From contig JACPGE010000035.1 in assembly GCA_016182605.1 (NCBI GenBank), positions 1-57,525 of the forward strand: a stretch of DNA of 57,525 nt. The letters run 5' to 3'. Below are positions 1-57,525 of the stretch, piece after piece. The stretch comes from Candidatus Hydrogenedentota bacterium (GTDB taxonomy: Bacteria; Hydrogenedentota; Hydrogenedentia; Hydrogenedentales; JAEUWI01). Position 1 is the stretch's first letter. Every line of letters starts with the position of its first letter. The translations under genes and the position numbers were made by a program. The notes under the pieces are model-generated. The model ran no database searches. It was not told the DNA's origin and was given only the letters and a program-made list of their open reading frames with translations.

Positions 1-1
1 C

Positions 2-115
2 TACGAGAAAGCCAGGAAGGTAAGTAACGCGGAGATGGCAGAAATCAACATCCACCCACACGAATTTCACGGTGAATGGAACTACACTATCCATGCAAAC
101 ACACCGCCAAAATGA
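2..115 (+). CDS. ISAzo13-type transposase, C-terminal end (cut by window edge)
   Basis: The reading frame is open from the window edge and stops at TGA 113-115. The last 37 residues include the stretch EFHGEWNYTI, which closely matches the usual C-terminal end of ISAzo13-family DDE transposases (typically KFHGDWNYTI, preceded by a 'V(S/T)DEEM' segment, here VSNAEM). Only the tail is visible, so neither the catalytic acidic residues nor the completeness of the element can be judged. No terminal inverted repeat is evident in the ~30 bases after the stop. The assignment rests on recalled family resemblance over a short stretch; it is likely but not certain. Confidence 0.6.
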   Translation, partial: YEKARKVSNAEMAEINIHPHEFHGEWNYTIHANTPPK

Positions 116-146
116 TCGACTTGTTTTGTCACGACCCCTAAAGAAC

Positions 147-341
147 ATGGAAATGAAGCGCGACATAGCCCGATTGATTCAGGGCGCCGACCCTGGGGAA
201 GAGGCCTCAACGTTGTCCCCGGCGGAACTTCTGGCATGTGTCTGGGAACTGACCGTAGAGTTCTACACCCTCACGGGGACCTTCGATCCTCAAGAAAGAT
301 TACAGAGAGGCGTTGTCGTTCTTTCCCGAAGAGCCCATTGA
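147..341 (+). pseudogene. Small first gene of a decayed nucleotidyltransferase-type pair
   Basis: A 64-residue frame from ATG 147 (same frame as an ATG at 72). Residues such as LSPAELLACVWELT and the end ERLQR recall the small protein that precedes DUF6036/nucleotidyltransferase-like genes in many genomes ('TPAERLALVWELT...SRLQR'). Only a weak ribosome binding site is seen. Around base 292 the similarity passes to a different frame that encodes the C-terminus of the expected partner, so a deletion has probably fused the front of gene one with the end of gene two. Function is not demonstrated; the family link comes from pattern recognition. Confidence 0.4.
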
Positions 342-477
342 GATTGCCGATGCCCTGCATGTCGACATGGACACCATGCGTATCCCGGTCTTGTCCAAAG
401 TGAATTTGCTGAAGAACAAGGAATCGACGGGGCGCCCCAAGGATCGCCTCGATGCAGATCTCCTGAGAGGGAGATGA
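292..477 (+). pseudogene. Nucleotidyltransferase-like (DUF6036/AbiEii-type) C-terminal fragment
   Basis: This frame (stop TGA 475-477) reads EALSFFPEEPIEIADALHV, then MRIPVLSKVNLLKNKEST and GRPKDRLDADLL. The 'I-P-V-(I/L)-S...L(I/L)..K...GRP(K/Q)D..D...L' ending is characteristic of minimal nucleotidyltransferases of the AbiEii/DUF6036 type, which often sit in toxin-antitoxin-like pairs. The N-terminal catalytic GS-type motif is absent and no start codon with a ribosome binding site precedes it, so it is a remnant. It overlaps the end of the small upstream frame. Together with the adjacent transposase tail it suggests insertion or deletion damage at this edge. Confidence 0.5.
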
Positions 478-585
478 TTCGCCTTGCCCAGGTACGCCAG
501 TGCAATGGGCTTGCGCGGATGGCGCGCTCCCGCCCCCGGCAAGTGCATTGCGTTACTCACCGGGGGCAGGGCAATAGTACCGGCG

Positions 586-1884
586 TTATTCAGACCCGGA
601 ACGGAAGCGCCCCAGGAAACGGTTCATGGCATCCCAGATCCCGTAGATTGCGGCAATAAACGCGTACAGGAACAAGTCGATGAGGTTTCTCGCGCCACCG
701 CCACAACCTCCGAACTGAACCCCAGCCTGTAACTCCGCGGCGCTCAAGAGTTCATCGTCATTGCGATCGAGTTCCTCGAACTGTTCCGCAGTGAGTTCGG
801 GAAGCACGGACTGGGCTTCTACGAAGCTCAAACGGCCGTCGAGATCCGCATCGGCGTCTTCGAAGTCCTCCAATAACGTTGCCGCAACTTCGTTGATGGG
901 CATTTCACCCTCGCCTTCACCCTCGCCTTCACCTTCGCCCTCGCCCTCGCCTTCACCCTCGCCCTCGCCCTCGCCTTCACCCTCGCCCTCGCCCTCGCCT
1001 TCACCCTCGCCTTCACCCTCGCCTTCACCCTCGCCTTCACCCTCGCCTTCGCCCTCGCCTTCGCCTTCGCCTTCACCCTCGCCACCGAACGCAATGACGG
1101 TTACGGTACGGATGACCTGTAAGGCAGTATTGCCCGCAGCATCCGTCGCATCGTAGGTCACAACATAGGTGGCCGCCGAAGAGTCGTTCACCAGTTCGCC
1201 ACCGATCTGCACTACAACGGACGGGTCGCCCACATCGAGAACGGAGGCTCCGGCCTCGAAGTAGGAATCCACGCCGGCAACCAGTGTAATTTCGGCGTCA
1301 CCGATTAAGGTAATTGCGGGCGCAATGGTGTCGATTGTCAGTTCCCCGGCGGCATTATCGGTGCTTGTATTGGCGAAGAGATCGGTGGCTTCTGCCAGAA
1401 CATCGTAGACACCATCCGCGAGCGAGGACAGGCTATTGGCATCGAGCGACCACGTTCCATCTCCGGTATTCGCCGCGCTAACCTGCTGGCCATCCACCGA
1501 AAGCGCCACCTGCGCCGCCGGGTCGTCCACCATACCGGACAGTGCGGGCGAGTTGTTGTTCGTTACGAGCGTGTCGACCGTAACCAGGGGTCCTGCCAAG
1601 TCCAGGAAGGATGGAAAGGCAAACAGCCTCCCAGGAGCGGCGTCAGTCTGGAGGAGCCCGGATTGGGGTGTGCTCACAAGCAATGCGCGGGCGCCATCAC
1701 CATTGTTTTGTGTTGATCCGGAAGCATCCTGCGTGCTGGCGAGTACGAGCGTGGCGCCGTCGTTGTTGCTCTGTTGCGCCCGGCTTTCGCCATAGGAAAG
1801 GAAGACCGCGCTGCACATCACCAGCGCCCGGACGACTGCGGTTAGCGTTGTGTTGTGCGTTGGCGCCGTTTTCGACGTTATCAT
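586..1884 (-). CDS. Secreted Ig-like/DUF5011 protein with long Gly-Glu linker and EF-hand pair
   Basis: 432 residues from ATG 1884, chosen because AAGGGCAA lies just upstream; an in-frame ATG 54 bases earlier lacks this. Order: signal peptide (about 1-35, ending SRA-QQ); an Ig-like segment with VDTLVTNNNSPALSG; a DUF5011-type Ig fold (starts APAITLIGDAEITLV, ends with DATDAAGN); about 30 Glu-Gly dipeptides (residues ~267-327); two EF-hand loops (DADLDGRLSFVE and DRNDDELLSAAE); then GGCGGG and a hydrophobic stretch (LIDLFLYAFIAAIYGIWDAM). The acidic linker and calcium loops point to an extracellular, cell-envelope-attached protein. The Cys plus hydrophobic end may be an anchoring signal, but no named class was recognised. 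The gene upstream on the same strand ends 57 bases away, so the two may be co-transcribed. No enzymatic role is visible. Confidence 0.85.
   Translation of the reverse strand: MITSKTAPTHNTTLTAVVRALVMCSAVFLSYGESRAQQSNNDGATLVLASTQDASGSTQNNGDGARALLVSTPQSGLLQTDAAPGRLFAFPSFLDLAGPLVTVDTLVTNNNSPALSGMVDDPAAQVALSVDGQQVSAANTGDGTWSLDANSLSSLADGVYDVLAEATDLFANTSTDNAAGELTIDTIAPAITLIGDAEITLVAGVDSYFEAGASVLDVGDPSVVVQIGGELVNDSSAATYVVTYDATDAAGNTALQVIRTVTVIAFGGEGEGEGEGEGEGEGEGEGEGEGEGEGEGEGEGEGEGEGEGEGEGEGEGEGEGEGEGEGEMPINEVAATLLEDFEDADADLDGRLSFVEAQSVLPELTAEQFEELDRNDDELLSAAELQAGVQFGGCGGGARNLIDLFLYAFIAAIYGIWDAMNRFLGRFRSGSE
904..1086. repeat. Hexanucleotide minisatellite encoding (Glu-Gly)n
   Basis: About 180 bases of tandem six-base units. 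On the coding (minus) strand these are mixtures of GGCGAG, GGTGAA and GGCGAA, all coding Gly-Glu. The synonymous variants are arranged in longer 12-18 base patterns, as expected from slippage or unequal exchange of multi-unit blocks. Length is likely polymorphic between strains and may be misassembled. Confidence 0.9.
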
Positions 1885-1941
1885 GTCATTGCCCTTAGCA
1901 ATAGAATGATTGAACAAATGTAATTTCCTTGGAGGCATTTG

Positions 1942-4053
1942 TCATTCCACCATGACCCGGAAAGAGAGGTCCATCTCGCCCGCGCCGCCGTCCGTCCCGT
2001 TCAGCATAACGAGGATGGAGAGAAACTCAGTGGGTTCGATGGTGCGATCGGCCTCCGCGGCCTGAATGGGCAGGGTGTTCCAGGCAAGATTCGTGGCGTC
2101 GACCGCATTCAACGTGGAGGTGCTGACCGTGCGGGCTATGGTCCCTGTGGCAATATCGCGGATATGTGCCGAGACGTCGACAGAGCGGGCGCCGGCATAG
2201 GTTTCGTATTCGTTCACGTAAAACTTGATATCCGTTAGCACGCGGGTCGAGGGCTCATTGATGAATTGCATGTAGCGAATCGTAGAACCGTTGTGCACGG
2301 CATTGTAGCCCTGAGCGAGACCGGCCGCGACAAACTCGGTGAGTCCGGAGACGGTGAAGAAGCGCCAAAGTTCGGTGGCACTGGCACCCGCGTTGATCTG
2401 GGTGCTGTTCCAGAAGAGGTCGCCGCTGGTGTTGTAGAGCTTGTTCGTCGTTGTGCCTGGGGCTGTACCGGCGGCAATCTCCAGGATGTTTCCGGTGAGA
2501 TTCACCTCGGCGTTGTCCACCACCATGCGCGATGCGCCGCCGGTCACCAATGCAAGCTGATCTTCGCCGGGGGCATGCAGCCCGGTATTGGGGTCGCCCG
2601 TGATGGCGAGTCCCGGGCTGCCGACCGTGCCCGCCGCAGTCTGCACTTGACCCGCGCCACTTAACACGCCGTTGAGAATGTTCAGCCCCTCCAGGTTGAG
2701 CCCGGCCGCTGCGTCGGAACTGATGGATGGGGTGCCCGCCGCATTGGTGAAGGTGATCGACTGACTGGCGGCGGAGAGCGTGAGGTTCGAAGCGGTGCTC
2801 GCGCCGCGCCCCGTCACCGTGCCGAGGGTATCGGCTTCCGTAATGGTGATGTTGTCCGGCACCTGCGCATCGGTTACTGCGCCACTCAGGTTTTGCAGGG
2901 CGTGTCCATGGTCGCCCGCGGCCACCTGGGCGGAACTCGTGCCGATGGCGCTTTCCGCGCCCAGATCCGACAGCGCGGAGAAGGAATCGTTGTTCACCGT
3001 GCCGCCCTGAATGGTGAGGTCATCGGCAACTTCGTCGTTCGTCCAGTCGAAGCTCAGCACGCCGCTGTTGTTCAGCGCATCCTTGTCCAGCGTGGCTGCG
3101 TCGAGTTGAGCCCCGTTGAAGAAGAGGCTTCCGCCGACATTGTAGAGCTTGCCCGTGGGGTCTCCCGGGGCGGTGACCGCGGGCAGACCCACGATGCTGT
3201 CCTTCAAGAGGATGCCCTCCGCTGTCACCCCGGCATCGGCCGTGGACTCGTTCAGCGTGTCCACGCCGAGCGCGCCGCTCATCGTGTCGCCCGCGGCATC
3301 CACGAAGTTCGTGTCCGATGCAGTCTTGGTGTACACATCGGCGGAGTTGGCCTTTGTGGCAATGTCCGCGGCATTGGTGGCGATATCGGCCGTGTTTTGC
3401 ACGATGTCCGCCGTATTGTCTGCAATGTCTAATGCGCTCGTGGCGATATCGGCTGTATTGGCCGCAATGTCCATCGTGTTTTGTGCGATGTCCGCCGTGT
3501 TGGTGGCGATGCCGCTCGTGTCGATGGCGTCAATCTGCTGCTGCACGTTGCCATTCACGCCGTCCAGCGTGTCCAGTTCGGTGTTGTCCACTGTGCCCAT
3601 GCCCACGCGCTCCGCGTCCACGGCCACCACTTCCTGCGCCTGGAGTGCGAAGGGCACGCTGTAAACACGGATGCGGCTCGGAAACAGGTCATCCGCCGCG
3701 TTACTGTCCGCCGGCTCGTCCGTGTCTACCGCCAGGGAATACCACACCTCCGTTGCGGCGAGGATTTCCACCGGTGGCTCCACGGCAATATTGAAGAGCC
3801 CTTCCGCGGAGACCGGCGCGTTGCCGGTGACGACCGCGCCCAGCGCGTTGCCGCCGCTTTCCGCATCGTGGAACTGGACCGCAAAGGCGCGTGTCCCCGT
3901 GACGGGGGCGCCGCCCGCGCCAATCAACTGGCCGTGCACGTTGATGGCCGCTGGGGGCGCGGCGAAGGCGGCACTGGCGTGCAACGCGGCGAAAACGGCC
4001 AAGACCGATAGCCCGTTCACGAAGCGGATCGACGTGTGAGAGGAGTGCGGCAT
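1942..4053 (-). CDS. Secreted tail-fibre-like protein with heptad-type repeats
   Basis: 703 residues from ATG 4053, preceded by GAAGGAC at about ten bases; an in-frame upstream ATG at 4266 gives an unlikely non-signal leader. A signal peptide (FVNGLSVLAVFAALHASAAFA) is followed by an N-terminal beta domain (INVHGQLIGAGGAPVTG...) seen at the start of many exported bacterial 'collar' proteins. Next comes a repetitive coiled region with seven-residue periodicity (TADIAQN, MDIAANT, LDIADNT, ADIATNA), then repeated LYN(V/T)(G/S)G-(S/D)LF(F/W)N modules like those of phage tail spikes and trimeric fibres. The C-terminal part is beta-rich (LWRFFTVSGLTEFVA...). It is probably an extracellular, possibly trimeric, fibre. 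No catalytic motif or anchor is visible. Confidence 0.8.
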   Translation of the reverse strand: MPHSSHTSIRFVNGLSVLAVFAALHASAAFAAPPAAINVHGQLIGAGGAPVTGTRAFAVQFHDAESGGNALGAVVTGNAPVSAEGLFNIAVEPPVEILAATEVWYSLAVDTDEPADSNAADDLFPSRIRVYSVPFALQAQEVVAVDAERVGMGTVDNTELDTLDGVNGNVQQQIDAIDTSGIATNTADIAQNTMDIAANTADIATSALDIADNTADIVQNTADIATNAADIATKANSADVYTKTASDTNFVDAAGDTMSGALGVDTLNESTADAGVTAEGILLKDSIVGLPAVTAPGDPTGKLYNVGGSLFFNGAQLDAATLDKDALNNSGVLSFDWTNDEVADDLTIQGGTVNNDSFSALSDLGAESAIGTSSAQVAAGDHGHALQNLSGAVTDAQVPDNITITEADTLGTVTGRGASTASNLTLSAASQSITFTNAAGTPSISSDAAAGLNLEGLNILNGVLSGAGQVQTAAGTVGSPGLAITGDPNTGLHAPGEDQLALVTGGASRMVVDNAEVNLTGNILEIAAGTAPGTTTNKLYNTSGDLFWNSTQINAGASATELWRFFTVSGLTEFVAAGLAQGYNAVHNGSTIRYMQFINEPSTRVLTDIKFYVNEYETYAGARSVDVSAHIRDIATGTIARTVSTSTLNAVDATNLAWNTLPIQAAEADRTIEPTEFLSILVMLNGTDGGAGEMDLSFRVMVE

Positions 4054-4389
4054 TTTCTGGGGTCCTTCAGTAGGGTTTGATGCTACGGGCTGCGTGCCAG
4101 TGCCGGGGCAAAGGGCTTCGGGAAAAGCCGGATTCAGTAACCGGGTTGAGGCAAGAAATGCCGGCTTGGGGAGCGCGCTCAATTCACCGCTCTGCGCGCC
4201 ATTGTCTGGGATGGACTGGAATTGGAGCGCCCCATGGACGCCATGTGCTTCAGACGGCATTGACATTTCTTGCCAATTACAGTGTCGTAGTCATTATACT
4301 GTGCGGCAACGGAGACGCGTCAAGTGGTAGTTGCCGGTCCTGCCGGGCTCAGGCACTGGCGATTGCCGCCCAACCATTGCGAGGTGTAC

Positions 4390-5220
4390 ATGGCACAAAC
4401 AACCGTGGTAACAGGCGCGAATGCGGGTATTGGAAAGGCGATTGCGCGTCAGCTTGCGGCGTTGGGACACCATGTCGTTCTGGTGAGCCGCGACGCGTCG
4501 CGGGGTCGCGAAGCGATGGAGGAGATACGGGCCGCGGTGGCGCACGCTTCGATCGATCTCGTTGTGGGCGATCTCGCCACTACGGCCTCCACCCATGATC
4601 TGGCAGATCGCCTGCTCGAACAGTATTCCCGCATCGACGTCTTGATCAACAACGCGGGTGTGTGGATGACGAGGCGGCAGTTGAACGCCGAAGGAGTAGA
4701 GATGACCTTTATGGTCAACCACCTTGCGCCCTTCATCCTCTGTACGCGCTTGCTCGCTTGCTTGAAGGATTCCGCGCCTGCCCGCATCGTGAATGTGAAT
4801 TCGGGCCTTTACTCGAAGGGGGAAGCGAACCTGGAGAAGTTGCCCACGGGCATCGGCTTTCAGGCTTTCAAGACCTACATGCACTCGAAGCTGTGCAATG
4901 CGCTGTTTAGTGTGGAACTGGCACGCCGCATCGAAGGCACGGGGGTGACGGTCAACGCCCTCCATCCCGGTGTCATACGCACGGGCCTGGGAGACAGCCC
5001 TGGAATCATTGGCATGCTTCTGTCCTTTGCCAAGCGCTTCTGGGGCACCCCGGAAGCGGGGGCCGCCCCGGTGGTCCACCTCGCCACGAGCCCGGATCTT
5101 GAAGGGATTTCGGGGAAGTATTTCGATGTTTTCAAGGAAGTGGCCCTCGATCCGAAGGCGCTGGATGCGGCAAAGGCCGCCGAACTGTGGGAACTGAGTG
5201 CGCGGCTCACGGCCCGGTAG
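4390..5220 (+). CDS. Short-chain dehydrogenase/reductase (retinol-dehydrogenase-like)
   Basis: 276 residues from ATG 4390, with GAGGTG immediately upstream. A classical Rossmann-fold SDR: cofactor motif TGANAGIG near the N-terminus, NNAG after strand 4, and the active-site YMHSK (Tyr-x-x-x-Lys) preceded by a Ser in VNSG. The 'G.NAGIGK.IA..LA..G..V.L..R' start and the TNALHPGV-like segment (NALHPGVIRTGL) resemble the retinol dehydrogenase/WW-oxidoreductase-like branch. These usually use NADP(H) on a carbonyl or alcohol; the substrate cannot be read from sequence. Cytosolic, no signal peptide. A TATACT hexamer at 4295-4300 with TTGCCA 19 bases upstream could be a weak promoter. The next gene starts 97 bases downstream. 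Confidence 0.9.
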   Translation: MAQTTVVTGANAGIGKAIARQLAALGHHVVLVSRDASRGREAMEEIRAAVAHASIDLVVGDLATTASTHDLADRLLEQYSRIDVLINNAGVWMTRRQLNAEGVEMTFMVNHLAPFILCTRLLACLKDSAPARIVNVNSGLYSKGEANLEKLPTGIGFQAFKTYMHSKLCNALFSVELARRIEGTGVTVNALHPGVIRTGLGDSPGIIGMLLSFAKRFWGTPEAGAAPVVHLATSPDLEGISGKYFDVFKEVALDPKALDAAKAAELWELSARLTAR

Positions 5221-5317
5221 TGCCCGCGCGGGGTATTGTGCTATCGTGATTTTGCTTCCTTGCTGTGGGGAGAACCGCATACACGAACTGGATAGAAGAA
5301 ACGCAAAGAGGAGCATC

Positions 5318-8098
5318 ATGTTTAAACGAATTGTCTTGAAGTGGACGCCTGCGCTGGTTCTTGCACTTTGTCTGTTCACTACGGTGGCCCGGGCCCAGGC
5401 CCAGGGGGTGCTGGCAATGGACACCATTCCCCACGGTACCTGGCAATTCCAGGGAGAGATTGGGCGCCGCGTCGAAGCGAACATTGACCACTGGGCCCTG
5501 CGCGCGCCCGGCGCCAATCCCGGCCTTCTCGAAATGTTTCAGCGCCGGGACCGTCACCTGCCCTATGCCGAGCCCGTGCCCTGGGCAGGCGAGTTTGCGG
5601 GCAAGTACCTCATTGCGGGCGTCCAGTCCCTGCGCATGTCGGACAATGCCGCGCTGAAGCCTTTCCTGCAGACCTTTGTTGATGCGCTGATTGCAGGGCA
5701 GGCAGACGACGGCTATCTCGGTCCCTGGCCGGAAGCTCAACGACTCCTCGGCCACTGGGATCTCTGGGGCCACTACCACTGCATGCTGGGCCTGCTGATG
5801 TGGTACGACGCGACGGGCGATCAAAAGGCCTACGACTGCACCGTGCGTGCCGCGGAAGCGATCTGCAACGTCTATGCTGAAGGGGAGAAACGCCCCTTCG
5901 ATGCGGGCACGCCCCAGATCAATCTCGCCGTGCTTCACGTACTGGGCGATCTGTACCGCCGCACGAACAACGCCCGCTACTTGGCGTTGATGCAACGCAT
6001 TGAAGAAGACATGCCCCGCGAAGGCGACTGGTATCAGGCAGGACTCGCGGGCACGCCGTACTATAAATTGCCCGCGGGCGGCCCCCGCTGGGAGAGCCTT
6101 CACATCGTGCAGGGCCTGGTGGAGTTGTACCGCATCACGGGCAAGGAGGAATACAAGACTTCCGTCGTGAATTTGTGGAAGAGCATTCGCGATTTCGACC
6201 GCCATCCCTCGGGGGCTTTTACCACCAACGAGCAGGCCTCCGGCACGGTCTATGCGCCCGGCGCCATAGAGACCTGCTGCTCCGTGGCCTGGGAAGCCCT
6301 CACCATCGATGTGTTGCGGCTCACGGGCGATTCCAAGGTGGCCGATGAACTCGAACTCACCACTTGGAACCAGGTGCTCGGCGCACAGCACCCCTCGGGA
6401 AGCTGGTGGACCTATGACACGCCCCTCGATGGCATCCGCGCGCCTTCCTACCACCAGATCAATTTCCAGTACCGCCCCGGCACCCCCGAACTCAATTGCT
6501 GCTCCGTCAACGCGCCCCGCGGCCTGGGCATGCTTACCGAGTGGGCCGTTCTGCAGGACACTGAAGGGGTGGTGGTCAACTTCTATGGTCCGGGCCGCTT
6601 CAGCCTGCCCACCGCACAGGGAAAACTCACCCTGGAGCAGGTGACCGGCTATCCCGTCGGCGATGCCGGCCAACTGCGCACCACGATCACCGTGCAGCCC
6701 GATACGGTGCGGGACTTCCGCGTGCGTCTGCGCATCCCCGCCTGGGCGAAGGCCGCGTCCATCACCATCAACGGCAAACGAGAAGTGGAGAATGCGGCGC
6801 CGGGCGCCTACGCCGATCTGAAGCGCACTTGGAAGCCCGGCGACAAGGTGACGCTTTCCCTCGATATCGCACCTGCCGTCTGGCTGGGCGAGGATGGCCG
6901 CCATGGTCACGCCGCCGTTTCGCTGGGTCCCCTCTTGCTCGCCTTCGACGCGCACTACAATGCCCTGGAGTGCAAGGCCATTCCGCCGCTCAGCGCCGCG
7001 TCCATTGTGCTCACGCCGCAGCCGGTGGAAAATGACACCGTGCCTGGACATTTCGCGCCGCTGGGCCGCTGGACCGTAAAAGCCGCCGACGGCACCGAGT
7101 TCACCCTCGTCGATTTCGCCAGCGCCGGAGCGCACGGCACGGATTATGTCGCCTGGCTGCCCATCAGCGATCCGCCCCCGCCCCAGGCCCGTTTGCGTTC
7201 CCCGAAAGAGGGCGCCACGGGCAGCCCCGGCCCCGTTCAATTCAACTGGCTCTACAGCGGCGAAGCTGCCGCGGAATTCGAGGTGGCCATCGCGCGGGAC
7301 GCGGCCTTCACGGATATCGTACAGCGGGTGCCCGCGTCTGGCGTCAATGAACTCACGCTGGATGGCCCGTTGCCGGAGGGCGCGTATTATTGGAAGGTGA
7401 TCGGCAAGAATGCCCAGGGCGAAGTGGACAACCGCGACGGCGCGCGCAGCTTCACCATCAGTGCCGCGGCCACCGCGCCCCTCATCGGCATGCGCGCCGA
7501 CGGACTCATGGCTGCCTCGGCTCTCGATGGCAACGGTGTGGCGATTTTCGGCGCGCTCGAGCTCGAAGAGAACCTCGTGCCCGCGGACGACCGCCACGGC
7601 ACGGCCGGCGGCGCAATCCATCTCGACGGGGCGGGCAGCAAGCTGCGCTATGTCCTGCCCTACTTCCCCGGTCAGGCCTGCACCTTCACCGCCTGGGTCT
7701 GGCCGGATGCCGTGCCCGTGGGCGGCATGCAGCAGCTCTGCTCCGCCTGGGCCACGGGCGGCGATGAGCCCTTGCGCGTTTGCGTCCAGGGCAAGGAGGT
7801 CTTCGCGCGCGTTGAAGGCGGCGGTTTCCACGGAACGCCCGGCACGGCCATACCGGAGGGCGCCTGGTTTCACGTCGCCGCGGTGCGCGCCGATGGCACG
7901 CTCACGCTCTATGTGAATGGCGCCCCGGTCCAGTCCACCGGCGTGCCCACGCCCATTCGCACGGTCTCAGAACGCATCGGCATCGGCTTCAACCCGCTCT
8001 TCAGCGGCAACGAAACCTTTAAGGGCCGCATCGACGATTTTGCCTTCTACGCCCGCGCCCTGAGCGCGGAGGAAATCGCGACGCTGGCGCGGGGGTGA
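5318..8098 (+). CDS. Secreted GH127 beta-L-arabinofuranosidase-like glycosidase with C-terminal LamG domain
   Basis: 926 residues from ATG 5318 (AAGAGGAG upstream). Signal peptide ending VARAQAQ. The main part is the GH127/DUF1680 (alpha/alpha)6 fold: PWAGEFAGKYL, QADDGYLGPWPE, and the zinc-thiolate site with Glu318 and Cys320 in ETCC plus Cys394-Cys395 in NCCSVN. These correspond to the Glu and three Cys ligands known from Bifidobacterium HypBA1, where one Cys is the nucleophile. A beta-sandwich and a fibronectin-like segment (SPKEGATGSPGPVQFNW) follow, then a laminin-G-like lectin domain (DRHGTAGGAIHLDG ... GRIDDFAFYARALSAEEI). It should release beta-linked L-arabinofuranose from plant or algal glycans outside the cytoplasm; the exact linkage is not readable. 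Its 3' end nearly abuts the convergent cupin gene. Confidence 0.9.
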   Translation: MFKRIVLKWTPALVLALCLFTTVARAQAQGVLAMDTIPHGTWQFQGEIGRRVEANIDHWALRAPGANPGLLEMFQRRDRHLPYAEPVPWAGEFAGKYLIAGVQSLRMSDNAALKPFLQTFVDALIAGQADDGYLGPWPEAQRLLGHWDLWGHYHCMLGLLMWYDATGDQKAYDCTVRAAEAICNVYAEGEKRPFDAGTPQINLAVLHVLGDLYRRTNNARYLALMQRIEEDMPREGDWYQAGLAGTPYYKLPAGGPRWESLHIVQGLVELYRITGKEEYKTSVVNLWKSIRDFDRHPSGAFTTNEQASGTVYAPGAIETCCSVAWEALTIDVLRLTGDSKVADELELTTWNQVLGAQHPSGSWWTYDTPLDGIRAPSYHQINFQYRPGTPELNCCSVNAPRGLGMLTEWAVLQDTEGVVVNFYGPGRFSLPTAQGKLTLEQVTGYPVGDAGQLRTTITVQPDTVRDFRVRLRIPAWAKAASITINGKREVENAAPGAYADLKRTWKPGDKVTLSLDIAPAVWLGEDGRHGHAAVSLGPLLLAFDAHYNALECKAIPPLSAASIVLTPQPVENDTVPGHFAPLGRWTVKAADGTEFTLVDFASAGAHGTDYVAWLPISDPPPPQARLRSPKEGATGSPGPVQFNWLYSGEAAAEFEVAIARDAAFTDIVQRVPASGVNELTLDGPLPEGAYYWKVIGKNAQGEVDNRDGARSFTISAAATAPLIGMRADGLMAASALDGNGVAIFGALELEENLVPADDRHGTAGGAIHLDGAGSKLRYVLPYFPGQACTFTAWVWPDAVPVGGMQQLCSAWATGGDEPLRVCVQGKEVFARVEGGGFHGTPGTAIPEGAWFHVAAVRADGTLTLYVNGAPVQSTGVPTPIRTVSERIGIGFNPLFSGNETFKGRIDDFAFYARALSAEEIATLARG

Positions 8099-8107
8099 GC
8101 GGTTTGT

Positions 8108-8467
8108 TCAGGTCTTGGGCGGGTCCTCGAAAAAGGTGTCTGCGGGATCGTAGGCCGGCACGGCCACGATCAGCGACTCCAGTTCCCCCTCGGCGTGGTG
8201 CATGCAGCCGGGCTTGATCCAGATGCAGTCCCCCGCAGCTATGGGAAAGGTCTCCGCGCCGATGGTCATGGTACCGCTGCCTGTGAGCACGTAATAGTAC
8301 TCGTGGGTGTGTGCGTGCCAATGGGGCGTTGCGTCGTCGGTCTTCAGCCGCGTGATGCTCGCGGGCGCACCGTCATCTTTCAGGATTAGCCGCTGCCGGA
8401 ATCCGCACGTGCTCCGCTCTGGCGGCCGCTCGGATGTGGACACCTTCTTGTATGCCGCTTCGCTCAT
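8108..8467 (-). CDS. Small cupin-domain protein
   Basis: 119 residues forming a single cupin barrel. Motif 1 is HWHAHTHEYYYVLTGSG (His, His and Glu metal ligands) and motif 2 is PGCMHHAEG, together giving the usual metal-binding set. No signal peptide, so cytosolic. Single-cupin proteins of this size act as sugar isomerases, dioxygenases or small-molecule binders; nothing here decides between them. It lies tail to tail with the GH127 gene (nine bases apart). GGGAGGGG is present about 12 bases before the ATG. Confidence 0.85.
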   Translation of the reverse strand: MSEAAYKKVSTSERPPERSTCGFRQRLILKDDGAPASITRLKTDDATPHWHAHTHEYYYVLTGSGTMTIGAETFPIAAGDCIWIKPGCMHHAEGELESLIVAVPAYDPADTFFEDPPKT

Positions 8468-8625
8468 GACACCACAGCCCCTCCCGGGCGGTCTACCCCG
8501 TGTTTCTGCACACTATGCCAACCGGCCGCGCGCACCGGTACCGCCCCGGGCGCACGCCCATGGCAATATGCTACGCTTTTTGACAGTCCTCAACACAACT
8601 TTCCCGTCTCAGCGAAGGAGCCCGC

Positions 8626-11007
8626 ATGGTTGCCCGGAACGCCCGCCATACCTTAATGCTTCTTGTCCTGTGCAGCCTTTCGGCCCTGGCTCACGCAGCT
8701 ACTATAGACCTCTCCAGCGCCGTCATCGTCACGCGGCCGGGCGAGGCGCCCCAGGCCGAACAAAGTGCCGCCATCGTACTCATGGAGGAGATCGCAAAGC
8801 GCACCGGCCTCACCCTGCCCATTGCGCAGAACTGGCCCGCGGAAAAGACCGTGATCGCCATCACTTCAACGCCGGAAGTCGCTGCGTGGAATCACCCCGT
8901 GCCCCAACGCGTGGGTGAGAACTTGCCGGAATCCCACAAGGATGGCTACCGAATTTTCGTGGACGAATCGAGCGCCCAGCCCGTCGTCTGGATCATCGGT
9001 GCGGATCCGCGCGGCACGCTCTACGGTGTGGGCGCACTCTTGCGCAAACTTGAGTGGGCCGATGGAAGGGCCGTGCTTAACGCCCCTCTGGATATCGCCA
9101 CGGCGCCCCAATACCCGATCCGCGGCCACCAGCTCGGTTACCGCCAGGCGGCGAACTCCTACGACGCGTGGTCCGTGGAGCAATACGATCAGTTCATCCG
9201 CGAACTCACCTTCTTTGGCGTAAACAGCATTGAGAACATTCCCTTCCAGGACAGCCGTCTATCGCCCGTGATGAAGGTCACGCGCCCGGAGATGAACCGC
9301 GCCATGAGCGCCATCTGTCAGCGCTACGGCCTCGACTACTGGGTGTGGACCGCCGCGGAATACGATCTTGCCGACGAAAAAGTGCGCGCGGAGGCCCTCG
9401 ATCAGCATGAGGCTCTCTATAAGGACTGCCCCGAACTCACAGGCGTGTTTTTTCCCGGCGGCGACCCGGGAGAGAACCCGCCGGAACTTGTGTTGCCTTT
9501 TTTGGAGGACAACGCGAAGCGCCTGCTGCCGCTGCATCCCGACGCGCGGATCTGGCTCTCGCTCCAATGGTTCAACAAGAAACAGATCGCCTACATCCTG
9601 GAGTACATCCAGACCGAATCGCCGGATTGGCTTGGCGGCCTGGTGGCTGGCCCCTCCGCGCCGCCCATTCCCATCACGCGCACCATGTTGCCGGAGAAAT
9701 ACCAGTTCCGAGACTATCCGGACCTGACGCACAACAAGATCTGCCAGTATCCCGTGCCCTGGTGGGATCAGGCCTTTGCCCTCACGCTTGGCCGCGAGGC
9801 CATCAACCCGCGCCCCACGCAGTACGCCATGATCCACAACTGGTTCGCCCCCTACACGGACGGCTTCATCTCGTATTCCGACGGCGCGCATGACGATGTG
9901 AACAAGACCATCTGGAGCGCCATGAGCTGGGACTCCGCCACGCCCGTGCGTGACGTGCTGGTGGACTACAGCCGAGTCTTTCTCGATCCCGCGCTGGCGG
10001 AGGACGCCGCCGACGGCATCCTCGCGCTGGAGAAGAACTGGCGCGGCCCGCTCGTTGCGAATGGCGCGGTGGAAGGCACGCTGCTGGAATGGCAGCGCCT
10101 GGAGAAGGAATATCCCCGCCTTGCCCCCAACTGGCGCTGGCAGATGTTTCTCGTGCGCGCCTACTACGACGCCTACGTGCGGCGCCGTCTCCTGAACGAA
10201 TCTGAACTCGAACGCGAAGCCAACGCCGTTATGGCCCAGGCGGCCATCCTCGGCGCGGATCGCGCCATCGACGATGCCCTGGAAATGCTCCAACGCGTGG
10301 AGACCGCGCCCGTCAGCCCGGAACTGCGCGCGCGCATCGTGCAGCTCTCTGAGGATCTGTGGCAGTCCATCGGCCTGCAAAGCTCGGTGAAGAAGTACCG
10401 GGCGAGCGGCGCGGAACGGGGCTGTTTCCTCGACTTTGTCGATTACCCCCTCAACAACCGCTGGTGGCTCGAAGACGAGTTCTCCCGCGTTCGCGCGTTG
10501 CCGTCCGAGGCCGAAAAGATTGCACGCCTTGTCCAGCTTGCCACGTGGGAGAATCCCGGTCCAGGAAGCTGCTATGACGACATCGGCAACACGGCCAAAT
10601 CGCCGCACGTGCTGCGCAGCGAGGAAGTGATCACCGAGCCCGGCGAAGAGGCGCAGCCCGGGCCGATGCTCTCGTGGTGGGACGAAGGCATGAGCCGTGC
10701 GCGGCTCTCCTGGCAATGCTCCATGAGCTGGCCCGAGGCCGTGGTCTACGAAGGCCTCGAGCCCAAGGCCACCTATGTCGTGCGCACGGGCGGTTACGGC
10801 CAGTGCCTCCTCAAGATCGACGGCGAGCGCGTGCAGCCCACCGTCGACGGCAAAGAGATGGGCGAGTTCAAGGAATTCCCCGTGCCGCCGCAACATTACA
10901 GCAACGATCGGAAACTTGTGCTCACGTTCGACGCCCCCACGGACGAGGGTCGCCTCAACTGGCGCCAACACTCGCGGCTGTCGGAGATGTGGCTGCTGAA
11001 GCAGTAG
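8626..11007 (+). CDS. Secreted glycosidase-like protein with GH20/GH67-type N-terminal domain
   Basis: 793 residues; the start has a good AAGGAG eight bases upstream and is followed by a signal peptide (LMLLVLCSLSALAHA). Residues ~30-160 form the alpha/beta accessory domain found before the barrel in hexosaminidases and alpha-glucuronidases, with the typical GADPRGTLYGVGALLRKLEW. A TIM-barrel region follows (YRQAANSYDAWSVEQYDQFIRELTFFGVNSIE; VFFPGGDPGENPP; ARIWLSLQW). The C-terminal part ends in a beta domain (YVVRTGGYGQCLLKIDGERV). Cleavage of glycans outside the cytoplasm is likely, but catalytic acids could not be assigned, so the substrate stays open. The membrane-protein gene 39 bases downstream is probably in the same transcript. 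Confidence 0.8.
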   Translation: MVARNARHTLMLLVLCSLSALAHAATIDLSSAVIVTRPGEAPQAEQSAAIVLMEEIAKRTGLTLPIAQNWPAEKTVIAITSTPEVAAWNHPVPQRVGENLPESHKDGYRIFVDESSAQPVVWIIGADPRGTLYGVGALLRKLEWADGRAVLNAPLDIATAPQYPIRGHQLGYRQAANSYDAWSVEQYDQFIRELTFFGVNSIENIPFQDSRLSPVMKVTRPEMNRAMSAICQRYGLDYWVWTAAEYDLADEKVRAEALDQHEALYKDCPELTGVFFPGGDPGENPPELVLPFLEDNAKRLLPLHPDARIWLSLQWFNKKQIAYILEYIQTESPDWLGGLVAGPSAPPIPITRTMLPEKYQFRDYPDLTHNKICQYPVPWWDQAFALTLGREAINPRPTQYAMIHNWFAPYTDGFISYSDGAHDDVNKTIWSAMSWDSATPVRDVLVDYSRVFLDPALAEDAADGILALEKNWRGPLVANGAVEGTLLEWQRLEKEYPRLAPNWRWQMFLVRAYYDAYVRRRLLNESELEREANAVMAQAAILGADRAIDDALEMLQRVETAPVSPELRARIVQLSEDLWQSIGLQSSVKKYRASGAERGCFLDFVDYPLNNRWWLEDEFSRVRALPSEAEKIARLVQLATWENPGPGSCYDDIGNTAKSPHVLRSEEVITEPGEEAQPGPMLSWWDEGMSRARLSWQCSMSWPEAVVYEGLEPKATYVVRTGGYGQCLLKIDGERVQPTVDGKEMGEFKEFPVPPQHYSNDRKLVLTFDAPTDEGRLNWRQHSRLSEMWLLKQ

Positions 11008-11046
11008 CGGGTAAAAAGACGGCACCCATGACAAAGGCATTGCATC

Positions 11047-12426
11047 ATGCACGATGAACATCCCCGCTGGTTGTACGTTTGCTTTCCCGCTGTCGCCATG
11101 CTCCTCGGCTGGGGGTTGCGCGGCTACATTGGCGGTGGCCCCTTCGGCGCCATGATCCCCGGCGCATTCGTGGCCCTCTGCATCAGCTTGCTCCTCGGTC
11201 ATCGCGCGGAGGTGGCCGCGGTTGTGGCGCTATTCGGCGCCATCGGCATCGGCTACGGCGGCGATATGACCTACGGCCAGACGCTGGGGCTTGCCCAGGG
11301 AGAGGGCGCCATGGTGTGGGGCATGCTCGGCGTTACGGTGAAAGGCGCGGTCTGGGGATTGCTCGGCGGCGCGGTGCTCGGTATCGGTCTGACGCGTGAC
11401 GTGTATACCCGCAGGCAATTGTTGGCAGGGCTCCTGCTCAGCCTGTTGGGCTTCTATCTGGGCTGGAAACTGATCAACGAGCCAAGGCTAATCTACTTCT
11501 CCGATCCCGTCAATAAACCGCGGGAGGAATCCTGGGCGGGGCTGCTTGCGGCGGCACTGGCGCTTCTCGCCTGGGAGCGGCATGCACGGCCCCAAGGGGC
11601 GCCCGGCGTGCCCGCGCGTTTCGCCCTCTTGGGCATGCTCGGTGGCGGACTGGGCTTCGGACTCGGGACGCTCTGGCTCGTCTTCGGCCCCAAGAACGTG
11701 TACATCGGCTGGTGGAAGATGATGGAGTTCAGTTTCGGCCTGATCTTCGGCGGCTTTCTGGGTTATGCCGCCTGGACCCAGCGGGAGCACCTCGTTTCAG
11801 GCGCCGCGCCGCTGTCCCCGGTGCGCGATCCCTGGTGGCCGGTGGCCGCGTTGTTCGCGCTGATAGCCGGTTTCTTTTTGGCGCCCCAGTTCTTGTCTGA
11901 AGCATTTCCGGCCACCGGCACGGTGCGCGCCCTGGTGCTCGGCGATCTGTTGCGCGTCGTTTTCAGCTTCATCTTTTTCGGCGCGGTGTGCATCGCCCTC
12001 GGCATAAATTCCACGGGCGCCGCCTGGCACATCGCCCTTACGATCACCTTCTTTCACACGGTCTTCGACCTGAGCGGCGACCTGGTGGAGCACAACGGTT
12101 TCACCCTGGGGGCTGCCGCGCAAGTCCTTGTGATCGCCCTTGCCACCGGCGGCTTCGCGTTCCTCGTCGAGCGCCTGCGCAAAGGCAGCGCGCCGGTGCA
12201 ATCCCTCTTCCTTCTCGTCATGTGGGCCTGCTACGGCACCGCCTGCTTCAAGAGTTTCTTCCACAGGGAGTACCTCTTTCCAGAGCCTGGCGCCCCCGGT
12301 TTCGTGGGCGCGCTGATGGATAAAGAGCCCGGCATCCTTTTCGTGCACGGCACCTTCACCATCTCGCTGTTGATCACCACATACTTCATCGTGAGGCGCT
12401 TTTCGCTGGCGCCGGACAGCAAGTAG
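11047..12426 (+). CDS. Multi-pass membrane protein of unknown function
   Basis: 459 residues with about twelve hydrophobic segments. Gly-rich helices dominate (VAMLLGWGLRGYIGGGPFGAMIPG; LFGAIGIGYGGDMTYGQT; LLGMLGGGLGFGLGTLWLVFG). The short N-terminus MHDEHPRWLYV has no cleavable signal, so it is an inner-membrane protein. Similar Gly-rich membrane proteins accompany polysaccharide-utilisation genes in PVC genomes, but I cannot name a family. It follows the secreted glycosidase by 39 bases on the same strand. Transport or a structural role would be a guess. Confidence 0.75.
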   Translation: MHDEHPRWLYVCFPAVAMLLGWGLRGYIGGGPFGAMIPGAFVALCISLLLGHRAEVAAVVALFGAIGIGYGGDMTYGQTLGLAQGEGAMVWGMLGVTVKGAVWGLLGGAVLGIGLTRDVYTRRQLLAGLLLSLLGFYLGWKLINEPRLIYFSDPVNKPREESWAGLLAAALALLAWERHARPQGAPGVPARFALLGMLGGGLGFGLGTLWLVFGPKNVYIGWWKMMEFSFGLIFGGFLGYAAWTQREHLVSGAAPLSPVRDPWWPVAALFALIAGFFLAPQFLSEAFPATGTVRALVLGDLLRVVFSFIFFGAVCIALGINSTGAAWHIALTITFFHTVFDLSGDLVEHNGFTLGAAAQVLVIALATGGFAFLVERLRKGSAPVQSLFLLVMWACYGTACFKSFFHREYLFPEPGAPGFVGALMDKEPGILFVHGTFTISLLITTYFIVRRFSLAPDSK

Positions 12427-12520
12427 ACTGCCAAAATGGGGGAAAGCTTTGGAATTGATCCGTGCGCGCGGTTACGCGTCTGTAAGTAACCGCACGGGTA
12501 TCACGGGCACACGAATGCGC

Positions 12521-12682
12521 GTTTCGCGCAATCATGTGGCACGGGGATATTGGGGCTGGATCGTGCGGGTTTTGACTTGAACCTACAATGGATGGGACAC
12601 GTAGAACGAGACACGTAATATAGGAATCGCGAAACGGCGCCTGTTTCCTTCTCTCCCGTTGTGCCACATGATTGCGCGAAAC
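12521..12682. repeat. Perfect 22-bp inverted repeat around a ~118-bp core
   Basis: The left arm 12521-12542 (begins GTTTCGCGCAATC) is the exact reverse complement of the right arm 12661-12682 (begins GTGCCACATGATT). It fills most of the 319-base gap between the membrane-protein gene and the end of folC. No open frame of note lies inside. It could be a small non-autonomous transposable element or a structured 3' region. A smaller stem (CGGTTAC...GTAACCG) sits upstream at about 12470-12493. Confidence 0.75.
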
Positions 12683-12745
12683 GAAGCCCGTTCCCCACGC
12701 GCAGTGTGAAATTGTCCAGCGTGATGAAGGGACGGGGCATGGCCG

Positions 12746-14062
12746 CTAGAATGTCAGGGGCGGTGCGTCCCAATAGCGCTCCAGCAGTGCGCGTGCCTCG
12801 CCCGCCATGTATATGGAACCGGTAATGACGAGGGGACGTTCGGGCGTGGCGAGGGAGATGCCGAGCGCGATGGCCTCGGAGAGTGTGGCGCAGGATGTGG
12901 GATTCCAGGCGGCCGCCTTTTCGGCGAGGGCCTCCACGGGCAAAGCGCGTTTTCCCGTGAAGGCGCTCACGATCAACGGCTTTGCGAGTGGCCCGAGGCA
13001 CTGAAGCATCGCGTCCACGTCCTTGTCTGCGGAAACCCCAAGCAGTATCACGCATTCCCCGATGCATTCCGACAGGATGCGCGCGCCGGCGGGATTGTGG
13101 GCCACGTCAATAATCACGGACGGATTTTCCATCACCCGTTCGAGCCGGCAGGGCCATTTCACGGTGGCCAGGCCGCGTTGCATCGCAGCGGCATCGAGCC
13201 GGGGGAAATGTGATTGCAGCGCTTCCGCAGCGGCCAGCGCGACGCCCGCATTTGCCGCCTGGTGGCGGCCCGCCAGCGCGAGGGGCACGTTTTCCAGTTG
13301 TAGCGTCGCGCTCGTGTAATTTAAGGTCTGGCGCCAGGGGTCTCCGGTGGCCACGGCGTCAAAGTCGCGCCCCAGCAACTGCACGGGCGCATTGCATTGG
13401 GCGGCCCGCGTCAGGATGACGTTCAGGGCTTCGTCGCCTCGTTCCCCCACGATGACGGGCGTGCCCTCCTTGATGATGCCCGCCTTTTCCCCGGCAATTT
13501 CCGCAAGGGTGTCGCCCAGCCATTCCTGATGCTCGTAGTCGATGTTGGTGATCACGCCAAGCATCGGCTGCACCACATTCGTGGCATCGAGGCGTCCGCC
13601 CAGCCCCACCTCGAGCAATACAATGTCGGCCCGCTCTTCGGCGAAGCAGCGCAGGGCCACGGCGGTGTTCATTTCGAAGAAAGTGGGGGGGGGCTCCATC
13701 GTCTCCGCGACCGCCTTGAAGAATGCAAGATGACGGTCCAACGCCGCGCCGGAGATGGGCGTGCCATTGACGACGAAGCGCTCGTTCACCCGCTGGATGT
13801 GCGGGCTCGTGAAGCGTCCGGTGCGGTAGCCCGCCGCGCGGAACATGGCATCGAGAAAAGCGGCCACGCTGCCCTTGCCATTGGTGCCGGCAACGTGGAC
13901 GATGTTCAGGCCGCGTTGCGGCGCCCCTGCCGCGTCCAGCAGGCGCTCGATGTGCTGCAGGCCGAGCTTTACGCCAAAGAGCGCAAGATCGAAGAGGTAT
14001 TGTTGCAGCGCTGAGGGCGCGGCGCCCGCGCTGTCGCGGCCCATTTCATCGATGGGCGGCAT
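12746..14062 (-). CDS. folC: Bifunctional folylpolyglutamate synthase / dihydrofolate synthase
   Basis: 438 residues. A Mur-ligase-type ATP-dependent enzyme that joins glutamate to dihydropteroate and to folates in the cytosol. The P-loop HVAGTNGKGSV and the following RTGRFTSPHIQRVNER are diagnostic of FolC; TNIDYEHQEWLGDT and KAGIIKEGTPVI are the conserved central motifs, and VAHNPAG marks the C-terminal ligase domain. Length fits the family (about 420-440). The gene overlaps the end of accD by 17 bases, so the two are translationally close; an alternative ATG at 14044 would remove the overlap. This accD-folC order is common in many bacteria. Downstream lies the inverted repeat at 12521-12682. 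Confidence 0.95.
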   Translation of the reverse strand: MPPIDEMGRDSAGAAPSALQQYLFDLALFGVKLGLQHIERLLDAAGAPQRGLNIVHVAGTNGKGSVAAFLDAMFRAAGYRTGRFTSPHIQRVNERFVVNGTPISGAALDRHLAFFKAVAETMEPPPTFFEMNTAVALRCFAEERADIVLLEVGLGGRLDATNVVQPMLGVITNIDYEHQEWLGDTLAEIAGEKAGIIKEGTPVIVGERGDEALNVILTRAAQCNAPVQLLGRDFDAVATGDPWRQTLNYTSATLQLENVPLALAGRHQAANAGVALAAAEALQSHFPRLDAAAMQRGLATVKWPCRLERVMENPSVIIDVAHNPAGARILSECIGECVILLGVSADKDVDAMLQCLGPLAKPLIVSAFTGKRALPVEALAEKAAAWNPTSCATLSEAIALGISLATPERPLVITGSIYMAGEARALLERYWDAPPLTF

Positions 14063-14921
14063 GGGCGCGCAGGGAGGCTTGCGGCGCGAGATAGCGCAGC
14101 AGTTTTCCCAGGTGTTCCCGCATTTCGGTGCGCTTCACGATGTGATCGACGAAGCCGTTTTCCAGTTGGTATTCGGCGGTCTGGAAGCCGGCCGGAATCT
14201 TCACCTTCAGCGCACCCTCGATGAGCCGCGTTCCCGCGAAACCCACATAGGCCTTGGGCTCCGCGATGATGATATCGCCCAGCGTTGCCCAGCTCGCGAA
14301 GACGCCGCCCGAGGTGGGGTCGGTGAGCACGACGATGTAGGGGAGCCCGGCCTCGTTCACCTGGCGCACGGCGTTGGCGGTCTTGGCCATTTGCATGAGC
14401 GCCAGGATGCCTTCCTGCATGCGCGCGCCGCCGCTGGCCGCAAACATGATCAGGGGGCGCCGCGATTCCACGGCATCGCGCACGAGACGCGCGAAGCGTT
14501 CGCCGAGGGCCGAGCCCATGCTTGCCATGATGAACTTCGAGTCCATGGCGCCCACGACCGCGGGCTGGGTTTCGATGGTGGCAAAGCCGCCCACAAGGGC
14601 CTCGCTCAGGCCGGACTGTTCCTTCGCGCGGACAATGCGCTCGGGGTAGGTTTCCTGGCCGACGGCGAAGTGCAGGGGGTCGCCGGTGGTGACATTCTGG
14701 TGGCGTTCCTCGAAGGAGCCCGCGTCCACCAGGCTCGCGATCCGTTCCCGCGCGCCGATCCGGTAGTGGTGCTCGCAATGGGGGCAGACCTGAAGGTTCA
14801 GTTCGATGTCGTTCTTGTACACCGTCTGTCCGCAGGTGACACATTTAATCCACAGACCGTCCGGGATGGATTTCTTGGATTCTTTGGAAGAAGTAAAGCG
14901 CGCGCGCTTGAAAAAGCCCAT
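14046..14921 (-). CDS. accD: Acetyl-CoA carboxylase carboxyltransferase subunit beta
   Basis: 291 residues. The beta half of the carboxyltransferase moves carboxyl from biotin on AccB to acetyl-CoA, the first step of fatty acid synthesis; it works with AccA, which is not in this window. The N-terminal four-Cys zinc ribbon is complete (CVTCG near residue 28, CPHCEHHYRIG near 46). The crotonase-like core carries MDSKFIMASMGSALGE, FAASGGARMQEG and LTDPTSGGVFASWA, all standard AccD motifs. AAGGG precedes the ATG. It sits 37 bases after the zinc-ribbon coiled-coil gene and overlaps folC. Confidence 0.97.
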   Translation of the reverse strand: MGFFKRARFTSSKESKKSIPDGLWIKCVTCGQTVYKNDIELNLQVCPHCEHHYRIGARERIASLVDAGSFEERHQNVTTGDPLHFAVGQETYPERIVRAKEQSGLSEALVGGFATIETQPAVVGAMDSKFIMASMGSALGERFARLVRDAVESRRPLIMFAASGGARMQEGILALMQMAKTANAVRQVNEAGLPYIVVLTDPTSGGVFASWATLGDIIIAEPKAYVGFAGTRLIEGALKVKIPAGFQTAEYQLENGFVDHIVKRTEMREHLGKLLRYLAPQASLRAHAAHR

Positions 14922-14958
14922 ATCGACTACCCTTTATGCCCGCACGGGCCTGCGCCGT

Positions 14959-15687
14959 CTAGTCCGCGATCTGCGCGGAGGCGGTGCTGAAGTTTGGCGC
15001 CCAATAGAGCAGGCGCCCGCAGTGGGAACACGAATGAAACTCGCTGCCTGCCAGGATCATGTTGACTTCCTGGGGGCGCGCCTGCATGAAGCAGCCGGAG
15101 CACGATTCGCCCGCGAGCGGGACCACCGCCGCGCCGGATTTGAGGGACTTGCGAATGCGTTCATACTTTTTCAGCAGGCCGTGATCGATCCCTCCGATGA
15201 GGGGCGCCCGTTTCGATTCCGTCGCCTTCCGCTCTTCCACCGCCTCCTTCAGTTCCGCGTCGATTTTTATGCATTCGGCCTCAATCGACTTCAATTCCTG
15301 CTCGATACGTTTCTTGTCCTCGTCGAAGTGTTCGCGCGCCCCTTCGATCTCCTCCATCAGGCCGATGATGCGTTCTTCTTTCTGATCGATCTGTTTCTTC
15401 AACAGTTCAATCTCGTGCAGCAGGGCCGTGTACTCCTCGTTCTTCTTGACGTTCATGAGCTGACCTTCCTTTTTCCGGATGTCGCCCTGTTTTTGCGCTA
15501 TTTCGCCCTCGCAGTCCCGCTGCTCCACCTGGAGCCCCTTGTAGCGCTGCTCGCGCTGCTTTAGCTCCTCCGCCAGCCGCTTCCGGTGGATGTCGTACTT
15601 GTTCTTCTGTTTGGGAATGTCGCCCTCCAGTTCCCGGAGACGCTCAATCTTGAGATCCAATTTCTGAAGTTCCAATAGCGCCTTCAC
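14959..15687 (-). CDS. Coiled-coil protein with C4 zinc ribbon (CdsZ/DUF164 type)
   Basis: 242 residues from a GTG start (15687), selected because GGAGGTAAGG lies just upstream. Residues ~5-175 are a long charged antiparallel coiled coil (LRELEGDIPKQKNKYDIHR; LMNVKKNEEYTALLHEIELL). The C-terminal ribbon has GESCSGCFMQARPQEVN and FHSCSHCGRLLYW, i.e. CxxC...CxxC. This is the architecture of the widespread C4-type zinc ribbon proteins (Chlamydia CdsZ and HP0958-like relatives), which have been described as binding nucleic acid or chaperoning secretion and flagellar components. With no flagellar or secretion genes nearby, a general RNA- or protein-binding role is only an inference. First gene after the terminator at 15750, leading into accD and folC. 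Confidence 0.9.
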   Translation of the reverse strand: MKALLELQKLDLKIERLRELEGDIPKQKNKYDIHRKRLAEELKQREQRYKGLQVEQRDCEGEIAQKQGDIRKKEGQLMNVKKNEEYTALLHEIELLKKQIDQKEERIIGLMEEIEGAREHFDEDKKRIEQELKSIEAECIKIDAELKEAVEERKATESKRAPLIGGIDHGLLKKYERIRKSLKSGAAVVPLAGESCSGCFMQARPQEVNMILAGSEFHSCSHCGRLLYWAPNFSTASAQIAD

Positions 15688-15749
15688 TGTGCCTTACCTC
15701 CGAAAACGTGCCACTGCGGTGAACGGCCTGCCCGGGATGGCGCGGCAAG

Positions 15750-15778
15750 CAATAAAAAAACCGCAGCAAGTGCTGCGG
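15750..15778 (-). terminator. Rho-independent terminator (minus strand)
   Basis: Read on the minus strand: CCGCAGCA, a two-base CT spacer (or a 7-bp stem with four-base loop), TGCTGCGG, then TTTTTTTATT. The perfect stem followed by seven T residues is a textbook intrinsic terminator. It lies between ilvN (ends 16017) and the zinc-ribbon gene (starts 15687), so it either ends the prs-rplY-pth-ilvN transcript or attenuates entry into zinc-ribbon-accD-folC. Confidence 0.85.
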
Positions 15779-16016
15779 ATGAATAATCCTCAAGCCCGGG
15801 ATATTGCGGCGTGCCGCCCCGGTGCAACTCCGGATTGGAGGCGCCCCAAAGGAGTCCAGGGGACTGGCGCGCAGCCAGCGGCGGGGCGGCATGGGCCGCC
15901 GCCCGCATTCGCCGCTTCAGTGCACTGGTAGCTTCTGGCATCAAAACCCGATCCAATTCGACTGTCTCTCCGGCCCAAAACGGCGCTTCCAAAAGTGGAA
16001 ACGCAATCCCTATATC
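15779..16016 (-). other. Structured non-coding stretch; possible small RNA or long 3' leader
   Basis: About 240 bases between the ilvN stop and the terminator with no convincing gene. On the minus strand it holds a 9-bp stem GCGTTTCCA/TGGAAGCGC (one G-U) and several GC-rich pairings (GCGGCG...CGCCGC). A 102-codon frame exists but runs straight through the terminator. I tried to match known riboswitches, RNase P, tmRNA and 6S RNA by eye and could not. Confidence 0.25.
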
Positions 16017-16508
16017 TTATTTCGCCGCGCGGGAAATTGCAATCTCCCCGCTCCGGACGAGTTCCGCGATGCCAAAAGCCCGCATCATGTCGATGCAGGC
16101 GCGGATTTTGCCCTCGGCGCCCGTCACTTCGATAGTCATGCAATGCTGGCCCACATCCACGATTTTTGCCCGGAAAATGCTTGCCACCTCGATCACCGCC
16201 CCCCGCTGCTCCTGGCCGGCATTCACCTTGATCATCACCAATTCCCGCTCCACGAAGGATTCCTGGGTGAGATCCTGGATTTCGATAACGTCCACCAGTT
16301 TGTTCAATTGCTGAATCAACTGGGCCAGCACGCTGTGGTCGCCCCGGACCACGACCGTCATCCGGGAAACCTCGGGATTCTCGGTTTCGCCGACGCAGAG
16401 GCTGTTGATGTTGAAGCCCCGTGCGCTGAACATGCCGGAAACTTTGGCGAGGACGCCAAAGTGGTTGGAAACCAGAACGCTGATGGTATGTTTGTTTTCA
16501 GGTTGCAC
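16017..16508 (-). CDS. ilvN: Acetolactate synthase small (regulatory) subunit
   Basis: 163 residues from GTG 16508 (GGAAGG upstream). The first ~75 residues are the ACT domain, with HTISVLVSNHFGVLAKVSGMFSARGFNI and RMTVVV. The second half carries the conserved RELVMIKV and the ALS_ss_C domain (IFRAKIVDVG...IEVTG). The subunit binds valine or related amino acids and stimulates the large catalytic subunit in the first step of branched-chain amino acid synthesis. Length is typical of the IlvH/IlvN family. The large subunit (ilvB/ilvI) is not adjacent; instead pth lies 13 bases upstream, so this is a detached small-subunit gene in a translation/nucleotide operon. Confidence 0.95.
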   Translation of the reverse strand: MQPENKHTISVLVSNHFGVLAKVSGMFSARGFNINSLCVGETENPEVSRMTVVVRGDHSVLAQLIQQLNKLVDVIEIQDLTQESFVERELVMIKVNAGQEQRGAVIEVASIFRAKIVDVGQHCMTIEVTGAEGKIRACIDMMRAFGIAELVRSGEIAISRAAK

Positions 16509-16521
16509 GCCGCGGCCTTCC

Positions 16522-17097
16522 TTATTCTTCGGCCAGATAGCCGTTGTATTGCGCCATGGCCGATTCTATTCCGGAGGCGGCCCAGTGCTCCGCAGCCGCC
16601 ACGCTCACCTCCACCATCTTACGCACCAATGCATACTCTTCCGGCCGGAACGTGGACAGGACATGCCCCGCGAGATCTTTACCGTTCCGGGTATCGCCCA
16701 CGCCGATGCGCAGGCGGTGAAACCCGGGGGTGCCCAGGCGCTCGATAATCGACTTCAACCCATTGTGGCCGCCGGCGCTTCCCCCCTCCCGGAAGCGCAA
16801 TCGGCCCAGGCTGAGGTTCACGTCGTCCACCACCACCAGCACATCCTCCGCCTCGGGCGCCGTGTTGCGCGCCACCGCCGCCACGCAGCCGCCGCTGGCG
16901 TTCATGAAGGTCTGCGGCTTTAGCAGCAGCACCTTCTCCCGGCCCAGGCGGATTTCCGCAAGCAATCCCGAGTGCTTTTCCCGGTCAAAGCCCGCCCCGT
17001 GGCGCGCCGCGAGGGCGTCCAGCACGTCGAAGCCCAGATTGTGCCGCGTATTGCGGTATCGCGCCCCGGGGTTACCCAGTCCAGCTATCAGTTTCAC
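16522..17097 (-). CDS. pth: Peptidyl-tRNA hydrolase
   Basis: 191 residues from GTG 17097 (AGGATC upstream). It frees tRNA from peptidyl-tRNA dropped by ribosomes. Signature residues are present: Asn in GLGNPG, catalytic His in TRHNLGFDVLDAL, KPQTFMNASG, Asp in VVVDDVNLSLGRLRF, and GGSAGGHNGLKSI. Length matches bacterial Pth (185-200). It lies between rplY and ilvN on the minus strand; rplY-pth adjacency is one of the most common bacterial gene pairs and supports both calls. Confidence 0.97.
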   Translation of the reverse strand: MKLIAGLGNPGARYRNTRHNLGFDVLDALAARHGAGFDREKHSGLLAEIRLGREKVLLLKPQTFMNASGGCVAAVARNTAPEAEDVLVVVDDVNLSLGRLRFREGGSAGGHNGLKSIIERLGTPGFHRLRIGVGDTRNGKDLAGHVLSTFRPEEYALVRKMVEVSVAAAEHWAASGIESAMAQYNGYLAEE

Positions 17098-17160
17098 GGC
17101 AGATCCTGTCAGGCGGCGGCCAAGCGGCCCGGCCGCCAGGCCCGTCTATCCCGGCAGGGG

Positions 17161-17757
17161 CTATTCCTTGCCCGTCTTGGCGTCGCCCTTGGCCACGCGC
17201 GAAGCCATGATCCGCCCGATGTAACGGTGGGGATCGGTCAGCACGCGCACGTTTTCGATGGGCTTCATTTCGCCCACGCGGAAGCCCTGGCCCACCTGAA
17301 GATCGGTGAGGTCCACTTCGATGGAATCGGGCAAATCGCGCGCCGTCGATTCGATGAGGAGTTCGCGCAGGTGGTATTCGAGGACGCCGCCCGCGAGCAC
17401 GCCGGCGATGTTGCCCACGATTTTCAGCGGCACGGAGATCTGGATTTTTTCATCCAGGTCGATGCGCTGAAAGTCCACGTGCAGCACGTTGTCCCGCGAG
17501 GGGTGGCGCTGTATGGCCTTGACCATGGTGGGGCCGCTCAGCTTGTCGTCGCCGGCCACTTCCAGCTCGATCATGGCGTTGCCGCCGCGGTGGTGGGCCA
17601 TGAGCACTTCAAAGGAACGGCGGTTGAAGGAGATGGAAGCCGGTGCTTCCACGTGTCCGTAGACCACGCCCGGTATCAGACCCTGTGCCCGAACGCGGCT
17701 TGCAGGGCCCTTGCCCGTTTCCGGCCGCGCCGTCGCGGCCAATTTTTCCATCTGCAT
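17161..17757 (-). CDS. rplY: 50S ribosomal protein L25, general stress protein Ctc type
   Basis: 198 residues, ATG preceded by GGAGG at eight bases. The N-terminal ~95 residues are the L25 5S-rRNA-binding domain (ASRVRAQGLIPGVVYG; RDNVLHVDFQRID). The C-terminal domain is the TL5/CTC extension (VPLKIVGNIAGVLAGGVLEYHLRELLIE; LPDSIEVDLTDLQVGQ). Two-domain length fits Ctc rather than the short E. coli L25. Starts 17 bases after prs ends and sits upstream of pth, as in very many bacteria. Confidence 0.96.
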   Translation of the reverse strand: MQMEKLAATARPETGKGPASRVRAQGLIPGVVYGHVEAPASISFNRRSFEVLMAHHRGGNAMIELEVAGDDKLSGPTMVKAIQRHPSRDNVLHVDFQRIDLDEKIQISVPLKIVGNIAGVLAGGVLEYHLRELLIESTARDLPDSIEVDLTDLQVGQGFRVGEMKPIENVRVLTDPHRYIGRIMASRVAKGDAKTGKE

Positions 17758-17774
17758 TGTAACTAGCCTCCGAG

Positions 17775-18734
17775 TCAGTGTTTTTGCCGGAACAGGCTGC
17801 TCACCGACTCATCCTTGTGAATTCTGCGTATCGCTTCCGCAATGAGCGGAGCCAACGTCAACACCTTTATTTTGTCCACCGATGCCGCGCGTTCAGAGAG
17901 CGGAATCGAATCGCACACGAGCACTTCTTCCAGGCACGAATTGCGCAAATTGTCCAGTGCGGGGCCGCTGAAGACCGGGTGAGTCGCGCAGGCGCGCACA
18001 CTCAGCGCACCCTGCTCCATCAAGGCCTGCGCCGCCTTCACGAGCGTGCCCGCGGTATCGATCATGTCGTCGAGCAGCAGGGCGTGCATGCCCTCCACGC
18101 TGCCGATGATGTTCATCACCTCCGCCACATTCTCCTTCGGGCGCCGCTTGTCCACGATGGCCAGCGGCGCGCCCAGCCGGCCCGCGAACTCGCGCGCCCG
18201 GCCCACGCTCCCCGTGTCCGGGGAGACGACCACGCAACTGCCGTGTATGGCCTCGTTGCGCAAATGCTCTATGAAGACCACATCCGCCGCCAGGTGGTCC
18301 ACCGGTATATCGAAGAAGCCCTGCAACTGGCCGCAGTGCAAATCCACCGCCAGCACCCGGTCCGCGCCCGCGGCGGTAATCAGGTTCGCCACCAGCTTCG
18401 CCGTAATCGGCACGCGGGCCTTGTCCTTGCGGTCCTGGCGCGCATACCCGAAGTAGGGCAGCACGGCGGTGATCCGCTCGGCAGAAGCGCGCCGGGCCGC
18501 ATCGATCATAATCAACAATTCCATCAGGTGATGGTTCACCGGGGGCGAGGTGCTGTTCACCAGGAAGACATCCCGCCCGCGGATGTTGTCGCCGATTTGA
18601 ATCCGGATCTCGCCATCGCTGAAGGTGCCCACCTCCGCCTTTGCCGGCACCACATCCAGCCGCTCACACACGCCCTTCATTAGCGCGACCGAAGCCGTGC
18701 CGCTGAAGACCTTCAAGTCACTCGTGTAGGCCAC
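17775..18734 (-). CDS. prs: Ribose-phosphate pyrophosphokinase (PRPP synthetase)
   Basis: 319 residues if started at GTG 18734, with GAGAGGG about 11 bases upstream. A longer open frame reaches into the tRNA-Gln gene and is not credible. The enzyme makes PRPP from ribose-5-phosphate and ATP for purine, pyrimidine, His and Trp synthesis. Seen: LKVFSGTAS start, SDGEIRIQI, ATP-binding PYFGYARQDRK, VDLHCGQLQGFFDIPVD, SPDTGSVGRAREFA, and the PRPP loop DDMIDTAGTLVKAA. Length is that of class I enzymes. First protein gene of the minus-strand housekeeping operon, starting about 80 bases after tRNA-Gln. Confidence 0.96.
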   Translation of the reverse strand: MAYTSDLKVFSGTASVALMKGVCERLDVVPAKAEVGTFSDGEIRIQIGDNIRGRDVFLVNSTSPPVNHHLMELLIMIDAARRASAERITAVLPYFGYARQDRKDKARVPITAKLVANLITAAGADRVLAVDLHCGQLQGFFDIPVDHLAADVVFIEHLRNEAIHGSCVVVSPDTGSVGRAREFAGRLGAPLAIVDKRRPKENVAEVMNIIGSVEGMHALLLDDMIDTAGTLVKAAQALMEQGALSVRACATHPVFSGPALDNLRNSCLEEVLVCDSIPLSERAASVDKIKVLTLAPLIAEAIRRIHKDESVSSLFRQKH

Positions 18735-18811
18735 GGATACCGTTCCCTCTCGATCCGAGCTATGCGCTTCAGAGTCCGTAAACAAATTTGCCGACGGCTC
18801 CTTTTCAAAAA

Positions 18812-18887
18812 TGGCTGGGGCGGTTGGAGTCGAACCAACGCATACCGGTACCAAAAACCGGTGCCTTAACCACTTGGCTACGCCCCA
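18812..18887 (-). tRNA. tRNA-Gln (anticodon TTG)
   Basis: 76 bases on the minus strand, running from TGGGGCG to CGCCCCAGCCA with the CCA end encoded. Acceptor stem TGGGGCG/CGCCCCA, D arm around AGCCAAGTGGTTAAGGC, anticodon stem CCGGT/ACCGG with loop TTTTGGT (anticodon TTG), and T arm GTTGGTTCGACTCCAAC are all intact. It directly precedes prs, with no gene between. Confidence 0.97.
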
Positions 18888-19125
18888 TCACAGTATCAGG
18901 TACGATCACGCCCTGCCCGCATGCCGCCCAAACCAGCCCGCCTCGGTCCATCGCAAAACAGCAAGCTGAACGGCGAGGGGCTTGATGACACGGTTTTCCG
19001 CCGCAGCAGAGGATCGGGCTGCGGAAAGACTGGCGGACAGTCGGAGGAGTATAGCAACCCTATTCCGGGCAAGTCAATTTTTGCGTCCGGGCGCTTGTGG
19101 CCTAATGCCCGTTGCTGCAAGCCAC

Positions 19126-21396
19126 TTAAACGAGGCTTCGGATCTCCCCGAGCAAACGCAGGGTGTCGTCGGAGAGGCGCGTGCAGTCGGGAATGATTTC
19201 CATCCCCTTGCCACGCCGCAATTTGAGGCGCAACTGTGTCATATCCCGGGACAGGGGCAGGACCTGCTGCCCCAGCTCGACAGCCTGGTTGCCCTTACCC
19301 AGGCTCATGAGCCGGCATAGGGAGCCGTCGCAGGCGCAGATGGCGGCGCTCGCGCGGATGAGGGCGCTCCGGGGTTCGGCCACCCGCGGGCTCTCGTAGA
19401 GGATGTTTTGCAGGTGCTCGCGTGCCAATGACATCCGTTTCAAGTCGTCCAGGGGATCCCCGAGGCCCATCTGCTGCTGGAGGCGCTGAACTTCCGAGAA
19501 GTCCAGATCGTAGCGGCGGGCCATGCTGAGGTTCATCGCGATCTGGCGGCGATCGTCCTCCACCATGTCCTCTATGATGCGGTTGCGCCAGCGCGTGCAG
19601 ACGTCGGCCGGGGCGACCAGGATCACCTGGCCCTGGCCGGGGAACATTTCCAGGTGGCGTTTGCGTTCCATGGGCACCCAATTGCGGCTGCGCACGAAAT
19701 CGGTCATGTCGAAAATATGCAGGCCGGCGGGCAGCGAATCCGGCACCTCCACATTGACCGGGGTCACCTCGGCAATGTCGTTGCTGAGGATGTAACAGAG
19801 CATGTAATCGGGGCCGATCAGCCAGAATTTTTCGATGGAGGCCGCCGCGTTGCCGTGCTTGCCCCGGTGGTGCACCTGCCAGGTCAGGTTGAAATCGATG
19901 TCGGGCTGCCCGGGCTCCGCGTTCAGAAAGAGGGTTGCAAGCGCCATGAAGCGTTCCATCCGGTGGCCCAGTTCGGACCAGATGTCGCTGAAGGTCAGGA
20001 AGGGGCCGGTCAGGGAACGGATATTCGTGCCGTTCACCCAGATGGGGTCATTGTGATAGCAGAAGGCGAACCAGCCCCGGGCGCCGTTGGCGAAGGACTG
20101 GTTGAGCATCAGGCGCATCTCAGGACAGGTATACCAGTCCGGGCTGTCGGTGCCGCGCACAAAGGCGGGGGCGAGGGCCCACAACTGGCGGTCCCCCTTT
20201 GCGGTGTGGTGCTCACGCATAATCTCGCCGAAGTTCCAGGCCGACCGCGTCTTGTAATGGGCGATACCCGTGGCGGCAAAGTGCGGCGCAAACAGGGGGT
20301 AGCTGCCCGAGTTTGGGAGCATGGCCACCAGGGGGTGGGCGGGGTCTGCCTCGCGGATCTTCTCTTGGGCCCTCAGATGCATCTGGAATTCGTGATCTTG
20401 TGGATTGGCCGTAACCGACCATGCCAAGAGCGACGGGCTGTCCACAAAGGGCTTAATGTACTGGTCGATCCAGTGCTGGCCCCGTTCCCGGAAGCGCTCC
20501 AGCGGCCAATTGTGCATGGCTACGACGCGCAACCCGAAGGAGTCCGCCATGCTGAGGAGTTCTTTGCCTTCTTCGGCGTTCAGTTCGTGCAACTCTTCCA
20601 CCGCCACACAGTTGTGGTGATGGCGGGCCACATCTTCGAAAGCCAGGCGCCAATAATCGCGCGTGGAGATATCCATCACACTCGCCATGCGTTTCGCCGA
20701 GCCCGCTTTCATGAACACGCCCATAGGGAACATGTTGGCGAGGGGGGAGCGGGGGGGCTGCGCGGCGATGTTTTCGGCGGAGGTGCGGTAGAATTTTCGC
20801 AGCGCTTCCTGCTCGCCGGCGCTCAGCTCGCGGAAGCGCAGTGTGTGGATTTCCAGTTCCGATTCTTTCATTTCGGTCGAATAGAGCCGGATGGTGATCG
20901 CGGAGATCTGCCCGGGCTGCCCGTTATGCGGCAGGAGGCGCGAGACGGTCAGTATTTCTTCGCCCACGGAAGAAGGGAGCCAAGTGAAGCCCGAACCGCC
21001 CGGGTAGTACCAGCACACGGCAGGGCGGCACTCGGGCGCGGTGCAGCGGTAGGTGAGTTCGAGCACGGGATAGCGGCTCACATCGACGGGGAATTGTGCT
21101 TCCGCGTTGTTGCGGGAACTCAGCGGCGCCCAATAATGGGGTTCATCGACGGAGAGCGCGTGGATGTGGCGCACATCCTCAAAATCCCCGCGCAATACCG
21201 CCACCCCGTCGCGCTCTTCCACCATGGCGGGCACGTTCAGCCAGGCTTTCTCGCCCGGCTCATCTTCGAGCTTCCAGCTTTTGATCTGGCTGCCGCTGAA
21301 CTCCAGGCGGGGCACCTCTTCCCGGATACCTTCGTCCAGGGCGTATACCAGCGACTTCAGGAGCCCGGCGTAGCGATGGACCACTTTTGTACTCAC
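19126..21396 (-). CDS. Glycoside-hydrolase-like protein of unknown specificity
   Basis: 756 residues from GTG 21396; the ribosome binding site is weak. No signal peptide was seen. Residues ~30-200 resemble a beta-sandwich carbohydrate-binding segment (VLELTYRCTAPECRPAVCWYYPGGSGF). Residues ~240-530 read like a TIM barrel (RLAFEDVARHHHNCVAVEEL; GLRVVAMHNWPLERF; LLAWSVTANPQDHEFQM; GARGWFAFCYHNDPIW). The C-terminal ~150 residues are helical (DLDFSEVQRLQQQMGLGD). The barrel layout suggests a glycosidase or related domain, but I cannot place catalytic residues or a named family. It lies 33 bases downstream of the lipoprotein gene on the same strand and probably shares its transcript. Confidence 0.7.
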   Translation of the reverse strand: MSTKVVHRYAGLLKSLVYALDEGIREEVPRLEFSGSQIKSWKLEDEPGEKAWLNVPAMVEERDGVAVLRGDFEDVRHIHALSVDEPHYWAPLSSRNNAEAQFPVDVSRYPVLELTYRCTAPECRPAVCWYYPGGSGFTWLPSSVGEEILTVSRLLPHNGQPGQISAITIRLYSTEMKESELEIHTLRFRELSAGEQEALRKFYRTSAENIAAQPPRSPLANMFPMGVFMKAGSAKRMASVMDISTRDYWRLAFEDVARHHHNCVAVEELHELNAEEGKELLSMADSFGLRVVAMHNWPLERFRERGQHWIDQYIKPFVDSPSLLAWSVTANPQDHEFQMHLRAQEKIREADPAHPLVAMLPNSGSYPLFAPHFAATGIAHYKTRSAWNFGEIMREHHTAKGDRQLWALAPAFVRGTDSPDWYTCPEMRLMLNQSFANGARGWFAFCYHNDPIWVNGTNIRSLTGPFLTFSDIWSELGHRMERFMALATLFLNAEPGQPDIDFNLTWQVHHRGKHGNAAASIEKFWLIGPDYMLCYILSNDIAEVTPVNVEVPDSLPAGLHIFDMTDFVRSRNWVPMERKRHLEMFPGQGQVILVAPADVCTRWRNRIIEDMVEDDRRQIAMNLSMARRYDLDFSEVQRLQQQMGLGDPLDDLKRMSLAREHLQNILYESPRVAEPRSALIRASAAICACDGSLCRLMSLGKGNQAVELGQQVLPLSRDMTQLRLKLRRGKGMEIIPDCTRLSDDTLRLLGEIRSLV

Positions 21397-21429
21397 GTTA
21401 GCGTTTCCGATCTCGAAGGCATTCCGGCC

Positions 21430-22482
21430 TCACTGCGGGAGAACCGGCAAGGCAGCCGGGGCGTCACTCAATTTTAGTGCGGGGGCAATCGTCACCTCTT
21501 CTCCGCCCGGCGCACGGACCGCGGCGACTACCGCAGCGGTTATCCCTGTTCCCATGTCGTCCACGGAACCATTGATATAGCCGCGCCGAATACCTTCCAG
21601 GGTGGAGGGGGAGAGGCCCGTGCAGACCAGCCGGACCCCGCCCAGCCGGCCGGCGGCATCAAGCCCTTCCACCAGCGCCTCGGTCTGGTAGGCTTCCAAG
21701 GCGACCAGGCACGCCACCTCGGGGCGCTTCTTCGCCATCTCCGTCACGAGGGCAATCAGCCGGGATGGGTCGCCGCCGTCTTCCACAATCTCGTAGATAT
21801 CATTGCCCGTGCGGCTCAATTGTTCCCGCAAACCCTCAAGGCGTTGGGCCGTGGCGGGGGCCTTGTGCCGGCGGCAATACACGACTATCCGCAGCATGGG
21901 CGGAATGCAGCCCTGCACCAGCGTGCCCGCGGCTTTCCCGGCCTCCACGTGGGCAGGGCCAACATAGCGGACGCGATCTAGGCCGGGCAGGGGATCCACC
22001 AGGGCGATGCGTTGTGCAGTGGCAGGCAGCAGGCTGAGCGCATCGGGGGCTATCGCATCCGCCATCAAAATGATGGAAGTTACCCCAGAGGCGGCAATTT
22101 CACGCAGCTTGCCGGCGCCGCCCCCGGCAATCAGGTCGAGCGTGGCCTGTTCAAACGCGATGCCCTCCGCTTGCATCGCCGTGGCGAGGGCCTCCGCCAT
22201 GGCGGCGCGTGTTGGCGTGGTTTCTCCCAGTAGCAGCGCCACCTTCGGCGTGTTCACCGTGAGCGGCGCTGCTGATGGCGGGGTGGCATCCGTGTTTACC
22301 GGCTCCACACGCTCTATGCTCACCGGGGCTTCCGGCGCGGCAAGGGGCGCCTCCGCAGGGCTGTCCGCACTGTCTGCCGCGGGGGGCGCCGTGGGCTCCT
22401 CCATTTTGGGGGCGCCGCATGAGGAGAGCCAGGTTGCGGCAACAAGCAGGAAACAGGCGGCGCTCAATCGGCAAGACGGCAT
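21430..22482 (-). CDS. Lipoprotein resembling periplasmic sugar-binding proteins
   Basis: 350 residues from ATG 22482, with AAGGAG eight bases before. The N-terminus has a lipobox (VAATWLSSC), then a Pro/Ala-rich linker (APPAADSADSPAEAP). From about residue 80 it follows the type 1 periplasmic binding fold (VALLLGETTPTRAAMAEAL; GVTSIILMADAIAPDAL; RIALVDPLPG; RRHKAPATAQRLEGLREQL; VACLVALEAYQTEALVEGLDAAG), ending YINGSVDDMGTGITAAVVAAV. A membrane-tethered solute receptor is likely. There is no ABC permease or ATPase nearby, so it may work with the downstream glycosidase-like gene or as a sensor. Promoter at 22557-22585. Confidence 0.8.
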   Translation of the reverse strand: MPSCRLSAACFLLVAATWLSSCGAPKMEEPTAPPAADSADSPAEAPLAAPEAPVSIERVEPVNTDATPPSAAPLTVNTPKVALLLGETTPTRAAMAEALATAMQAEGIAFEQATLDLIAGGGAGKLREIAASGVTSIILMADAIAPDALSLLPATAQRIALVDPLPGLDRVRYVGPAHVEAGKAAGTLVQGCIPPMLRIVVYCRRHKAPATAQRLEGLREQLSRTGNDIYEIVEDGGDPSRLIALVTEMAKKRPEVACLVALEAYQTEALVEGLDAAGRLGGVRLVCTGLSPSTLEGIRRGYINGSVDDMGTGITAAVVAAVRAPGGEEVTIAPALKLSDAPAALPVLPQ

Positions 22483-22556
22483 GACGGGCTCCTTCGTGGC
22501 GTACGGCGACCGGCGCCATTTTGGCTTCACCGGCCCTTCTTTTAGCTTGAGCGTTA

Positions 22557-22585
22557 AGTATAGTCTTCCCGGGAAGCAGTTCCAA
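22557..22585 (-). promoter_or_regulatory. Sigma-70-type promoter with palindromic spacer
   Basis: On the minus strand: TTGGAA, 17-base spacer, TATACT. The spacer contains the palindrome TTCCCGGGAA (22566-22575), suitable for a repressor dimer. Start of transcription would be near 22550, about 68 bases before the lipoprotein ATG. Confidence 0.6.
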
Positions 22586-22607
22586 GTGATATGGGGGAGG
22601 TATTAAG

Positions 22608-22713
22608 CCGGATAAATCACGGGCTGTCTGTTATTTCCGGATCCAAGGTTTGGGCAACAACAAGTGTGAGTGAGAGTTATGGCTCCGTCGGCTGGAGCCC
22701 GTGATTTATCCGG
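22608..22713. repeat. Perfect 18-bp inverted repeat (hairpin element)
   Basis: Left arm 22608-22625 (CCGGATAAATCACGGGCT) is the exact reverse complement of 22696-22713. The arms enclose about 70 bases. It lies within a 543-base intergenic stretch (22483-23025) that otherwise holds only a promoter and one small frame. It may be a miniature mobile element or a transcript-end structure. Confidence 0.75.
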
Positions 22714-22839
22714 GTTAAACTGTATCCAGGCGTCAGGCTTTGTTACGATTGTGCAGTCGCGGGCCTGCCTGCGGCGCCGGTTTGCGGTGGAGCGGGGGAT
22801 GAAGAGATGCCAACTACGGAATAGAGAGGCGCGGATTTG

Positions 22840-23016
22840 ATGGAAGTTTACGGCGGTGTTCTTGAATCCCAAGGGGACAGTGGCGTGTGCCGCGCCCATT
22901 TCTCCCTGCTTTCCCGGCCCCGGGAAGCATCCACCTCGATAGATGCTTTCCTCGAAGCCAAGATCGGCATTGTGGAAAACTTCGTCAGCGCAAAGGCCGC
23001 CCTCTTCAACGGGTGA
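22840..23016 (+). CDS. Possible 58-residue small protein or gene fragment
   Basis: ATG 22840 with GAGAGG about a dozen bases upstream, stop TGA 23014-23016, only ten bases from the end of the convergent CotH gene. The C-terminal half, STSIDAFLEAKIGIVENF, is regular and helix-like, unlike a random GC-rich frame. It could be a true small protein or the surviving tail of a larger gene. I recognise no family. Confidence 0.3.
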   Translation: MEVYGGVLESQGDSGVCRAHFSLLSRPREASTSIDAFLEAKIGIVENFVSAKAALFNG

Positions 23017-23025
23017 GCGGCGCCG

Positions 23026-24675
23026 TCACGGCGCGGGCGGCCGCAGATCGTCTATGTGGGCATCCATCCAGGCCGCGCGATCCCGTATCCATGCGCGCAA
23101 TTGCGCCACCTCGCCCGCGTGGGTCGCGGGCTGGGGCCGCGTATGGGTTACGAAGATGTTTGCCCCCAGGATGTTCCAGCGCAGGAAATTCCGCGCCGGC
23201 CCGGTCTTCATGTCGGCCACCAGCGCGTCGATCACGGAATCCACGTATTCGTCGGCCAGCACCCCGTTCCGCAGCTCCTGCCAGCGCGCCACATAGCGGG
23301 CTGCGAAAGCGGGATCTTCGAGCAGCCGGGGCGGCCAGGCGCGGCCGGAGAGCGCGGGCAGGATGAAGCCACGCGGCGATTCATAGCCCCCAAAAGAGAT
23401 GTTGCCAAAGGCCAGGTCGAAATCCCATTGCGGCCCCACGGTGATGGGCTCCTCGCGCCGCTTGTACATGTAGGCGCTGGTCTTGAAGGCATCGGTGTTC
23501 TTGGTCCATTCCTGCACCAGCATGTAATCGATCATGGCATCCACGTGGATATGTGCGGCATATCCCGTCTCGGGATCGCCGAAGCCAGAGCGGAAAAGAG
23601 CCAGATCGAAGCTGCGAATGTAGTCGATGATGTAGCGCTGCTGCTCCAGGGTGATGTCGTCCGCATCGGGATACTCGATCACGTAGAACTGACCGCCCGC
23701 GAGGAACCAGTTGTCGCCTTCGTCCAGTTGATCGAAGGTGCGCACCTGAAGGATATAGCCGCCGGTGATGGCCGGGAGCCCGGTGTCGTCCCCTTCCAGC
23801 CGCTGCACGGGCACGCGGTCCGATCCGCGCTTGAGCGTTTCCATCAGCATGTAGAGCCCCTCGTAGGTCTCGGAAATGGGCCCGGTGGCGCCGCGATCGT
23901 TGAGGTATACGTCGCAATAACGGGTGCGCGCCGCGTAGTGGCCCATGTCCCGGCTCAGCGTGTAGACCAGCGGATTCCGCATCAGCGATTTGTCCACGTA
24001 GACCCCTTGCAGGATCCAGTCCTCGTCTTCTGGCAGGCCGAGCCATTCGACCTCCTCATCCTCGCCATCCGCATCGGTCGTTTCGAAGCGCCACTGCTTC
24101 TTGGGGGCAAGCTGGGAGAAGCTGCCGCGCCGCTCGATGCCGATGTGGCCATCGTAGGCATAGGGGCCCGTGCCCGCCGCGCCCGAGGGCATGCGCGCTT
24201 CCTGCAACAGCGCGCGCGCCGGTATGCGAGGATCGTCGGGAATCTCCCGGCCTTCGGTATCGATGACAAAGGCGGGGAGATCGGTGCGCGACAAGAGGTC
24301 TTCGCTTGCAATCGAGTCCCGCACCTTGCCCTCCTCCTCCCACCATAGCCACCCGTTGGCGCCTTTGCGCACAAGCAGCATATCGGAGGTGCGCTCCACA
24401 CGCGATTCTCCCTCCCCCAACACGCCGTGGAAGTAGAAGCGGCCCGTCCGCGGCAGGGAAAGGGCCCGATAGGCCCCGGGGGCAATGGGTTCGGAGAGCA
24501 CGTTTTCCCCGGCCTGCGCGGCCACTGGCGTGGCGCCGGCGGCCACATGAAACAGCGTGTCACCCGTCAGATTGATCACGCTCACCTGCTGCGACATGGG
24601 CTCCATGGCGCATCCGTGCAGCAGGCCGAAGGAAAGCACACACAACGCCACCAGAGGACACTTCGTTCCAAACAT
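23026..24675 (-). CDS. CotH-kinase-family lipoprotein
   Basis: 549 residues. Lipobox FGLLHGC near residue 22 indicates a membrane-anchored exported protein. The CotH kinase fold is recognisable: GIERRGSFSQLAPKKQWRFE (the RG-S motif), LMRNPLVYTLSRDMGHYAAR, CDVYLNDRG, YEGLYMLMETLKRG, and the active-site-like WDFDLAFGN near residue 420. In Bacillus CotH the family phosphorylates spore coat proteins with ATP; in other bacteria exported relatives have unknown targets. DMGHYAARTRYCDVYLN and DYMLVQEWTKNTDAF support a complete domain. It stands alone, converging on the small frame at 22840. AGGAT lies just before the ATG. Confidence 0.88.
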   Translation of the reverse strand: MFGTKCPLVALCVLSFGLLHGCAMEPMSQQVSVINLTGDTLFHVAAGATPVAAQAGENVLSEPIAPGAYRALSLPRTGRFYFHGVLGEGESRVERTSDMLLVRKGANGWLWWEEEGKVRDSIASEDLLSRTDLPAFVIDTEGREIPDDPRIPARALLQEARMPSGAAGTGPYAYDGHIGIERRGSFSQLAPKKQWRFETTDADGEDEEVEWLGLPEDEDWILQGVYVDKSLMRNPLVYTLSRDMGHYAARTRYCDVYLNDRGATGPISETYEGLYMLMETLKRGSDRVPVQRLEGDDTGLPAITGGYILQVRTFDQLDEGDNWFLAGGQFYVIEYPDADDITLEQQRYIIDYIRSFDLALFRSGFGDPETGYAAHIHVDAMIDYMLVQEWTKNTDAFKTSAYMYKRREEPITVGPQWDFDLAFGNISFGGYESPRGFILPALSGRAWPPRLLEDPAFAARYVARWQELRNGVLADEYVDSVIDALVADMKTGPARNFLRWNILGANIFVTHTRPQPATHAGEVAQLRAWIRDRAAWMDAHIDDLRPPAP

Positions 24676-24725
24676 TTTTTCATCCTGTTTGTGGTATTTC
24701 GCCGATTAAGATCCTGCATGACTGC

Positions 24726-26051
24726 TCAGGGTTGCAGATTGCCGGAGGGTGGATCCTTGACTTCGTTGACGAGCGCCTTGTCGACGCGCCGTTCGTCCAT
24801 ATCCATGACTTCGAAGCGCAACCGGCCACAGACAAAGCGATCCCCCGCGACCGGGATCCGGCCAAGACTCGCCATGATGAAGCCTCCGAGCGTCTTGAAA
24901 TTGGCATCCAGATCCGCCGTAAGCGGGTGGCCGGGAAACAGCACCTGCACTTCTTCGATGGGGAGGCTGCCATTGAGCAGGTAGGAGCCATCCTCGCGCC
25001 GCACCACGCCGGGCTCTTCGTCATCGCCTGCCTCGGGCATGCTTCCCACGATGCTCTCAAAGAGATCGTTCAGCGTCACAATGCCCTGGACCCCGCCAAA
25101 CTCGTCCTGCACGATGGCGATGTGCACGCCGGAAGCCTTGAACTGACGCAGGAGGCTCAGGGCCCGGGCCGTATCGGGTACATGAAGGGGCTGGGTCATG
25201 AATACGGTGAGATCGACTTGCTCCGAGTTGGAGACGGGCTCCAGGATGTCGCGCAGATGGACCACGCCCAGCACATTGTCGATGCCGTCTGCGCACACCG
25301 GATAGCGGGAATGGCCGTTCTCCTCGATAATCCCGAGCAGTTCCGCGCGGGAAGCGATTGGGGGAAGGCTGACGAGGTCGCGGCGCGGCGTCATCAGCGC
25401 GCTTATCCGGCGATCGTCGAGATGCAAGAGGCGGATGAGCATATCCTGTTCTTCCCCGCTCAATACACCGGCCTTCGCGCCGTGACGGATCATCATGCGG
25501 ATGTCCTCTTCGGTCACATCCCCCTCGTCGGATTGTTTCAGCGGCAGGAGCAGAAGGAAGAGGCTGGTTGTGCCCGACAGCACACTCACCAGCGGCGAGG
25601 CGGCAAGGGAGAGGGCGCGCATGGGCCCGGCGGTCAGGCGGCTGATGGCCTCCGGGTTGGACAGGGCCAGGCGTTTGGGGGCAAGTTCGCCCAGCGTGAG
25701 TGAAAGATACGTGATCAGGAGCACGACAATGCCGAGGGCGATGTTTTCCCGGTACGCATCGGGCAGGCCGGCTTTTTGAAGGAGTTCGGCGAGCGGCACC
25801 GCGAATCGTGCGCCCCCGAAGACGCCCGCGAGCGTGCCAATAAGGGTGATGCCCACCTGCACGGTGGAGAGAAAGCGGTTTGGATCCTCGAGCAGGCGCA
25901 GCACATTTGCGGCGCGATGGTCACCCGCGGCGGCGAGTTGTTCCAGGCGGGATCGCCGCGCGGAGACCACGGCTATTTCGGACATGGCAAAGATGCCGTT
26001 GCCCAGGATGAGCACTACGAGGAGAATCAATTCCCAAAAAATCTGCGGCAC
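24726..26051 (-). CDS. CNNM/CBS/CorC-type membrane transporter (hemolysin family)
   Basis: 441 residues from GTG 26051, preceded by AGAGGAG. Order: DUF21/CNNM membrane domain (~1-190) with LILLVVLILGNGIFAMSEIAVVSARRSRLEQL and the conserved TLGELAPKRLAL; a CBS pair (~205-325) with MTPRRDLVSLP, HSRYPVC, GVVHLRDIL and AIVQDEFGGVQGIVTLNDLFE; a C-terminal CorC_HlyC domain (GSYLLNGSLPIEEV ... GDRFVCGRLRFEVMDMDERRV). These proteins export Mg2+ or related cations, or modulate efflux; the old name hemolysin is not functional evidence. It follows no obvious partner. Confidence 0.93.
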   Translation of the reverse strand: MPQIFWELILLVVLILGNGIFAMSEIAVVSARRSRLEQLAAAGDHRAANVLRLLEDPNRFLSTVQVGITLIGTLAGVFGGARFAVPLAELLQKAGLPDAYRENIALGIVVLLITYLSLTLGELAPKRLALSNPEAISRLTAGPMRALSLAASPLVSVLSGTTSLFLLLLPLKQSDEGDVTEEDIRMMIRHGAKAGVLSGEEQDMLIRLLHLDDRRISALMTPRRDLVSLPPIASRAELLGIIEENGHSRYPVCADGIDNVLGVVHLRDILEPVSNSEQVDLTVFMTQPLHVPDTARALSLLRQFKASGVHIAIVQDEFGGVQGIVTLNDLFESIVGSMPEAGDDEEPGVVRREDGSYLLNGSLPIEEVQVLFPGHPLTADLDANFKTLGGFIMASLGRIPVAGDRFVCGRLRFEVMDMDERRVDKALVNEVKDPPSGNLQP

Positions 26052-26192
26052 GAAAGGGACTCCTCTTTGGTTTTTTTCGGGAACAAACGGTCATCGGCGG
26101 CGCGGCGCGCCACGACAAAAAGACCGGCGGCCCCGGATGTACTGGCCTGGCCAGTGCAGCACGGATGCCGCCGGAAACTGTAGCATAATCGG

Positions 26193-29100
26193 CTAGAGGC
26201 GCGAGCGCCGGTGAGCAGGCCATGCCAGAAGGAGCGCCAGGACGAGCAACACCGCGGCGGCATCGCCTGTTCCGGCGGCGCCGCCGTTCTGGGGCATACC
26301 GCAGAAGAGGCCCTTCGGCGGCGCGCCCTCGAAGAGCGGCAGCACCACCGAGGCCAGTTGTCCATCCGCCACGGTCACCTGCATGGTGCGCCGTGCAAAC
26401 CCGGGGGCAACCGCACTCAGCGAGTAGGTGTCTCCCACGACCGACGGGAAGGCGTAGACGCCGTCCACGTTGCTGGTGATCGTGCTGAAGGCGCTCGGGG
26501 TCAGGGTGACTTGGGCGTCCACAATGCGTTCCTGATCCACCCCGTTCCACACGGTCACGAAAAGCGACGCCGCGAGAATGGCCGATTGCAGATTGAAGAA
26601 GTTGCCGAAGTCGCCGTCTCCGTCGATCAAGGCATCGATTTCGGTTTCGTCTTGGGTGCTCCAGCCGTTGCTGCGCACACCCACGGTCGTGCCGCTGTTG
26701 TTGATGATTGCGCGGGCCGAGCCGTTCGGATCGAAATCGAAGGCGTTAAAGCCCGTTTCCGGATCGTTCTCATCTCCCAGTGTGGCGCCTTCGTCTACCA
26801 CGGCATTCGCGGTAATCTCCACGCCCGCGCGGGAGATGGCGGTGAACTGGTTGCGGCGCACGAGCGGGAAGACGCCGTCGATGCGGATCCCGGTGTCCAA
26901 ATTACGGAAGATGCAGCGTTCGATCACGGCGCCGCGTGTGATCACGCCGGCAGCGGCAATGCCGATGACGCCGAAGTGATTCTGGCCGTCGAAGACCACG
27001 TTGACCACGTGCATGTCAGAGCCGGTCGTGTCGAGCAGGATGGCGCTCTCGATGCCCGGCGAATAGATACTGAGGTCGGCCAGTGTTGCCCCGTGGGCGC
27101 CCTGAAGCAAGCCATTAATGATGACTAGATCACGGGTTGCCGCGCGGCCGTTCAGGCTCAGGCCCGGCTGCAACACCACGTCTTCGGGGTACGTGCCCGG
27201 CGCCAGCGAGAGGCGCAGCGGATCGAGTGCGGATACCGTGTGTTGTTCCAGGGCAAAGGCGATGGTGGCATAGGGCGCCACAGCGCTGCCGTTCCCCACC
27301 TGGTCTGAGCCAGTGGGCGACACAAACACGGTCCGGTTGGGATCGTTCGAATCACTCGGATCGCTGCCGCCGCGGAATTCTTCCGGGTTCGTCAGGCCGT
27401 CCTGGTCCAGGTCGTCCAGCGGTCCGCCCGGCACGAGGGGGTTTAGCCCGAAATTGAATTCGAAGGCATCGGGCAGGCCGTCTTCGTCGGAGTCCACCTT
27501 GGCAGGATCGGTGCCAATGCAGGATTCAATGCAGTTCGTCAGACCGTCGCCGTCGGAATCGGCCGTTTGGTTTACGCACAGGGCGGCGCAACTCTGGAAG
27601 GAATTGTCGCGTTCGAAGACGGGGAAGCCCAGGGCCGCGCAATCGGCCGTGCCGCTCACCACCAAGGCATCGCTGATGAGCTTGTCTGCGCCGGGCAAGA
27701 CGCCGAAGGTGGCGCAGAAGGTAAGGTTTTCGCCCGTCACGGCATAGGCGCCTTCAGGCAGCAAGATTTGTTCGGCGAGCGGCGCGCCGTCGACTTCGGT
27801 GACGATCAGTTCGATGCGTTCCAGATCGGGGAAGGTGCGGAAACTGCCGGAGAAGGAGAGTACGGGTTCGGTGGTCTGCTTCACGCCGTCCACATTCTCT
27901 TCCACAACGACCTGGAAGCGGTTTTCTTCGAATTCCAGGACGATGAAACCCGTTTCCCGATCGCCGATCCAGCGGCCCTGAAGCTCCGGATCGAATTCGG
28001 GTTGCACTTCCACGACGCAGTTGTCGGCCACCAGCACCGTGCGGGTCACCAAGGCACTCAGTTCGTCGCTGTCGCTGACCGAATAGGTGATCGTATAGGT
28101 GCCCGGCACGGCTGTGTCCAGGCCGCCGTTGTCCACCGTTGTAAGGCTGTTCAGGTTGCCGTCCGCGGCGTCGAAGGCCGTGAAGCCGGGGTCCTGGAAG
28201 GTGCTGTTACAGTTCAGATTCAGGGGATTCGCGCCAAACAGCAGAATCGTTGGATTGCAGTTGTCCGAAACGGTCACGGTGCGGGTCTTGACCGTGGTGG
28301 TTTCCTGAATGGTGTCGGACACCGTGTAGGTGAAGGTGTAGTCTCCCGGCGCGTCCGGGTTCAGGCCGCCGTCATCCACGACGACCAGGCTGGTGAGGTC
28401 GGTCCCCAGCACGTCCGCGGCAAAGAAGCCCGGCTCGACATAGTCTGTGTTGCAGCTCAATGTGAGCGGGTTGCTGCCGAAGAGCGTCAAGGTGGGATCG
28501 CAATTCTGCGTCACGACCACGGTCCGTTCCACCATGGTCAGGTTTTCATTGCTGTCCAGCACGGAATAGGTCACGGAGTACTGGCCCGGAGTGGCGACAT
28601 CCACGGCACTCGCGTCCACGTTTACGTTGGCCGTCAGGTCGCCATCCGCCACGTCGGAAGCGGAGAAGCCCGGCTCCACGTATTCGAATACGCAGTTCAC
28701 CGTCTGCGGATTGGCGCCGAAGAGGAAGATGGACGGCGCGCAGTTGTCGCTGACGATTACCTGGCGGGAAACCGTGGCGGCATTGCCGTCTTCGTCGATG
28801 ACTTCGTAATTGAGCGTGTAGCTGCCCGGGCTGTCCACGTCGATGACGTCGCCGGTGACGGTCACCTTCGAGGTCACGTCGCCATCGGCGGTATCGAAGG
28901 CAGAAAAGCCCGGCTCGACATAGTCCGTGTTGCAGTTCACAAAGAAGGTCTGGCCGCCGAAGAGGGTCAGCGTCGGGCCGCAATTGTCTTCGACGATCAC
29001 GGAACGCGTGACGGAGACCAGGTTGCCGTTACTGTCCCGCACGCCGTAGGTGCGCACGTAGGTACCAGGCACACTGGTGTCGAGTCCGCCGTCGTCCACG

Positions 29101-30539
29101 GTTACCTGCGCGGTGAGATCGCCGTCGCCTGCGTCGGTTGCAGTGAAGCCCGGTTCCACGAAAGGCGTGCTGCAGGCAATTGTCAGCGGATTGTTCCCCA
29201 ACAGGGTCAGCACGGGCAGGCAATTGTCCAGCACGACGATCGTCCGTGTTGCGGTTACGGGGCCATTTCCCGCGATATCGGTGATGCTGTATTCGATTTC
29301 ATAGGTGCCCGGCGCGGCCAGGTCCAGCGGTCCCACGTCCAACTGAACGCCGGCGCTGATGTCGCCGTCCACATCGTCTATCGCCAAGGCGCCAGGATCG
29401 TTGAAGGCGCCGCCGCAATTGATGGTTAGTGGATTGCCGCCCAGGAGCGACAGTTCCGGGGCGATCAGGTCTTCCACGAGCGTCCAGAGTTTTGCGGTGC
29501 CATCCGAGGAGCCTGTAAGCAGGACTTTCCCGTTCGCGGAAAAGGCCACCGCCGCCACCGATCCCTCGTGCGCGTCGAAACTGGTCACCAGCGCAGCATC
29601 CGCCGTGTTCCACAGTTTTGCGGTGCCGTCGAAGGATCCCGTCAGCGCCTGTGTGCCGTCGGGGGAGAGCGCCACTGCCCGGACCCCGCTGATGTGGCCC
29701 TCAAAGGTTTGGAGCAACGCGCCGGTCGAGCGATCCCACAATTTGGCCGTGCGATCATAGGAGCCCGTGATAACCTGGCTGCCCTCCGAGGAGAACTGGA
29801 CCGACGTGACAAATGCCGTGTGTCCGCCAAAGGTGCTGGTGGCGTTCCCGGTCTCCGTGTCCCACGTCTTGGCCGTGCCGTCCCATGATCCGGTGAGGAC
29901 CTCGTCCCCGTTCGGGGCATAATCCGCGGCGCGCACGTCGCCCAGGTGTCCGGCGAAGACCCGCACCAGCGCACCGGTTTCCACGTCCCACAGTTGGGCA
30001 GTATCATCCACGGAGGCCGTCAGGAGGTACGCCCCATCCGGAGAGAAGGCGACGGAACTCACCAGACTGCTATGTCCGGTAATGCTCAGAAGTTCTTGCC
30101 CCGAATCCACGTCCCAGATTTTGGCGGTGCGATCCCAAGAGCCGGTGGCGATTTGTTGACCATCCGGGGAGAAGGCGACGGAACTCACCACACTGGTGTG
30201 GCCGGAAAAAGTGAGCAATTGTTCGCCTGTGAAGATGCTCCAGAGTTTGGCGGCTTCGTCGTCGGAGCCCGTAAGCACCGTGGCCCCGTCGGGCGAAAAG
30301 GCAACCGCGCGCACGCCGGCGCCATGGCCCATGAAATCTTCCAGGATCTGTCCGGTTTCCCCGCCCTCCTGTTTGAGGATGCCCGGGAAGAGCGCGGCGG
30401 GCTGTACAACTCCGAATTCCCGCGCGGGTTGGCGCGCGGTTGCGCCTTGGGCGGTTAGGGTCCCAGTCAGGGCCAACGCCAGTAGCGCGGCGGCGCCAAT
30501 CCACGCTTTATCCATTAAACCCGAATTCCGGCCGGCCAT
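26193..30539 (-). CDS. Giant secreted WD40 / DUF5011 / beta-helix surface protein
   Basis: 1448 residues from ATG 30539, chosen for AAGGGAG eight bases upstream over an in-frame ATG at 30563. Signal peptide ending LTAQGATA. Order: seven WD40 repeats (each GH..xVxSVAFSPDG...TGSxDxTAKLW; ~70-375) forming one propeller; six DUF5011 Ig-like repeats of ~80 residues (~380-860), each with a Cys in NPLTxxC and another in the closing DNC; an unassigned beta domain; thrombospondin-3-like calcium repeats (DSDGDGLTNCIES, DSDEDGLPDAFEF, DLDQDGLTNPEEF); a DUF1565/right-handed beta helix (VFVSPTGSDQVGNG...); a carboxypeptidase-regulatory-like domain; and a tail FCGMPQNGG, hydrophobic helix LLVLALLLAWP, HRRSRL. 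The tail is laid out like MYXO-CTERM/Synerg-CTERM sorting signals. Probably a surface-anchored adhesin or scaffold. Confidence 0.9.
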   Translation of the reverse strand: MAGRNSGLMDKAWIGAAALLALALTGTLTAQGATARQPAREFGVVQPAALFPGILKQEGGETGQILEDFMGHGAGVRAVAFSPDGATVLTGSDDEAAKLWSIFTGEQLLTFSGHTSVVSSVAFSPDGQQIATGSWDRTAKIWDVDSGQELLSITGHSSLVSSVAFSPDGAYLLTASVDDTAQLWDVETGALVRVFAGHLGDVRAADYAPNGDEVLTGSWDGTAKTWDTETGNATSTFGGHTAFVTSVQFSSEGSQVITGSYDRTAKLWDRSTGALLQTFEGHISGVRAVALSPDGTQALTGSFDGTAKLWNTADAALVTSFDAHEGSVAAVAFSANGKVLLTGSSDGTAKLWTLVEDLIAPELSLLGGNPLTINCGGAFNDPGALAIDDVDGDISAGVQLDVGPLDLAAPGTYEIEYSITDIAGNGPVTATRTIVVLDNCLPVLTLLGNNPLTIACSTPFVEPGFTATDAGDGDLTAQVTVDDGGLDTSVPGTYVRTYGVRDSNGNLVSVTRSVIVEDNCGPTLTLFGGQTFFVNCNTDYVEPGFSAFDTADGDVTSKVTVTGDVIDVDSPGSYTLNYEVIDEDGNAATVSRQVIVSDNCAPSIFLFGANPQTVNCVFEYVEPGFSASDVADGDLTANVNVDASAVDVATPGQYSVTYSVLDSNENLTMVERTVVVTQNCDPTLTLFGSNPLTLSCNTDYVEPGFFAADVLGTDLTSLVVVDDGGLNPDAPGDYTFTYTVSDTIQETTTVKTRTVTVSDNCNPTILLFGANPLNLNCNSTFQDPGFTAFDAADGNLNSLTTVDNGGLDTAVPGTYTITYSVSDSDELSALVTRTVLVADNCVVEVQPEFDPELQGRWIGDRETGFIVLEFEENRFQVVVEENVDGVKQTTEPVLSFSGSFRTFPDLERIELIVTEVDGAPLAEQILLPEGAYAVTGENLTFCATFGVLPGADKLISDALVVSGTADCAALGFPVFERDNSFQSCAALCVNQTADSDGDGLTNCIESCIGTDPAKVDSDEDGLPDAFEFNFGLNPLVPGGPLDDLDQDGLTNPEEFRGGSDPSDSNDPNRTVFVSPTGSDQVGNGSAVAPYATIAFALEQHTVSALDPLRLSLAPGTYPEDVVLQPGLSLNGRAATRDLVIINGLLQGAHGATLADLSIYSPGIESAILLDTTGSDMHVVNVVFDGQNHFGVIGIAAAGVITRGAVIERCIFRNLDTGIRIDGVFPLVRRNQFTAISRAGVEITANAVVDEGATLGDENDPETGFNAFDFDPNGSARAIINNSGTTVGVRSNGWSTQDETEIDALIDGDGDFGNFFNLQSAILAASLFVTVWNGVDQERIVDAQVTLTPSAFSTITSNVDGVYAFPSVVGDTYSLSAVAPGFARRTMQVTVADGQLASVVLPLFEGAPPKGLFCGMPQNGGAAGTGDAAAVLLVLALLLAWPAHRRSRL

Positions 30540-31120
30540 AATTGTATCTCCCTTAGCATTCATGCAGTTGGATACAGACTGTATCTACAGGCGGGGAAAG
30601 CCTTTGTATACTTTTTGCCCCCGCAAAAAGCCATCGCCACGCCACAAGCAGTCCGAGTTTGCGGTCACGTAGTAGTCATCAGTGACTCGACAATCTTAAG
30701 ACAAACCCAGACTGAATGCAATTGGGGCAACAAACTACTTATGCGTCATTTCGCCACCTTGGGCGCGCCAAGCCTCCACACACCTACAATACCCTCCATG
30801 ATCGAAATTGACACACGAGTATGGGGCCTCCCTGATTGCTCGCCCCGATCCTGGCCGTGCTCCCGGCCCCGTTCCGTACAGAGCAGCCGGCGCCGGCACG
30901 ATTGAATTGAGCAGTATACGCGTCTTGTGCTACATTCCCGGCGGCAGCAGCGGGTGGCGCAGAGGCGGCGTCATTCGTCGAACTGGACCCCGGCAGCCCA
31001 GTGCAATGGCGGTCCCGGTCGGGGCATTCAGGGGCTCCAAGTTTATCCAGCCGGCTCCGCAACGAAACTCCACACGGGTGAAGGGGGTCCATCGTGTTCA
31101 AACTTCAGGGAGCCGCAAGC
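30540..31120. promoter_or_regulatory. Divergent control region with two hairpins, no gene
   Basis: About 580 bases between the divergent giant surface protein (minus) and ThuA (plus). Near the surface-protein start are GATACAG-A-CTGTATC (30571-30585) and CTTTTTGC-CCCC-GCAAAAAG (30611-30630). On the plus strand TTGAGC (30907-30912), 18 bases, TACATT (30931-30936) is a weak promoter candidate for thuA. I see no coding potential. Confidence 0.45.
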
Positions 31121-32158
31121 GTGAAAAGAATCCGTACAGCCCTCACCGTGTTACTGGCGATCCTGGCGTTCCCGTCCGTGGCGCGCGCCCAGGGGAGCGT
31201 GGTGTATGAGGGCGCCGGTGGGTTGGGCCAGGGCAAGCACATCGTGTTCATTGCCTCGGATCATGAGTACCGGGGCGAGGAGACCCTTCCCGCACTGGCG
31301 CGCATACTGGCCAAGCACTATGGTTTCAAGTGCACGGTGATCTTTGGGCTGAATCCGGAAGATGGCACGATACTTCCCGGCAGCAGCCACCTCGGCGGCC
31401 TGGAAGTGCTGGGGGATGCGGACCTGCTCGTGCTTTTCATGCGCTTCATCGACATGCCCGAAGAAGAGATGCGGCATTTCGCCGCGTATGTGGATCGGGG
31501 CGGCCCGATCATGGGGTTGCGCACGTCGACCCACGCCTTCAAGATCCCTGAAGGCCGCGCTTACCACGCGTATGATTTTCAGTATCCCGGGAAAGAATTC
31601 CATCTGGGCTTCGGGCGCCAGGTGCTCGGTGAAACCTGGGTGAGCCACTACGGCGAGAATCACCGCCAAAGTTCCATCCTCGTCGCCGAACAGGAGCATA
31701 AGGAACACTCGGTGCTCCGGGGGGTGGGCGCGATGCACACGCAGGCGGGGGGCTACACGGCGAACCCCATTGCGGGCAGCACGATTCTCGCACGCGGCAT
31801 CATACTGAACGGGATGGAGATCGATGCGCCGGTGGATACCACCAAGGAACTCATGCCCGTCGTCTGGGTGCGGGATTACGCGAGCAAGTCGGGAAAGATC
31901 GCGCGGATCTTCACCACGACACAGGGGGCTTCTGAAGATATTCTGGATGAGAACTTCCGGCGCATGCTCGTGAATGCGCACCTTTGGTGTCTTGGCATGG
32001 AAGACCAGATCAAGGCGGACAACGAAGTGGGCTTCGTGGGGCCGTTTCATGCGACGCCTTTTGCGTTCGAAGGCTACCGCAGAGGCGTGAAGCCCGCAGA
32101 CCTGGCCGGCTGGGACACACCGATTATGAATCCCGCGGCGCCGGTCCGGGCCGAGTAA
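31121..32158 (+). CDS. Secreted ThuA-like protein
   Basis: 345 residues from GTG 31121 (CAGGGAG eight bases before); an upstream GTG at 31094 would place extra residues ahead of the signal peptide TVLLAILAFPSVARA. The ThuA fold, related to class I glutamine amidotransferases, is evident in HIVFIASDHEYRGEETLPALARIL, DADLLVLFMRFIDMPEEEM, RGGPIMGLRTSTHAFK and PVVWVRDYASKSGKIARIF. Most ThuA-like proteins lack the amidotransferase nucleophile and are linked to sugar (trehalose-related) use or exported oxidoreductase loci. PVC genomes carry many, often beside Planctomycete-type dehydrogenases, as here. Stops 53 bases before the next gene. Confidence 0.9.
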   Translation: MKRIRTALTVLLAILAFPSVARAQGSVVYEGAGGLGQGKHIVFIASDHEYRGEETLPALARILAKHYGFKCTVIFGLNPEDGTILPGSSHLGGLEVLGDADLLVLFMRFIDMPEEEMRHFAAYVDRGGPIMGLRTSTHAFKIPEGRAYHAYDFQYPGKEFHLGFGRQVLGETWVSHYGENHRQSSILVAEQEHKEHSVLRGVGAMHTQAGGYTANPIAGSTILARGIILNGMEIDAPVDTTKELMPVVWVRDYASKSGKIARIFTTTQGASEDILDENFRRMLVNAHLWCLGMEDQIKADNEVGFVGPFHATPFAFEGYRRGVKPADLAGWDTPIMNPAAPVRAE

Positions 32159-32211
32159 CCCATAATTTTTTTCGTGGTGCGATTTGTGACAATGACTGGA
32201 GAAGCGATTCG

Positions 32212-35200
32212 ATGAACCGTATGATGCGTTGCCTGACGGGTGCTTTTGTGGCGGCACTGCTGCTGTGTGCCCTCCCCGTTCCCGCCCAGATGGAGTTCGA
32301 ATCCGGCGATCGCATTGCGATCGTCGGCAATGCCCTTCCCGATCGCATGCAGCACGACGGCTGGCTCGAAAGCTACCTGAACGGCGCCTATCCAGACAAG
32401 AAACTCGCGATCCGCAACTTGGGCTTCTCCGGCGATGAGGTCGCGCATCGCCCGCGCGAAGAGAATTTCATGAGCGCGGACGACTATCTCAGCCACGTGA
32501 AAGCCGATGTCATTTTCGCCTTCTTTGGGTACAACGAGTCCTTCGATCACGATCCCGAAAGCTTTAAGGCAGAATTGACGCAATTCATCGAAGAGACGCG
32601 CGCCAAGCAGTACAACGGCAAGTCCGCGCCCCGCATCGTGCTCTTCTCGCCGATAGCCTTTGAAGACTTGCACACCCCGAATTTGCCGGATGGAAAAGAA
32701 AACAATCTCTGGCTGTCCATCTACACCGACGCGATGGCGCGGGTCGCCCAGGCAAAGGGCGTGACGTTCGTAGACCTCTTTGCCCCGTCGAAGCAGCTCT
32801 ATGAAACGAGCGAGGGCCCTTTCACCATCAATGGCGTGCATCTGAATTCCGAGGGCAACAACGCAATCGCCCGGGTGATTGTCGAGGCCCTGGCCGGCAA
32901 CGTGCCCGACCGGCCCTACGACGCGATCCGCAGCGCGGTCCTGGAAAAGAACTGGTGCTGGTTCAACCGTTACCGCGCCACGGACGGCAACGATGTCTGG
33001 GGGAGCCGCGCGCCGCTGGAATTCGTCGACAAGCAAACCAACAAAGAGGTGCTTCAACATGAGTTGGTCATGCTCGACGTGATGACAGAGAACCGCGATG
33101 TGGTGATTTGGAACGCGGTTCAGGGGGAAGACACCAAGCCCGACGACAGCAACGTGCCCGATCCGATCGCGGTGAAGACGAATTATCAGCCCAGCGAAAA
33201 GAACGGCGCGCTGGCCTACACGAAGCCTGAAGACGGCGTGAAAACACTAACGCTACAGGACGGCCTGGAAGCGAACCTCTTCGCCTCGGAAGCAATGTTC
33301 CCCGAACTGGTCAATCCGGTGCAGATGGATGTGGACACGAAGGGGCGGCTCTGGGTCGCGGCCTGGCAGACCTACCCCAAGTGGCAGCCAGACAAGGAGA
33401 TGCTCGACCGCCTGCTCATTCTCCCGGATGAAGACCGCGACGGTGTGGCCGACAAGGCTATCACTTTTGCATACGTCCACAACCCCACCGCATTCACCTT
33501 CTGGAACGGCGGCGTGATTGTGGCTTCCGCCCCCAACTTCTGGTATTTGAAAGACACCGACGGAGACGACGTGGCGGACCTGCGCGAGATCTGGCTCTCC
33601 GGTCTGGATTCGGCCGACACCCACCACAGCGCGAACGGCTTTGACTATGGCCCGGATGGCTACATCTACTATCAGCGCGGCATTTTCAACGTGAGCAACG
33701 TGGAAACCCCTTGGCAGGCGCCCCAACTCTCCGGCACTTCCGCAATGTACCGGTTCAATCCCAGGACGCACCGCTTCAGCATTCACGCGGAGAATCCCCC
33801 CAATCCGCACGGCGGCGATTTCGACTACTGGGGCTACCACTTCGCGACGGACGCGACGGGCGGCAACGCGTTTCAGGTGCGGATGGATGAGGAGGGCGGA
33901 TTCAAGATGCACGAATTGTTGAAGAAGACCGTGCGCCCGGTGCCATCGAGCGGCATTCTCTCCAGCACACACTTCCCTGAGAAGAGCAACGGCAACTACC
34001 TGATCCTGAACGCCATCGGTTTTCTGGGCATCAAGCAATACACCCTGCAAAACACGGATGGCGTTGTGTGGGGCACCGAAACGGACGATCTCCTCGTCTC
34101 CAGTGACGGCAATTTCCGCCCGTCCGATTTCAAGTTTGGCGACGACGGCGCGTTGTATGTCGCGGACTGGGCCAATGCGCTTATCGGCCACATGCAGCAC
34201 AACGTGCGCGATCCCAGCCGCGATCATGAGCACGGGCGCGTGTACCGCGTTACGGTCAAGGGCCGCCCGCTTGAAGCGCATGTGGAGATCGACGGACAGC
34301 CCATCGAAGCGCTGCTCGAGGTCTTGAAGCATCCCACGAATGGGGTGCGGTTGCGCGCGCGGATCGAGTTGAGCGAGCGCAAGAGCGACGAGGTGATCGC
34401 CGCGGTCCAACAATGGATTAAGCAGTTCGACGGTGGCAAGCGGGAAGACGCCCACCACCTGCTGGAGGCGTTGTGGCTGCACCAACAGTTCAATGTGGTC
34501 AATGAAGGACTGCTCACCGTCCTGTTGAATTCGCCCGAGCCCCATGCGAAGCGCGCCGCCGGGCGGGTGCAGCGCATCTGGGAGATTGAAGGGCAACTCA
34601 ATGCGCCTGCCGTTGCGATGGCGGGGCACGGGGGCGGCCACCATGGAGCGAAGCCCAGTGCGCTTCACGACAGCCTCGCTCAGGAGCCGTCCCCGCCGCC
34701 GGCTATGGTGGATGGCGTCTACGTGGTGCATATTCAGACGCTCAAGGAGCAGATGCGCTATGATCGCACGCAGTTTGCCGTTACGCCCGGCATGAAGGTG
34801 CGGCTGATCTTCAAGAACCCCGATTGGATGGACCACAACCTTATACTGGTTCAGCCCGGCGCTGCTTCGGACGTGGCCACGGCGGCGCTGATGCTTGGCG
34901 CGGAGGGCATTGCGAAGCAATGGACGCCCGAAAGCGGCCAGATTATTTTTGCGTCGAAGGTGTTGCCAGTGGGCGGATCGCAAACCATCGAATTCGATGC
35001 GCCCGCGGAGAAAGGGGCCTACCCGTATATTTGCACCTACCCCGGGCATTGGATGCTGATGAACGGGATTATGCACGTGGTGGACGACATGGAGGTGTGG
35101 GCGAAGGCCAACCCGGACACGTCGTCGCGGATCACGATTGGCAGAGAGGTGGTTCAGGAATGGACCGTGGCGGATCTAAGCCCGGATCTCGGCAAACTGA

Positions 35201-35640
35201 CCGAGGACCGATCGATGGAGCACGGGAAGGAAGTCTTCGCCGCCGCAACGTGTATTGCGTGTCACAAGGCCGGGGTGGAGGGGGGCGTCATTGGTCCCGA
35301 CCTGGCGGGCGTGGCCACGCGGCTGGATGCGGCGGCCATGCTCATGGAACTCCTTGAGCCTTCAAAGGTGATCAAGGAAGAGTATAAGCCGTGGTACATC
35401 GAGCTGAAGAGTTTTGAGGACATCACCGGGCAGATCGTGGAACAAACGGACGATTTCGTGCGGGTGGTTCAGGACCCGCTTAAAGACGCGGAAGGCGTGA
35501 AAATATCCCGCAAGGATATTGCGCGTATGAGCACCTCGGATCTGTCGAGCATGCCAGCGGGCCTGCTCAACACCTTCACGCGCGAGGAGATTCTGGACCT
35601 GATGGCCTACCTGCGCGCGATAGAAGCGAAGGGTCCCTGA
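32212..35640 (+). CDS. Secreted fusion: GDSL-like, PVC dehydrogenase propeller, cupredoxin and cytochrome c
   Basis: 1142 residues from ATG 32212 (GGAGAAG upstream); the open frame extends 5' but inside thuA. Order: signal peptide (ALPVPAQ); SGNH/GDSL-like domain (~27-240; GDRIAIVGNALPDRMQ, FFGYNESF, NGVHLNSEGN); PVC-type membrane-bound dehydrogenase beta-propeller (~330-690; LFASEAMFPELVNPVQMDVD, GRLWVAAWQTYPKW, DEDRDGVADKA, GFDYGPDGYIYYQRG, SSTHFPE); HEAT-like helices; azurin-like cupredoxin (~835-965) with His875, Cys941, His946, Met950 (CTYPGHWMLM) as a full type 1 copper set; Planctomycete-type cytochrome c with C1014-IAC-H1018. It should act outside the cytoplasm, moving electrons from a propeller-bound substrate through copper and heme. 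The substrate is unknown. Follows thuA by 53 bases. Confidence 0.9.
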   Translation: MNRMMRCLTGAFVAALLLCALPVPAQMEFESGDRIAIVGNALPDRMQHDGWLESYLNGAYPDKKLAIRNLGFSGDEVAHRPREENFMSADDYLSHVKADVIFAFFGYNESFDHDPESFKAELTQFIEETRAKQYNGKSAPRIVLFSPIAFEDLHTPNLPDGKENNLWLSIYTDAMARVAQAKGVTFVDLFAPSKQLYETSEGPFTINGVHLNSEGNNAIARVIVEALAGNVPDRPYDAIRSAVLEKNWCWFNRYRATDGNDVWGSRAPLEFVDKQTNKEVLQHELVMLDVMTENRDVVIWNAVQGEDTKPDDSNVPDPIAVKTNYQPSEKNGALAYTKPEDGVKTLTLQDGLEANLFASEAMFPELVNPVQMDVDTKGRLWVAAWQTYPKWQPDKEMLDRLLILPDEDRDGVADKAITFAYVHNPTAFTFWNGGVIVASAPNFWYLKDTDGDDVADLREIWLSGLDSADTHHSANGFDYGPDGYIYYQRGIFNVSNVETPWQAPQLSGTSAMYRFNPRTHRFSIHAENPPNPHGGDFDYWGYHFATDATGGNAFQVRMDEEGGFKMHELLKKTVRPVPSSGILSSTHFPEKSNGNYLILNAIGFLGIKQYTLQNTDGVVWGTETDDLLVSSDGNFRPSDFKFGDDGALYVADWANALIGHMQHNVRDPSRDHEHGRVYRVTVKGRPLEAHVEIDGQPIEALLEVLKHPTNGVRLRARIELSERKSDEVIAAVQQWIKQFDGGKREDAHHLLEALWLHQQFNVVNEGLLTVLLNSPEPHAKRAAGRVQRIWEIEGQLNAPAVAMAGHGGGHHGAKPSALHDSLAQEPSPPPAMVDGVYVVHIQTLKEQMRYDRTQFAVTPGMKVRLIFKNPDWMDHNLILVQPGAASDVATAALMLGAEGIAKQWTPESGQIIFASKVLPVGGSQTIEFDAPAEKGAYPYICTYPGHWMLMNGIMHVVDDMEVWAKANPDTSSRITIGREVVQEWTVADLSPDLGKLTEDRSMEHGKEVFAAATCIACHKAGVEGGVIGPDLAGVATRLDAAAMLMELLEPSKVIKEEYKPWYIELKSFEDITGQIVEQTDDFVRVVQDPLKDAEGVKISRKDIARMSTSDLSSMPAGLLNTFTREEILDLMAYLRAIEAKGP

Positions 35641-35689
35641 GGGCGTATAAGTTGTAATGGCCGGCCGGCTTGTTGGGATCGTCTTCTCC

Positions 35690-36589
35690 TCAGCTCGCCA
35701 GGGCGCCTCGGCCGTTGATGCGTTCGACGCTTACCCCGACGGAGAGGTATTGATTGCCGCCGCCGAGCATGACGCCGCGGATGGGGCAGACTTCGTCGTA
35801 GTCGCGGCCCCAGGCGAGGGTGATGTGCTCGTCGGAAGCGATCAGGTTGTTGGTGGGGTCCAGATCCACCCAGCCGAAATTTCCCGTGTAGACGGAGAGC
35901 CACGCGTGGGAGGCCTGTGCGCCCAGCATGGGGAGCGCGCCGGTGGAGGATGTGGGCACGATGTAGCCGCTCACATAGCGCGCGGGTATGCCCAAACTGC
36001 GCAAGCACGCGATCTGCAACTGGGCGAAGTCCTGGCAGACGCCGCGCCGTTGTTTTAGTACTTCCTCCAGCGGTGTGGCGAGCGTCGTCGCGGTGGGGTC
36101 ATAGGCAAACTCGGCATAGATGCGTTGCATGAGATCGATCGCGCCGAGTAGCACGGGCTGACCCGCCGGGAAAGAGGGCCTCGCGAAGGCCGCCATTTCG
36201 TCATTGGGCTTGATGGAACTGGAGGCGAAGACGAACTGGCTGGCGTCGTTGCTTTCCAGGGTGCGCGGGAGCAGCACCTCGTCGCGGATCTCTTCCCAGG
36301 GCGGCGTCTGTGTGGGCTCCGGCGTGAGCAGGGGCTGTACCTCCACCTCGCTAATCACCGTGATGATCAACGTGCTGTGCTCTTTTTGCACCGTGAAGTA
36401 ACTGCACAGATTCCCAAAGTAGTCGGTGTGGTGAAAGACCTCGTTCGCCGTACGGGGCTGCACCTCCAGCCGCGAGCTGATGCAGCGCTGGTTCGGGCAG
36501 TTGCGCGGCGTGAGATGCGCGCGGTTGTAACAGATGGGCACGGGCGCGTCGTAGTCGTAGCGCGTGGTGTGGGAGACCCGGTAGTTCAT
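35690..36589 (-). CDS. Transglutaminase-like cysteine protease family protein
   Basis: 299 residues. N-terminal beta domain (MNYRVSHTTRYDYDAPV, typical for the bacterial transglutaminase N-domain) and a papain-like transglutaminase core with Cys185 (GVCQDFAQL), His228 (ASHAWLSV) and Asp244 (DLDPTNN). No signal peptide. In the predicted peptide-modification clusters described by Iyer and colleagues, this protein accompanies the ATP-grasp/alpha-E ligase and is thought to cleave or transfer the attached peptide. Its start overlaps the end of the upstream ligase gene by four bases (ATGA), so they are translated together. Confidence 0.93.
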   Translation of the reverse strand: MNYRVSHTTRYDYDAPVPICYNRAHLTPRNCPNQRCISSRLEVQPRTANEVFHHTDYFGNLCSYFTVQKEHSTLIITVISEVEVQPLLTPEPTQTPPWEEIRDEVLLPRTLESNDASQFVFASSSIKPNDEMAAFARPSFPAGQPVLLGAIDLMQRIYAEFAYDPTATTLATPLEEVLKQRRGVCQDFAQLQIACLRSLGIPARYVSGYIVPTSSTGALPMLGAQASHAWLSVYTGNFGWVDLDPTNNLIASDEHITLAWGRDYDEVCPIRGVMLGGGNQYLSVGVSVERINGRGALAS

Positions 36590-39198
36590 GTGGCGATCTC
36601 CGACTGACGCGCTGTGAAACGGCGCGCGGGCCCGGTGTGGTTGAAGTAGTGCCGGGCGAGAAAATCGGAGAAGCGCGGCAGGCCATCCAGGATAAGCGGC
36701 AGGAATTCGGCCAGCTTCGGGCGCCGGTTGTCTTTGCTCAGGCGGCCCAGCGCGTGCACGTCGGTGAGGCGCAGTTCCGCAAGGATCCGCACGATGATCT
36801 GTTCCTCATCCGAAAGAAGGCCGCGCGGCATGGTGTGGGGGAGTTCCAGAAGGTCGTGGCGGATGGAATGCAGTTGAAAGGCCACCGAACGCGGATTGGA
36901 CTCGTCGCAGAGCAGGAGATCGAGAATGGCCGACGCGCGGAAGTTTGCGCCATAGCGCGCGCGGTAGGTCATCGGGCTGTCATTGATGATCAGGACGGCC
37001 TGGAGGGTCGATTCCTCCGGAAGGTGGGGCGACACACAGACGCGCTCGATGAGCCGTGCGGTGTGCAGCGCGCGCTCCAGGCGCCGGCCCATGTTCAGGA
37101 AGAGCCAGCCGCGTTCGCGCGTCATGTTTTCCATGGTGAGTCCGCTGAAGGCCGCCAGGCCCACGATGACCTCGTCGAGAATCGCGAGCGCGTCGGACAC
37201 GCTCTGGGGGGTGTGCTGCCGCCGTGCCATCAGCAGGTCGTAGCTGATGCCGCTGATGATGCGCCAGTCATCGCGCGAGATGCGATCGCGCACGACCCAC
37301 GCGGTGCGCTGCAATGCGCGCAAATTTGAGACGACGCTGCCGGGCAATTCCTCGTTGAAGACGGCCGCAAGCAGGCTGCGCTCGATGGCGGCGCTGTCTT
37401 CACAATCCTGGTTGGGGCGCAGCGCCTCGATCCCGGTACTGCGGTCCACGGCCTGCCCCGGCACGAGTTCGGGCCAGCACTGCTGGATGGCCCGGAGCAT
37501 GCTCTTCAGTTCAGGGATGCTCATGAGTCCCGCTTCGTCGGTAAAGCGGTTGGCCAGATGGCGCAGCATGCGCACGACGCCATCGGTTCGCTCGCAATAG
37601 CGGCCCAGCCAGAAGAGGTTGTCCGCCAGACGGCTGGGCAATTCCATGGGAGATCGCCGCAGAATGATCGGCTGGCCGGGTGGCGGAAGGAGGGAGAAGG
37701 GCTCCACGGGACGGTCGGAGCGCACCCAGGTGTCTTTGCTGCCGCTGCCGCTCTGCATGGTGAGGTTGCGCAAATCGCAGGAGGAACTGAATCGCGTCAG
37801 GCCACCTGGCATGGTATGGAACGCGCCGTCGCCCGCGCTCAGCGTATAGGTCCGAAGGGAGATATACCGCTGTTGCAGCGAATTGTCGATCCAGGCCGGG
37901 GCGGTCGAAAGGGTCACGGGTTCCAGTCCGACAAAGGCATGCGGCTCCGCGGCAATACGCGCGCGCAGGGTGGCGCGTTGCTCCGCGCTCAGTTCGGCAA
38001 CGTGAATCAGCGTGTTGGGGTGCAGGCTCCAGGCCGGGGCAATGTAGAGCGAGTCGAAGTTCGCATCGACGTAGGCGCGATCCTCGGGCAGGGCGCACCA
38101 CCACGAGGGGGCCGAGGGCAGCCGGAGATCCTCGCCGAGAAAATAGCGCGACAGCCGCTGCAGGCTGGCCGCCACGGGACGCACCTCAAGCACTGCCGAG
38201 CCGAGCATGTTGCTGACGGCGACGTTGTTCTGGTGCAGCGTCTGGATCAGCCCCACGATGCCCAGGGTCGAATCGTTGCGCAGTTCGAGGGGATCGCAAA
38301 AATCGTCGTCGAGCCGGCGGAAGATCACATCGACGCGCTGCAGGCCTTCGAGCGTCTTGAGGTAGACCGAGCGATCGCGCACAGTGAGGTCTTCGCCCTC
38401 GGTCAGGGTGAAACCGAGATAGCGCGCCAGGTAGGCATGCTCGAAATAGGTTTCATTGTAGGGGCCGGGCGTGAGCAGAGCGACGTTGGGGGAATCCGTG
38501 GGGCGGGGCGCCAGTTCGCGCAGCACGCCGCGCAGGGTTTCGAAGAAGGATGCGAGCCGCTGCACCTGACAATCCCGGATGAGGTTCGGGAAGACGCGCG
38601 ACATGATGATCCGGTTTTCCAGGGAGTAGCCCATGCCCGAGGGGGTCTGGGTGCGATCACCAAAAACTGCCCAGGCGCCCGAGGGCGTGCGCAGCATGTC
38701 CGCGCCGTAGAGGGTCACGTGCCCGCTCTTTTGCAGGGGCGCGCCATGACATGCGCGCAGGAACTTCGGATTGGCATGCACGAACTCCACCGGGAGGACG
38801 CCCTCTTTGATGATCCGCTGCGGTCCGTAGATGTCGGCGGCAATGAGGTTGAGCAAGCGGGCGCGCTGGGCGAGCCCGGCCTCCACCAGTTGCCACTCGG
38901 AAGCGGAGATCAAATAGGGGATGGTGTCCAGCGCCCAGGGGCGGTCCACACCGAGGGGATCGGCGTAGACGTTGTAGGTGATGCCGTTTTCATGGATAAG
39001 GCGGTGCGCCAGGGTGCAGCGCCGCGCCATCTCCTCCGGGCCGAAGCGGTTGATGGTGGCGAGATAGTCCTGCCAGTGCGTGCGCAACTCGGGCCCCGGG
39101 CGGCACACTTCATCGAACACGGAGGGATTGCCATTCCAGGTGTTCAGACACGCGGCGGCATAGGCCTCTGCGAGGGCAGCGGTCTGTTCAACGGCCAT
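36586..39198 (-). CDS. Circularly permuted ATP-grasp / alpha-E fusion (predicted peptide ligase)
   Basis: 870 residues. The first ~480 are the circularly permuted ATP-grasp domain (DUF404/DUF407): GITYNVYADPLGVDRPW, YGPQRIIKEG, SGMGYSLENRIIMSRVFP, LTPGPYNETYFEHAYLARYLG, and FCDPLELRNDSTLGIVGL. From ~500 comes the all-helical alpha-E domain (DUF403): RLADNLFWLGRYCERTDGVVRMLRHLANRF ... MENMTRERGWLFLNMGRRLERA ... ESNPRSVAFQL. These are separate genes in many bacteria and fused here. Proposed function is ATP-dependent synthesis of a peptide or its attachment to a protein; no member is well characterised. Starts divergently from the DUF2126 gene. Confidence 0.93.
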   Translation of the reverse strand: MAVEQTAALAEAYAAACLNTWNGNPSVFDEVCRPGPELRTHWQDYLATINRFGPEEMARRCTLAHRLIHENGITYNVYADPLGVDRPWALDTIPYLISASEWQLVEAGLAQRARLLNLIAADIYGPQRIIKEGVLPVEFVHANPKFLRACHGAPLQKSGHVTLYGADMLRTPSGAWAVFGDRTQTPSGMGYSLENRIIMSRVFPNLIRDCQVQRLASFFETLRGVLRELAPRPTDSPNVALLTPGPYNETYFEHAYLARYLGFTLTEGEDLTVRDRSVYLKTLEGLQRVDVIFRRLDDDFCDPLELRNDSTLGIVGLIQTLHQNNVAVSNMLGSAVLEVRPVAASLQRLSRYFLGEDLRLPSAPSWWCALPEDRAYVDANFDSLYIAPAWSLHPNTLIHVAELSAEQRATLRARIAAEPHAFVGLEPVTLSTAPAWIDNSLQQRYISLRTYTLSAGDGAFHTMPGGLTRFSSSCDLRNLTMQSGSGSKDTWVRSDRPVEPFSLLPPPGQPIILRRSPMELPSRLADNLFWLGRYCERTDGVVRMLRHLANRFTDEAGLMSIPELKSMLRAIQQCWPELVPGQAVDRSTGIEALRPNQDCEDSAAIERSLLAAVFNEELPGSVVSNLRALQRTAWVVRDRISRDDWRIISGISYDLLMARRQHTPQSVSDALAILDEVIVGLAAFSGLTMENMTRERGWLFLNMGRRLERALHTARLIERVCVSPHLPEESTLQAVLIINDSPMTYRARYGANFRASAILDLLLCDESNPRSVAFQLHSIRHDLLELPHTMPRGLLSDEEQIIVRILAELRLTDVHALGRLSKDNRRPKLAEFLPLILDGLPRFSDFLARHYFNHTGPARRFTARQSEIAT

Positions 39199-39307
39199 TC
39201 AGCTAGACTCCCCGGGGTGGAATTCCGTTTGCGCACGGTGCATCCGCGTGGCAAAAGGATCCCACGCACCGGGGGGCATGACGCAAGTTTGGTGCCACTT
39301 TGGCCCT

Positions 39308-39324
39308 GCGGCACGATAGTTGCT
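39308..39324 (+). promoter_or_regulatory. Predicted sigma-54 (RpoN) promoter
   Basis: GCGGCACGATAGTTGCT matches the consensus YTGGCACGRNNNTTGCW at all but the first two positions; the essential GG (39310-39311) and GC (39322-39323) are correctly spaced. It points at the DUF2126 gene, giving a leader of about 210 bases. The 350-base divergent region (39199-39548) holds nothing else I can assign. An enhancer-binding-protein site was not identified. Confidence 0.55.
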
Positions 39325-39548
39325 CAACTTGGGGTGAATCGGAAGGCAGAAGCCCTCTTCGGCGGCAAAGCACGCGGGATCGGCGCGTAATCGCGGCCTG
39401 TGCAAGTGGATGCGATACGTTATTGCCCTACCATTGTGTAGGGACTTGCCGGGCATCCGCCCAGATGGAAGGGCGCTTCTGCACGTTGTGGGCCTTGGGT
39501 TGGTGTCACCCAGACACCGTGTCATCAATGGGATTGGAATTTTTTCAG

Positions 39549-42500
39549 ATGTCGATTCATGTTGCTTTGCACCACAAAACCAGTTACCGCTACGACCGCC
39601 CCGTGCAGCTCGGCCCGCAGGTCGTGCGCCTGCGCCCCGCGCCCCACAGCCGCACGCGCGTGCTCAGCTATTCGTTGAAAATCCATCCGGGAGACCACTT
39701 CGTCAACTGGCAGCAAGACCCCTTCAGCAACCATCTGGCGCGTCTGGTATTCCCGGAGAAATCCCGTGCGTTCGAAGTGGAGATCGACCTGGTTGCGGAT
39801 ATGCAGGTGATTAACCCCTTCGATTTCTTTCTGGATGAGGAGGCGCGGGAATGGCCCTTCGCCTATACCGCGGGGATCAAGCACGAACTGGAGCTTTTCC
39901 TCAAGACGCCGAAGCCCGGTCCGCTGCTCACCGAGTATCTGAAGAAGACGCCCACGAAGACTTCCACTACGATCAATTTCCTCATGGACCTGAACATGCA
40001 GTTGCAGAAGGATATCGCCTACATCGTGCGCATGGAGCCCGGCGTGCAGTCGAGTGAGGAGACCCTCATGCTGGGCCGCGGATCCTGCCGCGATTCGGCG
40101 TGGCTGCTGGTGGAGGTGTTGCGTAACCTCGGTCTGGCCGCGCGCTTCGTCTCGGGCTATCTGATCCAGCTCACGCCAGACGTGAAATCCCTGGATGGAC
40201 CGAGTGGCCCGGAGAACGACTTCACCGATCTGCACGCGTGGACCGAAGTGTTTCTGCCCGGCGCAGGCTGGATCGGTTTCGACCCCACCTCCGGGCTGGC
40301 CGCGAGTGAAGGACACATCCCCCTGGCCTGCACGCCGGAGGCCTCCAGCGCCGCGCCCATCTCTGGCGCGGTCGAAGAATGCAAAGCCGAGTTCAGCCAT
40401 GAGATGTCGGTGCGCCGCGTGCATGAACTGCCGCGGGTCACCAAGCCCTACAGCGAAGCGGCCTGGCGGGAGATCGAAGAACTCGGCCACCGCGTCGACG
40501 CGGATCTCGGCAAGATGGACGTGCGGTTGACCATGGGCGGCGAACCCACCTTTGTGGGGATAGACCAGGTGGACCTGCCCGAGTGGAATATCGAGGCGCT
40601 TGGCCAGCACAAGTGGGAGCGGTCGCTCGAACTCTTCAAGCGGCTCAGCAACCGTTTTGCAACGGGACCCCTCACGCACCATGGCCAGGGCAAGTGGTAT
40701 CCCGGCGAGCAATTGCCGCGTTGGGCGCTGGATTGTTACTGGCGCAAGGATGGCAAGGCGATCTGGCGCGATCCGGAACTCCTTGCCGATGCCCTGAAAG
40801 ATTACGGCTTTGGCACGACCGAGGCCGGCGCATTCACCGCTGCCCTGGCGGATCGCCTTGAGGTGGCCCCGGGGCACACCGTGCCCGGCTATGAAGACAC
40901 CTACTATTACCTCTGGCGCGAGCGCTGCCTGCCGACCAACGTGGATGTCGCGGAACCGCGCGTGAAGGACCCCCTGGAGCGCGCGCGCATTGCCAAGGTT
41001 TTCGCGCACGGGCTCGGCAAACCCATTGGCTATGCCCTGCCCCTGCGCCGCGCCTGGGAAGGCGGCGCGCGGCGCTGGTTCACCGGGCCGTGGTTCTTCC
41101 GCTCCGAACAGATGTATCTCATCCCCGGCGATTCCCCCATGGGCCTGCGCCTGCCGCTGGACAGCATTCCCTGGGTGGCCGAGGGCGACCACTGGGGCGT
41201 GCACGAAACCGATCCCATGGCGCCCCGGGCGCCCCTGCCCGACTTCTTCCCGCCGGAATTGCCGCGCGGCATTTTCCGTGGTGCGGGCCGTGGCGCGGGC
41301 ACGCCGGAACCGGCGCGGTTGCGCATGCAGCACAAGGGACTGGGGGCGGGCGGGGGCGACCCGGAGCAGGATCAGGATCGCTGGCGGCGGCACCCGGCCA
41401 CAGCGCCGCTCGGCGCGCAATCGCTGACGCGTTTCCAGTCCGCGGCGAACGTGGTCCGCACGGCGCTCACTGTGGAGCCGCGCCATGGGCGGCTGCACAT
41501 CTTCATGCCGCCGGTGGAGACAGTGGAGGACTACCTCGATCTGATCACCGCCGTCGAAGACACGGCGGCCAAGATGCACATGCCGGTGATCATCGAAGGG
41601 TACAAACCGCCCTCCGATCCGCGCCTGAACAACTTCAGCATCAAGCCCGATCCCGGCGTGATCGAAGTCAACATTCACCCGTCTTCCTCGTGGGAGGAAC
41701 TGGTGGAGAACGCCACCATTCTCTATGACGAGGCGCGGCTGAGCCGGCTGGGCACCGAAAAGTTTATGCTCGACGGCCGGCACACGGGCACCGGCGGCGG
41801 CAACCACGTGCTGCTGGGCGCGGCCACGCCCGCGGACAGCCCTTTCCTGCGCCGCCCGGATCTCCTCAAAAGCCTCGTGTCGTACTGGCACAACCATCCC
41901 TCGCTCTCCTACATCTTCTCGGGCATGTTTGTCGGGCCGACGAGCCAGGCGCCCCGGGTGGACGAGGGTCGAAACGACATGGTGTCCGAGTTGGAACTGG
42001 CCTTTGCCCAGGTCAGCAGCGGTGCGCCGAAACCCCCGTGGTTTGTCGACCGCGCATTGCGCAACCTCCTCGTGGATCTCACGGGCAATACGCACCGCAG
42101 CGAGTTCTGCATCGACAAACTTTTCTCGCCCGACAGCGCGGCGGGCCGCATGGGCCTGGTGGAACTGCGCGCGCTGGAGATGCCGCCCCACGCGCGCATG
42201 AGTCTGGCGCAGCAACTGCTCATTCGCTCCCTCGTTTCGCGCTTCTGGAAAGAGCCCTACACCGTGCCGCTGGTGCGCTGGCACACGGAACTCCACGACC
42301 GCTTCATGCTGCCGCACTTCGTCGAGCAGGATTTCCGCGATGTGCTGGAAGAGCAGAGCATCATCGGCTATCCCTTCGACTACACGTGGTACTTCCCCCA
42401 CATGGAGTTCCGCTTCCCCCGCTGCGGCAGCGTCACCTATCGCGGGGTGGACGTGGAATTGCGCATGGCCATCGAGCCCTGGAACGTGCTCGGAGAAGAA

Positions 42501-42959
42501 CCCGCGGGCGGCGCCATGAGCCGCTTCATCGACTCCTCCGTCGAGCGTATGCAGATCAAGGTGCGCGGCATGGTGGATTCGCGCCACGTCATCACCTGCA
42601 ACGGCTTCCGCGTGCCACTGCATCCTACGGGCGTGGCGGGCGAATATGTGGCGGGTGTGCGCTACCAGGCGTGGGAGCCGGTCTCCTGCCTGCACCCGGG
42701 CGTGCCCGTCAACACGCCGCTCGTGGTGGACGTGGTGGACACCTGGAACGGACGCAGCATCGGCGGCTGCACCTATCACGTGGCCCATCCCGGCGGGCTG
42801 AGTTACGATCAGTTTCCCGTCAACGCCTTTGAGGCGGAATCGCGGCGCATCAACCGCTTCACCTCCCTGGGGCACACCCCGGGCCCCCTGGAAGTGATGC
42901 CGGGCCGGGCGCATCCCGAGTATCCCTTCACCCTCGATCTGCGCTGGGAGGGGGTGTAG
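39549..42959 (+). CDS. Transglutaminase-DUF2126 protein of the ATP-grasp/alpha-E cluster
   Basis: 1136 residues from ATG 39549 (MSIHVALHHKTSYRYDRP is the normal family start); the longer upstream frame lacks similarity. Residues ~1-260 are a transglutaminase-like domain with Cys180 (GSCRDSAWLLVEV), His229 (DLHAWTEVF) and Asp245 (GFDPTSGL). The rest is DUF2126: LTMGGEPTFVGIDQVDLPEWN, KWYPGEQLPRWAL, YYLWRERCLPTNVDV, RLHIFMPPVETVEDYLDL, TGGGNHVLLGAATPADSPF, GMFVGPTSQAPRVDE, and VAHPGGLSYDQFPVN. DUF2126 resembles glutamate-cysteine-ligase or glutamine-synthetase-like enzymes, so peptide or amide bond formation is plausible. It lies head to head with the ligase/transglutaminase pair. Confidence 0.93.
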   Translation: MSIHVALHHKTSYRYDRPVQLGPQVVRLRPAPHSRTRVLSYSLKIHPGDHFVNWQQDPFSNHLARLVFPEKSRAFEVEIDLVADMQVINPFDFFLDEEAREWPFAYTAGIKHELELFLKTPKPGPLLTEYLKKTPTKTSTTINFLMDLNMQLQKDIAYIVRMEPGVQSSEETLMLGRGSCRDSAWLLVEVLRNLGLAARFVSGYLIQLTPDVKSLDGPSGPENDFTDLHAWTEVFLPGAGWIGFDPTSGLAASEGHIPLACTPEASSAAPISGAVEECKAEFSHEMSVRRVHELPRVTKPYSEAAWREIEELGHRVDADLGKMDVRLTMGGEPTFVGIDQVDLPEWNIEALGQHKWERSLELFKRLSNRFATGPLTHHGQGKWYPGEQLPRWALDCYWRKDGKAIWRDPELLADALKDYGFGTTEAGAFTAALADRLEVAPGHTVPGYEDTYYYLWRERCLPTNVDVAEPRVKDPLERARIAKVFAHGLGKPIGYALPLRRAWEGGARRWFTGPWFFRSEQMYLIPGDSPMGLRLPLDSIPWVAEGDHWGVHETDPMAPRAPLPDFFPPELPRGIFRGAGRGAGTPEPARLRMQHKGLGAGGGDPEQDQDRWRRHPATAPLGAQSLTRFQSAANVVRTALTVEPRHGRLHIFMPPVETVEDYLDLITAVEDTAAKMHMPVIIEGYKPPSDPRLNNFSIKPDPGVIEVNIHPSSSWEELVENATILYDEARLSRLGTEKFMLDGRHTGTGGGNHVLLGAATPADSPFLRRPDLLKSLVSYWHNHPSLSYIFSGMFVGPTSQAPRVDEGRNDMVSELELAFAQVSSGAPKPPWFVDRALRNLLVDLTGNTHRSEFCIDKLFSPDSAAGRMGLVELRALEMPPHARMSLAQQLLIRSLVSRFWKEPYTVPLVRWHTELHDRFMLPHFVEQDFRDVLEEQSIIGYPFDYTWYFPHMEFRFPRCGSVTYRGVDVELRMAIEPWNVLGEEPAGGAMSRFIDSSVERMQIKVRGMVDSRHVITCNGFRVPLHPTGVAGEYVAGVRYQAWEPVSCLHPGVPVNTPLVVDVVDTWNGRSIGGCTYHVAHPGGLSYDQFPVNAFEAESRRINRFTSLGHTPGPLEVMPGRAHPEYPFTLDLRWEGV

Positions 42960-43007
42960 GAGAGGGAAGGAACCAGTACAGCTACAGACCGGTTGTTTGT
43001 GCGCACG

Positions 43008-43036
43008 TTGACAGAATGGGCGGGGGCTCCTATGAT
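43008..43036 (+). promoter_or_regulatory. Near-consensus sigma-70 promoter
   Basis: TTGACA (43008-43013), exactly 17 bases, TATGAT (43031-43036). The transcript would start near 43043, about 24 bases before the Fe-S subunit ATG at 43067, which has AAGGAGG at five to six bases. This supports active expression of the two oxidoreductase genes. Confidence 0.8.
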
Positions 43037-43066
43037 GAATGGTAACGCGTTCAGCAAGGAGGTTCC

Positions 43067-43549
43067 ATGGAAGCCCAGTTTGAACTGCTGGTCAATGGCC
43101 ATACCCATGCGGTGACGACCGATGGGGAATGATCGTTGCTCGACGTGCTGCGGGAGGATTTGAACCTCACCGGAGCGAAGTATGGCTGCGGAGAAGGGGC
43201 CTGCCGCGCGTGCACGGTGCTGGTGGACAAGCGGCCCGTCGTTTCGTGCACGATGCCTGTGAGCCGCGCAGCGGGCAAGGCGATCACCACAATTGAGGGC
43301 CTGGCTTCCGGCGATACGCTGCATCCCGTGCAGGCGGCCTTTATCGCGGAGGACGCCATGCAATGCGGCTTCTGCGTCCCGGGCATGATTCTCACGGCGG
43401 CGGCGCTGCTGGAGAAGGAGCCCGATCCCACGGACGAGGCCATCGTCACGTTCATGAATGGTAACCTCTGCCGGTGTTGCGGCTATCCGAAGCTGCTGAC
43501 GGCGATCAAGCATGCTGCGAAAGCGATGTGCGGGGAGGCGACGGCATGA
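43067..43549 (+). CDS. (2Fe-2S) subunit of a molybdenum hydroxylase (IorA/CoxS type), in-frame TGA at codon 22
   Basis: The full gene runs 160 codons from ATG 43067 and is collinear with the small subunit of isoquinoline 1-oxidoreductase and aldehyde or CO dehydrogenases. Seen: FELLVNGHTHAVTTDGE, then TGA (43130-43132), then SLLDVLREDLNLTGAKYG, the plant-type ferredoxin Cys set CGEGACRACTVLVD with a fourth Cys in VVSC, and the second cluster CGFCVPGM ... CRCCGY. In relatives the TGA position is an ordinary residue, so a CGA-to-TGA change is simplest. A TTG at 43136 gives a 137-residue protein without the first beta strand. Its stop overlaps the large-subunit ATG (ATGA). It may be a pseudogene, sequence error, or partly functional through readthrough or reinitiation. 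Confidence 0.85.
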
Positions 43550-45681
43550 GCAGAATACTTTTCAACGATCCCCTCCCGGAACCGGAACGCTACGAGCTTG
43601 CCGAGAAGCCCCGCTACCGCTTTGAACTCGATCGCCGCACCTTCCTGCAGCTTACCGGCGCGGGTCTGCTGATAACCGTGACCGGCGGCGCTGCATTTGC
43701 GCAGCGGGGCGCTTCCGGTGCGCGCACCATCGCGGCGCGCATCCACATCGGCGAGGATGGAATAGTCACGGTGATGACGAGCAAGGTGGAGGTGGGGCAG
43801 GGCGCGCGCACGGAATTGGCGCAGGCGGCCGCGGAAGAATTGCGTGTGCCGGTGGATCGCGTGCGGATGATCATGGCGGATACGGATGTCGTGCCGGATG
43901 ACGGCGGCACCTATGGCAGCCTGACCACGCCGCGCACGGTGCCCCTGGTGCGTGAAGCGGCCGCGGCGGCGCGGGAAGCACTGGTGCAACTGGCGGCCTC
44001 CGTGTGGCAGGCGCCGGCGGGAGAAGTGATCGTGGCGGATGCCGTCATTGCGCATCCGCCCACCAGCAGGCGCATAACTTTTGGTGAACTCGCGAAGCAA
44101 CCCGCGCTGTTGCGGCTGCTGGAGGCGCCCGTGGAGGGGGCGGCGCTGACCGGGGAAGCCGCATGGACGACGCTGGGCGCCTGGGTGAAGAAGACCACGG
44201 GCCGCGACATCGTGACGGGCGCGCAGAAGTATCCTTCCGACCTCGTGCGGCCCGGCATGCGTTATGGCGCGGTGTTGCGTCCGCCTGCCGCAGGGGCGCG
44301 GCTGAAGCACGTGGATCTCGCGTTGCTGAAGGAGTGGAATGATGTGGTGACAGTGCAGGACGGTGACTTCGTCGCGTGCGCGGCTCCCACTTCGTTTCGC
44401 GCTGCGCAGGCCATTGCAGCATTGCAAAAGACCGCGGTGTGGGAGGGCGCGACGGCGGGAACGACTGCGACGCTTTTCGCGGGCCTGAAGCAAAATGCGA
44501 AGACCGAGGGCCGGGGCCGGTCGGGGCCGCGGGTCGATGAGGAAGGCGAAGTGGATGCGGCCTTTTCCGCGCAGGCGGTGACGCGTGCAGTCTACAACGT
44601 TTCTTATATTCAGCACGTGCCCATGGAGCCCCGCGCGGCGGTGGCGGAATGGGTGGAGGGCAAGCTCACCGTATGGACGGGCACCCAGCGTCCACATGGG
44701 GTGCTCGAAGAATTGCAGGAAGCCTTTGGGCTCGGCGCGGGCATGGTGCGGGTCATTGTGCCCGACTCGGGCGGGGGATTTGGCGGGAAACACACCGGCG
44801 ATGCCGCGCTGGAGGCGGCGCGCATCGCGAAGGCGGCGCAGGCCCCCGTGTCGTTGCGGTGGACGCGCGAAGAAGAATTCCAGTGGGCCTATTGCCGCCC
44901 TGCGGGCGTGATTGAAATGGCCGCGGTGTTGAAAGAGGGCGCGCTGCACGCCTGGGAGCACAGCAACATCAATTCCGGCGCGGCGGCGATAGAGATGCCG
45001 TACGCGGCGCCGCATTGGCGCACGCGCTTCCTGCCGAGTGAGTCACCCCTGCGCGAGGGTTCCTACCGTGCGCTTGCGGGTGCGGCGAATGTCTTCGCGC
45101 GCGAATCGTTTATCGATGAGCTGGCACTGGAAGCGGGCGCCGATCCATTGGCGTTCCGCTTGAAACATGTGCAGGACGATCGGTTGCGCGCCGTGCTGGA
45201 GGCGGCCGCGTCCAAGTTTGACTGGATGGCGGCGCGTCAGGGCGGTGGCAGCGGTACGGGCGTGGGGATCGCGTGTGGCATGTTGAAGGGCTCGTACGTG
45301 GCCACGGCAGTGCGCGTGCGCGTGGACAATGCGATCCACGTGGAGCACGTGTGCCAGGCCTTCGAATGCGGGGCCATTCTGAATCCGGGCAACCTGCGCT
45401 CTCAGGTGGAGGGCTGCATCATCATGGGGCTTGGTGGCGCGCTGTTGGAAGCGGTCGAATTCGAGGAAGGCCGTGTGCTCAATGCGTCGCTGAAGCAATA
45501 CGCCGTGCCCCGCTTCGAACATGTGCCGCCCCTCGACCTGGTTTTGCTGGATCGGCGCGATTTGCCTTCTGCGGGCGCCGGAGAAACCCCCATCGTGGGC
45601 ATCGCCCCGGCCATCGCAAATGCGGTGTGTCACGCGACTGGCAGGCGTCTGCGGCAGTTGCCCTTGCGATTGGAAGGATAA
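43546..45681 (+). CDS. Molybdopterin-binding large subunit, isoquinoline 1-oxidoreductase (IorB) type
   Basis: 711 residues from ATG 43546, overlapping the Fe-S subunit stop. The N-terminus has a short leader then LDRRTFLQLTGAGLLITVTGGAAFA, a Tat-type RR signal, so the complex is probably exported folded. Motifs of the IorB/xanthine-dehydrogenase superfamily: ARIHIGEDGIVTVMTSKVEVGQG, DDGGTYGSLTTPRTVP, VPMEPRAAVAEW, GTQRPHGVLEELQEAFGL, PDSGGGFGGKHTGDAALEAA, GSYRALAGAANVFARESFIDELA, and GAGETPIVGIAPAIANAV with the conserved active-site Glu in GET. Family members hydroxylate N-heterocycles or aldehydes using Mo-cofactor, the Fe-S subunit and an external acceptor. No FAD subunit is present, as usual for IorAB. 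The substrate is unknown. Confidence 0.92.
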   Translation: MSRILFNDPLPEPERYELAEKPRYRFELDRRTFLQLTGAGLLITVTGGAAFAQRGASGARTIAARIHIGEDGIVTVMTSKVEVGQGARTELAQAAAEELRVPVDRVRMIMADTDVVPDDGGTYGSLTTPRTVPLVREAAAAAREALVQLAASVWQAPAGEVIVADAVIAHPPTSRRITFGELAKQPALLRLLEAPVEGAALTGEAAWTTLGAWVKKTTGRDIVTGAQKYPSDLVRPGMRYGAVLRPPAAGARLKHVDLALLKEWNDVVTVQDGDFVACAAPTSFRAAQAIAALQKTAVWEGATAGTTATLFAGLKQNAKTEGRGRSGPRVDEEGEVDAAFSAQAVTRAVYNVSYIQHVPMEPRAAVAEWVEGKLTVWTGTQRPHGVLEELQEAFGLGAGMVRVIVPDSGGGFGGKHTGDAALEAARIAKAAQAPVSLRWTREEEFQWAYCRPAGVIEMAAVLKEGALHAWEHSNINSGAAAIEMPYAAPHWRTRFLPSESPLREGSYRALAGAANVFARESFIDELALEAGADPLAFRLKHVQDDRLRAVLEAAASKFDWMAARQGGGSGTGVGIACGMLKGSYVATAVRVRVDNAIHVEHVCQAFECGAILNPGNLRSQVEGCIIMGLGGALLEAVEFEEGRVLNASLKQYAVPRFEHVPPLDLVLLDRRDLPSAGAGETPIVGIAPAIANAVCHATGRRLRQLPLRLEG

Positions 45682-45766
45682 ATCAGGCAGTTGTGTGGTG
45701 CGCACCCGATGTGCAACCATGCCGACTTCGGGCTGAGACAATTTCAACACAGAAGGGATCCTGGTC

Positions 45767-46180
45767 ATGGAATCGAAGGTATCACGGAGAGACGCGTTGG
45801 GTACGGTGGCATTGGGCACGGCACTCGCCGCGGGCATGGGTTTCATGCGCCCTGCAATGGCAGAGTTTGCGGACACGATGATCACGCAGACGGCGTCCTT
45901 CGGACTGAACCCCGAGAAGAAGGAAGAGGCGAAAGAGGCGATTCTGCGCCTGGTGAAGGCAGTTGAAGAAAAGGAGCCCGGCGTGCTCGCGTACATACCC
46001 CACTTCACCGAGAAGGATCAGGTCTTCTTCTTCGAAGTCTACAAGGACGCCGAGACCCTTCAGGCCCACGGCAAACAGCCGCACATGGCCGAGATTAAGG
46101 GTGCCTTCGCCTCCGGCGCGCTCAAGATGCCGCTGGAAGTGGTGAAGATGAGCCGCATCGCGGGCTTCTACCGCGTGTAG
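45767..46180 (+). CDS. Exported antibiotic-biosynthesis-monooxygenase (ABM)-type protein
   Basis: 137 residues; GAAGGGA lies about nine bases before ATG. The N-terminus VSRRDALGTVALGTALAAGMGF is a Tat-type signal. The mature part is one ABM/YgiN-like dimeric alpha-beta barrel domain (FGLNPEKKEEAKEAILRLVKAVEEKEPGVLAYIPH; FFFEVYKDAETLQAHGKQPHMAEIKGAF). Such domains oxidise quinols or polyketides or bind small molecules. It starts 85 bases after the Mo-hydroxylase large subunit on the same strand and shares Tat export, suggesting a joint periplasmic pathway. Confidence 0.88.
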   Translation: MESKVSRRDALGTVALGTALAAGMGFMRPAMAEFADTMITQTASFGLNPEKKEEAKEAILRLVKAVEEKEPGVLAYIPHFTEKDQVFFFEVYKDAETLQAHGKQPHMAEIKGAFASGALKMPLEVVKMSRIAGFYRV

Positions 46181-46666
46181 TAAACTGGGTAGCATTTACT
46201 CCCAATCGGTTGCTGGTCGTTCGATGGATCGGCTGGGTATCCCTCAACACCGCCAGCCATTTCCATTTCTCTGGCTCAGCGTGCCGATGGTGCAAGAGCG
46301 CACAATCGCCGTACCCTGGGTGTGTTTACGCTGGGGCGTTGATACGGATGGACACGACGGCAAGGATTTCCACACCCGACCGGGCCTGAAAGCCCGAATG
46401 GCACGAAAGGGGGAGGCGTCTTCGCGCCGTACCGTGGACTGCGGCAATCTTCTGGTCCTTTTTCATGGATTTTCTCATTTTCATTTTTTCTCATACATCA
46501 ACTAGGCATATTAGTCTTAATATATTTGCATTATTTCCTAGTGCATGGTAGATTTCATTGAGGGAATTTGGGAGTGGCCCGTGCAATGGGCGCATGGGAT
46601 GTGCGCGAAGCTTTGCGGCGCGAATCCAGAAAGCGCCGAAACCAGCGAATTGAAGGAGATCCATTC
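46181..46666 (+). promoter_or_regulatory. Intergenic region with AT-rich promoter candidate
   Basis: 486 bases without a recognisable gene. It contains the stem CGGGC-CTGAAA-GCCCG at about 46380-46395 and then an AT-rich run. TTGCAT (46526-46531), 17 bases, TAGATT (46549-46554) is a moderate sigma-70 match serving the EF-hand lipoprotein, with a leader of about 105 bases. Confidence 0.4.
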
Positions 46667-48079
46667 ATGTTTCGACGACTCTTGGCGCGAGAGGTGTGCC
46701 TGTCGGTATTTCTGCTTATCGTGCTCGGCGGATGTGTTCCCGCGCTGACTTTGTCCACCCTGTCGGCCTCGCTCTTGACGCAATTCGACAGTATTGACGT
46801 GGACGAATCCGTGGGACTGACCCTTCCGGAAGCCCAGGCCGGTGCAGCGGGATTGACCGAGGCCACATTTTCGCGCCTCGATATGGACGGGAACGGCATT
46901 CTCACCCGTGCCGAGCTGGAGGCGGGTGCGGGTACGGTCCCGGGAGCTTTCACGGCAACGGTAGACGTGCCGGGAATTCGTCTGAATCTGGTGGGAATGA
47001 ATGAACTCGCCGACGGAACGGTCCGTGTCTTGTCGACGGCCACTTCGGGCCACTTTTTGCACCTTACGGATATCGGTGCATCCGGCGCGGAGGAATCAAG
47101 TACGGTAGAATTCAGCGGCATGGATTTGAGCCGGTTCTATACGATTGGCGCGGCAGAATCGACGGGGGACGGCGGTTTTCTGCTCGTGGGTCGGTACCAC
47201 AGCAACGGTGAGGATGGGGCGAGTAATCAAGTGTACCTGCGCAAGACGGATGGCGCCGGGGCCCTTGTGTGGGAGTTTGACACCATGGAGGAGGCTGAGG
47301 CGGATGACGTACAGCTTATTCCGTTGCGGAATGGTGATTACCTGCTGACCGCGGGAACGACGGCGTTGCGGCTCTTCCGGATAGCTCCAGATGGAAGTCA
47401 ACAGTGGCGTGTTGATTTTGAGAGTGAGGTGGCCGATGAGGACGACGTACGTATTGCCGAGCGGACTGACGGGACCATCGAAATTGATACCCACGGCGGA
47501 CCTTACGCGGACCGGCTCTTGGCGGCGCTCACCCCTGACGGCACGCTCATTCCGGAATCCGTTGCAGGTGTGGAGGTCGAACCAGAAACTTGGACAACGC
47601 TCAATGCAGATGGATCGACCTTTGTATTCAACGCTTCAGTTTCGATCGACGGCAACGGGGCCTTGGTGTCTTGGACTTTCTCCCGTCATGTAGAATTGGG
47701 CTCCGCGCTTTGGGAAAGCAGCGGACTGTCCGTTACACTGGGCGGAATCGTCAGTAGCGATGAGTTGGATGGAGTCTTACGTACAATTGCTTCGACAATC
47801 TTCACGCCACTATTATCGCGCGATGGCCAGAGCGCCTTTCTGGTGGGAACGGCAGACGACGGGCCCTTCGTGCGCAAGGTGGACTACGCGACAGGGGAAG
47901 ATCGGTGGTTGCGGCGTGCGCTCGCGTTGCCACCCACGGGTTCCGTAGTTGAAACGGAAGATGGTGGGCTGATTGTCGCGGGAGATCTTCCGGTCATCCT
48001 GGATGGGGTGACCACCCAAGTCATTCGCATTGTAAAGATAAATGCCAATGGGGACGGCGCAGCGTTACAGCCCCATTGA
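46667..48079 (+). CDS. EF-hand lipoprotein with repeat-rich beta domain
   Basis: 470 residues from ATG 46667 (GAAGGAG eight bases before); a longer frame from 46568 lacks a signal. Lipobox LLIVLGGC. Residues ~35-85 carry an EF-hand pair: FDSIDVDESVGLTLPEAQ and a canonical loop DMDGNGILTRAE, then LEAG. The rest is beta-rich with repeated TGDGGFLLVGRYHSNGEDG, NGDYLLTAGTTALRLFRIAPDGSQQWR, and TEDGGLIVAGDLP motifs, resembling the propeller-like delta-60/DUF-type repeats of secreted proteins. The EF-hand module closely parallels the one in the Gly-Glu protein at the left of the window. Likely an outer-surface, calcium-binding lipoprotein of unknown role. Confidence 0.8.
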   Translation: MFRRLLAREVCLSVFLLIVLGGCVPALTLSTLSASLLTQFDSIDVDESVGLTLPEAQAGAAGLTEATFSRLDMDGNGILTRAELEAGAGTVPGAFTATVDVPGIRLNLVGMNELADGTVRVLSTATSGHFLHLTDIGASGAEESSTVEFSGMDLSRFYTIGAAESTGDGGFLLVGRYHSNGEDGASNQVYLRKTDGAGALVWEFDTMEEAEADDVQLIPLRNGDYLLTAGTTALRLFRIAPDGSQQWRVDFESEVADEDDVRIAERTDGTIEIDTHGGPYADRLLAALTPDGTLIPESVAGVEVEPETWTTLNADGSTFVFNASVSIDGNGALVSWTFSRHVELGSALWESSGLSVTLGGIVSSDELDGVLRTIASTIFTPLLSRDGQSAFLVGTADDGPFVRKVDYATGEDRWLRRALALPPTGSVVETEDGGLIVAGDLPVILDGVTTQVIRIVKINANGDGAALQPH

Positions 48080-48270
48080 GCGTTATTCGATTGGGACCGA
48101 TCGCGTCGGCATTGGAAATTGCGTACGGGCGGGTTTCGTGGTTTCACAGAAACGCCATGAGATCCGCCCGTTGTTCAATCCGAATTGCGCCACCGTAGCG
48201 GGAGTCCTGCGTTCGATCCCACGGGCACGAATGCCGCCGATGCGCCGGATTCGGGCTGGTCTCGCGTCCG

Positions 48271-49638
48271 TCACCCCAGGATCATGCCCAGGATCACCAC
48301 GACGACCGTGGCGATGCCGGGGATGAGCACAGTGACCACGCCAATGTCCCTGTAGCCTTCGCGGTGGGTCACGCCGGTCACGGTGAGGAAGGTGACGATG
48401 GCGCCGCAATGGGGCAGGGAATCCAGGGCGCCGCTCGCGACGGTCACGACGCGGTGGAGGGTTTCGGGGGCGATGCCGGAGTCCAGATAGTGCTGCGCGA
48501 AGGAAGACATCCAAATTTGCAGGCCGCCGGACGCCGAGCCGGTGATGCCCGCAATGACGTTGATCGAGATGGCCACGGATGCGAGGGGCGGCAGAGAAGA
48601 GTTCATGAAGAACGTGGCGAAAGATTCGAAGATGGGGGTCTTGCTGACCACGCCGCCGAAGCCGATGACCGCGGCAGTGTAAAGCAGGGGGAGTGCGGAG
48701 TTTTCTGCGCCACGGCCCAGCATGCCTTTGAGGTCGGGCAGGAACGCCCGGAAGAGGAACATACCGGCGAGAATGCCTACAACGAGAGCAAGCGCAGTCC
48801 ACATGATGGGCTGTTGCACGGTGAATGCGATGAAGTGTTCGAAGGAGTTCGTGGTCGCCTTGAGATCGGGCACAAACCGCACAAAGAAACGAGGCAGCAT
48901 GATGGAGAGGACGACAAGCGTCAGCGGAACACAGGATACGAGCCAGCCCGGCGCGCGCAGTTTCTCGCCCTGTTCTTCCTGCACCGCGTCCATGGGGCCG
49001 GCGATGAAGCGCTCGCCGCGCTGGCGCGCCACGCGGGTCTGCCAGTTGAGATAGAGCATGCCGAGACCGAACATAACCACAGTGGCGGCGAGCCCGAGCA
49101 CGACGCCCGCGGTGAGGGGCGTGCCCAGGGCCTTGGCGGCAATGTTGTTGTGGATGGAGGGCGAAGCCGGGAGGGCCGTCATGGTGAAGGTGCCGCTGCC
49201 CAGCGCGGCGGCCGCGGTGAGGAGGCGTTTGGGCAGGTTGGCGCGGTGCACGAGCCCAACGGCAAGGGGATAAAGCGTGAAGACGACGATAAAAACGTTC
49301 ACGCCGCCATAAGTGAGGCCTGCGGTGGCCAGCACGATAATGAGGAGTGCGTGTTGATCGCCGAGGCGGTTTCTCAACGCAGCCGCGACGGATTGTGCCG
49401 CGCCGCTCTCCGACATGACGCGGCCAAATATGGCGCCGGTGAGCAGGAGGATGAAGAAGTTGCCCGCAAAGCCCATCATGGTCTTGGTGTAGTCCACGGC
49501 GAGGGCTTCCGCCCAGGGCATGCCGTTGCTGACGGCCACGACGCCGCTGCAGATTAACGATGCGATTAGAATGTTCACTCCGCGCAGCGCGAAAAAAATC
49601 AATAAAGCCAAACCAGCCAGAACGCCCAATGTGCCCAT
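48271..49638 (-). CDS. GntP-family permease (gluconate/organic acid)
   Basis: 455 residues with about twelve membrane spans. The family features include VLAGLALLIFFALRGVNILIASL at the start, GFAGNFFILLLTGAIFGRVMSESGAA, the conserved GSGTFTMTALPASPSIHNN, a GFGGVVSKTPIFE loop, and SGALDSLPHCGAIVTFL near the C-terminus. GntP-family proteins carry gluconate or related hydroxy acids with protons across the inner membrane. No gluconate kinase is adjacent, so the substrate cannot be inferred. It converges on the EF-hand lipoprotein gene; the 190 bases between show nothing clear. Confidence 0.93.
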   Translation of the reverse strand: MGTLGVLAGLALLIFFALRGVNILIASLICSGVVAVSNGMPWAEALAVDYTKTMMGFAGNFFILLLTGAIFGRVMSESGAAQSVAAALRNRLGDQHALLIIVLATAGLTYGGVNVFIVVFTLYPLAVGLVHRANLPKRLLTAAAALGSGTFTMTALPASPSIHNNIAAKALGTPLTAGVVLGLAATVVMFGLGMLYLNWQTRVARQRGERFIAGPMDAVQEEQGEKLRAPGWLVSCVPLTLVVLSIMLPRFFVRFVPDLKATTNSFEHFIAFTVQQPIMWTALALVVGILAGMFLFRAFLPDLKGMLGRGAENSALPLLYTAAVIGFGGVVSKTPIFESFATFFMNSSLPPLASVAISINVIAGITGSASGGLQIWMSSFAQHYLDSGIAPETLHRVVTVASGALDSLPHCGAIVTFLTVTGVTHREGYRDIGVVTVLIPGIATVVVVILGMILG

Positions 49639-49729
49639 GAATAGCCCTTCCCATAAGTTCGCAAGAGCGTACCTGCGCCCGCCTGCAAAATCAAGCTGCC
49701 CGCAGGCGCTGGATGACGCAAAGAGGGCC

Positions 49730-49758
49730 TTGCCGTATCCTATTCGATACGCTACACT
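49730..49758 (+). promoter_or_regulatory. Candidate sigma-70 promoter
   Basis: TTGCCG (49730-49735), 17 bases, TACACT (49753-49758). Transcription would start near 49765, about 60 bases before the ATG of the hypothetical gene. Moderate match at both boxes with ideal spacing. Confidence 0.5.
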
Positions 49759-49823
49759 ATTGCGGCAAACCTTAGAGGAACTACCATCCAGCGCCGGAAG
49801 CGGAAGGATCGGGGAGGCACACC

Positions 49824-50909
49824 ATGGCCGTGCGGCTTGGCGAATACGTCGTTTACGGGGAGCTTTTAAACACGCGCCAGTATGGCACCCACGGCTTTCT
49901 CGCCATGCGCGCGGAAACCGAAGGCGATGAACACATCATCCGTTTTGAACTCACGGGCGATTGCGCGCGGGACCTCAAAGGGAAACATGTCCGCTTTTTT
50001 CCGGAAGAGGGCGCGCCCGCGGGTCCCGTTTTTCCGGATGCGGATCGGCGCAGCGTGCAACAGAGCCAGATCGGGCCCACGGCCCTCATGACCGCCGAAG
50101 ACTGGGCGCGCGTCTTCGATTGCCCGGTGGAGGAGTATCTGCGCCGCTGCGATCTGGGTGAACCGCCGCCCACGCGCTGGGCACGGCGGCTCTATCTCGA
50201 ATGGTACAGTCAAAATGGCCGTGTGCTTGTGGAGATGGCGCCTGTGCGCGTTGACGTCTGCCTGCGCGCGCCCACGGGGGAGGACGACGAAGGCGAGTGG
50301 GAGGAACTGCCCAACCTGGCCTTGCCACCCGATGAAACACGATCAGGGGCGCCCGGCGTGACGCTGATCTCGCAGGAGGACGGCGCATGGAACGTGTCCG
50401 ACATTACGCCGGAGGTGGACGACGAGTCGGAGGATCCGGATCTGGCCGCGCTGGATCGACTGCTCGCAGCGGAGGCCGCGAGTGTGGAGCGCGCACTGGG
50501 CAACGATCCGGATGCTGAAGACGAACTCCGCAAACACATGCTTATGGATCACTGTCTCGAATCGTGCGAGGAAGTGCCGCTGGGCGATGCCATTGGTGGT
50601 GTTGCCGATCTGCCACGGCCTGAAGCGCTGGATGATGCTGCCGTGGAAGTTCAACTGAAGTTGCTGCTGGGCCGCATGGCACTCAGCGGCATTGCGCTTG
50701 ACGTGTGCGAACACTACTCGCCGCGCGCCTGCTACACCCTGCTGGTCGACACGCTGCTCAAAGAGCGCAATGTCTTTGAGGAACTTATCGGATCCGGCTG
50801 GGTTACCCACATGTGCACGTGGGAGTTTTGCGCGGAGTGCGAGGCCGAAACGGAAGAGAAATTCAAGGACTACGATCCCTCCAAAGGCATCGACGATCTG
50901 CCCTTCTAG
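49824..50909 (+). CDS. Hypothetical acidic protein
   Basis: 361 residues, ATG preceded by GGGGAGG. No signal peptide or membrane span. The N-terminal ~110 residues look like a small beta domain (LGEYVVYGELLNTRQYGTHGFLAMRAE; GKHVRFFPEEG). The middle is strongly acidic and probably disordered (EDDEGEWEEL; EVDDESEDPDLAALDRLL). The C-terminal half is helical (EVQLKLLLGRMALSGIALDVCEHYSPRACYTLLVDTLL) and ends in a Cys cluster CTWEFCAEC. I do not recognise a family. Own promoter at 49730; converges on the propeller protein. Confidence 0.75.
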   Translation: MAVRLGEYVVYGELLNTRQYGTHGFLAMRAETEGDEHIIRFELTGDCARDLKGKHVRFFPEEGAPAGPVFPDADRRSVQQSQIGPTALMTAEDWARVFDCPVEEYLRRCDLGEPPPTRWARRLYLEWYSQNGRVLVEMAPVRVDVCLRAPTGEDDEGEWEELPNLALPPDETRSGAPGVTLISQEDGAWNVSDITPEVDDESEDPDLAALDRLLAAEAASVERALGNDPDAEDELRKHMLMDHCLESCEEVPLGDAIGGVADLPRPEALDDAAVEVQLKLLLGRMALSGIALDVCEHYSPRACYTLLVDTLLKERNVFEELIGSGWVTHMCTWEFCAECEAETEEKFKDYDPSKGIDDLPF

Positions 50910-50931
50910 CAGCCCGCTGCAAGAAGGCGCT

Positions 50932-52104
50932 TCAACGCTGCCAGTGCGCCCACATGGCGCCGTGCCCCTCGGGCACCTCCGTGATCGCCCACGCCTCGCC
51001 GCCCGCCGCCGGCATGATGTAGAGCTGGCGCGTTCCCGTGCGGGTAGAGCCAAACGCGAGCCATTGTCCGTCGGGCGAGGGCTTCGGATGGTAGTGCGTT
51101 ACCCCTGTTGCGGAATGGGTCACTTGCGTCACCGCACCGTCCAGCGTCACCGTCATCAACTCGATGGCCTCGCCCACCTTGGCCGTGTAATGCACGAAAG
51201 CGCCGTCCGTACTCCATACCGGCACGTCGCTGCTGCCGCCGTGAAAATCGAAGACGTCGTAGACCGTTGTCACGCCTTCGTACCCGCCGCGATCCGCCAG
51301 TTTCCGCAGACCTGTGCCGTCCGGACGCACGATGTGCGGGTGGCAGTTGTAGTGCTCGCCCGAAACGAAAAGCAGCCACGATCCGTCCGGCGACCATTGC
51401 GGCACAAAGTTGAACGGGTTGCCGGTTTCTATGTGACGCAGATTGCCGCCGTCCGCATCGGCCACGTGGATTTGGTAGTCCTTGTGATAGGCCACGCGCT
51501 TGCCGTCCGGTGACGCACTCACGCCATAGATGAAGCCCTCTTTCCCCTGGCTCATATCGCGCTTGTTCGTTCCGTCGCGGTTCATGAGGAAGGGATGCGA
51601 TATGCGTCCCACCATGCCGGTGAACATCAGGGTGTTGGAATCCCCCGGCACGAACACGATGCCCGTGTTGTATTCGCTCACCCGCTCCACCGCTGTGAGA
51701 TTCGTCAGACGCCCCGACTTCAGGTCCTGAAAATACATGTCGAACTTCCAGCCCTCCGTCATGCGGAAATCTTTGTGCACCTCTTCCCACGCCGCGTTCT
51801 CCGGACTCTCCCAGCCGCTGCCGATCACCGCAGTCTGTCCGTCGGGCGACCAGCCCGCGAATTGCGTCCAGGTTTCCGGACTGGTAATCAGATCCGGCGC
51901 AAGCTCCCGCCGGCCGCTGCCATCCGCGCGTACCACACACGCGCGCGAAGTCACCTGGTTGGCGTAGCGCGTGGGCAACCGGGTCTGATACTCCGTGTAG
52001 CCCACCCACTGATCGGGGCGCTTGATGGCCGCGCGGTCCCGGGAGACATGCACACAGCCCGTGAGCAGCGTGGAGAGCAAGAAAGCACGTCGTGTAAATG
52101 CCAT
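50932..52104 (-). CDS. Exported WD40/TolB-like propeller protein (oligogalacturonate-lyase-like)
   Basis: 390 residues from ATG 52104, sharing one base with the stop of the upstream gene. The N-terminus FTRRAFLLSTLLTGC combines a Tat-like RR and a lipobox. TolB-type blades recur: FAGWSPDGQTAVIGSG, GVSASPDGKRVAYHKDYQIHVADADG, FVPQWSPDGSWLLFVSGEHYNCHPHIVRPDG, VPVWSTDGAFVHYTA, PKPSPDGQWLAFGSTRTG. HPHIVRPDGTG resembles PL22 oligogalacturonate lyases, whose metal sits on His residues, but a non-enzymatic propeller is equally possible. It is translationally linked to the secreted glycosidase-like gene upstream, so a shared role in polysaccharide breakdown is likely. Confidence 0.82.
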   Translation of the reverse strand: MAFTRRAFLLSTLLTGCVHVSRDRAAIKRPDQWVGYTEYQTRLPTRYANQVTSRACVVRADGSGRRELAPDLITSPETWTQFAGWSPDGQTAVIGSGWESPENAAWEEVHKDFRMTEGWKFDMYFQDLKSGRLTNLTAVERVSEYNTGIVFVPGDSNTLMFTGMVGRISHPFLMNRDGTNKRDMSQGKEGFIYGVSASPDGKRVAYHKDYQIHVADADGGNLRHIETGNPFNFVPQWSPDGSWLLFVSGEHYNCHPHIVRPDGTGLRKLADRGGYEGVTTVYDVFDFHGGSSDVPVWSTDGAFVHYTAKVGEAIELMTVTLDGAVTQVTHSATGVTHYHPKPSPDGQWLAFGSTRTGTRQLYIMPAAGGEAWAITEVPEGHGAMWAHWQR

Positions 52105-54053
52105 TATGATTTCGCCTTTTCGGGCCGTAGCGTGGCGGACTTGGGCCGCAACTCCAGCAGGCCGTCCTTCTTCACCACGCCCAGTTTCTTGTCCAGCGCC
52201 TCCGCAAGCGGGTCGGGGCCTTCCATACCCAGGCGCGCGCGCACCTCGCGGCGCAGCCACCAGAAGCCCGAGTTCCACGAATAGAGGTGGTGCCCGTGGG
52301 GATGCCCGTCCACCGTGCTGATGGACTCGTGAAAGGCCGGCATCGTCGCCAGTTCCCGTTCCAGCCGCCACAGAATCTTCTTGTCGATCCACTTTGGATC
52401 CATGCCATGAATCAGTCCATCGAGATAGACGCAGCCATCGTTCAGGAACCAGGAGCCGCCGTTCGTGTAGACCCCGCTGTGGCCGTCGAGCAGATCGCCG
52501 TTTGCCTTGGAGATCACGCGCATGCCGTAGGGGCTCTGCAGGCGCATGGTCGTCTCGATGTGTTTCTGCACGATCGCGTCCGGCAGCAGTTTCTCGCCGA
52601 AGACCGCGTAGGTCAGCACCTCGCCATAGAGCGCATCCTGCCCGATGTGCTCCTGCTGCTTCAGACTCGTGGCCATGTAGCCGCCCTCCTCGTTGAACAT
52701 GCGCAGGTAGCCCGCCTTCGCCTTCTCGATCTCCGCGTCGGACACCTCATAGCCCAGTTCCCGCGCGGCAAACAGCGCGCCGCAATGGAAGCCCTGGTTT
52801 GACGACGGCGCATCGTCATCATCGTAGGGCAGTTGATCGTGGTAAGTCTTGAAGCTCGCCAGCTCCGGCTTGAGCCGCGGCGGCACAAAGAGCCCGTCAA
52901 CCTCGTGCTGGCGCATGAAACGCCACGCGCGATCCACCGTCCGCATGTCCACGTCGCCCCCGGCGCGCTTCGCGAGCACGGCCCAAATCAGGTAGTACTG
53001 CGCGTTGTCCTCGTAGTTGATGCGCTCGTAAAAGACTGCCGCCTGCGCGGCAATGTCATACTCCGGCTGATCGAGGCCCCGGCTCATGTAGAAGCCGTCG
53101 CTCACCCACTGCTTCCACCCATAGCCTACGCCCGAGATGAAGATGTAGTCGCTCTCGGTCCGCAGTAGATTCCGGCGCAACAGCAAGTACGACGTGTTCC
53201 GCAGGATCGCTTCGAGCCCGCTCTGGTTAAAGCCCTGCGCATTTGCCAGTGCGAGGTGGGCCGCAAGCTGCACGTCGTACTGGGATTTTGCCGGCGAGGC
53301 GAAGATCCACGTGCGGAATTCCTGCATCTGCCCGGCTTCGATGTGCTGCCACCCGTCGATGACGCCGCGATATACCGACGTCGCGTCCACTTCGCGCGGA
53401 ATGGCGATCATGCGCTTCGCGGACCCGTCGCCGTTGGCGAGGGAAAAGTTGCGGCCCGCCACATCGAATCCCATGAAGCTCCGGTTTTCCCACTTGCCCG
53501 GGCTGTCGCCCGTGATGCCGTAGACCGCCCCGTCCGACAAGCACGCCAGCATGGGAAAGGTCTGGTACGATCCGCCGCCAAACTCCGGCCCGGCACCGCC
53601 CGGACTGTACGCCACGGCCGCGTCTTCCCGCTGCGTGAACGAGTAGAACGGCCCATCCACCGCCACGTGCCAGCCAAAATCCAGGTAATACCGCGCGTCC
53701 GCCGTTGCCGTAACGCTCACGGTACGTTCAAGGAGGTGATCCCCGATCTTTTTGAACGATTCGTTCAGCACCAGCACCCCGGCGGCGCCGCCCTCGAAAT
53801 GGAGCGCGTCCGCTTCATCGCGGGCTGTGGCATAGGTCATTGCCGTCCGGGTGATCTCGGTGGCCCCGGCCACGGTGACCATCAGGCTCATTCCACCGTG
53901 CGAACCGTCAAAGATGACCGCGTCTCCAGACAGGATCTGGGGAAAGCTGCGACCCGCGTCGCCCACCGCGACCGCACGCAGGCCTTCACCGCCCCAAGCG
54001 GAAAAACCACACGCCAGGATCATCACGCAAACGCAGATTCCCGCACTTCGCAT
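52104..54053 (-). CDS. Secreted six-hairpin glycosidase-like protein
   Basis: 649 residues from ATG 54053 (GAGGTG seven bases before); the upstream open frame runs through hairpins and is rejected. Signal peptide CVMILACGFSAWG. The N-terminal ~270 residues are beta-sandwich; from ~290 an (alpha/alpha)6 toroid is suggested by IFISGVGYGWKQWVSDGFYMSRGLD, YLIWAVLAKRAGG, SSNQGFHCGALFAARELGYE, DGHSGVYTNGGSWFLNDGCVYLDG, and SWNSGFWWLRREVRARLG. This matches six-hairpin glycosidases (debranching, rhamnosidase or trehalase-type folds) but no specific GH number can be assigned. The stop overlaps the next gene's ATG by one base, so the pair is translationally coupled. Confidence 0.75.
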   Translation of the reverse strand: MRSAGICVCVMILACGFSAWGGEGLRAVAVGDAGRSFPQILSGDAVIFDGSHGGMSLMVTVAGATEITRTAMTYATARDEADALHFEGGAAGVLVLNESFKKIGDHLLERTVSVTATADARYYLDFGWHVAVDGPFYSFTQREDAAVAYSPGGAGPEFGGGSYQTFPMLACLSDGAVYGITGDSPGKWENRSFMGFDVAGRNFSLANGDGSAKRMIAIPREVDATSVYRGVIDGWQHIEAGQMQEFRTWIFASPAKSQYDVQLAAHLALANAQGFNQSGLEAILRNTSYLLLRRNLLRTESDYIFISGVGYGWKQWVSDGFYMSRGLDQPEYDIAAQAAVFYERINYEDNAQYYLIWAVLAKRAGGDVDMRTVDRAWRFMRQHEVDGLFVPPRLKPELASFKTYHDQLPYDDDDAPSSNQGFHCGALFAARELGYEVSDAEIEKAKAGYLRMFNEEGGYMATSLKQQEHIGQDALYGEVLTYAVFGEKLLPDAIVQKHIETTMRLQSPYGMRVISKANGDLLDGHSGVYTNGGSWFLNDGCVYLDGLIHGMDPKWIDKKILWRLERELATMPAFHESISTVDGHPHGHHLYSWNSGFWWLRREVRARLGMEGPDPLAEALDKKLGVVKKDGLLELRPKSATLRPEKAKS

Positions 54054-54076
54054 CACGCACACCTCGTTTTCTCTCG

Positions 54077-54153
54077 TTCCCACGGTCCCCCGTGGGAATG
54101 CAGACGCAATGGACCCATAAAACACACGTTCCCACGGAGGAGGGCCGTGGGAA
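54077..54153. repeat. Two copies of a TTCCCACGG palindrome
   Basis: TTCCCACGG (54077-54085) with CCGTGGGAA (54090-54098), and again 54129-54137 with 54145-54153. Loops are 4 and 7 bases. The two units lie within 80 bases of each other, upstream of the glycosidase-like start. REP-like palindromic repeats are the closest description. Confidence 0.75.
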
Positions 54154-54164
54154 TGAAGTGAAAT

Positions 54165-54212
54165 CCACATCCCCCCAAGTCCCCCTTCGAAGGGGGATTA
54201 AGGGGGATGTGG
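54165..54212. repeat. 48-base G/C-run hairpin between minus-strand genes
   Basis: Outer arms CCACATCCCCC (54165-54175) and GGGGGATGTGG (54202-54212) enclose a perfect palindrome CCCCCTTCGAAGGGGG (54181-54196). Similar C-run/TTCGAA/G-run hairpins are scattered in many environmental genomes. Position between the aldo/keto reductase stop and the glycosidase-like gene suits transcript-end or mobile-hairpin roles. Confidence 0.8.
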
Positions 54213-54249
54213 GTACTTGAATAAAACCAAGAGTTGCTTCGAATGAAGC

Positions 54250-55137
54250 TTACGCCATCTTCTCCAGTTGTTGCCGCACGTTGGAGACGAAATCATCGAT
54301 TTGTTCGGGCGCTTCGAAGCCGATCGTCATGCAATCGACCACGCCGCTCGTCATCACCGCGGCCAGGGTTTCCTTCCGCTTCTCCGCGTCGAAGCTGCCC
54401 TCGCCGATGAGCTTCATACCAATGACGCCCTTGCCATTCGCTTTGGCAACCTGCAATGCCGCCACGATCTCCTCTATCGTGCCGTCCGTGCGGTGGCCGA
54501 AGGGATTGATGCGCGCATGGATCACATCGACCCACGGCTCGCTCGCCGCCAGCTTCAGCGCGTCCATCGAGTGACATGACACGCCATGCGCCTTAATCTT
54601 GCCCTTCGCTTTGGCCTCTGCCAGCAGGTCCATGTTCTTGCGCTCCAACGTGGTCCACGCCGGATCGGTCATGCAATGGATCTGCACCACGTCGACATAG
54701 TCCGTCTGCAATTCCTGAAGGAAACGGTCCACCATCACATCCGCGAGGGGCCGATCCTCACCGGGTATGCCGCCCGGCTGCGTCCAGATCTTCGTCACGT
54801 ATTGCAGGTCTTCCCGTGGCTTGTCCTTCATCGCACCTGCAACGTACGGGTGTGTGCCGTAGAGATCGGCCAAATCGAAATGGCGGATGCCCAGGTCGTA
54901 CGCATGGTTGAGCAGCGCCTCGAACTTCTCTTTCCCCTGCCGGGTCTGGTTGCTTTCCCGGTTGCCCCCGGCCATGCCTGTGCCGCACGAAATGCGGCAT
55001 GCTTTCAGCGCCTTCCCCAGCGGCACAATCGCCGTCGGATTCACCTCCGCCGCGCGCGCCGTCCACACGGGCGCTATCATCATCCCCGCGGCGCCCGCCA
55101 GGGTTGCCCCCAGAAATTCGCGTCGTTTCATCGCCAT
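54250..55137 (-). CDS. Tat-exported aldo/keto reductase
   Basis: 295 residues; ATG 55137, with a second in-frame ATG six bases on; GGAGG lies upstream. The N-terminus MKRREFLGATLAGAAGMM is a Tat signal. The AKR barrel shows LGIRHFDLADLYGTHPYV (Asp and Tyr of the catalytic tetrad), KIWTQPGG (Lys) and VQIHCMT (His), then KIKAHGVSCHSMDAL and GVIGMKLIGEG. Exported AKRs of this type are frequent in Planctomycete-like genomes; cofactor supply outside the cytoplasm is unexplained, unless NADP(H) is bound before export. Substrate unknown. Confidence 0.9.
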   Translation of the reverse strand: MAMKRREFLGATLAGAAGMMIAPVWTARAAEVNPTAIVPLGKALKACRISCGTGMAGGNRESNQTRQGKEKFEALLNHAYDLGIRHFDLADLYGTHPYVAGAMKDKPREDLQYVTKIWTQPGGIPGEDRPLADVMVDRFLQELQTDYVDVVQIHCMTDPAWTTLERKNMDLLAEAKAKGKIKAHGVSCHSMDALKLAASEPWVDVIHARINPFGHRTDGTIEEIVAALQVAKANGKGVIGMKLIGEGSFDAEKRKETLAAVMTSGVVDCMTIGFEAPEQIDDFVSNVRQQLEKMA

Positions 55138-55313
55138 GACCCAGGCCCTCCTCTCCTTTTTCAGGAGCGTATACGCCGGGCGCGGGGTTGGGTGCGCTCC
55201 GGACCGGACTTCTCTTTTCGTCTATTCTAGACCTGCGTGCCCGGCGATTCAATAACGTCCATTGGCAACGCTCTCCGCGATCTGATAGCCTGCCGCAAAC
55301 AAGGAAACCCACC

Positions 55314-56468
55314 ATGATCACCGCCGTCCTGATGGCCCTACTCGCCGCCCAGCCCCTGCCCGCCTTCACCAAACACACCGTCGATCCCGCCTTCGACGGC
55401 GGCTACCAGGTAAAAACCGCCGACCTCAACCGCGACGGTCGCCTCGACATCATTGCCCTTGGCACCACCCCCTCCCAACTCGTCTGGTACCGCGCGCCCC
55501 AATGGGATAAGTTCCCCCTCGACACCGGCCTCGAGCGCTACATCGACGCCGCCCCCCGCGACATCGACGGGGACGGCGACACCGACCTCGCTATCGCCAG
55601 CGCCTTCGACCTGGGCAATTCCAGCGAAGGCGGCCTGGTTCACTGGCTCGAATGCCCGCCCAACCCCGAAGACGGCAAGGCCTGGGCCGCCCACTACATC
55701 GACCAGATCCCCACGTCCCATCGCGTGCGCTGGGCCGACTGGGACGGCGACGGCGCCCCCGAGTTGATCAACCTGGCGATCATCGGCGTGGGCGCGGCGG
55801 CGCCCCAATACGCGGGCGGCCTCCACTTCAGGGCCTACACCGTGCCCGGCGATCCGGGGAACACCCCCTGGCCGCAGATCCTTATCGACGGCACCCTCGA
55901 AATGGCCCACGGTCTAAGCGCAATCCAATGGGACGCCGATCCCGCCCTCGAGATCCTCACCGCAAGTTTTCAGGGCGTCACCCTCTTCGATCCCGGCAGG
56001 CCCAAGACCGTGATCGGCGCGGGACATACCGGCGAGCGCCCCAAAATCGGCAGCAGCGAAGTGGCCCTCGGCAGCCTGGCCGGCGGCGCGCGTTACATCG
56101 CCGCCATCGAGCCCTGGCACGGCAACGAAGTGGTGATCTATCAGCCCCATCCCGGAGGGGACCTCCCCTGGACCCGCACCGTCATCGACACCACCTTCGA
56201 AGACGGCCACGCCCTCCTTTGCGCCGACTTCAACGGCGACGTCGACGAGGAGATTGTCGCGGGACACCGCGGCGGCGCGCGCTCCCTCTACGTCTACCGC
56301 TTCGAGCCCGCCACCAGGGCCTGGGCCCGCACCCCCCTCGACACGGGCGGCATGGGCGCCGCAGGACTCGACCTCGCCGACCTCGACCACGACGGCGACC
56401 TCGATATCATCGCCATCGGCACCGCCACCAAGAATATTGCGTGGTACGAGAACACCACGCCCCGGTGA
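55314..56468 (+). CDS. FG-GAP/VCBS repeat protein
   Basis: 384 residues from ATG 55314 (AAGGA eight bases before), since the longer frame is non-coding in character. A short signal peptide (MITAVLMALLAAQPLPA) is followed by repeated calcium-loop blades: TADLNRDGRLDIIALG, PRDIDGDGDTDLAIAS, WADWDGDGAPELINL, CADFNGDVDEEIVAGHRG, and LADLDHDGDLDIIAIG. This gives a beta-propeller of the FG-GAP class, exported and calcium-stabilised. Such proteins are common in Hydrogenedentota-like and Planctomycete genomes. Ends without a clear terminator. Confidence 0.88.
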   Translation: MITAVLMALLAAQPLPAFTKHTVDPAFDGGYQVKTADLNRDGRLDIIALGTTPSQLVWYRAPQWDKFPLDTGLERYIDAAPRDIDGDGDTDLAIASAFDLGNSSEGGLVHWLECPPNPEDGKAWAAHYIDQIPTSHRVRWADWDGDGAPELINLAIIGVGAAAPQYAGGLHFRAYTVPGDPGNTPWPQILIDGTLEMAHGLSAIQWDADPALEILTASFQGVTLFDPGRPKTVIGAGHTGERPKIGSSEVALGSLAGGARYIAAIEPWHGNEVVIYQPHPGGDLPWTRTVIDTTFEDGHALLCADFNGDVDEEIVAGHRGGARSLYVYRFEPATRAWARTPLDTGGMGAAGLDLADLDHDGDLDIIAIGTATKNIAWYENTTPR

Positions 56469-56716
56469 GGAACCCTCCGGCCCTCCTGCGCACACCTACC
56501 GCATTCCCTGGGATCGCCACACAGGGGCATGGGCGTCCCGTCCGTGTTCCTTCCATTACCGCAGGTTTGGGGAGTCAATGAGGCTGAGGTCCGTTATGCG
56601 GAACGAGGGGGGGCGGGTATTAACGGTGCCTTGCCCGAAATCTAAACGAGGGGTATTTTATTGGCTATAAATACTAATTATAGTTAAAGTGCTCTTTTCA
56701 AACCAAAAGGGTACGG

Positions 56717-57022
56717 CGGGCGTCTTGCCCCAGTCTAACCCCAAGGCTGTGGGAAAAAGCCTCCAGAAGGGGTCCGGGCATTCTTGCCCGGATTGGTCCG
56801 TAGTGGAGATAACATGAGAATCTCGGGCAGGAATGCCCAAGCCCCTTGTCCATCTCCACGGGTATGGGGAAAATGGATCTTGGACATTCGTGTCCGAGTT
56901 TTCCCTGGGTCCAGCCCCACGAGTGTGGGGAAAACTGCTTGTGGCGGGGGCGTTCCGCCCGCGTTCAGACAGTCCGATCTCGGGCAGGAATGCCCAAGCT
57001 CCTTCATCGGGCGTCCCGCCCG
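56717..57022. repeat. Cluster of palindromes and degenerate CRISPR-like repeats
   Basis: Within the ~730-base gap 56469-57199 are short palindromes of the form GGGC-N-GCCC: 56774-56791 (CCGGGCATTCTTGCCCGG), 56825-56838 and 56982-56995 (GGGCAGGAATGCCC, inside an exact 23-base direct repeat at 56820 and 56977), 56882-56895 (GGACATTCGTGTCC) and 57008-57022. Interleaved are three related units, 56738-56758, 56853-56873 and 56914-56934, the last two 61 bases apart with 17 of 21 identical bases. On the minus strand these read TTTTCCCCACACTCGTGGGG-like, resembling type I-E CRISPR repeats. No cas gene is in the window. No coding gene is seen from 56469 to 57199. Confidence 0.6.
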
Positions 57023-57121
57023 CTGTCTGGAGTTTCTACATTTTCTGACGAGTTCTTCGTCAGTATTCAGACTATTCATCACCCGATTTCTTCCGTCTTG
57101 CGCGCGCGCTTCGCATTTTGA

Positions 57122-57154
57122 GTCGGTCTATTTTATTTCTATTGACAGACCGAC
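57122..57154. promoter_or_regulatory. Inverted repeat overlapping the promoter; candidate operator
   Basis: GTCGGTCT (57122-57129) and its exact complement AGACCGAC (57147-57154), 17 bases apart, with the second arm abutting the -35 box. Spacing of arms suits a dimeric repressor, possibly the product itself. Confidence 0.45.
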
Positions 57155-57170
57155 GCATATGTGGTTTAAT
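57142..57170 (+). promoter_or_regulatory. Near-consensus sigma-70 promoter
   Basis: TTGACA (57142-57147), exactly 17 bases, TTTAAT (57165-57170). Expected transcript start near 57177, about 23 bases before ATG 57200, which has AGGAGG six to eleven bases upstream. Confidence 0.75.
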
Positions 57171-57199
57171 CTCATCAGGCCAATACAGGAGGAGTCCGC

Positions 57200-57525
57200 A
57201 TGGACAAGGAATTGCGCGACACTATATTGGAGGCCATGGAGCAGGGATTGGAGGCCCAGTTGCGCGCTGTCCGGCGTTTGCGCCATGAGCCCTCTGCGGA
57301 GGCTGCCGCACACTCCAAAAAAAGTATGTCACAAGTCGATATGGCCTATGACATACTTGCAAAAACCGGCAAACCCCTGCACGCAACACTGTTGCTCGAG
57401 CGGATTGAGAACGCCTTCAAGGTCCACGTGGACCGGGAAAGCCTCGTGTCCTCCCTGACCAAGAAGGTGGCCCGGGGAGACCGCTTTGTCCGCACGGACA
57501 AGAACACCTTCGGGTTGAAGGAGCG
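57200..57525 (+). CDS. HARE-HTH domain protein (3' end beyond window)
   Basis: At least 108 codons from ATG 57200 (AGGAGG upstream), still open at the edge. An N-terminal helical stretch of ~40 residues (LRDTILEAMEQGLEAQLRAV) precedes the HARE-HTH winged-helix: VDMAYDILAKTGKPLHATLL, ERIENAFKV, SLVSSLTKKVARGDRFVRT and NTFGLKE. HARE-HTH domains join DNA-binding, restriction and RNA polymerase-related proteins, and often sit in defense or mobile contexts. The C-terminal partner domain is outside the window, so function is open. Strong promoter and a possible operator precede it. Confidence 0.75.
   Translation, partial: MDKELRDTILEAMEQGLEAQLRAVRRLRHEPSAEAAAHSKKSMSQVDMAYDILAKTGKPLHATLLLERIENAFKVHVDRESLVSSLTKKVARGDRFVRTDKNTFGLKE

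What the first reader, a model, noticed from the sequence alone, without database searches (positions are those of the whole stretch)
32212..35640. Single-chain esterase-like, propeller, copper and heme fusion
One 1142-residue exported protein joins a GDSL/SGNH-like domain, a PVC dehydrogenase propeller, an azurin-type site (His875, Cys941, His946, Met950) and a CIACH cytochrome c. Propeller-to-cytochrome fusions are known in Planctomycetes; adding both a GDSL-like hydrolase in front and a complete type 1 copper site could form a self-contained deacylate-oxidise-transfer machine. All copper and heme ligands are present by eye.
Basis: partly seen in the sequence, partly recalled or inferred. 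Interest (0 to 1): 0.75.

Follow-up and report, generated by a model that had tools for sequence, protein, structure and literature searches.

The report
Four-domain copper-heme dehydrogenase-like protein
A single exported bacterial protein joins an esterase-shaped domain that has lost its active site, a sugar-dehydrogenase-like propeller, a blue-copper site and a heme site; it is one of hundreds of relatives in at least six bacterial phyla, often paired with a ThuA protein, and looks like an uncharacterised oxidising enzyme with a built-in electron wire.

Summary
The four-domain chain is real: window 32212-35640 (+) encodes one 1142-aa exported protein with an SGNH-fold domain, a six-bladed propeller (DUF7133/TIGR02604), an auracyanin/azurin-type cupredoxin and a TIGR02603 cytochrome c. 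All copper ligands and the CxxCH are present, as is an invariant candidate axial Met1114.

The interpretation needs correcting. (1) The SGNH domain is a predicted pseudo-esterase: the nucleophile is Ala41 and the triad Asp is Asn207. In 64 aligned relatives Asn207 is invariant and position 41 is Gly/Ala/Ser/Thr. The 'deacylate' step is not supported. (2) The fusion is not unique: one scan found 341 relatives; of 75 best ones with an intact 3' end, 28 have copper plus heme and 45 have copper without cytochrome.

Best reading: a periplasmic sugar/polyol-dehydrogenase-like protein with an intramolecular Cu-to-heme relay, ThuA acting on the same substrate. PQQ use is doubtful (no PqqE in the genome; two PQQ-contact Arg replaced). 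Catalysis, cofactor and electron path are inferred. The kind is known (PVC-type CxxCH proteins); I found no published description of this architecture.

The parts
31094..32158 (+). ThuA-like protein gene (354 aa from GTG 31094; a start at GTG 31121 is equally possible), exported, ends 53 bases before the fusion gene
   Evidence: Pfam ThuA 31.7 bits, just under the cut-off 33.4; 44-78% identical to ThuA genes adjacent to, or domains fused with, relatives; the homologous fused domain of L121 scores 45.1 bits
32212..35640 (+). fusion protein gene, 1142 aa
32212..32289 (+). signal sequence, aa 1-26 (by eye: MNRMMRCLTGAFVAALLLCALPVPAQ)
   Evidence: sequence; model helix 2-18
32290..32901 (+). pseudo-SGNH domain, aa 27-230
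   Evidence: Lipase_GDSL_2 51.2 bits; model matches BT4096 7br2 with Z 22.0, 2.6 A, 249 residues
32332..32334 (+). Ala41 in place of the catalytic Ser
32830..32841 (+). NGVH, aa 207-210: Asn207 in place of the triad Asp, His210 kept
33244..34266 (+). six-bladed propeller, aa 345-685 (DUF7133/TIGR02604), likely catalytic domain
   Evidence: PQQ sugar dehydrogenase 3a9g Z 24.3
33622..33627 (+). invariant His471-His472; His472 aligns with YliI H147 (catalytic-His position of soluble glucose dehydrogenases)
34279..34611 (+). helical HEAT-like region, aa 690-800
   Evidence: helices in model; HEAT_2 significant in paralogues, only 12.9 bits here
34714..35082 (+). auracyanin/azurin-type cupredoxin, aa 835-957, ligands His875, Cys941, His946, Met950
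35206..35622 (+). cytochrome c, aa 999-1137, with CIACH 1014-1018, beta-strand insertion about 1061-1108 and Met1114
   Evidence: TIGR02603 89.4 bits; Kustd1711 7zs0 E 7.9e-13

Best explanation
A periplasmic, dehydrogenase-like protein of the PVC-type CxxCH family that works together with a ThuA protein. The propeller is the most likely catalytic part: it would oxidise a sugar- or polyol-like substrate near His472 and hand electrons to the type 1 copper; the copper would pass them to a high-potential His/Met heme c, possibly calcium-tuned as in Kustd1711, and this to soluble cytochrome c or a terminal oxidase (or, where the cytochrome is missing, the copper site hands over directly). The SGNH domain is a pseudo-enzyme that has kept its pocket (Gly74, Asn108, His210) but lost the nucleophile and would bind or position substrate or partner. 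ThuA would process the same substrate. Shown by computation: domains, metal ligands, loss of the triad, conservation, ThuA pairing. Inferred: catalysis, substrate, cofactor, electron direction, role of the pseudo-SGNH.
For: Propeller fold best matched by PQQ sugar dehydrogenases (3a9g Z 24.3, 2ism 23.6); profile alignment to E. coli aldose sugar dehydrogenase YliI (E 7e-4, one comparison) puts invariant His472 on YliI H147. The propeller is the most conserved domain, 65% mean identity to the window protein. Copper ligands and auracyanin fold. Cytochrome homologous over its full length to Kustd1711, whose His/Met hemes sit near +350 mV (PMC11791136). All four domains conserved in seven other full-length chains of the phylum. 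ThuA fused or adjacent in 53 of 80 relatives. Published survey links these cytochrome proteins to carbohydrate-binding modules and sulfatases (PMC5615132).
Against: Lactonase propellers (SMP-30/DFPase) score only 1-2 Z lower. Two PQQ-contact Arg of YliI/sGDH are Pro530 and Ser638 here, and PF07995 does not match this protein. No PqqE in the own genome and in only 2 of 68 genomes of the phylum. Cu-heme distance not measured; cytochrome predicted with low confidence. The hhalign probability to YliI is low (25.7%). Substrate unknown.
Confidence: 0.42

Rival explanations
1. The propeller is not an oxidoreductase but a metal-dependent hydrolase of the SMP-30/gluconolactonase/DFPase type; the copper and heme domains serve another redox partner.
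For: DFPase, SMP-30 and lactonase propellers reach Z 22-23, close to the dehydrogenases at 24; PQQ site altered; no PqqE.
Against: Covalent fusion to two one-electron carriers is hard to explain for a hydrolase; the invariant His472 falls on the dehydrogenase catalytic His.
Confidence: 0.2
2. A non-catalytic electron conduit or sensor: propeller, pseudo-SGNH and HEAT-like region only bind a glycan or a partner protein, and copper plus heme pass electrons between outside partners.
For: Pseudo-SGNH, altered PQQ site, helical HEAT-like region, and a modular cytochrome.
Against: The propeller is the most conserved part, with invariant His, Asp, Arg and Asn residues, as expected of an active site rather than a scaffold.
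Confidence: 0.2
3. One reading: a deacylase followed by oxidation and electron transfer in one chain, the SGNH domain working without the usual triad.
For: SGNH fold well conserved (54% mean identity), with Gly74, Asn108 and His210 kept; 12 of 64 aligned relatives have Ser at position 41.
Against: Ala41 and Asn207 in the window protein; position 41 is Gly, Ala, Ser or Thr in the alignment and Asn in L135; Asn207 invariant.
Confidence: 0.06

Closest known systems
PVC-type heme-binding CxxCH proteins (NCBIfam TIGR02604 + TIGR02603; probably the PSCyt3 group of He et al. 2017, PMC5615132 - that equivalence is from memory)
   Same: Propeller and C-terminal cytochrome both over the family cut-offs; exported; multi-domain; function unknown
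   Different: Adds a conserved pseudo-SGNH domain and a complete type 1 copper domain, with ThuA fused or adjacent in most relatives
PQQ-dependent soluble aldose/glucose dehydrogenases (3a9g, 2ism, E. coli YliI)
   Same: Six-bladed propeller fold (Z 24.3); His472, Asn531 and Arg636 align with family motif residues
   Different: Two PQQ-contact Arg replaced, PF07995 not matched, no PqqE in the genome; extra domains
Auracyanin/azurin blue copper proteins (6kol, 2aan)
   Same: Fold and all four ligands
   Different: Covalently part of a 1142-aa enzyme-like chain; below the azurin equivalog cut-off
Kustd1711, diheme cytochrome of Kuenenia stuttgartiensis (7zs0, PMC11791136)
   Same: Cytochrome domain aligns over its full length, E 7.9e-13, including the region of the beta-strand 'nose' insertion
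   Different: One heme instead of two; fused to other domains; calcium site not tested
BT4096 GDSL-family enzyme (7br2)
   Same: SGNH fold (Z 22.0) and GN-x block I instead of GD-x
   Different: BT4096 keeps Ser (GNSIT) and Asp (DRIH); the window protein has Ala and Asn
ThuA proteins (PF06283)
   Same: The upstream gene and the N-terminal domain of the fused relatives
   Different: Window gene slightly under the Pfam cut-off; exported

Membership tests
PVC-type heme-binding CxxCH protein | TIGR02604 propeller over its curated cut-off | tested here: met
   200.5 bits against 122.2
PVC-type heme-binding CxxCH protein | TIGR02603 heme-binding domain with CxxCH | tested here: met
   89.4 bits against 68.15; CIACH 1014-1018
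Catalytic SGNH/GDSL hydrolase | SGNH fold / Pfam match | tested here: met
   51.2 bits against 32.9; Z 22.0 to 7br2
Catalytic SGNH/GDSL hydrolase | Catalytic Ser in block I | tested here: not met
   Ala41
Catalytic SGNH/GDSL hydrolase | Triad Asp (DxxH) in block V | tested here: not met
   Asn207, invariant in 64 of 64
Catalytic SGNH/GDSL hydrolase | Triad His and oxyanion Gly/Asn | tested here: met
   His210 64/64, Gly74 62/64, Asn108 63/64
Type 1 copper cupredoxin (auracyanin/azurin) | His, Cys, His, Met ligand set | tested here: met
   His875, Cys941, His946, Met950
Type 1 copper cupredoxin (auracyanin/azurin) | Cupredoxin fold | tested here: met
   6kol E 5.7e-22 by profile; 1.3 A over 125 columns by model
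Azurin proper (TIGR02695 equivalog) | Curated equivalog cut-off | tested here: not met
   34.1 bits against 105.1
PQQ sugar dehydrogenase (PF07995) | Six-bladed propeller of the family | tested here: inconclusive
   Z 24.3 to 3a9g, but SMP-30/DFPase propellers at 22-23
PQQ sugar dehydrogenase (PF07995) | Match to the Pfam family | tested here: not met
   PF07995 not among matches up to E 1
PQQ sugar dehydrogenase (PF07995) | Catalytic His and PQQ-contact Arg residues | tested here: inconclusive
   His472, Asn531 and Arg636 kept; two Arg replaced by Pro530 and Ser638; which residues contact PQQ is from memory
PQQ sugar dehydrogenase (PF07995) | PQQ supply (PqqE) in the genome | tested here: not met
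   Best own match 75.7 bits against cut-off 381.35; uptake from outside not excluded
SMP-30/gluconolactonase/DFPase propeller | Fold and metal ligands in the central tunnel | tested here: inconclusive
   Z 22-23; metal ligands not checked, no coordinates
Kustd1711-type cytochrome c | Homologous cytochrome c with beta-strand insertion and His/Met heme ligands | tested here: met
   E 7.9e-13 over the whole domain; strands 1061-1108 and Met1114
Kustd1711-type cytochrome c | Calcium ion beside the heme, potential about +350 mV | not testable with these tools
   Needs spectroelectrochemistry; site uses main-chain oxygens (PMC11791136)
ThuA (PF06283), upstream gene | Pfam gathering score | tested here: inconclusive
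   31.7 against 33.4 bits; the homologous fused domain of L121 scores 45.1

The most novel reading that the evidence does not exclude
A widespread, undescribed class of periplasmic propeller oxidoreductases that does not use PQQ in the usual way, holds its substrate with a pseudo-SGNH domain, works with ThuA, and carries its own wire from a blue-copper site to a calcium-tuned heme in one chain.
Probability: 0.2. Interest if true: 0.7.

Novelty: new variant of a known kind. Interest (0 to 1): 0.42.

Why it matters
[quoted passage not shown] This subfamily makes the question testable: a fixed set of metal sites that report on turnover by colour, a conserved candidate catalytic His, a solved relative for nearly every domain, and a fused or adjacent partner (ThuA). 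It also warns against annotating these proteins as GDSL esterases.

Tried and rejected
Active GDSL esterase: rejected for the window protein because Ser and Asp are replaced. Unique or rare fusion: rejected, 341 relatives in one scan and 16 of 68 genomes of the phylum. Nitrous oxide reductase (propeller plus cupredoxin) ranked high in Foldseek, but with rmsd of about 26 A over about 700 columns, i.e. not one common arrangement. Conserved wider operon: only ThuA recurs; the other neighbours tested (TonB receptors in L063 and L072, sulfatases, MFS transporter, polysaccharide deacetylase, photolyase) differ by lineage. PQQ by co-occurrence: both genomes with PqqE have a relative, as do 14 of the other 66, too few to tell. 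Cu-to-heme distance: model coordinates could not be read, and the cytochrome part has low pLDDT. Literature searches for this architecture found nothing; the library lacks most subscription papers. Sequence search of the PDB with the propeller profile gave nothing useful. A search centred on a Planctomycetota genome was not accepted by the tool and not repeated.

Full report
What is there. The reading frame at 32212-35640 (+) encodes 1142 aa with a signal sequence. Pfam and NCBIfam find an SGNH domain (51.2 bits, cut-off 32.9), the DUF7133/TIGR02604 propeller (218.9 and 200.5 bits) and the TIGR02603 cytochrome (89.4 bits). The copper domain scores below the azurin equivalog cut-off (34.1 against 105.1 bits), but the family profile matches auracyanin 6kol at E 5.7e-22, and the AlphaFold model (mean pLDDT 83) superposes on 6kol at 1.3 A. 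His875, Cys941, His946, Met950, the CxxCH and Met1114 are invariant among aligned relatives that have those domains.

The esterase domain is a pseudo-enzyme. Block I is GNAL and block V is NGVH. In 64 aligned sequences position 41 is Gly 34, Ala 16, Ser 12, Thr 2, and position 207 is Asn in all; the pocket residues Gly74, Asn108 and His210 are kept. The nearest solved sequence, BT4096 (7br2), has GNSIT and DRIH, so Asn after the block I Gly belongs to the wider family, while loss of the Ser and of the block V Asp does not. The domain is as conserved as the helical region (54% mean identity to the window protein). It therefore looks selected for something other than serine hydrolysis; binding of substrate or partner is my inference.

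Distribution. One scan of 84,980 species genomes with short exact peptide patterns gave 341 relatives, from records labelled Hydrogenedentota, Planctomycetota, Verrucomicrobiota, Bacteroidota/Rhodothermales/Balneolaceae, Acidobacteriota and Gemmatimonadetes, and from the cultured Neorhodopirellula pilleata. Of the best 80, 75 have a complete 3' end: 28 have copper and heme, 45 copper only, 1 heme only (L106), and 1 neither in that frame (L057, whose remaining part lies in another frame with ambiguous bases). In the window's own phylum 16 of 68 genomes have a strong match; seven full-length chains from other genomes carry all four domains with all metal ligands. The phylum is Hydrogenedentota by inference: contig G053:C514 has the length of the named record behind L052 and gives the same match. 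On a quick tree of the shared core the cytochrome is gained or lost several times; some rows scored there as lacking it are truncated by contig ends, so that count is too high.

ThuA. A ThuA-like gene ends 53 bases upstream of the fusion gene. Among the 80 relatives ThuA is fused at the N-terminus in 27, directly upstream in 17, downstream in 6 and divergent in 3. Fused forms read ThuA - F5/8-C - pseudo-SGNH - propeller - cupredoxin (- cytochrome) in one chain of about 1500-1750 aa. In the own genome a second PVC-type protein (contig C5) also has a ThuA gene next to it. Fusion in one lineage and adjacency in others is the classical sign of a shared function. ThuA is linked in rhizobia to 3-keto derivatives of disaccharides (own knowledge, not tested), which would fit sugar oxidation.

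The propeller. VIA-align places PQQ sugar dehydrogenases first (3a9g Z 24.3, 2.9 A, 282 residues), with SMP-30/DFPase lactonases 1-2 units lower, so the fold alone does not settle the activity. Profile comparison with E. coli YliI (E 7e-4 for one comparison, probability 26%) aligns the invariant His472 with YliI H147, the place of the catalytic His of soluble glucose dehydrogenase (identity of that His from memory), and Asn531 and, by the spacing to the GxDG motif, Arg636 with residues of that family; two other Arg of the PQQ pocket are Pro530 and Ser638 here (the list of PQQ contacts is from memory). The own genome, 97.9% complete, has no PqqE over the cut-off, and nor do 66 of the 68 genomes. 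So the propeller is probably an oxidoreductase, but its cofactor is open.

The wire. The cytochrome domain aligns over its full length with the C-terminal domain of Kustd1711 (7zs0, E 7.9e-13); both have a beta-strand insertion (ours in models; the 'nose' domain in PMC11791136). Kustd1711 has His/Met hemes of about +350 mV, raised by a calcium ion 6.9 A from the iron. If this holds here, copper-to-heme transfer would be downhill (blue copper potentials from general knowledge).

Verdict. A real, well-conserved four-domain redox protein of a known kind without known function. Shown: sequence anatomy, conservation, distribution, pairing. Inferred: dehydrogenase activity (moderate), Cu-to-heme relay (moderate), sugar-like substrate (moderate to weak), PQQ (weak).

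Noticed in passing
L054:4878-10487 and L055:552-6161: 1870-aa relatives from two Planctomycetota MAGs with about 750 extra residues between the copper domain and the cytochrome, without any Pfam match.
   Followed up: no
L121:7943-11158, L126:8737-12081, L080:8384-12340: Second, distant copies (29-33% identical) with the same SGNH-propeller-cupredoxin order lie directly or almost directly downstream of the first copy.
   Followed up: partly
L063:1784-3907 and L072:1066-3270: TonB-dependent receptor genes directly upstream of ThuA and the fusion gene in Bacteroidota/Rhodothermales loci; frames of similar length stand at that place in L064, L070, L084 and L091 (not identified).
   Followed up: partly
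window 35690-42959: Cluster of transglutaminase, circularly permuted ATP-grasp/alpha-E and transglutaminase-DUF2126 amidoligase genes, probably an unrelated peptide-modification cluster.
   Followed up: no
window 26193-30563 (-): 1456-aa surface-type protein with WD40 repeats followed by six Ig-like repeats (Bact_surface_Ig-like).
   Followed up: no
G000:C60:8589-12433 (-): A paralogue in the own genome in which the SGNH-like domain is a separate 376-aa frame beside a propeller-cytochrome protein of 1196 aa: the unfused arrangement.
   Followed up: no
L057:4965-8461: A Hydrogenedentota relative split between two frames with ambiguous bases, probably a sequencing or assembly artefact.
   Followed up: no

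What the first reader, a model, noticed from the sequence alone, without database searches (positions are those of the whole stretch)
43067..43549. In-frame TGA at codon 22 of an otherwise intact Fe-S subunit gene
A near-consensus promoter, a strong ribosome binding site and all eight Fe-S cysteines are intact, and the gene is translationally coupled to its large subunit. Only TGA 43130-43132 interrupts it. It could be a fresh mutation (CGA to TGA), a sequencing or assembly error, readthrough, or start-site shift to TTG 43136. Loss of the first strand would be severe for a ferredoxin-like domain.
Basis: partly seen in the sequence, partly recalled or inferred. Interest (0 to 1): 0.6.

Follow-up and report, generated by a model that had tools for sequence, protein, structure and literature searches.

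The report
Nonsense codon in an oxidoreductase gene
One bacterium's iron-sulfur subunit gene is cut short by a single stop codon where related bacteria carry an arginine codon; it looks like an ordinary recent mutation or an assembly error, not a new way of reading the genetic code.

Summary
At 43067-43549 the small [2Fe-2S] subunit gene of a xanthine-oxidase-family molybdoenzyme is intact except for TGA at 43130-43132, codon 22. In-frame coding signal runs through both sides of the TGA. All 6 close orthologs examined have arginine (CGN) there, and none of the 79 more distant genes that could be read at that codon has a stop there. Sequence, fold and neighbourhood are those of a known family. 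Recoding is not supported: TGA is the commonest stop in the part of the genome examined (297 of 572 called genes), RF2 is present, none of the 42 detected tRNA genes reads UGA, SelA is absent, no match passes the SelB cut-off, and the only tRNA-Sec match above cut-off is a tRNA-Leu. The most likely account is a single nonsense substitution of an arginine codon, either a recent real mutation or a wrong consensus base. These two cannot be separated without reads. A restart at TTG 43136 is possible but would lack the beta1-beta2 hairpin of the ferredoxin domain. Low interest.

The parts
43008..43036 (+). sigma-70-like promoter TTGACA-17-TATGAT
   Evidence: consensus match only
43056..43062 (+). 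ribosome binding site AAGGAGG
   Evidence: read from the sequence
43067..43549 (+). small [2Fe-2S] subunit gene of a xanthine-oxidase-family molybdoenzyme, interrupted at codon 22
43130..43132 (+). in-frame TGA; CGN (Arg) in 6 of 6 close orthologs
43136..43138 (+). TTG, possible restart 3 bases after the stop, with GGGGA at 43124-43128 upstream
   Evidence: sequence; use not shown
43546..45681 (+). large molybdopterin-binding subunit, 711 aa, uninterrupted, ATGA overlap with the small-subunit gene, RRTFLQLTGAGLL Tat-like N-terminus

Best explanation
This is the small Fe-S subunit gene of a two-subunit, probably exported, molybdenum hydroxylase. In the assembled sequence it carries one nonsense substitution at an arginine codon, as a recent real mutation in the sequenced population or as a wrong consensus base. 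If real, ribosomes end at codon 22, no complete Fe-S subunit is made, and the coupled large subunit is probably made less (inferred). The TGA itself acts as an ordinary stop.
For: Arg stands at this codon in 6 of 6 close orthologs (58-67% identical): CGC four times, CGA once, CGT once. The 7th row taken, a more distant one, has Gln CAA. Of 79 distant loci readable there, 0 have a stop at this codon and Arg is commonest, 18 of 79; one of the 80 (L079) aligned too far in to be read. Coding signal runs through the TGA. The large subunit is open, and pairwise identities of the rest of the small subunit are like those among the orthologs. The genome shows no UGA-decoding tRNA and no Sec machinery and uses TGA as a stop. 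An independent TGA interrupts one other member, L075, four codons further on, so such lesions occur in this family's metagenome records.
Against: No reads were seen, so whether the base is real is unknown. No congener is held, so the age of the change is unknown. A downstream hairpin folds better than most shuffles in one of three views (z -2.42). The promoter and ribosome site are intact, so no other decay is visible.
Confidence: 0.9

Rival explanations
1. Assembly or base-calling error, or a minority variant taken as consensus: the gene is whole in the organism. (This is one of the two sub-cases of the best explanation, so its score overlaps with that one.)
For: The genome is a 130-contig draft, the rest of the gene is intact, and the lesion is one base step from an Arg codon.
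Against: A coding-signal scan of 851194 bases (572 called genes) found 22 candidate junctions, one of them this one. Of 10 of the others searched in Pfam, none showed a domain split by a stop, so such lesions do not look common here; the scan is insensitive.
Confidence: 0.35
2. Restart at TTG 43136 gives a shortened subunit of 137 residues that still functions.
For: TTG lies 3 bases after the stop with GGGGA 7 bases upstream; all eight cysteines lie downstream.
Against: The product would lack strands 2-9 and 12-19 of the predicted fold. 6 of 6 close orthologs have an ATG about 20 codons earlier in an open frame, so an internal start is not a trait of the family.
Confidence: 0.07
3. UGA is read through or recoded (suppressor, Trp, or selenocysteine).
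For: A hairpin starts just after the TGA, z -2.42 with 5 of 200 shuffles as good.
Against: 0 of 42 tRNA genes read UGA; SelA has no match; SelB matches stay below cut-off; the tRNA-Sec match is tRNA-Leu (TAA). The hairpin is not kept in 6 orthologs, z -0.45 to +1.13, and its z falls to -0.10 in a longer view. TGA is the commonest stop.
Confidence: 0.03

Closest known systems
Small [2Fe-2S] subunits of the xanthine oxidase family (4-hydroxybenzoyl-CoA reductase gamma 1rm6, nicotinate dehydrogenase 3hrd, aldehyde oxidase small subunit 5y6q, CO dehydrogenase CutS 1ffu)
   Same: Fer2 + Fer2_2 domains, eight cysteines, same fold over the whole length when the stop is read through (TM 0.90-0.93)
   Different: Interrupted at codon 22 by TGA; substrate unknown
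Ordinary nonsense mutations / single-stop pseudogenes
   Same: One stop in an otherwise intact frame, sense codon in relatives
   Different: No other decay seen, so recent if real

Membership tests
Xanthine-oxidase-family small Fe-S subunit | Fer2 and Fer2_2 domains | tested here: met
   Part after the stop: PF01799 1.2e-29, PF00111 4e-07, Fer2 matched only from profile position 19
Xanthine-oxidase-family small Fe-S subunit | Eight cluster cysteines | tested here: met
   Invariant in the 9-row alignment
Xanthine-oxidase-family small Fe-S subunit | Partner molybdopterin subunit next door | tested here: met
   MoCoBD_2 and MoCoBD_1
Xanthine-oxidase-family small Fe-S subunit | Uninterrupted reading frame | tested here: not met
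   TGA at codon 22
Selenoprotein / recoded UGA | SelA, SelB and tRNA-Sec in the genome | tested here: not met
   genome listed as 97.86% complete
Selenoprotein / recoded UGA | UGA conserved at the position in relatives | tested here: not met
   0 of 6 close and 0 of 79 distant loci
Pseudogene by nonsense mutation | Sense codon in orthologs, one base step away | tested here: met
   CGN in 6 of 6, CGA in one
Pseudogene by nonsense mutation | Stop present in the reads | not testable with these tools
   No reads held

The most novel reading that the evidence does not exclude
The stop is real and kept, and the cell still makes an Fe-S subunit, either by leaky readthrough or by restart at TTG 43136 without the first beta hairpin, which would tune the amount of the enzyme.
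Probability: 0.05. Interest if true: 0.45.

Novelty: already known. Interest (0 to 1): 0.1.

Why it matters
Mainly as a caution: a single TGA in a draft genome can look like recoding, and comparing the codon in relatives with the tRNA and Sec gene content settles most of the question. If real, this lineage has recently lost one molybdenum hydroxylase.

Tried and rejected
Selenocysteine: rejected. Code change: rejected. Downstream hairpin as a recoding signal: best of three views, not kept in six orthologs. Relaxed constraint as a sign of old decay: no sign; the window's branch for the small subunit (0.246) is not longer than that of its neighbour in the tree (0.311), seven sequences, weak support. 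Genome scan for other single-stop genes: 851194 of 6757612 bases, 22 candidate junctions, one of them the window's own; 10 tested in Pfam (5 clearly two separate genes, 5 uninformative, 0 split domains), 6 set aside because a start with a ribosome site follows, 5 with short downstream frames not tested. An earlier stricter cut gave 3 candidates and missed the window's own. A first reading of codons forgot to turn the minus-strand loci and was redone (then). Two paper searches gave nothing used: one listed no papers, the other eight, of which only the listing was seen.

Full report
What is there. The frame 43067-43549 reads 21 residues, TGA, 138 residues and a terminal TGA. Coding signal in this frame is strong before the TGA (0.43 over 21 codons) and after it (0.33 over 20), and absent in the two shifted frames of the upstream stretch, so the upstream 21 codons are part of the gene.

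What the gene is. The part after the stop matches Fer2_2 and Fer2 and 37 distinct solved sequences at E <= 0.001, led by small subunits of aldehyde oxidase, nicotinate dehydrogenase, 4-hydroxybenzoyl-CoA reductase and CO dehydrogenase. It passes no NCBIfam equivalog cut-off, so the substrate is open. The next gene encodes the molybdopterin subunit; its N-terminus looks like a Tat signal (read by eye), and its matches to family models are out of order (residues 62-183 match positions 463-586 of NF007426), which recalls the isoquinoline 1-oxidoreductase type (recalled, not tested).

Relatives. Of 100 genomes searched as relatives, 30 have a match; the window's own genome is among the 100 and the 30. 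Seven relatives' loci were taken with more flank; six have the same partner gene at 53-60% identity over about 700 residues, and the seventh, L044, only at 39-44% in two pieces. Those six close orthologs all have Arg at this codon (CGC 4, CGA 1, CGT 1); L044 has Gln. In 79 the codon could be read: no stop, Arg in 18. One of them, L075, has a TGA of its own at another codon.

Recoding tests. RF2 is present above cut-off. TGA ends 297 of 572 genes called in 851194 bases (my own simple caller). Rfam found 42 tRNA genes; ARAGORN on all of these places shows tRNA-Trp with CCA and no UCA anticodon. The set lacks tRNA-Ile (GAT) and tRNA-Ala (TGC), so a few tRNA genes are missing from the assembly or the search. 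SelA gave no match, SelB no match above cut-off, and the tRNA-Sec model's best match is tRNA-Leu. The hairpin after the TGA (z -2.42) is not shared by six orthologs.

Consequence. The fold of the read-through protein (pLDDT 87.1, pTM 0.85) matches 1rm6 chain C at TM 0.93. Residue 22 lies in the loop between strand 12-19 and helix 24-31. A restart at TTG 43136 would give residues 24-160, without the first two strands. Shown: the stop, the family, the Arg in relatives, the lack of detected decoding machinery. Inferred: loss of the subunit and lower yield of the coupled large subunit. A second small-subunit gene of a different type (44% identical) lies elsewhere in the genome, so some related activity may remain.

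Weighing. A single nonsense substitution in the assembled sequence that acts as a plain stop explains everything seen (0.9). Of the whole, I put a real mutation at about 0.55 and an error or minority base at about 0.35; the rest goes to readings where a product is still made. The finding is real as sequence and ordinary as biology.

Noticed in passing
L075 4007-4009: Another member of this family (Xanthobacteraceae MAG, Baikal-deep-G39) has its own in-frame TGA four codons further on, at a place where many relatives have Trp.
   Followed up: partly
43546-45681: The large subunit matches xanthine dehydrogenase models in permuted order: its N-terminal part matches late model positions.
   Followed up: no
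45767-46180: A small ABM-domain (antibiotic biosynthesis monooxygenase-like) protein follows the pair; no relative of it was found in the 7 relatives' stretches fetched, some of which end soon after the large subunit.
   Followed up: partly
L193 4389-4877: Complete PvuII-like restriction endonuclease gene in the same genome (PF09225, 7.4e-63).
   Followed up: no
G099, G098, G085 matches: Five further matches to the small subunit contain one stop inside the matched stretch; whether these are gene ends or lesions was not checked.
   Followed up: no
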